From Chloroflexota bacterium (GTDB lineage: Bacteria; Chloroflexota; Anaerolineae; Anaerolineales; VGOW01): 33,125 nt of DNA. Each line of letters begins with the position of its first letter. The stretch's first letter is position 1. The position numbers and the translations under genes were made by a program. Shown here piece after piece: positions 1-33,125 of the stretch. The notes beneath the pieces were generated by a model. That model was given only the letters and a program-made list of their open reading frames with translations. It did no database searches and was not told the origin of the DNA. The stretch is from the NCBI GenBank assembly GCA_016197225.1, contig JACPWC010000075.1, positions 1 through 33,125 of the forward strand. Direction: 5' to 3'.

Positions 1-358
1 CGTTGGTGTGAAAGCGCAGATTGACGCCCAGTTCGCGGCAACGAGTGTGCAGGATTTGCAGCCATTTGAGGCGGGCCACGCCGGCGATGGGGTTGCCGCC
101 GATGTAAATGGTTTCGCCTTTGTGTTTGACCACCACCAAATCGCGCATCTGGCTGTGTTGGACGAATTCGTCGTAGGTCTGACGATCCTGCTGGCCGAAG
201 TTGTCCAACGTCGTTTCGGAAAAGACCACGCCCCACCCAAAGGTGTCGTTCGGCCCGTCGCGCTCGACGACGTTGATCTCGCGCGCCGGGTCCATCTTCT
301 TCATCAGAATAGCAAAATACAGGCCTGCCGGCCCACCGCCCAGAATGTTGATTTTCAT
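1..358 (-). CDS. FAD-dependent monooxygenase, anthraniloyl-/salicylyl-CoA hydroxylase type (partial, N-terminus only)
   Basis: The gene reads leftward off the window edge, so only about 119 N-terminal residues are present. The start MKINILGGGPAGLYFA holds the FAD-binding GxGxxG Rossmann loop. It is followed by an acidic strand end (NVVERD), then GWGVVFSETTL and a GNPIAGVARLKWLQIL stretch. This combination is characteristic of the NADPH-dependent flavin monooxygenases that act on anthraniloyl-CoA or salicylyl-CoA. The ATG overlaps the stop of the upstream TetR gene by four bases (ATGA), so the two are probably translationally coupled. Position behind kynureninase, whose product is anthranilate, supports a role in anthranilate breakdown. 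The exact substrate is inferred, because the catalytic and C-terminal regions lie outside the window. Confidence 0.75.
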   Translation of the reverse strand, partial: MKINILGGGPAGLYFAILMKKMDPAREINVVERDGPNDTFGWGVVFSETTLDNFGQQDRQTYDEFVQHSQMRDLVVVKHKGETIYIGGNPIAGVARLKWLQILHTRCRELGVNLRFHTN

Positions 359-942
359 GGTTGCTTACCTGCGCCGTAAAAAAATTGATCCAGCACCGCC
401 TCCAGGCGGGCATCCACGTCTCCCAGCTTTTGTTCGGCATAAGCCGCGAGCGACGTTTCGACAATCGCGATATACACCCAGGCCAGCCAGCGCGGGTCGC
501 CCTTCTTCACCTCGCCGCGCTTAATGCCCTCACGCAAGATCGGTTCCACCAGATTGGGCAAGGACTCCTGATACGCTCGAATAATGGACTCGCGTGTGCG
601 GCCCCGGAACGCATTAATATCCCGGCGCACCAGGCGCATCAGATCGCGGCGCATGCGAGGCAGGGCCAGGAAGACGCGGGTCAGGCAACGCAGTCGCTCG
701 CGGCACGAGCCGTCAGGCGGCGTGGCCTCGACCATCATCTGCTGTTTCTTCGCCAGCCCCGCCCGGATCATTTCCAAATACAACTTCTCTTTGCCGGGAA
801 AGTGATGATAGAGCGCGCCGGTCGTCACCTGCGCCGTCTCGGCAATATCGCGCATCGAAACGTCGGCGTAAGGCTTGAGCACAAAGAGGTCTTCGGCGGC
901 GGCGAGGATGCTGGAGACGGTGGCTTCGGCGCGGGTGAGCAT
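355..942 (-). CDS. TetR-family transcriptional regulator
   Basis: A 195-residue protein of normal TetR length. The N-terminal 60 residues form the helix-turn-helix domain: ILAAAEDLF, then DVSMRDIAETAQVTTGALYH and HFPGKEKLY, the family hallmark. The C-terminal part is a helical ligand-binding domain (LVEPILREGIKRGEV, then a terminal helix ending in LDQFFYG). The start codon overlaps the stop of the kynureninase remnant by one base (TGATG), and its stop overlaps the monooxygenase start, so it is the middle gene of a three-gene minus-strand operon. It is the obvious candidate to control the promoter upstream of kynU, with a kynurenine-pathway or acyl-CoA ligand. Neither target nor ligand is shown by sequence alone. 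Confidence 0.9.
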   Translation of the reverse strand: MLTRAEATVSSILAAAEDLFVLKPYADVSMRDIAETAQVTTGALYHHFPGKEKLYLEMIRAGLAKKQQMMVEATPPDGSCRERLRCLTRVFLALPRMRRDLMRLVRRDINAFRGRTRESIIRAYQESLPNLVEPILREGIKRGEVKKGDPRWLAWVYIAIVETSLAAYAEQKLGDVDARLEAVLDQFFYGAGKQP

Positions 943-1975
943 CAGGTCACGTCCGGCCTCTCAACCGGATACTTTTCATAGAGCCGTTCGACGATCACCC
1001 GGCGAAAACGCATCAGCGCCTCGTGAATATCGGCAAATGAAGTGTAAAGCGGCGCGATGCCAAGACGGATGTTGTCGGGATAACGAAAGTCGGGAATGAC
1101 GTTCATCTCTTCGATGAGGGCGCGATCGATTCGCAAGCCTTCGGCATGACCGAGCGAGACGTGAACTGCCCCTTCTGGCCGAACCAGCCCCAGATCGGGC
1201 TAAGGAGTTTCTCTTGCAGATCACGCCGGACGTAAAGAAAGGCGGGCGACCCGGGGCCGCCGTTGAGATACTTGTAAGTGCAACCGACGGCCATGTCCAC
1301 ATTTGACTCATTGAGCGCCACCGGCATTGCCCCAACCGAGTGGCACAAGTCCCACAACATCAACGCGCCAGCCCGGTGCGCCATTTCGGTGATGGCGGCC
1401 ATATCGTAGATATAACCGCTTTTGAAAGCGGTGTGAGTCAAAGAGACTAGAGCCGTCTCGCCATCAATCGCCGCCGCCAGCGCCTCATTCGACACGGTCA
1501 GGCCGTCTTCCGAATGAACGACCTGCAACTGGTAATCGGGGCCGGCCAGTTTGACCGCGCCTTGCAAAAGATAGAGGTCGGAGGGAAAGTTGAGATCGTC
1601 GGTAACGACTTTGCGCCGATCCGGTTTGGCCGCCAACGCGGCCATGACCAGTTTGAAAATGTTGACCGAGGTGGAGTCGGCCACGATGACCTCGTCGGCC
1701 CCCGCCCCGACCAGGCGGGCAATTTTGCCGCCGATGCGTCCGGGCGCAGTGAACCAGCCCTCGCCCCAGCCCCGGATGAGGCGCCGGCCCCACTCGTGAT
1801 CAACGACTTCGTGCAAACGGGCGGCGGTGCGTTTGGGCAGGCGGCCCAGCGAATTGCCGTCGAGGTAAATTAAGTTGTCGTTATCGTCGCAGATGAATTG
1901 GTCGCGGAAGCCGGCGAGGGGATCGCGCTCATCAAGTTCGTGGGCATATTCCAGGGAGTGCAATGAGGGTGTCAT
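942..1975 (-). pseudogene. kynU: Kynureninase with an internal deletion and frameshift
   Basis: Kynureninase is a PLP enzyme that cleaves kynurenine to anthranilate and alanine. The first frame (1975 down to about 1163, 271 residues) carries the normal N-terminus (YLDGNSLGRLPK), the core (HTAFKSGYIYDMAAI, WDLCHSVGAMPV) and the PLP-lysine region CTYKYLNGGPGSPAF. It then reaches WGWFGQKGQF and goes out of frame. The normal C-terminus continues in another frame: HVSLGHAEGLRIDRALIEEM, PDNIRLGIAPLYTSF, down to 942. Together the two parts make about 344 residues, while the family has about 415-420. Roughly 75 residues that contribute to the active site are therefore missing at positions 1158-1166, and the frame is lost. 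The gene is most likely dead, unless the junction is an assembly error. Confidence 0.85.
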
Positions 1976-2005
1976 GTGGCTAAGGTGGATTCTCCTCCCA
2001 AGAAA

Positions 2006-2026
2006 CCTAACGCTTGGTATGTTTAG
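2006..2026. promoter_or_regulatory. Possible TetR operator (imperfect palindrome)
   Basis: CCTAAC, nine bases, then GTTTAG form an imperfect dyad (five of six arm positions pair). It lies directly downstream of the kynU -10 box, where a repressor would block transcription. The pairing of the site with the adjacent TetR gene is inferred from position only. Confidence 0.35.
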
Positions 2027-2029
2027 ACC

Positions 2030-2058
2030 ATCTTAGTCGGGTTTGAAGAAAAGGTCAA
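2030..2058 (-). promoter_or_regulatory. Sigma-70-type promoter for the kynU-tetR-monooxygenase operon
   Basis: On the minus strand TTGACC (2058-2053) is followed after exactly 17 bases by TAAGAT (2035-2030). Transcription would start near 2023, about 48 bases before the kynU ATG. A GGGAGGAG stretch lies in the leader but about 14 bases upstream of the start codon, which is far for a ribosome binding site. Confidence 0.6.
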
Positions 2059-2062
2059 CCAG

Positions 2063-2105
2063 AAAAACAAACTCGCCATCCAACCCGAAGTGGCGAGTCT
2101 GTTTT
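2063..2105 (-). terminator. Rho-independent terminator after the epimerase gene
   Basis: Read on the minus strand, an eight-base perfect stem (ACTCGCCA / TGGCGAGT, 2098-2091 and 2078-2071) with a 12-base loop is followed by TTGTTTTTC. It lies 20 bases beyond the epimerase stop. A and T runs on both sides may let it work in both directions. Confidence 0.75.
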
Positions 2106-2124
2106 CAATCGCAGATTGGATGAA

Positions 2125-3102
2125 TTACTTTCGCTTCTTCATTTCGTATTCCAAAACTTCTTTGAAGGTGCTTTCGATGGGGCGCGGTTGCCAGCCCAGT
2201 TCGCGTTTGGCTTTCTCGGCGCTGCCATAAAAGGTGTAGTCGTTCAACAAAGCAAGTGCTTCAGAGGAGAGCGGGAGCGACAAGCCGAGCCGCTCGAACA
2301 GACCGGCGAGGCCGCTCATGAGGCTGGCGGCCCAACCCGGCGCCCACAGCTTCGGCGCGGGAATGCCAACGATCTTCTCCCACATCTCCATGACTTGCCG
2401 GTATGTCAGCGACGGCCCGGCAATGATGTACGACTCGCCGGGGCGGCCCTTTTCCATCGCCAGAATGTGGCCCTCGGCGATGTCGTCCACGTAAGCCCAG
2501 GTGGGGCCGGATGTTTCGCCAAACATGATGGGCGTCCGCCCCAAATAGAATTCGTAAGCTGAGGCGAGCGCGCTGGTGTCGCCGGGGCCGGTGACTCCGC
2601 CGGGCTGGACGATGATGACGGGCGCGCCCGCCTGTTGCAGGGGAACGGCCACTTCATAGTGAGCCGCCCACTTGGTGCGTTCGTATTCTGATCCCATCGC
2701 CTCTTTTCCGGCTCGATACGTCTCGTCCACGATCTTGCCGTGGGTGTTGCCGAACACACCGACGGTGCTGGTGTGAATGATCTTCGGCACGCCCAACTCG
2801 ACGGCAACCTCAAGTGTGTTGCGCGTTCCGTCCACGTTGATGGCTTGCATGTTGGCTTTGTCAATATTGCCAAGCACATACCAACCTGCCAGATGAAATA
2901 CAACCTCTGCGCCGCGCATCGGCTCGCGCAGAGAGGCGCGGTCGGTTACGTCGCCTTTCGCGAGTGTAACGCCTTCCTGCGCCAGCTTGCCAGCCTTTGC
3001 CGGGTCACGCACCAGGCAAGTGACTGAGTGTCCGCGTTCAACCAACTTCGGCACAAGATGACTGCCGATAAAACCGTTTCCGCCGGTAACAAAGATTTTC
3101 AT
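2125..3102 (-). CDS. NAD(P)-dependent epimerase/dehydratase (extended SDR family)
   Basis: A 325-residue protein with the extended short-chain dehydrogenase layout. The nucleotide-binding loop is TGGNGFIGSHL near the N-terminus, the acidic residue of GDVTD follows, and FHLAGW marks strand 4. The active-site YxxxK is YERTK. The C-terminal substrate domain includes VMEMWEKIVGIPAPK. The overall pattern (VFHLAGWYVLG, IHTSTVGVFG, QPGGVTGPGD) resembles dihydroflavonol-4-reductase and hopanoid-associated sugar epimerase relatives, but the substrate cannot be read from sequence. A GAGGAG ribosome binding site lies just before the ATG. The upstream dehydrogenase gene ends eight bases away, so the two are probably co-transcribed and end at the 2063-2105 terminator. 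Confidence 0.85.
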   Translation of the reverse strand: MKIFVTGGNGFIGSHLVPKLVERGHSVTCLVRDPAKAGKLAQEGVTLAKGDVTDRASLREPMRGAEVVFHLAGWYVLGNIDKANMQAINVDGTRNTLEVAVELGVPKIIHTSTVGVFGNTHGKIVDETYRAGKEAMGSEYERTKWAAHYEVAVPLQQAGAPVIIVQPGGVTGPGDTSALASAYEFYLGRTPIMFGETSGPTWAYVDDIAEGHILAMEKGRPGESYIIAGPSLTYRQVMEMWEKIVGIPAPKLWAPGWAASLMSGLAGLFERLGLSLPLSSEALALLNDYTFYGSAEKAKRELGWQPRPIESTFKEVLEYEMKKRK

Positions 3103-3110
3103 TTTCTCCT

Positions 3111-4001
3111 CTATGCTTTCACTTCGATTCCCGATAATTTCTCCAGCGCCTTAATCAGCGCATGGTTGCCCTCCGCGCCCAGGCCATCGGCCTGAAGAGT
3201 CCGGTAAAGGTTGAAGACCAGGCTGGAGGCCAGGGCCGGAACCCCAAGCTGATCGGCGGTTGCCAGCACCAGGCGCACATCCTTTTGTTGCAAATCAATC
3301 GTAAAGCCGGGCCGCCAGTCGCGCTTGAGAATTTGCGGGCCGCGATTGCTCAACATCCAACTGCCCGCCGCCCCGCCGGCCACCGCCTCGAGCGTCTTCT
3401 GCAAATCGAGGCCGCCCGCCTGCGCAAACAGCAGGGCTTCGCTCATTGCCAGCGCATTACCCACGACAAGAATCTGATTGACCAGCTTCACCATCTGCCC
3501 TGCGCCGTGTTCGCCAACGTGCGTGATCGTCTTGCCCATGGCCTGAAAGACCGGCATGGCTCGCGCCACCTGCTCGGTCTCGCCGCCGACCATGATGCTG
3601 AGCGTGCCCCGCGCCGCGCCCTCACTGCCGCCGCTGACGGGCGCGTCGAGCATGTGCGCGCCTTTGGCCTTCAACTTCTCGGCGATGGCGCGCGTGGCAT
3701 GTGGGCTGATGGTGCTCATGTCAATCACCAGCGCGCCGGGTTGAATGCCATGAATGACTCCGCCGTCGCCAAGAATAACAGCTTCCACGTCCGGCGTGTC
3801 GCTCACGCAGGTGATGATGAGGTCGCACTGGGCCGCCAACTCCGCCGGGGAAGCCGCCGTGCTTGCGCCCTCGGCGGCCAACTCGTCCATGCGGCTGGCG
3901 GTGCGGTTCCACACGCGCACCGCTAACCCGGCCTTCAACAAGTTGCGGGCCATGCCCCAGCCCATGATGCCTAAACCGATAAAGCCAAGTCGTTCACTCA
4001 T
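3111..4001 (-). CDS. Beta-hydroxyacid dehydrogenase (3-hydroxyisobutyrate / tartronate semialdehyde reductase family)
   Basis: A 296-residue NAD(P)-dependent enzyme. It starts with LGFIGLGIMGWGMARNLLKA, the dinucleotide-binding fold. DAPVSGGSEGAARGTLSIMV is the substrate-binding signature and GAGQMVKLVNQ holds the catalytic lysine. Members oxidise 3-hydroxyisobutyrate or reduce tartronate semialdehyde. The choice between these needs phylogeny. I start at the second ATG (4001): GAGGAG lies nine bases upstream of it, whereas the first ATG at 4010 directly abuts that motif. It forms a short operon with the downstream epimerase. Confidence 0.87.
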   Translation of the reverse strand: MSERLGFIGLGIMGWGMARNLLKAGLAVRVWNRTASRMDELAAEGASTAASPAELAAQCDLIITCVSDTPDVEAVILGDGGVIHGIQPGALVIDMSTISPHATRAIAEKLKAKGAHMLDAPVSGGSEGAARGTLSIMVGGETEQVARAMPVFQAMGKTITHVGEHGAGQMVKLVNQILVVGNALAMSEALLFAQAGGLDLQKTLEAVAGGAAGSWMLSNRGPQILKRDWRPGFTIDLQQKDVRLVLATADQLGVPALASSLVFNLYRTLQADGLGAEGNHALIKALEKLSGIEVKA

Positions 4002-4045
4002 TGCTTGCATCTCCTCTTTATCTTAGCCACGAATTACGCTAACTG

Positions 4046-4222
4046 GTAACTACTCAGACCAGTCTTTCAGAACGCAGATAAACGCTGATACAACGCAGAT
4101 TTTCGCTGATCTCTTTTTGTTTGTATCCGCGATTTCCCGCAGACGCGAAGCGCGCAGATATTTTGAAAAAAAAATCAGCGAAGATCAGCGCGCAAAGCGT
4201 CCGCGTTCATCAGCGTTCTAAT
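4046..4222. repeat. Long imperfect inverted-repeat element (AACGCAGATAAACGCTGAT family), copy 1
   Basis: The left arm is built from variants of AACGC(A/T)GAT and TTTCGC(A/T)GAT. The right arm (about 4160-4222) is its imperfect inverse, with ATCAGCG repeats. A 65-base part (4046-4110) recurs at 32894-32958 with five mismatches. The right arm runs into the 3' end of hutH and supplies its last residues and stop codon. This looks like a non-autonomous, MITE-like or REP-like repeat. No transposase is present. Confidence 0.7.
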
Positions 4223-5766
4223 CCGGTCGCTTGCGCGATCTCGCCGTTCAGGATCAGCGCCCGCGCCCGTTCAATATCTGCCTGATAGAACCGATCATGC
4301 TCGACAAACGGCACGTCGCGCCGGAGCCGGGCGTGGGCAACCGCCACTGCCGGGGAAACGTGTTTCTCTGGCATGGCCTTCGACCTGAGATCAACGGCCT
4401 GAGCCGAGACGAAAAATTGAATCGCCAGAATGTGGGCGACGTTGGCGATGATCTGGCTGGCATGCCGGGCGGCTGTGAGAGCGTTGGCGTTGTGATCTTC
4501 CTGCCCGGCTGAGGTGGGCAGAGAGTGGACACTGTCTGGGTGAGCCAGCGTCTGATTCTCCAGCGCCAGCGAGACGGCGGTGTAGTGCGGCATCATCAAG
4601 CCAGAGTTGAGGCCGGGGGCGGCAGAGTTGCTCAACAACATGGGCGGCAGGCCGAAAGAAAGTTTCTCGTTGATGAGGCGGCTGATCTGTTGTTCGGCCA
4701 GCGCGCCGAGTTCGGCGATGGCGATGCCAAGATAATCCATGCCCAACCCGATGATCTCGCCGTGAAAGTTGCCGCCAGAGATGGCCTTGAACGAGTTGTC
4801 CGGCTCACGAAAGAGAAGCGGGTTGTCGGTGGCGGCGTTGATCTCGTTTTCGATCCAGCCTCGCGCGAGGGCGAGTGTGTCGAGAACCGGGCCGATGATC
4901 TGCGGCGCACACCGGAGCGAATAAGGGTCTTGCACCCTGCCTGATGAGTCAACGAGGGTGCTTCCTTTGATTAGCTTTCGCAAGTTGGCGGCGACGGCGG
5001 ATTGGCCGGACTGCCTGCGCGCCGAGTGCAGGCGCTCGTCGAAGGCGCTCGACACGCCAAGCAAGGCTTCGAGGGCGAAAGCGGTGGCGATCTGGGAATG
5101 AGTGAGCAATGTTGCCCCGTCAGTGACGGCTAAGGCGGCGACCGCCGCCGAGAACGTTGCCCCGTTACTGATCGCCAATCCCTCTTTTGCTTCCAGAGTC
5201 AATTGTGGGAGTCCGGCGGCATCCATCGCTTCTTTGCCGCTCATGCGCTGTCCACGAAAGATTGCTTCGCCGGCATTCGCGCCTTCCATGAAGATGAGGG
5301 CCAGATGGCAGAGCGGCGCAAGGTCGCCCGACGAGCCGAGCGAGCCTTGCTGAGGCACGATGGGATGCACGCCGGCGTTGAGCATAGCCAGCAGGGTTTC
5401 GACAAGCCGAGGGCGCGCGCCGGAGTGGCCGATGGCGAGCGTGTTGGCGCGGATGAGCATAGCGGCGCGCGTTACGTCCTCAGCAAATGGCTCGCCCGTG
5501 CAGACGGCGTGGCTGATGACGAGGTTGCGCGAGAGTTGAGCCGAGTCGGCGGGCGAGACTTTGCGGTCGGCGAAGACGCCGAAGCCGGTGTTAATGCCAT
5601 AGACAGTCGGCGCGTCCGGCGTGAGCAGGGACTCGACGTAGGCCCGGCTGGCTTGCATGCGCTCGCGGGCAACTGGCGCGAGTTGAACCGGGCGATGTTG
5701 GCGGGCAACGGCGACGACGTCTGCGATGGTGAGCGAATGGCCGTCAATGAGGAGAGGTTGGGTCAC
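4210..5766 (-). CDS. hutH: Histidine ammonia-lyase
   Basis: Deaminates L-histidine to urocanate, the first step of histidine breakdown. The 518-residue protein (family about 505-515) has YGINTGFGVFADRKV, the cofactor-forming region GSLGSSGDLAPLCH, the ISNGATFS segment, QDPYSLRCAPQ, NPLLF, GGNFHGE and the C-terminal SAGQEDHNANA. The self-forming MIO cofactor normally comes from Ala-Ser-Gly. Here it is Ser145-Ser146-Gly147, so the central serine and the glycine are kept. I chose the GTG at 5766 because GGAG lies eight bases upstream and it gives the normal N-terminus. The open frame runs further upstream without homology. The last codons (LER-stop) come from the neighbouring repeat element. An aromatic amino acid lyase is a less likely alternative. 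Confidence 0.88.
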   Translation of the reverse strand: MTQPLLIDGHSLTIADVVAVARQHRPVQLAPVARERMQASRAYVESLLTPDAPTVYGINTGFGVFADRKVSPADSAQLSRNLVISHAVCTGEPFAEDVTRAAMLIRANTLAIGHSGARPRLVETLLAMLNAGVHPIVPQQGSLGSSGDLAPLCHLALIFMEGANAGEAIFRGQRMSGKEAMDAAGLPQLTLEAKEGLAISNGATFSAAVAALAVTDGATLLTHSQIATAFALEALLGVSSAFDERLHSARRQSGQSAVAANLRKLIKGSTLVDSSGRVQDPYSLRCAPQIIGPVLDTLALARGWIENEINAATDNPLLFREPDNSFKAISGGNFHGEIIGLGMDYLGIAIAELGALAEQQISRLINEKLSFGLPPMLLSNSAAPGLNSGLMMPHYTAVSLALENQTLAHPDSVHSLPTSAGQEDHNANALTAARHASQIIANVAHILAIQFFVSAQAVDLRSKAMPEKHVSPAVAVAHARLRRDVPFVEHDRFYQADIERARALILNGEIAQATGLER

Positions 5767-5812
5767 GGGTGGCTCCGGGTGAGGGGTTGAGGCGAGTGTA
5801 CCACAGCAGAGG

Positions 5813-5872
5813 GACAGCGGATTTGATGAATTTAGCGGATCGCGATCCGCGTCATTCTCCAAATCCGCTGTC
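5813..5872. repeat. Nested palindromic repeat (AGCGGAT family), copy 1
   Basis: Outer arms GACAGCGGATTTG (5813-5825) and CAAATCCGCTGTC (5860-5872) pair perfectly over 13 bases. They enclose a perfect 16-base palindrome GCGGATCGCGATCCGC at 5835-5850. A close relative lies at 9809-9866. It lies in the divergent gap between hutH and the plus-strand genes. Confidence 0.8.
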
Positions 5873-5945
5873 TTTGCGCCTCGCCGCGAACAAAGTTTGA
5901 GATACAATAGCCCTGACCGGAAAGACGAAAGGAACTTCTAAGGCC

Positions 5946-6113
5946 GTGCAACTTGTCTCTCAGCCCCCATGTTTGCCAGACGCCGTCGAGCGTATCGTGC
6001 GCGGGTTTAGCCCATTGCGCAGCATTCTGTTCGGCTCGTGGGCGCGGGGCGAAGGGCGCGCAAATAGCGATCTCGATTTGCTGGTAGTGTTGCCGCGGGT
6101 GGAGAAACAGTAA
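5946..6113 (+). pseudogene. Truncated minimal nucleotidyltransferase (MNT-type) fragment
   Basis: A 55-codon GTG-started frame ends in a taa just before the aminotransferase gene. It contains ILFGSWARGEGRANSDLDLL, the GSxARG...SDxD motif of DNA polymerase beta-like nucleotidyltransferases (MNT/MntA antitoxin type). Such proteins usually have about 95-140 residues and a third acidic residue downstream, which is missing here. No HEPN partner gene is beside it. It is probably a decayed remnant of a HEPN-MNT toxin-antitoxin pair. A functional mini-protein is possible but unlikely. Confidence 0.6.
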
Positions 6114-6118
6114 CTCCC

Positions 6119-7288
6119 ATGCCCTTCCTCCCCGCCCACCGTGTCGCCAACTTTGGCACATCCATCTTCACCGAGATCACCCAGCTTGCCGCCAGGCACA
6201 AGGCGATTGACCTCTCCAGCGGCTTCCCCGACACCGACGGCCCGACCGAGGCGAAAGCCGCTGTCTGGGAGGCGATGGAGGCGGGCAAGAATCAATACGC
6301 GCTCTCGCACGGCGTCCGCGAACTGCGGCAGGCGGTGGCCGAACATGCCAGGCGTTTTTACGAGCAGACGGTTGACCCTGAGTCCGAAGTGACAGTGACG
6401 AACGGGGCGGCGGAAGCCCTGCACTCGATCACCGACGGATTGATCAATCCGGGCGATGAAGTCATCATCCTTGAGCCTTATTACGAAGTATACGCGCCGA
6501 ACGTAATCATGGCCGGCGGCGCGCCGCGCTTTGTGCCGTTGCGCCCGCCAAACTGGAGTTTTGATCCCGACGAACTGGCCGCCGCCTTCAACAACCGAAC
6601 CCGCGCCATCCTGATCAACACGCCCCACAACCCGACCGGCAAAGTCTTCTCTCGCGCCGAACTCGAAACGATTGCGGCCCTGTGCCAAAAGTGGAACGTC
6701 ATCGCCATCAGCGACGAAGTGTACGAGCATCTTATCTACGACGGGCAGAAGCACGAGTGGCTGGCGCAGTTGCCGGGCATGGCCGAACGCGCGATCACCG
6801 TTAGTAGCATGAGCAAAACATTCAGCTTCACCGGCTGGCGCATCGGCTGGGTGCTGGCCCCGCCCGACCTGACGAATGCCGTCCGGCTCGCGCACCAGTT
6901 CGTGCTCGACTGCTCGGCCACGCCGATGCAATTCGGGGCGGCCCGCGCCCTCGCGCTTGGCGACGGCTACTTCGCCGGTTTAGCCGCCGACTACCAGCGC
7001 AAACGCGATTTTCTGGCCCATGCTTTGCGACAGGCCGGCCTCGAGGTCTTGCCAACCGGCGGCGGATTCTTTATCATGGCCGGCATCGAGCCGCTGGGAT
7101 TCAACGACGACTTTGAGTTTTGTAAACATCTGGCCGCCAACGTCGGGGTGGCCGCCATTCCACCCTCGGCCTTTTACTCGGAGCGGAACAAGGCGCTCGG
7201 CAAACGCTACGCGCGCTTCGCGTTTTGCAAAACAACAGCGCTACTGGAGAAAGCCGCCGAAGCTTTGCAACGTTTACGGCCCCGATAA
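6119..7288 (+). CDS. PLP-dependent class I/II aminotransferase (kynurenine/aspartate aminotransferase-like)
   Basis: The 389-residue protein is full length for fold-type I aminotransferases. Visible motifs are the N-terminal SIFTEITQLAARHKAIDLSS, the tetrapyrrole-like GFPD start typical of the kynurenine aminotransferase/YbdL branch, YEVYAPN, and NTPHNPTGK. DEVYEHLIYDG carries the PLP-contacting Asp and Tyr, SSMSKTFSFTGWRIGW the PLP-binding lysine K233, and RYARFAFCK the carboxylate-binding arginine. It transfers amino groups from an amino acid such as kynurenine, methionine, glutamine or aspartate to a keto acid. Exact specificity is not readable. The nearby kynureninase and lyase genes fit an amino-acid catabolic setting. 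It begins five bases after the MNT fragment. Confidence 0.88.
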   Translation: MPFLPAHRVANFGTSIFTEITQLAARHKAIDLSSGFPDTDGPTEAKAAVWEAMEAGKNQYALSHGVRELRQAVAEHARRFYEQTVDPESEVTVTNGAAEALHSITDGLINPGDEVIILEPYYEVYAPNVIMAGGAPRFVPLRPPNWSFDPDELAAAFNNRTRAILINTPHNPTGKVFSRAELETIAALCQKWNVIAISDEVYEHLIYDGQKHEWLAQLPGMAERAITVSSMSKTFSFTGWRIGWVLAPPDLTNAVRLAHQFVLDCSATPMQFGAARALALGDGYFAGLAADYQRKRDFLAHALRQAGLEVLPTGGGFFIMAGIEPLGFNDDFEFCKHLAANVGVAAIPPSAFYSERNKALGKRYARFAFCKTTALLEKAAEALQRLRPR

Positions 7289-7292
7289 AAAT

Positions 7293-7427
7293 CAATCACA
7301 GATTACACGGATTGATGGGTTTCGCGGCAGTTGTACTGCGGCGGGCGGCAGTTGCACTGCCGCCCAACCCCATCAATCCAAAAGGAAACCGCTGTAGTTT
7401 TTAAATCGGTGTAATCTGTGAAATCCG
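7293..7427. repeat. Nested inverted-repeat element between aminotransferase and aldolase genes
   Basis: Three nested inverted repeats share one axis. The outer pair is TCACAGATTACACGGATT (7296-7313) against the inverse near 7404-7424, with one mismatch. The middle pair is GGATTGATGGG (7309-7319) and CCCATCAATCC (7369-7379). The inner pair is GGGCGGCAGT and ACTGCCGCCC (7343-7365). The inner part also holds two near-copies of GGCAGTTG(T/C)ACTGC. It would fold into a long hairpin in RNA or a cruciform in DNA. It is probably a MITE-like element. No coding role is seen. Confidence 0.75.
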
Positions 7428-7452
7428 TGGTTCCACTCCTCAGGAGAGCATC

Positions 7453-8373
7453 GTGTCTCAACATCCTCTTGCCGGCGTCTACGCCGCTGTAGTGACGCCG
7501 CTCTATCCAAATTACGAAATCGACTTCCCCGCTGTCACGCCCCTGCTCGACTATCTGGCCCATCGAGGCTGTCACGGGGCGCTCCTGCTCGGCACCACCG
7601 GCGAAGGCCCGTCGTTCTCGCCCGACGAGCGGCTCGAACTGTGCCAGGCCGCCCGGAAGATTCGCGAAGCGCACCCCGGTTTCAAACTGCTGGCCGGAAC
7701 CGGCACGCCCAGCCTCGATGAAACCATCACTCTCACCAAGTCCGCCTTCGACCTCGGCTTCGACGGCGTCGTGGTTTTGCCTCCCTACTACTTCCGCAAG
7801 GTGAGCGACGACGGCCTCTTGACCTGGTTCGGCGAAGTCTTGCGGCGCGCAGTTCCCAAAGGCGGCGCGCTCTTCGGCTATCACATTCCGTCTGTCTCCG
7901 GCGTGGCGCTTTCTTTTGAATTGGTGGCGCGGCTGAAAGACTCCTTCCCGGATAAATTCGCCGGACTCAAAGACTCCTCGGCTGACCCTGAACACGGGGG
8001 AGCGTTGGGCCGCCGATTCGGGGACGACCTTTTGATCTATTGTGGAACCGACTCGCTCTTTCAGTCGGCTCTCGACGCGGGCGCGCAAGGGTGCATCACC
8101 GCCCCGGCCAATTTGCTTTCGCCCTTTCTGCGACAAGTGTGGGACGCGCACGCGACAGGCGGCAACGCCTCAGCCGCGAACGCTCTTCTGCAAAAAGGCC
8201 GCGCCATTTTAGATGCCTACCCGCCCGCCCCGGCAACACTCAAAGCCATCCTCCATCACCTCAACGGCTTCCCCAACCCGGTCGTCCGCCCGCCGCTTCT
8301 TCCGACGTCCAACGCCACTGTTGAGAAAGTGATCGCCGAACTTCGCGAAGCAGGGATCATTAGCGGCGGCTAA
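7453..8373 (+). CDS. DapA/N-acetylneuraminate lyase family class I aldolase
   Basis: A 306-residue TIM-barrel lyase of the dihydrodipicolinate synthase superfamily. GALLLGTTGEGPSFSPDER is the GTTGE signature, LPPYYFRKVSD contains the catalytic tyrosine, and FAGLKDSS holds the Schiff-base lysine K173. Members condense or cleave pyruvate with aldehydes. Because it is followed by an FAD amine oxidoreductase rather than lysine-biosynthesis genes, a catabolic role (for example sugar-acid or hydroxyproline-type breakdown) is as likely as lysine biosynthesis. The start is GTG at 7453, with AGGAGAG five bases upstream. The C-terminal LNGFPNPVVRPPLLP is typical of the family. Confidence 0.87.
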   Translation: MSQHPLAGVYAAVVTPLYPNYEIDFPAVTPLLDYLAHRGCHGALLLGTTGEGPSFSPDERLELCQAARKIREAHPGFKLLAGTGTPSLDETITLTKSAFDLGFDGVVVLPPYYFRKVSDDGLLTWFGEVLRRAVPKGGALFGYHIPSVSGVALSFELVARLKDSFPDKFAGLKDSSADPEHGGALGRRFGDDLLIYCGTDSLFQSALDAGAQGCITAPANLLSPFLRQVWDAHATGGNASAANALLQKGRAILDAYPPAPATLKAILHHLNGFPNPVVRPPLLPTSNATVEKVIAELREAGIISGG

Positions 8374-8380
8374 CCTTCGA

Positions 8381-8447
8381 CACGAAGGCACCAAGACACG
8401 AAGACACAAAGTTTTCTTTGTGCCTTCGTGCCCTTGTGTCTTTGTGC
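8381..8447. repeat. Hairpin repeat of the ACACGAAG/CTTCGTG family, copy 1
   Basis: Two imperfect inverse halves (CACGAAGGCACCAAGACACG onward, and CTTTGTGCCTTCGTGCCC onward) meet at a TTTT loop at about 8412-8415. The element fills the gap between the aldolase stop and the next start. A related copy lies at 15126-15199. It could fold as an intercistronic stem-loop. Confidence 0.75.
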
Positions 8448-8457
8448 CCAGCAAGTA

Positions 8458-9807
8458 ATGGCTTTGTCTAGTGATGCCGTCATCTGCGGCGCAGGAATTG
8501 CGGGGGTTGCGACGGCTTACCATCTCACGCGGCGCGGCCTCAAGCGCGTAATGATTGTTGATGACCGCGACCCGCTCACCCTGACCAGCGACAAGTCCAC
8601 CGAGTGTTACCGCAACTGGTGGCCCGACGCCTCGATGGTCAGCTTCATGGATCACAGCATTGACCTGATCGAAGGCCTGGCCCGCGAGAGCGGAAACGTC
8701 TTTCACCTCAACCGGCGCGGCTACCTTTACGCCACCGCCGACCCGGCCCGCATCCCGATCTTCAAAGCCGAAGCCGAGAACGCCGAAGCCCAGGGCGCTG
8801 GCCCGCTTCGCGTCCATCCCGGCCCAGCCGCTTACACCCCTGCCCCACCTCACGGCTTTGAGGCTCAACCGACCGGCGCAGACTTGATTCTCGACCCGGT
8901 CCTCATTCGCCAACACTTTCCTTATCTGGCCGAGAACGTCGTCGCCGTGATTCACGCCCGGCGCTGTGGCTGGTTCAGCGGCCAGCAGTTGGGCATGACT
9001 ATGCTCGAACAGGCAAAGGCCGGAGGCGTTGAACTTGTTCGGGGGCAAGTTGACGGCGTCACCGTTGAAAGTGGCCGGGTGAAGGGCGTGCGATTAAGTG
9101 ATGGGCGAGAAGTCGGCGCTGAAATCTTTGTCAACGCCGCCGGGCCGCTGATCAAAAACGTTGGCCGGATGTTTGGCGTCGAGTTGCCGGTGTTCTCGGA
9201 GCGACACGAGAAGATCGCCTTCAAGGATCATCTCAACATCATTCCGCGTAACATGCCTTTCCTGATTTGGGCCGACCCGCAGAAGATTGGTTGGTCGGAT
9301 GAAGAGCGCGGCCTGCTGGCTGAGTCTGAAGAGACGACCGGCTTGCTGGGCGAACTACCGGCAGGCGCGCACTTGCGCCCCGAGGGCGGCGCAGACGCTA
9401 ATAGTGTGCTGATGTTGTGGGGCTACGACACCCAGCCCGTGCCTGAGGTATGGCCGCTGGAATTCGACCCGATGTATTACGAGGTGGTTCTGCGCGGGCT
9501 GGCGACGATGATGCCCGGCCTGACGGCTTACATCGGCAAAGCGCCAAAGGTGGAGATTGACGGCGGCTATTACACCAAGACTCGCGAGAACCGTTTGCTG
9601 GTTGGGCCGTTGCCGGTTGAGGGCGCGTTTGTGATCGGCGCGCTCTCAGGCTACGGGTTGATGGCCGCGCCCGCCGCCGGGGAATTGCTGGCGGCGTATC
9701 TTACAGGTGGCGGCTTGCCCGATTACGCGTCGGCGTTCGCGTTGAGTCGCTATGATAATCCGGCGTATCAAAAATTGTTGGAGCGTTGGGATGAGGGACA
9801 GTTGTAG
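8458..9807 (+). CDS. FAD-dependent amine/amino-acid oxidoreductase (DAO family)
   Basis: A 449-residue flavoprotein. VICGAGIAGVATAYHL is the GxGxxG FAD loop, followed by a ribose-binding acidic position in VDDRDP. FHLNRRGYLYAT and VNAAGPLIKNVGRMFGV (second FAD-contact region) follow, and the C-terminal loop is TRENRLLVGPLP...FVIGALSGYGLMAAPAAG. This resembles sarcosine/glycine oxidases and D-amino-acid dehydrogenases, which oxidise secondary or primary amines to imines. The substrate is unknown. An in-frame GTG at 8428 would extend it, but that stretch lies inside the hairpin repeat, so I use the ATG at 8458. It probably forms a unit with the aldolase upstream. Confidence 0.85.
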   Translation: MALSSDAVICGAGIAGVATAYHLTRRGLKRVMIVDDRDPLTLTSDKSTECYRNWWPDASMVSFMDHSIDLIEGLARESGNVFHLNRRGYLYATADPARIPIFKAEAENAEAQGAGPLRVHPGPAAYTPAPPHGFEAQPTGADLILDPVLIRQHFPYLAENVVAVIHARRCGWFSGQQLGMTMLEQAKAGGVELVRGQVDGVTVESGRVKGVRLSDGREVGAEIFVNAAGPLIKNVGRMFGVELPVFSERHEKIAFKDHLNIIPRNMPFLIWADPQKIGWSDEERGLLAESEETTGLLGELPAGAHLRPEGGADANSVLMLWGYDTQPVPEVWPLEFDPMYYEVVLRGLATMMPGLTAYIGKAPKVEIDGGYYTKTRENRLLVGPLPVEGAFVIGALSGYGLMAAPAAGELLAAYLTGGGLPDYASAFALSRYDNPAYQKLLERWDEGQL

Positions 9808-9808
9808 A

Positions 9809-9866
9809 ACAACGGATCAGCCGAATTAGACGGATGCGATCCGCGAAATTCGTTTGATCCGCTGTT
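9809..9866. repeat. Nested palindromic repeat (AGCGGAT family), copy 2
   Basis: Outer arms AACAACGGATCA (9809-9820) and TGATCCGCTGTT (9855-9866) pair with one mismatch. Inner arms CGAATT...AATTCG and GGATGCGATCC lie within. It is a relative of the 5813-5872 element. It separates convergent genes and overlaps the stop codon of the DMT permease, so it may serve as a transcription end. Confidence 0.75.
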
Positions 9867-10755
9867 ATGACCGCCTACTCGTCACAATCGCAATCCCCAC
9901 CAGCACCGCCGCGCCACCCAGCAGTTCGCGGGGCGTGGGTTGCGATTTGAACAGGGCGACCGACCACAAGATAGCCACAATCGGGCTGACGGTGAGCAGG
10001 AGTGAGAGGAACGAGATGGTGAGCCGCCGCAGGGCCAGGTAATAAAGCGTGCGGCTGATGATGATGTCCACCGTCGCCACTAGCAGAATCAACAACCAGG
10101 CCTGGCCGTCCGGCCAGAGCAACATCCCCTGCGCCGTCGCCGACAAGAACAGAAAGCCGGTCGTGGCCATCAGCCGCCACAGAAAGAACTCCACAAATTC
10201 AATGTCGGCCCCATAACGTTTGACGATGGCGGCGTGCAGGGCGTAAATAAAGGCCGAGCCGATCACCATCACCGAGCCAAGCCGCAAGTAATCGCCGGGC
10301 TGAAAGGTGATGACGGCCACCCCGGCGATGCACACCAGCCCGCCCAACCACTGCGCCCGCGTCAGCCGGTCGCGCAACCACCACACGCCAAAGCCCACGC
10401 CGAACAGAATCGAAGTCTCGGCCAACAACGAGGCTGTGCCCGGGTCCACGAAAACAACGGCGGCGTAGTTGATTGAAGTGCCGGTCGCCACCAGCGCGCC
10501 AATCGCCAGAAAGAACCAAAGGTGGCGGCGAAAGGTGCTAAAACGAAAGCGCCCGCGAGCAATGGCAAACAGCGCCACTTGCAGAGTGCCAAGCCCAAGC
10601 ACGTACAACACCGACGTAGTCGGCGGCAGGTGGTCACGCAGGGCGCGGGCAAAGACAAAGTGCAGGCCGTCCACAGTCAGCAGGGCGACGACGAGAAGCG
10701 GCGTGTTTAAGTTCGGGCGAGTTGAAATTATCGGTGTTGTAGTTTGATGTTCCAT
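9865..10755 (-). CDS. DMT-superfamily permease (EamA family)
   Basis: A 296-residue, very hydrophobic protein with about ten predicted membrane segments, in two EamA-type halves. The first half runs from LLVVALLTVDGLHFVFARAL through FFLAIGALVATGTSINYAAV, LLAETSILFGVGFGV and LGGLVCIAGVAVITF. The second runs from VMVIGSAFIYALHAAIVKRY to LLGGAAVLVGIAIV. The family exports or imports small metabolites such as amino acids across the inner membrane. The substrate cannot be told. The short N-terminal extension of about 17 residues is polar. It is convergent with the FAD oxidoreductase gene. Confidence 0.85.
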   Translation of the reverse strand: MEHQTTTPIISTRPNLNTPLLVVALLTVDGLHFVFARALRDHLPPTTSVLYVLGLGTLQVALFAIARGRFRFSTFRRHLWFFLAIGALVATGTSINYAAVVFVDPGTASLLAETSILFGVGFGVWWLRDRLTRAQWLGGLVCIAGVAVITFQPGDYLRLGSVMVIGSAFIYALHAAIVKRYGADIEFVEFFLWRLMATTGFLFLSATAQGMLLWPDGQAWLLILLVATVDIIISRTLYYLALRRLTISFLSLLLTVSPIVAILWSVALFKSQPTPRELLGGAAVLVGIAIVTSRRS

Positions 10756-10773
10756 CTTTCTTTGGGCATGTCA

Positions 10774-10836
10774 CCTCGAACGGAGTGAGGGGTCTCTGGG
10801 CGGTCGTAGAGAGTCCTCGCTTTGCTCGGAATGACG
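10774..10836. repeat. Short imperfect hairpin repeat upstream of the DMT gene
   Basis: TCACCTCGAACGGAGTGAG and a downstream partner TCGCTTTGCTCGGAATGA flank a short spacer. The pair reads as an imperfect inverted repeat. It is the only recognisable feature between the DMT permease start and the PhnD-like gene's promoter. No gene is confidently seen in this gap. Confidence 0.4.
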
Positions 10837-10982
10837 TTGCGTAAGGTCAGCTTGAACCCAGCACCCGGAAGCGGTTGACGGTTGGCCCGGCGGCCAGCAT
10901 CCGTTCAGCATCGGCGCGAGCCAGCAACGATTTGTAATCGTCGGTGTTGAGCAATAACAATTTGTGGCCGCTCAACTCGTCC

Positions 10983-11011
10983 TTGACACAGCCGCAAACC
11001 CGATATAGATT
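10983..11011 (+). promoter_or_regulatory. Promoter of the PhnD-like gene
   Basis: TTGACA at 10983-10988 is followed after 17 bases by TAGATT at 11006-11011, so transcription would begin close to 11018. This falls inside the open frame that starts at the GTG at 10944, and argues for a start further downstream. Confidence 0.5.
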
Positions 11012-11018
11012 ATCTGTA

Positions 11019-11813
11019 TTGAAGCAACAATTCATTCGATTTGCATCTTTTCTCGGCGACAACGCTTTTGAGTTTTACCAGCAGGTCGTGGCGTATCTGG
11101 GGGACAGCACCGGCCTGCCAACAAAAATGGCAGTTGTCCCTTTTGCCGAGCAAGACCGGGTGATTGACACCGGCCAGATCGAGGCCGCCTTCTCCTGTGG
11201 CATTACCTACGTTCTGAAGTCCGCACAAACATCTTCACCGGCGCGGCTCATGGCCGCCCCGATTTTATCTGCCGACCGTTACCACGACCGGCCCGTTTAT
11301 TTTTCTGATGTCATCGTCCGGGCCGGGTCATCGTATCATAGCTTCGACGACTTACGAGACACAACTTTCGCCTATAACGACGTTGGCTCATTCTCTGGTT
11401 ACGTTCTGGCCGCCCATCATTTGTGGACGCTGGAGGCGACGATGGACTACTTCGGCAAAACGATTCGATCCGGCTCACATGCAACATCAATGAACTGGGT
11501 GGAGGCCGGGGAGGCCGACTGCGCGGCGATTGACAGCGTGGTGTTGGAAATGGAACTGGCCCAGCGACCGGAGCGGGCCAGGTCGTTTCGTGTCCTAGCC
11601 AGCCTGGGGCCGGCGGCGATGCCGCCCGTCATCGCCACGCCCTCTCTTTCCGAAGAGCATTGCGACTCATTGGCCCGCGCTCTCACGACCATGCACATCA
11701 CCAGGCGCGGCCAGGAAATTTTGAACGGGGGCGGCATTCGACGCTTTGAGCAAGTGACGGACGATCATTACGACGACATCCGTCGAATGTTGCAAGACCT
11801 GCAAAAAGCGTAA
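11019..11813 (+). CDS. PhnD-like periplasmic-binding-fold protein (phosphate/phosphonate ABC-type substrate-binding family)
   Basis: About 264 residues of type II periplasmic-binding fold. Typical PhnD-like features are FIRFASFLGDNAFEFYQQVV, MAVVPFAEQDRVIDTGQIEA, SCGITYVLKS, SSYHSFDDLRDTTFAYNDVG, SFSGYVLAAHHLW and MNWVEAGEADCAAIDSVVLE. No signal peptide is visible, and no phosphonate transporter genes are adjacent. The protein may be a stand-alone cytoplasmic sensor or binding protein, as is common for such orphan relatives. The start is uncertain. GTG 10944 gives 289 residues but lies upstream of a good promoter, and the extra residues look non-coding. TTG 11019 would give a nearly leaderless message. 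Neither has a clear ribosome binding site. Confidence 0.7.
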   Translation: MKQQFIRFASFLGDNAFEFYQQVVAYLGDSTGLPTKMAVVPFAEQDRVIDTGQIEAAFSCGITYVLKSAQTSSPARLMAAPILSADRYHDRPVYFSDVIVRAGSSYHSFDDLRDTTFAYNDVGSFSGYVLAAHHLWTLEATMDYFGKTIRSGSHATSMNWVEAGEADCAAIDSVVLEMELAQRPERARSFRVLASLGPAAMPPVIATPSLSEEHCDSLARALTTMHITRRGQEILNGGGIRRFEQVTDDHYDDIRRMLQDLQKA

Positions 11814-11924
11814 CGACAACTGCCTGAGAGGAGGTGATTGACAACGACTCATACCTGCCATTGAATCCTGAAAGCTCATCGTTATCGTCTCAACACTGCA
11901 CAAGCATTCAAGGAGAGAAGAAAG

Positions 11925-13616
11925 ATGACCACCCCAAAACGGATTCACCCTGGCGTGCTGGCCGCCCAGGAACAACTCGCTGAGGGCCGCATGAGCCGCC
12001 GCGAGTTTCTGCGCACGGCCACCCTGTTGGGCGTCAGCGCCTCTGCGGCCTACGTGATGGCCGCCTGCGGCGGCCCGGCCACCACCGCCGCCCCGGCCGC
12101 CACCAATGCGCCCGCGGCCACTGCCGCCCCGACCGGCGGAGTCAAACGTGGCGGCACCCTCAAAGTCGCCATTTCGGTCCCGGCTGTCGATCACCCCGCC
12201 CGCTTCTCCTGGGTATTCGACTCCAACGAATTCCGCCTGATCTTCGAGTACCTGACCGAGACCGGCCCCGACAACATCACCAAGCCCTACATGCTCGAAA
12301 GCTGGGAGGCCAGCGACGACCTCAAAGAGTGGACGCTCAACCTCCGCCAGGACATCAAGTGGACGAACGGCGATCCCTTCGTGGCCAACGACGTGCTCTT
12401 CAACTTCAAGGAATGGCTCAACGTTGACACCAAGTCGTCCATTCTCGGCCTGTGGACGGGTTTCCTCACCATCGAGAACGTCCAGGTGGTGGACGATCAC
12501 ACGGTCAAGCTGAAACTCGACGCGCCCAAGCTGGATGTGCCGGAGACTCTCTTCCACTACCCGGCGCAGATCATGCACCCCAGCTTCAACGGCGACATCA
12601 CCACCGGCAAGAACCCCAGCACCGGCCCGTACGTCCTCAAGGAATACAAGGTCGGCGAGCGCGTCGTCATCGAGAAGCGCGAGGGCTATTGGCAGAACGG
12701 CTTGGACGGCCAGCCCCTGCCCTACCTCGACAGCATCGAGTTCATTGATCTGGGCAACGACCAGACCGCCGCTGTGGCCGCCATTCAGGCCGGCCAGGTG
12801 GATACGATCTACGATCTCACCGTTGACTCGTACCTGGCTCTGCGCGACAACCCCAAGCTCAAGATCAATCCGCAGGCGACTTCGCAGGTGCGCGTCATGC
12901 GCATGCGGGTGGACCTCGACCCGTGGACGGACAACCGCGTCCGCTCGGCGCTGAAGATGTGCCAGGATCGCCAGAAGATTCTGGATCAGGCCTACTTCGG
13001 CCAGGGCATCCTCGGCCACGACGTGCACGTCTCCCCGGTGCACCCGGAATTCGCTCCAATGGATGTGCCGAAATACGATCCGGACGGCGCGAAGAAGTTG
13101 CTTCAAGAAGCAGGCGTGGCGACGCCGCTCGAAGTCAAGATTTCCGTCGGCACCGGCTGGACGGACATTGTGGCCTACATCGAAACCTTGAAGGCCGACG
13201 CCGCCGCCGGTGGCATCAACGTCGTCCTCGACACGATGGAGAATAACGCCTACTGGAACCTGTGGACGGAAACCGCCGTCGGCGTCACCCCGTGGACTCA
13301 CCGCCCGTTGGGAGTCATGGTTCTGCCCCTGGCCTACATTGCCGACACCGATGGCAACCCGGTGCCGTGGAACGAGAGCCGCTGGGTGGACGAAGAATTC
13401 AGCACCCTGCTCCAGAAGGCGCAAGGCACGCTCGATCTGGAAGCCCGTCGGGCGATCATGAAAGACATCCAGCGCATTCAACTCGAGCGCGGGTCAATCG
13501 GCATCTCCTGGTGGCAAAACATCTGGCGCGTCTACAACCCCAAGTTCCAGAACATCGGCGCGCATCCCACCGACTACTATCTGTGGCGTGAAGTGTGGCT
13601 CAACCCTGACGCTTAG
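11925..13616 (+). CDS. Oligopeptide ABC transporter substrate-binding lipoprotein (SBP family 5), Tat-exported
   Basis: A 563-residue binding protein. Residues about 23-50 are a twin-arginine signal, MSRREFLRTATLLGVSASAA, followed by a lipobox-like MAACGG, so it should be exported folded and lipid-anchored. An Ala/Pro/Thr-rich linker (residues about 50-70) precedes the binding fold, which starts RGGTLKVAIS. Family 5 signatures are visible: YMLESWEASDDLKEWTLNLR, DIKWTNGDPFVANDVLFNFK, TGPYVLKEYKVGERVVIEKR and VRSALKMCQDRQKILDQAYF. A strong AAGGAGAG site precedes the ATG. It heads an operon with two permeases. The ligand is probably a peptide or opine-like compound, but family 5 also binds sugars and nickel. 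Confidence 0.92.
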   Translation: MTTPKRIHPGVLAAQEQLAEGRMSRREFLRTATLLGVSASAAYVMAACGGPATTAAPAATNAPAATAAPTGGVKRGGTLKVAISVPAVDHPARFSWVFDSNEFRLIFEYLTETGPDNITKPYMLESWEASDDLKEWTLNLRQDIKWTNGDPFVANDVLFNFKEWLNVDTKSSILGLWTGFLTIENVQVVDDHTVKLKLDAPKLDVPETLFHYPAQIMHPSFNGDITTGKNPSTGPYVLKEYKVGERVVIEKREGYWQNGLDGQPLPYLDSIEFIDLGNDQTAAVAAIQAGQVDTIYDLTVDSYLALRDNPKLKINPQATSQVRVMRMRVDLDPWTDNRVRSALKMCQDRQKILDQAYFGQGILGHDVHVSPVHPEFAPMDVPKYDPDGAKKLLQEAGVATPLEVKISVGTGWTDIVAYIETLKADAAAGGINVVLDTMENNAYWNLWTETAVGVTPWTHRPLGVMVLPLAYIADTDGNPVPWNESRWVDEEFSTLLQKAQGTLDLEARRAIMKDIQRIQLERGSIGISWWQNIWRVYNPKFQNIGAHPTDYYLWREVWLNPDA

Positions 13617-13627
13617 AGCAAATTGTT

Positions 13628-13666
13628 AGACCGACGCGGTACGCTACGCGAAAACCGCGTCGGTCT
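13628..13666 (+). terminator. Intercistronic stem-loop between binding protein and permease
   Basis: AGACCGACGCGGT (13628-13640) and ACCGCGTCGGTCT (13654-13666) form a perfect 13-base stem with a 13-base loop and no following T-run. It lies 11 bases past the binding-protein stop. Stem-loops here commonly stabilise the binding-protein message or partly terminate it, so more binding protein is made than permease. That role is inferred. Confidence 0.6.
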
Positions 13667-13813
13667 CGATAGTCGGATACTCTGTTTGTAAAGTTGCGGC
13701 GGCACGCTTTGGGCGCTGCCGCCGCAACCCATCGTTCCCGGTTGAGCAGGCCCGGCGATCCTGCACCCGGCCCGACCACAAGAGTCGGCTCGTTTAGCAA
13801 AAGGCGGCCATCC

Positions 13814-15121
13814 ATGTACAAATTCCTGATCCGGCGCATCCTCTTTTTGATCCTCACTCTGCTTATTGTTTCAGTTGTCATCTTTGCCGTCTCCGAGTTG
13901 GCCCCGGGCAACATCGCCATCAACACCCTGGGCAACACTATCACTCCGGAACAGGAAGCTTCTTTCAACGCCCAGAACGGCCTCGACCAGCCGGCCCTGA
14001 CTCGATATACTCGCTGGATGGTGGGAAGCGACTGGCAGGCCGGGAGCCTCGTCGGCTACCCGGTGCATCGCATTTATGATGCCTCCAACGATCGTTACAG
14101 CTGGTGGGCTGAAGGTGACAATGGCGTGTTCTTCCAAAATTTCACCGTGGACGCCGAGACGATGTATCGTTCCGAATTGCAACCGGATGGTTCCACCCGC
14201 GACGTGGCCCTGCCAGCCGACGTGTGGAAGCCCAACGAAGACGGCATCCTTGTCTTCTGGGGCCTGGATAAAGAAGGCCATGCCGCCATGTGGGTGAAGG
14301 GCGAGAACCTGCAAGAGTGGACGCTGACCACGGCGGCCTGGGCCAACACGCCCGGCGCGCCACGCCAGTACATTCCTCTGCAACGCGGCCTCCTGCGCGG
14401 CGACCCCGGCGTCTCGTTTCTCACCCGCCGCCCGGTGGCCGAAACGTTGATTCGCCGCGCCACCAACACCGGCATCCTGGCCGGCATTGCCTTCGCCTTC
14501 ATCATGCCCATCTCGCTGGTGTTGGGGCTGATTGCCGGCTTGAACGAGGGCAAGTTCATTGACCGGCTGTTGTCGGTGGGCGGGTTGGTAACGACGGCCA
14601 CCCCGGAATTTGCCAGCGGCGTTTTTTTGATATTGATTTTTTCAACGTGGTTGAAGTTGTTGCCGGGGGCAGTCGTCGTCTCCAGTGAAAACGCCATTTT
14701 TGAAAACCCCCTCATGCTGGCCCTGCCCGTGCTGACTCTGACCCTGGTCGAGTTAGGCTACGTTTTGCGTATCACCCGCGCCAGCATGGTGGAAGTGATG
14801 CGGACGAACTACATCCGCACCGCCGTGCTCAAAGGCCTGCCGCGCTTCCGCGTCGTCTTCAAGCACGCCCTGCGCAACGCCCTCATGGCCCCGATCACCA
14901 TCATCATCCTGCACGTCAACTGGCTGATGGGCGGCATCGTGGTGGTGGAGACCATCTTTGGCTACCCCGGCCTCGGCAGTTACGTGCTGGACGCCGCCCT
15001 CTTCAAAGACGTGTTCGCGGTGGAGGCGGCCTCCATGTTCCTGGTCTTCATCGCCGTCGGCACCCAACTCTTCGCCGACTTTATTTATACCTACATCAAC
15101 CCTCGCATCCGTTATGCGTGA
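13814..15121 (+). CDS. Oligopeptide ABC transporter permease, DppB type, with a large periplasmic insertion
   Basis: I start at ATG 13814 (MYKFLIRRILFLILTLLIVS), which gives the standard DppB N-terminus with the first membrane helix and 435 residues. The open frame extends 120 bases upstream without homology. Usual DppB proteins have about 305-340 residues. Here about 140 extra soluble residues lie between helix 1 (after PGNIAINTLGN) and the core (RRGLLRGDPGVSFLTRRPVA), rich in Trp and Asp. The core has the expected helices and the EAA-loop stretch VLKGLPRFRVVFKHALRNAL that docks to the ATPase. It forms the inner-membrane channel with the next gene. Confidence 0.88.
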   Translation: MYKFLIRRILFLILTLLIVSVVIFAVSELAPGNIAINTLGNTITPEQEASFNAQNGLDQPALTRYTRWMVGSDWQAGSLVGYPVHRIYDASNDRYSWWAEGDNGVFFQNFTVDAETMYRSELQPDGSTRDVALPADVWKPNEDGILVFWGLDKEGHAAMWVKGENLQEWTLTTAAWANTPGAPRQYIPLQRGLLRGDPGVSFLTRRPVAETLIRRATNTGILAGIAFAFIMPISLVLGLIAGLNEGKFIDRLLSVGGLVTTATPEFASGVFLILIFSTWLKLLPGAVVVSSENAIFENPLMLALPVLTLTLVELGYVLRITRASMVEVMRTNYIRTAVLKGLPRFRVVFKHALRNALMAPITIIILHVNWLMGGIVVVETIFGYPGLGSYVLDAALFKDVFAVEAASMFLVFIAVGTQLFADFIYTYINPRIRYA

Positions 15122-15125
15122 TTGA

Positions 15126-15199
15126 CCACCAAGACACGAAGTCGCAAAGTTACACCAAGTTTTCTTTGTGTACTTCGAGTCTTTGGGGCTTCGTGGTGA
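15126..15199. repeat. Hairpin repeat of the ACACGAAG/CTTCGTG family, copy 2
   Basis: CACCAAGACACGAAGTCGC and its inverse half ending GGGGCTTCGTGGTG flank a TTTT-containing centre, as in the element at 8381-8447. It sits between the two permease genes. An AGAAGGAG ribosome binding site for the second permease follows directly. Confidence 0.75.
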
Positions 15200-15214
15200 A
15201 AGAAGGAGCAGGCT

Positions 15215-16174
15215 ATGGCTACTGTTGAAGGAAGTTTGAGAGCGCCCCTTGCCCCGGCGCGGCCCACGCGCTGGCAAAGGCTTCGCGAAGGGCTGGGCCT
15301 CCTCACCCGCTCGAAAATCGCCCTGGTCGGGCTGTTTCTGGTGAGCTTTTGGGTGATCGTCGCCATCTTTGCCGACAGTTGCATCATTGACCCTGCATGC
15401 TGGATCAACCCGAGTTCGTCCGACGACTACCAAGAGACGCCGTGGCTGGCGCGTTATTCGCCCTTCGAGCAATTCCGGGGCGAGAACCTGAAAGGGCCGT
15501 CGGCCAAACACTGGCTGGGCACCGACCGCCTGGGCCGCGACCTGTGGGCGCGGCTGGCGCACGGGGCGCGCATTATTTTGACTCTGGCTCCGCTGTCTGT
15601 AGGGCTGGCCCTGATCGTCGGCACGACTCTGGGGCTGGCCGCCGGTTACTTTGGCGGCATCGTAGACGAGATCGTAATGCGCATTCTGGACTCGATGATC
15701 GCCTTCCCGCAAATCCTGCTCTATCTCATCATCATCGCCGCCCTCGGCCCGTCAGCCGTCAACGTCGTCATCGCCATCACCCTGGCCGGCGCGCCCGGCA
15801 TCGCCCGGCTGGTTCGCAGTTTGACGCTCGACATCAAGACTCGCGATTACATCGCCGCCGCCCAGACTCGCGGCGAGAACCCCTGGTACATCATGTTCGT
15901 CGAAATTCTGCCTAACGCGCGCGGCCCGATCATTATTGACGCCATGTTGCGCGTGGGCTACGCCGTCTTCGCCATCGGCACACTCGGCTTTTTGGGCCTG
16001 GGCCTGCCCCCGCCCTCGCCCGACTGGGGCAGCATCGTCAGCGCCGGGCGAAAGTTCATTCAGGCCGGCCACCCCTGGGACGCGCTGTGGGCCTCGCTGG
16101 CGACGGCCATGCTCGTCGTCGGCCTCAACCTGCTGGCCGATGGCCTCTCCGAGGAAATGCAGAGGTACCGGTAA
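15215..16174 (+). CDS. Oligopeptide ABC transporter permease, DppC type
   Basis: A 319-residue inner-membrane protein. Helix 1 is IALVGLFLVSFWVIVAIFA, followed by an external loop with a cysteine pair region, then the DppC hallmark HWLGTDRLGRDLWARLAHGA. The core helices follow (LALIVGTTLGLAAGYFGGIV, MRILDSMIAFPQILLYLII). The EAA-like segment is DYIAAAQTRGENPWYIMFVE, and the C-terminal LGFLGLGLPPPSPDWGSIVS is diagnostic. It pairs with the DppB-type protein upstream. The ATPase genes (DppD/DppF) are not in the window, so they must be elsewhere or shared with another transporter. Confidence 0.92.
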   Translation: MATVEGSLRAPLAPARPTRWQRLREGLGLLTRSKIALVGLFLVSFWVIVAIFADSCIIDPACWINPSSSDDYQETPWLARYSPFEQFRGENLKGPSAKHWLGTDRLGRDLWARLAHGARIILTLAPLSVGLALIVGTTLGLAAGYFGGIVDEIVMRILDSMIAFPQILLYLIIIAALGPSAVNVVIAITLAGAPGIARLVRSLTLDIKTRDYIAAAQTRGENPWYIMFVEILPNARGPIIIDAMLRVGYAVFAIGTLGFLGLGLPPPSPDWGSIVSAGRKFIQAGHPWDALWASLATAMLVVGLNLLADGLSEEMQRYR

Positions 16175-16200
16175 TCCCTGAACACCAACATACTGTCCTC

Positions 16201-16242
16201 AGACCTCGCGGGTTTTCGCGCAAGCGACCGCGAGGTCTTTTG
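16201..16242 (+). terminator. Rho-independent terminator of the oligopeptide transporter operon
   Basis: AGACCTCGCGG at 16201 pairs with CCGCGAGGTCT, followed by TTT. It lies 27 bases after the second permease stop and before moeA. The stem is 11 bases long and GC-rich. Confidence 0.8.
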
Positions 16243-16273
16243 CCTCTGCTACAATTCCGCCATCACCTACGGA

Positions 16274-18274
16274 ATGAACAAACGAAAAATCTATCTCGAA
16301 GACATCCCACTTGAAGAAGCCTGGTCACGGCTGATCGGGGCGCTGGAGGCCGCCAACCAGTGGCGGCCCTTCCCCGGTGAAACCGTCCCGGTTGGGGAAG
16401 CATTGGGCCGCGTCACTGCCGAACCGGTGTGGGCCAAACTCTCCGCCCCGCACTATCACGCCAGCGCGATGGATGGCTGGGCCGTCCGCGCCCAAAGCAC
16501 AAACGCCGCCACCGACACCGCCCCGCTCCAGCTTGCCGTGCCCGACCAGGCCCAATACGTTGACACCGGCGACCCCCTGCCCGCCTGGGCCGACGCGGTT
16601 ATTCCGATTGAGAACGTCCAGGTGTTTGAGAAGTCGCCAGACACGCAATCCCAAATCCAAAATCCAAAATCCAAAATTGAGATTCGCGCTTCCGTCGCTC
16701 CCTGGTCACACATTCGAGCGATGGGCGAAGACATGGTGGCCACCGAACTTGTCCTGCCGTCGAATCACACTCTGCGCCCGGTTGATCTGGGCGCGATTGC
16801 CGGTTGCGGCCACACCCACGTTAACGTCCGGCGCAAGCCGCGTGTCGCCGTCATCCCCACCGGCGCCGAGCTTGTCCCGGCTGGGGCCGAGGTCAAACCC
16901 GGCGACATCATCGAATACAACTCGCTCGTCCTTGCCGCCCAGGTGAAAACATGGGGCGGCCTCGCCACACGCTGGCCCATCATCCCCGACGACTTCGACA
17001 AAATCTGCGCCGCCGCGCGCGAGGCCGCGCAAACCCACGATCTCGTTCTCCTCAACGCCGGCTCCTCTGCCGGCTCCGAGGACTTCTCCGCCCTCGTCGT
17101 CGAAACGCTCGGCGCACTGCTCGTTCACGGCGTCGCCGTCCGGCCCGGCCACCCTGTCATCCTGGGAATGATCGATCAAGCCAAAACCGAAAACCCAAAA
17201 TCTCAAAATCCCAAAATCCCAATTATCGGCGTGCCGGGCTACCCCGTCTCCGCCGCCATCACCGGTGAAATTTTCGTCGAGCCTATCCTCTCGCGCTGGC
17301 TTGGCCGCGCCCCGGCCCAACCGATCCAAATGCCGGCCACCCTCAGCCGCAAAATCGCTTCGCCGATGGGCGACGACGAGTACATGCGAGTCACCGTCGG
17401 CAAAGTGGGCGACCGAATCGTCGCCACGCCCCTCGCGCGCGGCGCGGGCGTCATCACCTCGCTCGTCCGCGCCGATGGCATCGTCCGAATCCCGCGCTTC
17501 TCCGAAGGCCTGCAGGCCGGCGAGCAAGTGACGGTTCATCTCTATCGCGCGCCTGCCCAAATCGAAAACACCATCGTCGCCATCGGCTCGCACGATCTCT
17601 GTCTCGATCTGCTCGGCCAGTTTCTGGCCGAGCGCGCGCCCGGCATGAGGCTCGCCTCCGCAAACGTCGGCAGTCTCGGCGGCTTGATCGCTTTGCGGCG
17701 CGGCGAAGCTCACCTGGCCGGAACGCACCTGCTCGACCCCGAAACGGGCGAGTACAACCTCACCTACGTCAAACGTTATTTGCCCGACATGCCGGTCGCG
17801 CTCGTCACCCTCGTGGGCCGCGAACAAGGTTTGCTCGCCCAGCGCGGCAATCCCAAAAACATTCACACCCTCGCCGATCTCGCCCGCGACGACATCACCT
17901 TTGTCAACCGCCAGCGCGGCGCAGGCACACGAGTGCTGTTGGATTTCGAGATCGAAAAAATTGGATTGAAAGCAGAATCGATTCGCGGCTACGAGCGTGA
18001 GGAATATACGCACCTGGCGGTCGGGGCCGCCGTCTCTTCAGGGGTGGCCGACTGCGGACTGGGCATCCACTCTGCCGCAACCGCGCTTGAACTGGATTTC
18101 ATTCCTTTGTTCAAAGAACGTTACGACCTGGCAATTCCCGGCGCGTTCTTTGAATCATCTCTACTTAAACCACTGCTCGATGTTCTGCAAGACGGGGCCT
18201 TCCGTGAAGCGGTGAGCCGGTTGCCGGGGTATGACGTACGCAACATGGGAACGGTTGTGGCTGAGGTGCTATAA
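16274..18274 (+). CDS. moeA: Molybdopterin molybdenumtransferase (MoeA) fused to a PBP-like domain
   Basis: A 666-residue two-domain protein. Residues 1 to about 425 are MoeA, which inserts molybdate into adenylated molybdopterin. Visible are HYHASAMDGWAVRAQ, WSHIRAMGEDMVATE, RVAVIPTGAELVPAG, DIIEYNSLVLAAQ, LLNAGSSAGSEDFSALVVET, VRPGHPVILG and GVPGYPVSAAITGEIFV. The C-terminal about 240 residues form a periplasmic-binding-like domain (LASANVGSLGGLIALRRGEA, NRQRGAGTRVLLDFEI, SGVADCGLGIHSAA), a known fusion in bacteria and archaea that may sense molybdate or a cofactor. Two short in-frame insertions of heptamer repeat (at 16647 and 17181) interrupt the MoeA domain in loops. It starts at ATG 16274. 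Confidence 0.9.
   Translation: MNKRKIYLEDIPLEEAWSRLIGALEAANQWRPFPGETVPVGEALGRVTAEPVWAKLSAPHYHASAMDGWAVRAQSTNAATDTAPLQLAVPDQAQYVDTGDPLPAWADAVIPIENVQVFEKSPDTQSQIQNPKSKIEIRASVAPWSHIRAMGEDMVATELVLPSNHTLRPVDLGAIAGCGHTHVNVRRKPRVAVIPTGAELVPAGAEVKPGDIIEYNSLVLAAQVKTWGGLATRWPIIPDDFDKICAAAREAAQTHDLVLLNAGSSAGSEDFSALVVETLGALLVHGVAVRPGHPVILGMIDQAKTENPKSQNPKIPIIGVPGYPVSAAITGEIFVEPILSRWLGRAPAQPIQMPATLSRKIASPMGDDEYMRVTVGKVGDRIVATPLARGAGVITSLVRADGIVRIPRFSEGLQAGEQVTVHLYRAPAQIENTIVAIGSHDLCLDLLGQFLAERAPGMRLASANVGSLGGLIALRRGEAHLAGTHLLDPETGEYNLTYVKRYLPDMPVALVTLVGREQGLLAQRGNPKNIHTLADLARDDITFVNRQRGAGTRVLLDFEIEKIGLKAESIRGYEREEYTHLAVGAAVSSGVADCGLGIHSAATALELDFIPLFKERYDLAIPGAFFESSLLKPLLDVLQDGAFREAVSRLPGYDVRNMGTVVAEVL
16647..16680. 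repeat. Heptamer repeat inserted in frame in moeA, first site
   Basis: Four or so units of CCAAAAT or CCAAATC encode a low-complexity stretch, QSQIQNPKSKIE. It lies between two conserved MoeA blocks. The repeat is AT-rich inside a GC-rich gene. Confidence 0.8.
17181..17224. repeat. Heptamer repeat inserted in frame in moeA, second site
   Basis: Units of CCAAAAT and TCAAAAT encode KTENPKSQNPKI, placed exactly between VILG and PIIGVPGYPVS. Other MoeA proteins have a short loop here. The reading frame is kept. Confidence 0.8.
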
Positions 18275-18281
18275 TCTGCAC

Positions 18282-18656
18282 ATGCCTAAAAAGAAAGCTT
18301 TTGTCGTAGATGACAACCGCATCACCGCTGAGTCGGTTGCCAAGATGCTGACTCTGCTCGACGTTGAGTCAATTATCTGCCTCGGCTCGCGAGAGGCCAT
18401 CCAAAAACTGGCGACGACCCTGCCAGACTTTATGACTCTCGACGTGAACATGCCGGGCGTGAGCGGCATTGAAGTCCTGCGTTACATTCGCCGCGACCCG
18501 CGCACCGCCCACCTGCCGATCATCGTCATCTCGTCGGAAGCGCAAACGCAGCAACAAGCAGTGGCCCTGGCCGCCGGGGCCAACATTTTTTTGGCCAAGC
18601 CTGTGAGCTTCGAGCATCTCGAAGTTGCGGTGAAAGATGCGCTGGAGAAGAACTAA
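18282..18656 (+). CDS. Single-domain response regulator (CheY-like receiver)
   Basis: A 124-residue receiver domain with no output domain. The acidic pocket is D10-D11 (FVVDDN), the phosphoacceptor D54 (FMTLDVNMPGVSG), the switch serine is in IIVISSEAQ, and the lysine is in IFLAKPVS. It would be phosphorylated by a histidine kinase and act through protein contacts. No kinase gene is near. It begins eight bases after moeA, so co-transcription is likely, although no functional link is evident. ATG 18282 gives the normal N-terminus. The open frame further upstream overlaps moeA and is not coding. Confidence 0.9.
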   Translation: MPKKKAFVVDDNRITAESVAKMLTLLDVESIICLGSREAIQKLATTLPDFMTLDVNMPGVSGIEVLRYIRRDPRTAHLPIIVISSEAQTQQQAVALAAGANIFLAKPVSFEHLEVAVKDALEKN

Positions 18657-18695
18657 TAAAGAAGAAGCCCGGTTGATCGCCGGGCTTCTTCTTTA
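18657..18695. terminator. Bidirectional rho-independent terminator
   Basis: AAGAAGAAGCCCGG and CCGGGCTTCTTCTT form a long stem with a seven-base loop. A-runs and T-runs on each side let it end both the response regulator gene and the convergent protease gene, whose stop it overlaps. Confidence 0.9.
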
Positions 18696-19913
18696 ACCGC
18701 CCATAACTGTCAGCGGCACAGGGGTAATGACGAGGAAAAATAGAATCAGAGTCGCGATTGCCAACAGCTTGCGGCGCGTGTCGAGTTGTGTAATTTCATC
18801 CAATAGTTCGGCGTGGCGGCGGTTGAGAAAGTAAATGAGGGCCGCCCACAACCACCAGCCCGGCCAGAAGAATCCCAAACCGGCCAGCACCACCAGAATC
18901 ACCGGCAATATTTTTTCCACCCGTTTCCCAAGCAAAACGTACAAAGTGTGGCCGCCATCCAGTTGGCCGGCCGGGATCAAATTCAGGCCGGTGACCAGCA
19001 ACCCTGCCCAACCGGCCCAGGCCACCTGATCCAACAACACGTCTTCCCCGCCCAGAGGCGGCGGGGTGCTGGTAAAGAAATATCGCAACCAATAGAGCAA
19101 CGGCCCACCCGCTCCATAGCTGTAAGGCGTGGGCAATAAGCGGCCAAATACCAACGCTTTCGTCAATAGATAGATAATTGAATTGCCTTCAAGGCTAAGC
19201 CCTTGCCCAGGCGGGAAGGACGATGGGATCAGATCAATATGAGATCGCATCAGCCCAATGATGAGCACCGGAACGGCGACAACAAAGCCAGCCAGCGGTC
19301 CGGCAATACCGATATCCAACAAGATTCGCCGGTTCCGCACGGGCGCCTTCATAGCAATCACCGCGCCCAGAGTGCCGAATGGACTGATCGGGTAAGGCAT
19401 TGGGATGAAGTAGGGCAAAGTGACGGGCGCCCCGTTGAGCCGGGCCACGATATAGTGGCCGAACTCATGCGCCAGCAAAATCGAAAGCATCCCCAGCGCG
19501 AAAGGCCAGCCGGTGTAAATTTGCAACAAGGCTTGAAACAGAACCCGGCCCAGATCAGTTTCCGGCCCGTGGTAGCTGTACAACGAGCCGGTATAGAAAG
19601 CGCTGAAGACCGTCAGCACAAACAGGATCAGGTTGATCCACGGGTTGGAAGGGCGGGGGTTGATGATGCCAGGGAGGGCCTTGATGACGTGCTGACCGTC
19701 TTCGATGCGAAAGAGCGGCGTGTAATCGTGCGCGCGGAACACGTCGGCCACTCTTTCGTAGGCTTCCACTGAATCGATCCTGAGTTGGCCGCGAAAGCGA
19801 ACGGCATACTCCTGGTTGCGGCCCAGGGTCACGTCGGCCACATCCATCACCTCGGCCACCACTGCGCGAAGCGGCGCAGTAAAATCGGGCGACGATACAT
19901 ACTCGTAAGCCAT
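18693..19913 (-). CDS. Site-2-protease-type zinc metalloprotease (M50 family)
   Basis: A 406-residue membrane protease. An N-terminal soluble domain of about 90 residues precedes the first helix (INLILFVLTVFSAFYTGSL). The zinc-binding motif HEFGH is at residues 149-153, inside SILLAHEFGHYIVARLNG. The second zinc ligand lies in NLIPAGQLDGGHTLY (LDGG). At least six hydrophobic segments are visible. Members cut membrane-embedded or processed substrates such as anti-sigma factors. ATG 19913 is chosen because the longer frame runs through the neighbouring hairpin and the tRNA-Sec gene. The arrangement resembles the EGY1/S2P-like branch of M50. The substrate is unknown. Confidence 0.9.
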   Translation of the reverse strand: MAYEYVSSPDFTAPLRAVVAEVMDVADVTLGRNQEYAVRFRGQLRIDSVEAYERVADVFRAHDYTPLFRIEDGQHVIKALPGIINPRPSNPWINLILFVLTVFSAFYTGSLYSYHGPETDLGRVLFQALLQIYTGWPFALGMLSILLAHEFGHYIVARLNGAPVTLPYFIPMPYPISPFGTLGAVIAMKAPVRNRRILLDIGIAGPLAGFVVAVPVLIIGLMRSHIDLIPSSFPPGQGLSLEGNSIIYLLTKALVFGRLLPTPYSYGAGGPLLYWLRYFFTSTPPPLGGEDVLLDQVAWAGWAGLLVTGLNLIPAGQLDGGHTLYVLLGKRVEKILPVILVVLAGLGFFWPGWWLWAALIYFLNRRHAELLDEITQLDTRRKLLAIATLILFFLVITPVPLTVMGG

Positions 19914-19935
19914 GAAGTCTCCAATGTTATAAGGA

Positions 19936-19997
19936 CACCTGACAGGTCTTGTCTTGCGCTTGTTCAGCCCAAGATTCTTCGAAAGACCTGTCAGGTG
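19936..19997. repeat. Inverted repeat between tRNA-Sec and the protease gene
   Basis: CACCTGACAGGTCTT (19936-19950) and AAGACCTGTCAGGTG (19983-19997) pair perfectly over 15 bases, with a 32-base loop. It lies eight bases from the tRNA 3' end and 22 bases before the protease start. It could terminate the tRNA transcript or be a mobile palindromic repeat. Confidence 0.75.
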
Positions 19998-20004
19998 CAG
20001 GCAA

Positions 20005-20096
20005 CGGGAACGGATGGGAGTCGAACCCACCCCGGACCTGACCGGCCCGACAACGGTTTTGAAGACCGCGGACGCCACCGGACGCCAACCGCTCCC
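20005..20096 (-). tRNA. selC: tRNA-Sec (anticodon TCA)
   Basis: The 92-base minus-strand gene begins GGGAGCGG and ends CCGTTCCC followed by discriminator G, giving the eight-base-pair acceptor stem special to selenocysteine tRNA (with one G-U pair). The anticodon loop CTTCAAA has TCA at 20062-20060. A long variable arm follows, then the T-arm with GGTTCGACTCC. CCA is not encoded. Its presence implies that the organism reads some UGA codons as selenocysteine. No selA, selB or selD gene is in the window. Confidence 0.92.
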
Positions 20097-20112
20097 AACA
20101 CGAACGCTGGTG

Positions 20113-20141
20113 ATTGTAGCATATCGTTTTTTTTGAATGAA
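20113..20141 (-). promoter_or_regulatory. Possible promoter of the tRNA-Sec gene
   Basis: On the minus strand TTCATT (20141-20136) precedes TACAAT (20118-20113) by 17 bases, with a TATGC extended -10 element. The tRNA starts 17 bases after the -10 box. The -35 match is weak. Confidence 0.45.
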
Positions 20142-20163
20142 TGAGAGCGGCCTCGCGCTTTCC

Positions 20164-20192
20164 TTGACAAGCCGTTGCCCTTCAGCTAAAAT
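20164..20192 (+). promoter_or_regulatory. Consensus promoter of the tRNA cluster
   Basis: A perfect TTGACA at 20164-20169 and TAAAAT at 20187-20192 are separated by 17 bases. Transcription should begin near 20199, ten bases before tRNA-Phe, and read the Phe, Gly and Cys genes as one transcript. Confidence 0.85.
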
Positions 20193-20208
20193 GCCGCCAG
20201 TCATTCTG

Positions 20209-20281
20209 GCCGAGATAGCTCAGTTGGTAGAGCAATGCACTGAAAATGCATGGGTCCTCAGTTCAAGTCTGAGTCTCGGCA
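20209..20281 (+). tRNA. tRNA-Phe (anticodon GAA)
   Basis: A 73-base cloverleaf. The acceptor GCCGAGA pairs with TCTCGGC, the D-arm is GCTCAGTTGGTAGAGC, the anticodon stem ATGCA/TGCAT encloses CTGAAAA (GAA), and the T-arm has GTTCAAGTC. Discriminator A. CCA is not encoded. Confidence 0.95.
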
Positions 20282-20316
20282 CTCACTCGGCCAGCGCGCT
20301 TTAGCAGTCGAGTTAC

Positions 20317-20389
20317 GCGGGCTTAGTTCAGTTGGTAGAACACCTCCTTGCCAAGGAGAAGGTCGTGGGTTCGAGTCCCATAGCCCGCT
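20317..20389 (+). tRNA. tRNA-Gly (anticodon GCC)
   Basis: A 73-base cloverleaf. The acceptor GCGGGCT pairs with AGCCCGC, the anticodon stem CTCCT/AGGAG encloses TTGCCAA, and the T-arm has GTTCGAGTC. Discriminator T, as usual for bacterial glycine tRNA. CCA is not encoded. Confidence 0.95.
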
Positions 20390-20405
20390 CTGCTGTAGAC
20401 AGCCT

Positions 20406-20448
20406 ATCGCCTATCGCCCCAAGCATAAACATCAACGCGATAGGCGAT
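20406..20448. repeat. Short inverted repeat between tRNA-Gly and tRNA-Cys
   Basis: ATCGCCTATCGC (20406-20417) and GCGATAGGCGAT (20437-20448) pair perfectly over 12 bases around a 19-base AT-rich loop. It may guide processing of the tRNA transcript or be another palindromic repeat. Confidence 0.65.
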
Positions 20449-20471
20449 TTGTTATAAGCAATCAGCCCAAC

Positions 20472-20543
20472 GGCGACGTCGCCAAGTGGTAAGGCAAGGG
20501 TCTGCAAAACCCTCATTCGGCGGTTCAAATCCGCCCGTCGCCT
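20472..20543 (+). tRNA. tRNA-Cys (anticodon GCA)
   Basis: A 72-base cloverleaf. The acceptor GGCGACG pairs with CGTCGCC, the anticodon stem AGGGT/ACCCT encloses CTGCAAA (GCA), and the T-arm has GTTCAAATC. Discriminator T is the cysteine identity base. CCA is not encoded. Confidence 0.95.
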
Positions 20544-20568
20544 CTCAACTCAGGGTCTGCACCTGAAA

Positions 20569-20613
20569 GCGGCCCAGTTCCTTCCAGATTTCAAAGGAAC
20601 TGGGTCGCTTTTT
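20569..20613 (+). terminator. Rho-independent terminator of the tRNA cluster
   Basis: GCGGCCCAGTTCCTT pairs with AAGGAACTGGGTCGC (one G-T pair), followed by TTTTT. It lies 25 bases after tRNA-Cys and insulates the tRNA operon from the CRISPR region. Confidence 0.9.
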
Positions 20614-20696
20614 GGTTTAACGGCGACTCAACGAGGCGGATTGTAGAGCCAACTTGCCCGGCTCCTGAGAATATCCATCACACTATAATAGTCTAC

Positions 20697-20882
20697 ATGT
20701 CAGACTTCATCAATCGCGAACGCGAGATCGCCGGACTCAACCAAATCGCCGCCGGGCCAGACTCCCAATTTGTCATGGTGTATGGCCGGCGATACTTGAG
20801 GGCATATTGCGCTTGCCGGACTTCGAGAGAAAAGGGGGAAACTTGGCCCAACCTTCACCTACTACCTTCATCGCCACATTAG
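20697..20882 (+). pseudogene. Remnant of an AAA ATPase gene (N-terminus only)
   Basis: The first about 32 residues (MSDFINREREIAGLNQIAAG and QFVMVYGRR) match the start of archaeal-type AAA ATPases, where GRRRVGKT (the Walker A loop) normally follows. Here the match stops at GRR, just before the nucleotide-binding loop, and the rest is unrelated. The ATG lies seven bases after a perfect TATAAT box (20684-20689), which may still drive transcription of the downstream CRISPR genes. The break near 20790 looks like a deletion that joined this promoter and start to the CARF-LuxR gene region. The frame overlaps that gene's start. Confidence 0.6.
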
Positions 20883-21706
20883 GGAGCGAGGCTCAGGTCG
20901 TCACGCTGTCACTTGACCTGCTCTTGAACAAAGATGAGCCAATCACTCACGTCGTCGTGCTTCACACCGCTGCCCCGGACGGGCCAATTCAGTGGGCGCT
21001 GGACCGGTTACGAACAGAATTTGCGTCTGGCTACTATCCGCCTGCCCTGAAGTTCGCAACTGTTGAATTGCGAACCTATCTTGGGCCGCTGACTGATGTC
21101 GACTCGGCAGAGGGGGCCGAAGCCGCCTTTACTGCCATCTATCGCGCCGTCCGAGCAGAGAAACTGGCCGGGCGGCGCGTTCATTTCTCGCTGGCGGGTG
21201 GGCGAAAGACCATGTCGGTGTTTGGCATGGCGGTGGCCCAGATGCTGTTCGACGAAGGGGACAAGTTGTGGCACCTGGTCTCCTACGGCAAGTTGCTGGA
21301 AGAGAAGCGGATGCACGCCGGGCCGGGCGAAGTGCCAACCCTGGTAGAAATCCCGGTGATCCTCTGGAGCGCCGTCTCGCCGGTGCTGACCGACCTGAGC
21401 GAAATTGACGATCCGTTTGCGGCGGTTGAGCGCCAGCGCGGTCTGCGCTTGCAAGAGTCGCTGGAGTTAGCCCGGACATTTGTGCTGGGGTCGCTGTCAC
21501 CCGCCCAACGGCCTGTGGTGGAACTGCTGGTTCGGGAGGGATTGAGTGATATTGAAATTGCCGAGCGGTTGTCGCTCTCAGCGCGCACGGTGGAACACCA
21601 TTTGAGGGATGTTTATATGCTGGCCCGTGCTCGCTGGGGGTTGCCAAGTGTGAATCGGACACAATTGGTGGCATTGCTTCATTTGTACTATGCCCTCAAA
21701 CCATGA
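20843..21706 (+). CDS. NE0113-type CARF protein fused to a LuxR-type HTH domain
   Basis: A 287-residue protein with two parts. Residues 1 to about 205 match the CRISPR-associated NE0113 family: TTFIATLGSEAQVVTLSLDL, VVVLHTAAPDG, RRVHFSLAGGRKTMSVFGMA (GGRKTM at 119-124) and QMLFDEGDKLWHLVSYG. NE0113 proteins belong to the CARF-type group linked to cyclic oligoadenylate sensing or cleavage. Residues 218-287 form a LuxR/FixJ-type DNA-binding domain: LSPAQRPVVELLVREGLSDI, EIAERLSLSARTVEHHLRDV. It probably changes transcription when the signal molecule is present. I start at TTG 20843 because GGGGGA lies five bases upstream. TTG 20807 would add 12 residues. The gene precedes cas10 on the same strand. 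Confidence 0.82.
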   Translation: MAQPSPTTFIATLGSEAQVVTLSLDLLLNKDEPITHVVVLHTAAPDGPIQWALDRLRTEFASGYYPPALKFATVELRTYLGPLTDVDSAEGAEAAFTAIYRAVRAEKLAGRRVHFSLAGGRKTMSVFGMAVAQMLFDEGDKLWHLVSYGKLLEEKRMHAGPGEVPTLVEIPVILWSAVSPVLTDLSEIDDPFAAVERQRGLRLQESLELARTFVLGSLSPAQRPVVELLVREGLSDIEIAERLSLSARTVEHHLRDVYMLARARWGLPSVNRTQLVALLHLYYALKP

Positions 21707-21820
21707 TTCAGTACAAATGTCTATGACTTGGCGACGCCCGCCTATTCCCTTTAGGGCAGAAAAAGGGTATCTTGTTCAACGTGTTGTTCGAAATTGGGGG
21801 AAAGTACGCATGACAAGAGG

Positions 21821-21844
21821 TGCGTCACCCATTACACTGACGCA
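21821..21844. promoter_or_regulatory. Palindrome upstream of cas10, candidate operator
   Basis: TGCGTCA (21821-21827) and TGACGCA (21838-21844) form a perfect seven-base dyad with a ten-base spacer. It ends 26 bases before the cas10 ATG. LuxR-type domains bind two-fold dyads of about this size. The neighbouring CARF-LuxR protein is the natural candidate to bind it. Binding is inferred. An RNA hairpin in the cas10 leader is the alternative. Confidence 0.5.
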
Positions 21845-21870
21845 AGTACCGGTAAAACCAAGGAGGCTAA

Positions 21871-24210
21871 ATGGATGAAAAGGTGTTGAGTGCGGCGTTG
21901 GCGGGGTTGTTGCATGATATTGGCAAGTTTAGCCAGAGAGCAGGCGTGGGAATAAGTGAGACCGGGAACGCTGAGGCAAGACGGGACTATGGCTATGTTC
22001 ATGCGCTGGCTTCGTATGATTTCATGACGGCTTTTGTGCCTAAAGATTGGCGAGAAGATTTGAGCGGCATTGCTTATCATCACCGCCCTCGCAATCAGCG
22101 TGAGGTCTGGATTCAATTGGCCGATCATCTTTCAGCAAGCGAACGTGAAGAAGATGAGGACAATCGCATCCCTCGAATGCAATCCGTCTTTAGTCAATTA
22201 GCCGCCTATAATGGCCCGGTTCAGTATTTGCCACTCAAGCGATTGAATCCTGAGCATCGCGACAGTCTTTTTCCACAAGCAATAGACGACAATAATTGGA
22301 AGGCGGTTTCTGCGAAAGAATACGCCGACCTATGGCAGGAATTTGACGGGGAATGCAAGAAACGCAGCCTGATTGCTATTGCTGATCGGGCGGCATATCT
22401 CGAAACCGTGTTCGCGCTTCTGCAGGAATTCACCTGGTGTGTGCCGTCCGCGTATTGGAAAAGCAAGCCTGATGTGTCGCTGTTTGACCATCTGCGGACG
22501 ACGGCGGCGATTGCGGCGTGTTTAGCCGCCGACGATCAGAGCATTGACTGGTGTAAAAACGCAAAGCAATCACAAGAACCGATATGTTATCTGGTTGGCG
22601 GCGATTTGTCGGGGTTGCAGGCTTTTATCTATACGCTGGCATCAAACGGCGCGGCCAAGTCGTTGCGGGCACGCTCGTTCTACGTGCAGTTAATCTCGGA
22701 AGCGATGGCGATGGCGATGTTGCGCGAACTTGATTTGCCGTTGACAAATTTGCTGTACGTGGGCGGCGGCGGTTTCCAGTTGTTCGCGCCCATGAAAGCC
22801 AAAGAGCAATTGCCCAATATTGTCCGCGATTTAGTGGACCGCTTGTTGGAAGCGCATCAGGGTGGGCTAGGATTGACGGTTAAGTGGCGGCCATTGGCCT
22901 ATAGCGATTTTGAAGATTTCGGCAAAGCACGAGACGGGTTGGGAAAGAAAATCAATCAAGCCAAGCGCCAACCATTTGCGGCGGCCTCGCCCGAAAAATT
23001 GATGACTGCTCTAGGCGAGCCTATGAGCGAAGGTGGTGACCCGCTCCGGTTTTGCAAAGTGACGGGTGAAGACGGCAACACGGTAAAGAAAGACAAGGAC
23101 GGCGAGTATAAATCCAAGTTTGTCTTGTCGTTGGAAGATTTGGGGAAGCTACTGCCCGGGGCCTCGCACATTGCTTTCGCGCCTGTTCCCAGACAAGCGC
23201 CAACCCGTGCTACGGACTGGCAACAAGCCTTGAGAGTATTTGGAATGGAAGCGCAAGTTGTAGTGAGATCGGATGTGGCGCAAAGAATGTCGGTGGACAG
23301 CGGCGAATTTGTGCGGGTGTGGCGGCTGGATGCTACTCCAGAGCCGGAAGAGCGCGAGTGGTTGAAGCCGCTCGGCCCGGCGCAAGTCATCAGTTATCGC
23401 CCATTTGCGCGGCTGACACCGCTGGATACGGACGGCAACCCGCTGACCTTTGACGAATTGGCCCAGCCAAAGAATGGCGGATTCGAGCGTTGGGGCGTAT
23501 TGCGGTTGGACGTGGACAACTTGGGCAATCTGTTCAAATCGGGTTTTGGCGACAAGGCCAGCCTGTCGTTTGCTATCCGGCTGTTCTTTGAAGGTTGGTT
23601 ACCTCAATTGGCCGGACGGGATTTGAAGCAGTATCTCTACATTCAATACTCTGGCGGGGATGATGTGTTTGTGGTGGGCGCATGGGATGTTTTGCCGGAG
23701 TTTGCGCGACGCATTCGCCAGTCGTTTGGCGAGTATGCGGCGGGCAACCCGCACCTGACGCTCTCTGGCGGAATGACGATGGTGGATGCAGGCTATCCGT
23801 TGTATCAGGCGGCGCAACAGGCGGGCGACGCTGAAGACGCGGCCAAAAGCGTAGACGGCAAAGATGCTTTCACATTTTTGGATCATCCGCTGAAGTGGAG
23901 CGAACTGCAAGCGACGCAGGAACGCGCCTACCGTTTGATGGACAACATTAAAGCTAAACATCTGCCTCACTCCGCTCTGCAAACATTATTGGCTCTGCAA
24001 GCGCGCAAAAATGGAAAACCCAAACCCATGTACGGCCCGTGGATGTGGATGGCGGCGTATCAACTCACCCGCTTGACACAACAGATTAAGGACAATGACA
24101 CCAGGGAACATATCCGGGAATTGCAACAGAAATATTTGTCTCCTGGCGCAGACATCGAAACCATCGGGCTGGCCGCTCGCTGGGCACAATATCTTACACG
24201 AGGAGGATAA
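21871..24210 (+). CDS. cas10: Type III-A CRISPR Cas10/Csm1
   Basis: A 779-residue large subunit of the Csm complex. The N-terminal HD nuclease motif is H15-D16 in LAGLLHDIGKFSQRAG, with YGYVHALASYDF and IAYHHRP following. The first palm-like region contains GGDLSGLQAFIYTLAS and SFYVQLISEA. The second palm has YIQYSGGDDVFVVGAWD with GGDD at 595-598, the cyclic oligoadenylate synthase site, plus LTLSGGMTMVDAGYPL. Both activities therefore appear intact. The usual zinc-finger cysteine pairs are not visible: C395 in FCKVTGED lacks its partners. AAGGAGG precedes the ATG. It leads the csm operon and signals to the CARF proteins downstream. Confidence 0.95.
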   Translation: MDEKVLSAALAGLLHDIGKFSQRAGVGISETGNAEARRDYGYVHALASYDFMTAFVPKDWREDLSGIAYHHRPRNQREVWIQLADHLSASEREEDEDNRIPRMQSVFSQLAAYNGPVQYLPLKRLNPEHRDSLFPQAIDDNNWKAVSAKEYADLWQEFDGECKKRSLIAIADRAAYLETVFALLQEFTWCVPSAYWKSKPDVSLFDHLRTTAAIAACLAADDQSIDWCKNAKQSQEPICYLVGGDLSGLQAFIYTLASNGAAKSLRARSFYVQLISEAMAMAMLRELDLPLTNLLYVGGGGFQLFAPMKAKEQLPNIVRDLVDRLLEAHQGGLGLTVKWRPLAYSDFEDFGKARDGLGKKINQAKRQPFAAASPEKLMTALGEPMSEGGDPLRFCKVTGEDGNTVKKDKDGEYKSKFVLSLEDLGKLLPGASHIAFAPVPRQAPTRATDWQQALRVFGMEAQVVVRSDVAQRMSVDSGEFVRVWRLDATPEPEEREWLKPLGPAQVISYRPFARLTPLDTDGNPLTFDELAQPKNGGFERWGVLRLDVDNLGNLFKSGFGDKASLSFAIRLFFEGWLPQLAGRDLKQYLYIQYSGGDDVFVVGAWDVLPEFARRIRQSFGEYAAGNPHLTLSGGMTMVDAGYPLYQAAQQAGDAEDAAKSVDGKDAFTFLDHPLKWSELQATQERAYRLMDNIKAKHLPHSALQTLLALQARKNGKPKPMYGPWMWMAAYQLTRLTQQIKDNDTREHIRELQQKYLSPGADIETIGLAARWAQYLTRGG

Positions 24211-24213
24211 GCG

Positions 24214-24684
24214 ATGACACAATACAACAGAGGAAGCCAGAGGGGCGGCAACAATCCGCCTGCGCCTCAATTTCAAAAACCGAGTGACGATGAAATCAAA
24301 AAAATCATCGTCAACGGCGACGTAGAGTTATTGGTGAAGTTGGCTGAACGGGCGGGCGAGGCGTTGGCTGTTCAAAAACTCACTACCAGCCAGATACGCA
24401 ATGTGTTTGGCACAGTGCGTCAGATCCAAATGCGCTGGCCGACAGCCCCGGAAAAATCTTATCGGGAAGCAGTCTTGTTGCGCCCCAAGCTGGCTTATTT
24501 CGCCGAACGCGAAAAGAAGTCGAAGGGGGGCGGCTCGGCGGGCATGGAAACACTGCAGGTGGTATTGGAGCCTGCGCTGAAGTTGTTGAGCGACACCGGC
24601 CAGCCCAACCAAGAGCGATTTGAGCGGTTCGCAGAATTGTTTGAAGCCATTGTAGCGTATCACAAGAAGCACGGCGGCAAGTAA
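24214..24684 (+). CDS. csm2: Csm2, small subunit of the type III-A complex
   Basis: A 156-residue helical protein. A disordered Gly/Asn/Pro-rich N-terminus (about 25 residues) precedes the conserved LTTSQIRNVFGTVRQIQMRW, LLRPKLAYFAEREKK and a C-terminal FERFAELFEAIVAYHKKHGG. Csm2 copies line the groove of the complex and help hold the target RNA. The start lies three bases after the cas10 stop. GAGGAGG precedes the ATG and overlaps the end of cas10, which implies coupled translation. Confidence 0.9.
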   Translation: MTQYNRGSQRGGNNPPAPQFQKPSDDEIKKIIVNGDVELLVKLAERAGEALAVQKLTTSQIRNVFGTVRQIQMRWPTAPEKSYREAVLLRPKLAYFAEREKKSKGGGSAGMETLQVVLEPALKLLSDTGQPNQERFERFAELFEAIVAYHKKHGGK

Positions 24685-24702
24685 GCCAAAGGAGAGATTC
24701 TC

Positions 24703-25536
24703 ATGACTGTAAAACTGTTAGGCCGGGTGATTATCAGCGGCGAGATTGAAGCCAAAACCGGTTTGCACATCGGCGGCAGCCCCGGTGCGTTAGCGATTGG
24801 CAACGTGGATTTGCCCGTCATCCGCGACGCTCGCACCAACCAGCCCTACATCCCGGGCTCATCACTTAAGGGCAAGATGCGCTCGTTGAGCGAGAAGCTG
24901 ACTGGCGCGCCACAGAACAAAAACATCGGGAAAGATGTGGCCATACATGTTGCAGGCGGCGATAAGCGCGACTACAAATCTGAGGCAGACTATAAGCGTG
25001 TTGGGATGGAACAATATCAGAGTTATTGGGTCAACCCCATCTTCGGCCTGCCTGGCGAAGTCGGGTTTGATATTCCAGCCCCAAATCGTTTGCTGGTGCG
25101 TGATGTCCCTTTGACCAAATCATCGCGTGATGAACTTCTCAAAGCCAAAACCGATCTCCCCTTCACCGAAGTGAAATGGGAGGCGGCTATTGACCGGGTG
25201 ACGAGCGCGGCGACGCCGAGACAGATTGAGCGTGTTCCGGCGGGCGCGATCTTCGGGCCGATGGAGTTGGTGTTCAGCGCATTCCTCAAAGAGGATGCTG
25301 CCCTGTTCGGTAATGTGCTGAGGGGGTTGCAATTGGTAGAAGATGACTACCTGGGCGGGCATGGCTCGCGCGGCAGCGGCAAGGTGGCGTTCCGCGCTTT
25401 GCGTGTGGAAATCCGGCGCGGCGAGACATATGAAACCGTGACCGACGCGCGTTTCAGCGGCCTGGCCCTGACCGAGCTAATAAGCAGGCAAGCTGAACTG
25501 CTCAACTGGGTGACAGACATGCTGGCCTTGGCGTAG
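24703..25536 (+). CDS. csm3: Csm3, backbone RAMP subunit and target-RNA nuclease
   Basis: A 277-residue RAMP protein. The start VIISGEIEAKTGLHIGGSPG leads to NVDLPVIRDARTNQPYIPGS. Asp36 matches the catalytic aspartate that cuts target RNA every six bases in Csm3. SSLKGKMRSLSEKL is the family signature, and LVEDDYLGGHGSRGSGKVAF is the glycine-rich RAMP loop. Several copies should form the filament backbone. AAGGAGAG precedes the ATG. The active site looks intact. Confidence 0.93.
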   Translation: MTVKLLGRVIISGEIEAKTGLHIGGSPGALAIGNVDLPVIRDARTNQPYIPGSSLKGKMRSLSEKLTGAPQNKNIGKDVAIHVAGGDKRDYKSEADYKRVGMEQYQSYWVNPIFGLPGEVGFDIPAPNRLLVRDVPLTKSSRDELLKAKTDLPFTEVKWEAAIDRVTSAATPRQIERVPAGAIFGPMELVFSAFLKEDAALFGNVLRGLQLVEDDYLGGHGSRGSGKVAFRALRVEIRRGETYETVTDARFSGLALTELISRQAELLNWVTDMLALA

Positions 25537-25544
25537 GAGGCCGT

Positions 25545-26331
25545 ATGCCAATCTTTCATTTGACTCTGCGCGGCCCACTGCATCAGGGCGAGTTTGTGGG
25601 CATCAACCGCGAGGCCGCGCTGGACTGGATTCCATCCGATAGCTTGTTTGCGATGCTGGTAACAGCGTGGACGCAAACGGGAGTTGACATGGCCAGCCGT
25701 TTAGCCGGATTCGAGGCCGGGCCGCCGCCGTTTCTCCTCACTTCGGCGTTTCCGCACGCGGGCAGTGTGCGCTTTTATCCCGCGCCGCAACGCCTGCCGC
25801 AGGCTGTGTTGGACAGCGGTGTAGCCGGAAAGACCGTCAAGAAGATTCGCTGGCTGTCGGCAGGCGCGCTGGATTTGCTACGGCAAGGGCAGGCTCTGGA
25901 AACCGCCGAGGCAAATTTTCTGCATGGGCGAACAGTCTGGTTGACTGTGAAAGAACGAGAAGCAATAAAACATTTGCTAGCCGAAGATGACGAAGGCGGT
26001 TCAAGCCTGTGGCGGTTCCAGGTCGTGCCGCACGTGACGGTGGATCGCGCCAGCAATGCTTCGAACCTGTTTCACACCGGGCGGGTGACTTTCAGCCCGG
26101 ACTGCGGATTATGGTTTGCCGTACGCGGGCAAGCCAATGATGTGCGCGAGGCGTTTGGTTTAAAAGCAAATTTACCCAATATGACCCTTCTTAATTTTAA
26201 TTAATTTCATATAATCCATTATTTCATTTTAAATCGAATATGAATCAAATATACCTATACGTAAGCGGCCAGTTTATCGCAGTGGGTTGGCCTTTCTCAC
26301 TCCGGCAGGGAAATTGGTGGAGGCGGTATGA
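25545..26331 (+). pseudogene. csm4: Csm4 gene disrupted by deletion with an AT-rich patch
   Basis: Csm4 caps the 5' end of the crRNA and binds Cas10. The first frame (219 residues, stop at 26202-26204) shows a proper Csm4 start (FHLTLRGPLHQGEFVGINRE, IPSDSLFAMLVTAW) and SNASNLFHTGRVTFSPDCGL. After about VREAFGL it runs into a very AT-rich stretch (about 26160-26262) and stops. A different frame then gives RKRPVYRSGLAFLTPAGKL, the usual Csm4 C-terminus, ending in TGA at 26329-26331, which overlaps the csm5 start (ATGA). About 100 residues that carry the glycine-rich loop seem to be missing. The gene is likely non-functional, or the assembly is wrong here. Confidence 0.75.
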
Positions 26332-27899
26332 AATACAAGGTAACAGTGGAGACTCTCACCCCTCTGCACATTGGCACAGGCACGGACCTGCTGGCAAAGT
26401 TCGATTACGTCTCCAGGCCCAGCGACCGGATGACGTATGTGCTTGATCAGGAGGCGGTGTACGCCGATGAGTTGGAACGCAACGGGGCGACAGCGCAGTT
26501 GAACAAACCGGCCGGGGCGTTGCTGAGTTCGGAGAACTGGCGTGAAGGCTCGCCGTTTGTGCGCTACACTCTGCACGGCAGTACGACGATTGAGCGTGTG
26601 CACGAACAAATAAAGGATGCTCACGGACGATGCTATTTGCCCGGCTCGTCTCTGAAAGGAGCATTACGCACGGCGATCATGGCGTATGCGATCCGGTCGG
26701 GAGAATTCAAACCACAAGGAGAGCAGTTGGGGCCGCGCTCGGAATGGGCGGCACAGCAATGGGAGCATGACGCTTTTGGGCGCAATTCTAACTATGATCT
26801 ATTACGCGCCTTGCAGGTTGCCGATAGCGGCGCTCTGCCTACTACGCCTTCAGCGTTGGAGTTGTGCTCAGCGCGAGTGTTCACCGGCGGCGAGCCAAGC
26901 ATACCAGTAGAAGTGGAAGCAGTGCGAAAAGGCACGACTTTTCAAACCGAGATTACGATTGACGAGCTAGCATTGAAGTATGCGCCCGAGCTGGATTGGG
27001 AAGATCGGCAATTGTGGTTGACGAATTTGATCGAGATACTTCAGCAGACCAGCCGCCAACGGATTGAGGAAGAATTGGCGACCACCAGCGCCAAAGGTTT
27101 TGAAGAGGCGGCAATTTTTTATAAGCGACTGATGGCGACGGCTGAGGCGCTGAAAGGAAAGAGCGCGGCAGTGATTCAACTGGGATGGGGAGCGGGTTGG
27201 ACCGGGATGACGGTAGGCGGGGTGTTAACCAAAGAATTGCAGGATCGCGCCCGACAAAAATACAAATTAGGGAAGCCGCAAAAAGCAGGGCGGGACTGGG
27301 AGCCGGATTTGAGCAAATCGTTTCCCAAAAGCCGCAGCTTGCGGGCAATTCCATCCTCGGTGGGCGACGACCGGCCCGGCCTGCCATTGGGCTGGATGCT
27401 CCTGGTGTTTGCGCCAGCGGGCCAGCCTTCGCCAGAGTGGGTCGCATTGAGCCGCAAGGCTAAAGCGGCGTTCAAGCCGCTGGCCGATCAGTCTGTTGCG
27501 ATCAAGCAATCGCTTGTGCCGCCAACAGTAGAGCCAGCACCTTCGCCGGTTGAACCGACCCCGGACTCGATCTCGACAAAACCCGCCCTGCCTGTTCGGC
27601 CCGAACCGCCGAAATCGAAGCCGTCAGTTCCAAAACCCGCCGCCCGCCCCCTCATCCCCACCTTCGCCGAAGTTCCAAAGGTGGGTGACCGCTTCAAGGG
27701 CGAAGTGTTCGACGCTCAAGGGCGCGCGTTGCAATTGTTAATTCCGGGGCTGGATGATACGGTCGCCTATGCCAGCATCGCCGCTGAAGACAACGACTCC
27801 AGCAAGAAGTTCAAGGAGGGCGATTCGGTGGTGTGTGAAGTGATTGGACTGGAGCAAGAAAAGAGTGGATGCTGGCGGGTGAAGTGCCGGAGAGGATGA
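26328..27899 (+). CDS. csm5: Csm5 with a C-terminal S1-like RNA-binding domain
   Basis: A 523-residue protein. Residues 1 to about 395 are Csm5, the RAMP subunit at the 3' end of the crRNA: VETLTPLHIGTGTDLLAKFD, CYLPGSSLKGALRTAIMAYA and AVIQLGWGAGWTGMTVGGVL. A Pro-rich linker (residues about 398-450) follows, then an OB/S1-like domain from residue 451: KVGDRFKGEVF, LLIPGLDDTVAYASIAAE, FKEGDSVVCEVIGLE. Csm5 proteins are usually about 350-400 residues without this domain. The extra domain may bind the 3' end of the crRNA or recruit host nucleases, which is inference. The ATG overlaps the end of csm4. Confidence 0.87.
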   Translation: MKYKVTVETLTPLHIGTGTDLLAKFDYVSRPSDRMTYVLDQEAVYADELERNGATAQLNKPAGALLSSENWREGSPFVRYTLHGSTTIERVHEQIKDAHGRCYLPGSSLKGALRTAIMAYAIRSGEFKPQGEQLGPRSEWAAQQWEHDAFGRNSNYDLLRALQVADSGALPTTPSALELCSARVFTGGEPSIPVEVEAVRKGTTFQTEITIDELALKYAPELDWEDRQLWLTNLIEILQQTSRQRIEEELATTSAKGFEEAAIFYKRLMATAEALKGKSAAVIQLGWGAGWTGMTVGGVLTKELQDRARQKYKLGKPQKAGRDWEPDLSKSFPKSRSLRAIPSSVGDDRPGLPLGWMLLVFAPAGQPSPEWVALSRKAKAAFKPLADQSVAIKQSLVPPTVEPAPSPVEPTPDSISTKPALPVRPEPPKSKPSVPKPAARPLIPTFAEVPKVGDRFKGEVFDAQGRALQLLIPGLDDTVAYASIAAEDNDSSKKFKEGDSVVCEVIGLEQEKSGCWRVKCRRG

Positions 27900-27917
27900 A
27901 AATGTATCGAGGTACAT

Positions 27918-29366
27918 ATGGTTGAAGTTGATCTAAAAGTTCTGACCGAGCAATGGCTGGCGATCCAGGATCGTAATGAACGCAATAGCTTTTATGACGA
28001 GGCCGTATTTCCGGCGATCAAGCAGGTGGTGGTGGCGCGTGAACAGGCCGAATTGCCTGTTCCGTATACGCATTTGATATTACCAGTGGGCTTATCACCC
28101 GAGCCGCTCATTCTCTCTATCCTGATTTTGCGACCGGAAAAAGTCTACCTGCTTTACACCCGGGCTTCGGAACGCTATCTGGATCGTATCTTCCAGGAAA
28201 CAGGTTTGCGGCTGAGTCAGGTTGACAAAGATGAAGTGGATGAGACGAACGTCCCGGATATCTACCAGAAGGTCAAAGCAATTTATACGCACTGGGGCAG
28301 GCCGGATCGAATCGCTGTGGATGTCAGCGGCGGCAAAAAATCAATGGTCGGCGGGTGCGCTTTGGCTGGAGCGTTGATTGGAGCGCGGCTCTTTTATATG
28401 GATTCGGATTTTTTGCAGGAGTTCCGCAAACCATCGCCGGGCAGCGAGCGATTAGCCATCCTAAGCAATCCTTATGATGTGTTTGGGGATTTGGAACTTG
28501 AGCGAGCTAAGGCCCTGTTCCATGAGTTGGATTTTGCCGGTGCGAAGCGATTGTTGGGTGAACTCGCGGCGCGTTCATCAACGCCAGAACAATATACTGC
28601 GCGAGCAATGTTGTGCGAGGCTTATGCCGCCTGGGATGACTGGGATATAACATCGGCCCATGAACGGTTATCGCAGGTGATTGGAGCGGTTGAAAAGTTT
28701 GCTCGCCGTGATACAGATACGCCGTTGGCATTTGCTATATCGTCATTGCGTCAACAACTTGATGTGCTGGAGCGGCTTAAACAGGCTCAGGCATTACTGG
28801 CCAAGAGCGAGTCGGAATTGGATGCTTTGCGAACCCCTAAATTCTTTCAGCCAATGCTTGGTTCGTTACGGGCAACGGCACTGCGTCAGGAGCAACGAGG
28901 CAAGCGTGATGTGGCGGCTTTGTTGTGGTACCGAACAATTGAATTTCTAAGCCAGCAACGATTGAGTTCCTATAATCTGCGGAGCGGGCAAATTGATTAC
29001 ACCCAAGTTGCCGGCGGCGCATCGGCTGAATTGCTCGAGCGGTATCAAAAAGCCTTTAAAACCGATGACAAAAAAGGAAAGACCAAGTTGCCGGAGGTCC
29101 TGCCGGATGAAGTGGATTTGACTAAAGGCTACGCCTTTTTGCAGGCTTTGGGCGATGAATTCGCGCAAAAGGTTCATTTTGGCAAAATCCGCAGCAAAGT
29201 GAACGCCCGAAACAAGGGAGTGTTTGCCCACGGCTTTGTGCCTTTATCGCAAACAGATTATGAAGATTTCAAATCATTGGCATTGGATTTGCTCGGAGAA
29301 TTCAGGGCGCTTGCGCACGACTACGCTGATGATTGGAACAACTGTGAGTTTATCGAGGCCTTATGA
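27918..29366 (+). CDS. Cas02710-family CARF-HEPN ribonuclease (Csm6-like effector)
   Basis: A 482-residue protein of the TIGR02710/Cas02710 family. The CARF part has THLILPVGLSPEPLILSILI, VYLLYTRASERYLDRIF and the ligand-site motif VDVSGGKKSMVGGCALAG (S137-K141). A long helical middle region with YTARAMLCEAYAAWDDW follows. The C-terminal HEPN domain keeps the Rx6H ribonuclease motif: R431-NKGVFA-H438. It should be activated by the cyclic oligoadenylate made by Cas10 and cleave RNA. It lies 18 bases after csm5 and overlaps the next gene by four bases (ATGA). Confidence 0.85.
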   Translation: MVEVDLKVLTEQWLAIQDRNERNSFYDEAVFPAIKQVVVAREQAELPVPYTHLILPVGLSPEPLILSILILRPEKVYLLYTRASERYLDRIFQETGLRLSQVDKDEVDETNVPDIYQKVKAIYTHWGRPDRIAVDVSGGKKSMVGGCALAGALIGARLFYMDSDFLQEFRKPSPGSERLAILSNPYDVFGDLELERAKALFHELDFAGAKRLLGELAARSSTPEQYTARAMLCEAYAAWDDWDITSAHERLSQVIGAVEKFARRDTDTPLAFAISSLRQQLDVLERLKQAQALLAKSESELDALRTPKFFQPMLGSLRATALRQEQRGKRDVAALLWYRTIEFLSQQRLSSYNLRSGQIDYTQVAGGASAELLERYQKAFKTDDKKGKTKLPEVLPDEVDLTKGYAFLQALGDEFAQKVHFGKIRSKVNARNKGVFAHGFVPLSQTDYEDFKSLALDLLGEFRALAHDYADDWNNCEFIEAL

Positions 29367-30220
29367 TCCTCCTCTCCCTCGTCGGCGAACAACCCCTGCC
29401 TTCTCTCCTCGTCTCGCGGGCCTTGAAGCCGGCGCGGACGATTCTGCTTTACACCACCACCACCGAGCGCGTGGCCGGCAACCTGGCGATGATGATGGCC
29501 GGGGCGGAGTTGAAACGCGTTGACGCTTACGATTTTGTGGCGGCTCTGGCGCAAATCAGGGCGCTCATGGCGGGCGAAGCGGTGATTAATTTGACGGGCG
29601 GCACCAAGCCGATGGCGCTGGCGGCCTACGAAGCGGCGCGCGCTCATGGGGCGGCTGTGGTGTATTTGGAGAGCGAGAAGAAGCAAAGCCTCCTGTACCG
29701 TTACGCTTTTGCCGGGGGCGAGTCGCCCCGCCTGGTTGATAAGACGATTTTGCCGCCGCTGATTGACATTGACGATTATTTGCGCGTTCACGGACTACGG
29801 GCGCCGGCCGAGCATGGCCCGCAAAACCCGCAGGAGGCCGGGCTGGGCGCCTGGCTGAAGGAGCAGGTGGACGAGTGCCGCCGCAACCTGGTCTTTGAGG
29901 GGTTCGAGCTGGATTTTATTCTGCGGCGCGGGAACCAGGTGGCGATTATGGAAGCGAAGATGGCCTGGAAGGGCAGTCGGGCCGGCATTGATCAGTTGAA
30001 CACGGCCGGCGGGCAGACGTATCTTGGCACGTACACCGGAAAGATTCTGGTGACCAGCCGTCCGCTGGGGGCGCAATTGGCGGCGCTGGCCGAGGCGCGG
30101 CGTATTCGCGCGGTGACGGCCAATGGGCAGGTGGAGCGGCGCACGGGACGGATGATGTTCGATGCGGCCAGCCGCTCGCGCCTGTTGCGCGCGCTGGAGC
30201 AGGTGCTAGGCCCGAAATGA
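29363..30220 (+). CDS. Card1/Can2-like CARF-PD-(D/E)XK nuclease
   Basis: A 285-residue effector. The CARF-type N-terminus has [20 protein letters not shown] and [20 protein letters not shown] (N76-K82, the same GG-x-K-x-M motif as its neighbours). The C-terminal nuclease shows D184 ([10 protein letters not shown]), then E197-x-K199 ([12 protein letters not shown]), the PD-(D/E)XK catalytic triad, followed by [20 protein letters not shown]. Card1/Can2 (DUF1887) enzymes nick DNA and cleave RNA when bound to cyclic tetra-adenylate. This protein is shorter than the about 370 residues usual for Card1. GC content rises sharply from this gene on. Confidence 0.82.
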
Positions 30221-30600
30221 TCCTCCTCAACTTCTCCCACCCCCTCACCCCCGACCAGCTTGAGGCGATTAGCAGGCTGACCGGCCAGACGGTGGAGCGC
30301 GTCATCGCCGCCCCGGCCCAGTTCGACCACCAACAGCCGTTCGAGCAACAGTTGGCGGCGCTGATGGCGCAGATTGAGTTGTCGCCCGACGAATGGCAGA
30401 CGGCCTCCATCGTGGTCAATCCCCCTTCGCTCAATTTCATCACTGCCCTGGTGCTGGCCGAGCTTCACGGGCGCATGGGCTACTTTCCGCCGGTGGCGCG
30501 GTTGAGGCCGGTGAAGGACGCCCTGCCGCCGCGTTACGAGGTGGCCGAGGTGTTGAATTTGCAGTCCGCGCGCGATGCGGCCAGAACGAGGCGATTTTAG
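30217..30600 (+). CDS. csx15: Csx15, putative ring nuclease
   Basis: A 127-residue protein. [40 protein letters not shown] and [20 protein letters not shown] are the Csx15 family signatures. Csx15 belongs to the CARF-like ring nuclease group, proposed to degrade cyclic oligoadenylate and end the response. Overlap with the nuclease gene by four bases (ATGA) places it in the effector operon. Function is by family, and catalytic residues are not firmly established. Confidence 0.83.
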
Positions 30601-30602
30601 CG

Positions 30603-30842
30603 ATGGGCGAGAATTTTTGGGGCGACGTGGATCTGGACGGGGACGCCGACTGGCTGGACGATTGGATCGGCGATTCGGCGATGATGGCGGTTCTGCGCGC
30701 CCGGCGCAAGTTGGAGCGCGGCGAGCCGTTGACCAAAGAGGAAGCCGAACTGCTGGGCGAGCCGTTCGAGGAAGACGAGGCCGAGGAGTGGGAGGCGGGT
30801 GACGAGCGGGATGATTGGGAAGAGGACGACGATGACGATTGA
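30603..30842 (+). CDS. Very acidic 79-residue protein, unknown function
   Basis: I do not recognise this gene. It has 33 Asp/Glu among 79 residues (42 percent) against seven Arg/Lys, and ends in EEDDDDD. The N-terminus has a regular Asp pattern (GDVDLDGDADWLDDWIGD). The middle has one basic helix (AVLRARRKLERG), then acidic helix-like stretches. It starts two bases after Csx15, and its end overlaps the cas6 start by 11 bases, so it is embedded in the CRISPR operon and is likely real. A nucleic-acid mimic or metal or polyamine binder is possible. All of this is inference. Confidence 0.65.
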   Translation: MGENFWGDVDLDGDADWLDDWIGDSAMMAVLRARRKLERGEPLTKEEAELLGEPFEEDEAEEWEAGDERDDWEEDDDDD

Positions 30843-31806
30843 GCCGGAGTTGTTGAGTGTGGTGTTGACGGTGACCCCGGCCCTCACCCCCAACCCCTCC
30901 CCCGTTTTGGAAGAGCGCCAAATCAGGGGAGGGGAGAACGGATATGGCCGGGCGGCGCACGCGGTGCTGCTGGATGCGGTGCGCGAGCACGACCCGGCGC
31001 TGGCCGAGAGCCTTCACGCCGGGTCGGGGTTGAGGCCGTTTACGGTTTCGGATTTGATCGGCTACTCGCCGAAGCGCGGCCCTTCGGCGCGCTCAGGACA
31101 GGGCCCTTCGGCGCGCTCAGGGCAGAGCCTGGAGGCGGGGCGGAAGTATAGCCTGAGGTTCACGGCGATGACGGGGCCGGTGGCGCAGGCGATCCGGTGG
31201 GCGGTGAGCAGTGGACAGTTGGCGGTGGGGAGCGCCATCCGGCTGACGGAGAGCGAGTTCGTCGTCGAGGCGGTGGATTCAGGGTTGCAGGGTTTGAATG
31301 GCGGATCGCAATTGGACGATCCGAAGTCGAAAATTGAAAATTCAAAATCCCGATGGCCGGCGGCGGCCACGTATGAGTCGCTTTCGGCCCCGTGGTTGCT
31401 GGGGCGCGCCCAGCCAGGGCATCGCCTGGCCCTTCAGTTTGCCAGTCCCACCACCTTCAAGTCGCAGGAGAAGCACGTGCCGGTTCCGCTTCCGGCCTGG
31501 GTCTTCGGCAGTTTGCTGGAGAAATGGAACGCCTTTGCCCCAGTGGCCCTGCCGCCGGAGGCCAGACGTTTTGCCGAGGAATGTCTGGCCCTTTCCGGCT
31601 ACAAGCTGCAGACGCGGCCCGTGCCCACCAAAGAAGGCGGCCTGCGGATGGGGGCGGTGGGCGTTGCCTATTACACGGCTATCAATCGCGACCGTTACTG
31701 GTTGAGCGTGATGAACCTGCTAGCCGACTTTGCCCTCTTCGCCGGAATTGGGGCGGGGACGACGATGGGGTTGGGGCAGTGCCGGAGGTTGGAGGTTGGA
31801 AGTTAG
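30832..31806 (+). CDS. cas6: Cas6 endoribonuclease with several repeat-derived insertions
   Basis: Cas6 cuts the CRISPR transcript within repeats. This 324-residue protein has the Cas6 blocks GRAAHAVLLDAVREHDPALA, LRPFTVSDLIGYS, YSLRFTAMTGPVAQAI, LALQFASPTTFKSQEKHVPV, WVFGSLLEKWNAF, GGLRMGAVGVAYYT and the glycine-rich loop FAGIGAGTTMGLGQCR near the C-terminus. Three low-complexity segments are not part of the family: residues about 15-37 (TPALTPNPSPVLEE...), 83-98 (GPSARSGQ twice) and about 163-173 (DPKSKIENSKS). Each matches a DNA repeat. ATG 30832 has GGAAGAGG upstream and overlaps the acidic gene. The C-terminal residues and stop are also encoded by heptamer repeat. Confidence 0.85.
   Translation: MTIEPELLSVVLTVTPALTPNPSPVLEERQIRGGENGYGRAAHAVLLDAVREHDPALAESLHAGSGLRPFTVSDLIGYSPKRGPSARSGQGPSARSGQSLEAGRKYSLRFTAMTGPVAQAIRWAVSSGQLAVGSAIRLTESEFVVEAVDSGLQGLNGGSQLDDPKSKIENSKSRWPAAATYESLSAPWLLGRAQPGHRLALQFASPTTFKSQEKHVPVPLPAWVFGSLLEKWNAFAPVALPPEARRFAEECLALSGYKLQTRPVPTKEGGLRMGAVGVAYYTAINRDRYWLSVMNLLADFALFAGIGAGTTMGLGQCRRLEVGS
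30879..30936. repeat. CCCCTCCCC/GGGGAGGGG repeat inserted in cas6
   Basis: CCCCTCCCCC (30894-30903) and AGGGGAGGGG (30925-30934) form an inverted repeat preceded by CCCTCACCCCCAA. It encodes a Pro-rich, then Arg/Gly-rich segment near the Cas6 N-terminus. Confidence 0.7.
31078..31125. repeat. 24-base tandem repeat in cas6
   Basis: Two adjacent 24-base copies (31078-31101 and 31102-31125) differ at one base. Each encodes GPSARSGQ, so the frame is kept. Confidence 0.9.
31321..31351. repeat. Heptamer repeat inserted in cas6
   Basis: AAAATT and CAAAATCC-type units encode KSKIENSKS, interrupting two conserved Cas6 blocks. It is the same repeat class as in moeA and the RT gene. Confidence 0.75.
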
Positions 31807-31852
31807 AGGTTAGAGGTTGGAGGATTAGAGAATTGGAGATTGGGGGTTATGG
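31785..31852. repeat. Heptamer repeat tract between cas6 and the RT
   Basis: Variants of GGTTGGA and GGTTAGA run for about 65 bases. They form the last cas6 codons, its TAG stop, the spacer and the start region of the RT gene. TTGGGGG within it may serve as the RT ribosome binding site. Confidence 0.8.
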
Positions 31853-32886
31853 TTCAACGCACTTTAACAACTGAATATCAGGTTTTGCCGACAATAGATA
31901 AAGTTTTGGAGTGGAAGAATTTGCAGGTTGCCTGGCGGCAGGTGGAGTCTAACAAGGGCGCCCCCGGCGTGGACGAGGTGAGCGTGGCCCGCTGGGGGCG
32001 CAATTGGGAGACGAACCTGCACCGCTTGCGCCAGCAGGTGAAGTCGAACACCTATTGCCCCAGCCGCCCACGCCGTTTTACGGTGCTGAAGAACGACGGC
32101 GGGTTTCGCGAGCTTTCGATTCTGACGGTGACCGACCGGGTTCTGCAGAGGGCAACGCTGAATGCGCTGGAGCCGTTGTTCGAGCGCCGGTTCTTGAATT
32201 GCAGTTTTGGCTACCGGCCCAACCGGTCGGTGGCCCACGCGGTGACGACCGTGGTGCGGCAACGCGAGCGCGGCCAGCGCTGGGTGTTGGACGCCGATAT
32301 TCGCCAGTGCTTCGAGAGTCTGGATCATCAATTGATTATGGAGTTGATGCGGCAGGAGGTGAAGGACGCGGGCCTGCTGAGGTTGAATGCGTTGTGGCTG
32401 GAAACGGGGAAGGCCCAAAACCCCAAAGTCCAAAACCCCAAGACCCAAAATCCCAAACGCCAAATCTCAAGCAGTGATGATGGCGACCATCAGCCCTCAG
32501 CCACGCGAAGCGGCCATCCGCCGCGCGGCGTGCCGCTGGGGGCGGTGCTGTCGCCGCTATGGTGCAACCTGGTTTTGCACGAACTGGACGCGGCGCTGAC
32601 GCGGGCCGGTTGGATTCTGGCCCGCTACGCCGACGATTTTGTGGTGCTGGCCGAAACCGAGGGCCGGGCGCTGACGGCCTGGGAGGAAACCGAGTATGCG
32701 CTGGACGGGCTGGGTTTGCAGTTGAACGAGGCCAAGACGAGGGTAGCCTCCTTTGACGACGGCTTCACCTTTTTGGGGGTGACGTTCAAGGGCGACGAGT
32801 ATTCCTACATCCACGAGCAGAAGCGCATCCGGGTGAAAGGCCCGACGGTGAAAATTTTGCACAGCTACCTGCCGGACTTTTATTAG
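31849..32886 (+). CDS. Group II-intron-like reverse transcriptase, CRISPR-associated
   Basis: A 345-residue reverse transcriptase. Visible blocks are APGVDEVSVARWGRNWE, REL SILTVTDRVLQRATLNAL, FLNCSFGYRPNRSVAHAV, VLDADIRQCFESLDHQLIME (first catalytic Asp), GVPLGAVLSPLWCNLVLHEL, ARYADDFVVLA (YADD at 260-263) and QLNEAKTRV with FTFLGVTF. The fingers and palm are complete. Maturase (X), endonuclease and Cas1 parts are absent, and the protein ends soon after the last palm block, close to a repeat element. Heptamer repeats add about 35 residues (from residue 188) before the GVPLG block. Adjacent to cas6, it resembles the RTs that let type III systems acquire spacers from RNA. No Cas1 is in the window. 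Confidence 0.85.
   Translation: MVQRTLTTEYQVLPTIDKVLEWKNLQVAWRQVESNKGAPGVDEVSVARWGRNWETNLHRLRQQVKSNTYCPSRPRRFTVLKNDGGFRELSILTVTDRVLQRATLNALEPLFERRFLNCSFGYRPNRSVAHAVTTVVRQRERGQRWVLDADIRQCFESLDHQLIMELMRQEVKDAGLLRLNALWLETGKAQNPKVQNPKTQNPKRQISSSDDGDHQPSATRSGHPPRGVPLGAVLSPLWCNLVLHELDAALTRAGWILARYADDFVVLAETEGRALTAWEETEYALDGLGLQLNEAKTRVASFDDGFTFLGVTFKGDEYSYIHEQKRIRVKGPTVKILHSYLPDFY
32408..32472. repeat. Heptamer repeat inserted in frame in the RT gene
   Basis: Nine or so units of CCCAAAA, CCAAAGT or CCAAAAC encode KAQNPKVQNPKTQNPKRQIS, lying between the RT blocks NALWLETG and GVPLGAVLSPL. The frame stays open. Confidence 0.85.
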
Positions 32887-32893
32887 AAACGGC

Positions 32894-32958
32894 GTAACTG
32901 CTCAGGACAGTCTTTCAGAACGCAGATAAACGCTGATACAACGCTGATTTTCGCAGAT
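32894..32958. repeat. AACGCAGATAAACGCTGAT family repeat, copy 2
   Basis: 65 bases match 4046-4110 with five mismatches and in the same orientation. The repeat begins eight bases after the RT stop codon. No right arm like that of copy 1 is seen. Confidence 0.8.
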
Positions 32959-33125
32959 AAAATCGAATTGAAAGATGTCTACTTTATACTCTCGTTTCGA
33001 GCAAATTTAAGTTGTCAAAACCGAATTATCAGCCAACGAAGTGTAGATCGCAGGCGACAAACGCAAGCACGACAAGATCGTTTCCAATAATGATGGCAGA
33101 GGCGCGAGATACTTGGAGACGTTCC
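32959..33125. other. End of window without a recognised gene or CRISPR array
   Basis: The last 167 bases are moderately AT-rich and contain no open frame of note, no repeated unit of CRISPR type and no clear promoter. cas1, cas2 and the array may lie further right. Confidence 0.5.

Follow-up and report, generated by a model that had tools for sequence, protein, structure and literature searches.

Csa3 combines a CARF sensor with a C-terminal DNA-binding domain, as does the fusion protein of this study, and its structures (2wte, 6wxq, 6w11) showed likeness with a structural Z of about 12. Csa3 of S. solfataricus was described with cA4 in its CARF pocket; its binding to its promoter in vitro did not depend on cA4, and no ring nuclease activity is reported for it (PMC8844856). 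As stated in PMC9704534, Csa3 was the only experimentally characterized non-nuclease CARF effector known in 2022, carries a winged HTH and often goes with type I-A systems. The studied proteins stem from Sulfolobales. In contrast, the fusion protein harbors a LuxR-type HTH and a Crn1-like CARF domain and is encoded first in bacterial type III loci. Makarova et al. predicted in 2014 that CARF families without effector domains, "such as Csa3 and NE0113", are transcription regulators (PMC4012209); both the NE0113 family (PF09623) and the PADLOC model CARF3, which is labelled "CARF" only, match the fusion.

With regard to the CARF domain, the closest relatives by profile are Crn1/Csx14 (Sso2081, Sis0455), joined by Cad1-CARF when folds are compared. 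The fusion keeps the cA4-binding residues D75 and R105 of Crn1 and most of the GGRK motif, but differs in motif I, which reads G-x-E/K/A instead of G-T-S, and in its extra HTH. A ring nuclease survey of 2025 placed Csx14 in Crn1 and, as stated there, limited ring nucleases to 250 aa, so that fusions of this size fall outside its ring nuclease class (PMC12409355). RtcR (CARF-AAA+-HTH) is likewise a CARF-controlled transcription activator (PMC9650030), but it is of the sigma-54-dependent type and belongs to an RNA repair operon (PMC4012209). CalpL-CalpT-CalpS leads from cA4 to transcription in type III loci, yet it employs three proteins, a protease, an anti-sigma and a sigma factor, where the fusion is one; predicted transcription factors were deferred to a future study in the same article (PMC11229360). 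In its DNA-binding part, the fusion resembles the LuxR/GerE/NarL/EL222 activators in sequence and fold, but its sensor is a CARF domain and not an acyl-homoserine-lactone, REC or LOV domain.

An earlier note on this DNA had regarded the combination of CARF and LuxR-type domains as undescribed, which holds in part. Regulation was already predicted in 2014 (PMC4012209) and a full-length PADLOC model exists, whereas the LuxR-type assignment, like the operator and the promoter geometry reported below, was not found in searches of the open PMC literature; an earlier mention of a LuxR-type HTH is possible in the CARF classification paper (Makarova et al. 2020), subscription papers or preprints.

The fusion gene, its locus and its relatives

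The window, i.e., the whole stretch of 33,125 nt that was analyzed (contig JACPWC010000075.1 of a Chloroflexota bacterium), carries the fusion gene directly in front of cas10-csm2-5 with a gap of 164 nt (Table 1), and thus in the place for control of csm transcription that the earlier note had assigned to it. The start codon, TTG at 20843, lies behind AAGGGGGAAAC; an in-frame TTG at 20807 would give a longer version of 299 aa.

Table 1. Features of the CARF-LuxR/csm locus in the window.
Feature	Position	Strand	Basis or remark
CARF-LuxR fusion gene	20843..21706	+	287 aa from TTG 20843; PF09623, PF00196, PADLOC CARF3, AF2 model
Crn1-like CARF domain, residues ~6-175	20858..21367	+	profile, residue alignment, structure comparison
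LuxR/GerE-type four-helix HTH, residues ~203-284	21449..21694	+	VpsT/GerE/NarL by sequence; EL222 by fold
Candidate operator TTGGGGG-AAAG-TACGCAT	21794..21811	+	predicted centre -42.5; degenerate, 3/7 arm positions pair
-35 box ATGACA	21810..21815	+	overlaps operator right arm
TGCGTCA-N10-TGACGCA dyad	21821..21844	+	overlaps promoter spacer and -10 box; not conserved
-10 box TACACT	21833..21838	+	17 bp from -35; predicted +1 near 21845
cas10 ribosome-binding site AAGGAGG	21860..21866	+	predicted leader only ~26 nt
cas10/csm1 with HDIG and GGDD	21871..24210	+	TIGR02578 578.6 bits; motifs
csm2	24214..24684	+	profile matches
csm3	24703..25536	+	profile matches
csm4	25545..26204	+	profile matches
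csm5	26328..27899	+	profile matches
Csm6/Csx1-like CARF-HEPN effector	27918..29366	+	profile matches
Card1/Can2-like CARF-PD-(D/E)xK effector	29363..30220	+	PF23400 33.5 bits; PADLOC CARF4-PDDEXK 6.1e-66
csx15	30217..30600	+	NF040560 172.6 bits
cas6-like gene	30799..31806	+	TIGR01877 40.1 bits, under curated cut-off 58.65

The proposed joining of a CARF/NE0113 domain with its GGRKTM motif to a LuxR-type HTH was confirmed by profile searches. PF09623 (Cas_NE0113) matched residues 18–190 with 113.6 bits (cut-off 23) and PF00196 (GerE) residues 217–258 with 27.0 bits (cut-off 23.5), both numbered for the 287-aa version, though the search used the version longer by 12 residues. PADLOC CARF3 (PDLC01851) matched nearly end to end (2e-92, residues 19–297 of the 299-aa version). 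Two NCBIfam families stayed below their curated cut-offs, namely TIGR02584, the NE0113 equivalog (29.3 bits, cut-off 80.65), and TIGR03642, Csx14 (63.1 bits, cut-off 90.35), and TIGR01884 (Csa3) was absent among the 25 NCBIfam families with E-values up to 0.1. An AlphaFold2 model of the fusion reached a pLDDT of 95.1 and a pTM of 0.85. For the HTH part, VpsT, GerE and NarL were the best PDB profile matches (2.1e-7 to 5.5e-7), and the modelled domain superimposed on EL222 (3p7n) with a Z of 12.1 and an rmsd of 1.4 over 74 residues. On these structure and sequence matches rests the assignment to the LuxR/GerE family, which the fusion fits by a GerE profile above cut-off and a four-helix fold, even if sigma models score similarly on the C-terminal stretch (PF07638 28.3 bits, PF08281 26.3 bits); among the matches that the Pfam search listed, none concerned the N-terminal part of a sigma factor.

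In regard to distribution, 26 of 151 genomes (that of the window and 150 relatives) matched the fusion, with G021, G117 and G143 matching in the HTH only, and class-wide 126 of 396 genomes matched the fusion profile (E-values up to 1e-10, some matches partial). When a single genome of each species was scanned, 70 loci emerged, 50 of them from Chloroflexota by record title and the other 20 from Caldanaerobacter, Peptococcaceae, a Firmicutes MAG, Latescibacterota, WOR-3, KSB1, Bipolaricaulota, Deltaproteobacteria and other MAGs. Viral contigs yielded no relative. The supposed tie to type III loci was supported: among the 51 of 71 loci (window included) with at least 3 kb of downstream sequence, 44 had a Cas10-type ORF and 46 some Cas marker, numbers to be read with marker profiles built partly from the loci counted and non-csm Cas10-type calls resting on GGDD and profiles. 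A Cas marker was also present in 6 of the 20 loci with less than 3 kb downstream. Locus L115, scored as a miss, begins by eye with a Cmr1-like ORF. In III-B-type loci, the fusion is followed by a cmr1-like gene and a GGDD ORF. Csm1 was identified in 20 of the 151 genomes, 15 of which carry the fusion directly upstream (in G111 as a contig-end fragment), and all 31 full-length csm-type cas10 genes have kept GGDD. Three of the four genomes whose csm1 loci served as fusion-less control below (G008, G021 and G105) match the fusion elsewhere.

The CARF domain between sensor and ring nuclease

A profile of 57 fusion proteins revealed Sso2081/Crn1 as top PDB match (1.6e-10), followed by Sis0455. By fold, the modelled CARF domain was tied between Sso2081 (7yhl_B; Z 18.1, rmsd 1.6 over 147 residues) and Cad1-CARF (Z 18.7, rmsd 2.2 over 161 residues). 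The VIA-align rows span mostly residues 4–207. D85, R121 and K122 of the window protein correspond to D75, R105 and K106 of Crn1, and E16 replaces S11. Within the family, the equivalents of D75 and R105, the main cA4-binding residues, are invariant in all 57 proteins; motif II has kept G104 (57 of 57) and a basic residue at K106 (K in 45, R in 12), while the S11 position is occupied by E (38), K (15) or A (4) and in no case by serine.

The consequences can be read from work on the relatives. As far as described in PMC10018336, D75 and R105 carry cA4 binding in Sso2081, K106 and S11 matter for cleavage, the Ser11Ala exchange cost about 80% of activity, and Can2/Card1, which lack the GTS motif, showed no cleavage; Ser11 was, however, not critical in Sis0455. 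Because the main cA4-binding residues are kept and the motif-I serine is lost, the fusion would read cA4 without destroying it efficiently. Judged by these residues, its CARF domain should be a sensor rather than a ring nuclease, with binding kept and cleavage lost or weak, and the earlier suggestion that sensing and shut-off reside in one protein has the motif-I residue of all 57 members against it. A ring nuclease with a regulatory HTH, degrading cA4 like Sso1393/Sis0811 (CARF and wHTH), would suit the top rank of Crn1 among profile relatives and the kept GGRK/R of motif II, and Sso1393 with its C-terminal wHTH is indeed such an enzyme (PMC10018336). The family-wide loss of the serine and the two inactive or weakened comparisons make such an enzyme very unlikely, although slow cleavage by the fusion is conceivable in view of Sis0455. 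By likeness to Crn1 and to the product of the Card1-like neighbour gene, cA4 would be the preferred ligand; according to structure titles, the equally close Cad1 CARF was solved with cA6 as well.

Candidate operator and predicted promoter of the csm operon

The perfect dyad TGCGTCA-N10-TGACGCA, which the earlier note had proposed as operator, is present letter by letter in front of cas10, but its operator role was rejected. When the 164-nt gap was dinucleotide-shuffled 500 times, 84 of the shuffled versions contained a perfect 7-bp dyad with a spacer of 0–20 bp, and so did 46 of 201 window tiles of the same size, coding tiles included. Conservation among fusion-bearing relatives, set as test beforehand, fails: across 41 other CARF-HTH/cas10 loci, an average of 2.17 of the 7 positions are complementary at the corresponding place, where chance alone would give about 1.75; L066, a locus from the same genus, is among them with 2 of 7.

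Just upstream of it lies a conserved 18-bp dyad, AtacGGG-aaaa-CCCgcAT, fused to the -35 box, which the earlier note had not mentioned. For its detection, the last 60 nt of the regulator ORF and the gap were taken from 42 loci in which the next gene is a csm-type cas10 (loci with identical C-termini had been removed, close relatives remained), for which an EM motif finder returned TAGGGGAAAaCCCGCATGAC. Its log-likelihood amounted to 440.1; five dinucleotide shuffles gave 77.4–84.9, and the non-coding DNA in front of the regulator gene (38 loci) gave 88.7. Coding controls equalled or surpassed the operator with 441.7 and 570.2; since this reflects conserved protein motifs, only the non-coding and shuffle controls are informative. 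Scored with a PWM trained on the same sites, 34 of the 42 loci reached at least 18 bits and 8 stayed below, and the single other site of that strength across all 42 stretches was found in L090 (19.3 bits). In these 34 loci, the box starts at -38 to +114 nt relative to where the regulator ORF ends, inside the ORF in 19 cases and in two reading frames, outside in 15, so that coding is an unlikely cause of its conservation. In the 4.8-Mb genome of the window, the 21-nt stretch 21794–21814 is the only site at up to 3 mismatches.

In 31 of 42 loci, TAnnnT follows ATGAC(A/G) at a distance of exactly 17 bp; every other spacing between 10 and 25 bp occurs in 0–3 loci. The place of the box relative to -35 follows in part from the motif itself, whose 20 nt contain ATGAC, and the distance to the -10 box is the independent fact. 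The arms pair at a mean of 4.48 of 7 positions (0.79–2.76 when slid by 1–3), and in L144 they differ yet match each other perfectly (ATAGGAA-TATA-TTCCTAT). The window's own dyad is poor (3 of 7 pairs), like that of L066 (2 of 7), and the argument for a dimer therefore rests on the relatives.

Class II LuxR-type activators contact RNA polymerase from a site overlapping -35. The 18-bp dyad resembles the lux box of LuxR activators in its position: its centre falls at about -42.5 with overlap of -35 on the predicted promoter, if the usual start 7 nt after the -10 box is presumed for the 7-4-7 dyad. Because of the fixed dyad at -42.5, its arm in the -35 box and the weak-looking -10 boxes (often TAnACT), activation is favored, and we consider this sign of regulation probable.

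A second use of the box at the regulator's own gene was rejected: the value of 88.7 for the 220 nt upstream of it hardly exceeds the 77–85 of the shuffles, the motif search there (38 loci) returned only a TAtAAT-like consensus, and the scan of the 42 stretches revealed no site of at least 18 bits upstream of the regulator. This also bears on a repressor, whose dimer over -35 would block the polymerase until released by cA4, so that infection would derepress the csm operon. A dyad whose right arm overlaps the -35 box would suit a repressor, too, and for Csa3b with Cascade, cas genes are described to become derepressed upon invasion (PMC10013973). Set against it are the operator-to--10 distance, identical to the base pair across several clades and better fitting activators, the weak-looking -10 boxes and the missing box in front of the regulator gene. 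Repressor sites usually vary in position and need no fixed place, and self-control is common among repressors. All in all, we regard repression as unlikely.

A wide regulon was rejected as well. With one mismatch allowed, a 17-nt generic box gave 28 sites in 35 genomes, compared with 18 for the reversed control; 9 of the 28 were csm promoters, 8 lay in fusion-less genomes, none with TAnnnT at the right spacing, and among the 11 others, in fusion genomes, one was rightly spaced (L189, TAGGAT) and one nearly (L168, TATAAA). No tie to CRISPR was found for these two sites. The one at L168, where a Bellilinea box of this type precedes an unrelated ORF of 109 aa, would fit the idea that the box belongs to another, chromosomal regulator, with the HTH of the fusion serving as a dimer or effector module. 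Yet the box sits directly 3' of the fusion gene, overlapping its 3' end in 19 of 34 loci, the palindrome differs between HTH clades, and four csm1 loci without the fusion in their 0.5–1.5 kb of upstream DNA had no site above 4.7 bits (csm1 locus L235, with 156 nt upstream, was excluded), so that a foreign regulator appears hardly credible.

In regard to other HTH clades, a further set of 40 loci, mostly from another clade, was reduced to 32 by dropping 8 near-duplicates, and the motif found there was CATCAGAgatatCTcTGA. This palindrome differs from that of the csm set in sequence but not in arm and spacer length (log-likelihood 121.9 compared with 55–63 in shuffles). A search over 42 mixed-clade loci was weak (93.5 compared with 57–67), and an unanchored dyad scan (spacer 4, at least 6 of 7 pairs) gave a modest excess, 27 of 44 and 22 of 42 loci against shuffle maxima of 21 and 18. 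The pattern [CG]ATG-N20-TAnnnT, counted after its spacing had been noticed by eye in the same sequences, occurred in 33 of 42 csm-type loci, 14 of 44 other loci (including three of the csm clade) and 10 of the 32, each other spacing from 12 to 29 reaching at most 5, 3 and 2, respectively; it is absent from most loci outside the csm set (30 of 44 and 22 of 32). Thus, in part of the other-clade loci, the promoter-proximal site differs in sequence but keeps its distance to the -10 box. Operator types are associated with types of recognition helix: TVExH/Q helices accompany GGG/CCC operators in 34 of 37 calls and TVANQ helices GGAA/TTCC or AGTAG/CTACT in 16 of 17, and TxDSH helices are split between CAGAG/CTCTG (8 of 17 calls) and another type (9). 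These classes were defined after seeing the data, include shared ancestry and contain some best hits off the promoter; no operator type was called in 36 of the 118 loci, and a signature was lacking for 11 of the 82 calls.

Downstream of the promoter, the cas10 leaders revealed a second element. In 34 relatives with leaders of more than 50 nt between predicted start and cas10 (left out were L040, L097, L111, L147 and L163 with unclear box and, as short leaders, the window, L066 and L146), the best stem begins a median of 2.5 nt after the predicted start. Its mean z was 2.8 (-0.02 to 0.61 in controls), and it beat all 30 shuffles, which preserve base composition only, in 16 of 34 leaders compared with 1/36, 2/37 and 5/37 controls. 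GGGG stood in the loop in 28 of 34 leaders and in 7/36, 9/37 and 6/37 controls, a count inflated by G-rich leaders. An Rfam search of 16 stretches revealed tRNAs only. The window and same-genus L066 have short leaders without the stem-loop.

A proposed cA4-responsive switch and its meaning

Taking domains, gene order, residue conservation and the operator and promoter geometry together, we consider the fusion to be a dedicated, probably one-promoter, cA4-responsive activator of the csm operon of class II type, with a probability of roughly one half (0.52). On this model, a fusion dimer would bind DNA with its LuxR-type HTHs on the 18-bp dyad, 42.5 bp before the predicted csm start and over the -35 box, and its Crn1-like CARF pocket would read the cA4 made by Cas10 without efficient destruction. 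When target RNA is detected, cA4 would rise, the CARF dimer would close and transcription of cas10-csm and the effector genes would go up, a positive feedback that would end once other proteins clear cA4. DNA binding, ligand binding, activation and the direction of regulation are what we infer here.

With activation granted, switching on by cA4 is clearly favored over inhibition. In the opposite arrangement, the apo protein would keep Csm up and cA4 would act as a brake on a toxic response. The same operator evidence would serve it, and docking to Csa3 led to the proposal that cA4-induced closure might hinder DNA binding, but specific DNA binding of Csa3 was, as reported there, unchanged by cA4 (PMC8844856), and an activator switched off by its ligand seems distinctly unlikely to us. 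Since binding by Csa3 is cA4-independent, ligand control of DNA binding cannot simply be assumed for the fusion either.

A broader view is offered tentatively and is rather doubtful as a whole. In bacterial type III operons of many lineages, cA4 would exert positive feedback via a CARF-LuxR factor, which would descend from a Crn1-like ring nuclease that lost the cleavage serine. Factor and operator would co-evolve and form a plug-in switch, and in most csm operons with long leaders the cas10 mRNA would carry a second, RNA-level control in a G-tract stem-loop at its 5' end.

Type III systems can harm their host, and the level that Csm and effectors reach once the alarm is raised is a question of central importance that has received little study. 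The proposed activator would be a compact answer that needs one protein, one ligand pocket and one operator at a textbook position, and the fusion is spread over several phyla, in which its predicted DNA specificities are swapped. With it, feedback in type III immunity can be tested directly in E. coli; it also offers a small promoter module responsive to cyclic oligoadenylate and suggests a route from the ring nuclease fold to a sensor. For the bacteria themselves, our findings suggest that infection can change the amount of defence machinery made, via the system's own gene switch.

Flanks of the CRISPR locus

Features in and around the csm-type type III CRISPR locus are listed in the table below. 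The tRNA genes, whose window positions were obtained by adding 19306 to the coordinates of the fetched stretch L001, form a cluster in front of the locus, which is a possible integration hot spot. Downstream of this cluster, near position 20700, a truncated ATPase frame appeared to start, as judged by eye.

At the other end, the reverse transcriptase may be either linked to adaptation or of the group II intron type; a relative was also observed in L060, behind a III-B-type locus (in such loci, the fusion gene lies before a cmr1-like gene). The csx15 gene was found repeatedly in fusion-type loci (e.g., L047, L050, L053, and L057), and a 2025 survey detected no in vitro ring nuclease activity of Csx15 and calls its function open (PMC12409355).

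Features in and around the CRISPR locus
Feature	Window position (strand)	Remarks
tRNA-Sec and three tRNA genes	20006-20096 (-); 20209-20281, 20317-20389, 20472-20543 (+)	directly 5' of CRISPR locus
csx15	30217-30600	
Reverse transcriptase ORF	31840-32886	YADD motif; behind cas6-like gene
65-nt dispersed repeat	4046-4110; 32894-32958	copies 92% identical, 28.8 kb apart

Cas10 leaders and tandem palindromes

Between the predicted +1 and cas10, leaders of relatives (e.g., L046, L070, L079, L094, and L098) displayed a 5'-terminal stem-loop, which was missing from the window and from the same-genus locus L066. Its stems varied in sequence from lineage to lineage, and the loops carried G-tracts, with GGGG present in 28 of 34 leaders, and a search of 16 stretches resulted in no Rfam match. 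This structure possibly serves RNA-level control of cas10.

Promoters of III-B-type loci and of loci of the TxDSH clade, a group of fusion proteins defined by recognition-helix signature, revealed palindromes in tandem (L061, L105, L108, L162, L208, and L227), the second of which sits at the predicted -42.5 position in L208 and L227.

Putative further targets of the regulator

Away from the csm locus of a Bellilinea genome, we identified a perfect match to the generic csm-type box together with a -10-like TATAAA, located 5' of a 109-aa ORF (L168, G016:C8:66090-66106), a possible second target of the CARF-LuxR regulator. Directly 3' of the fusion gene, L101 and L107 showed a cas1-like-looking ORF, and the L101 stretch includes a CRISPR array of 25 repeats. 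Adaptation may also be under the control of the fusion regulator.
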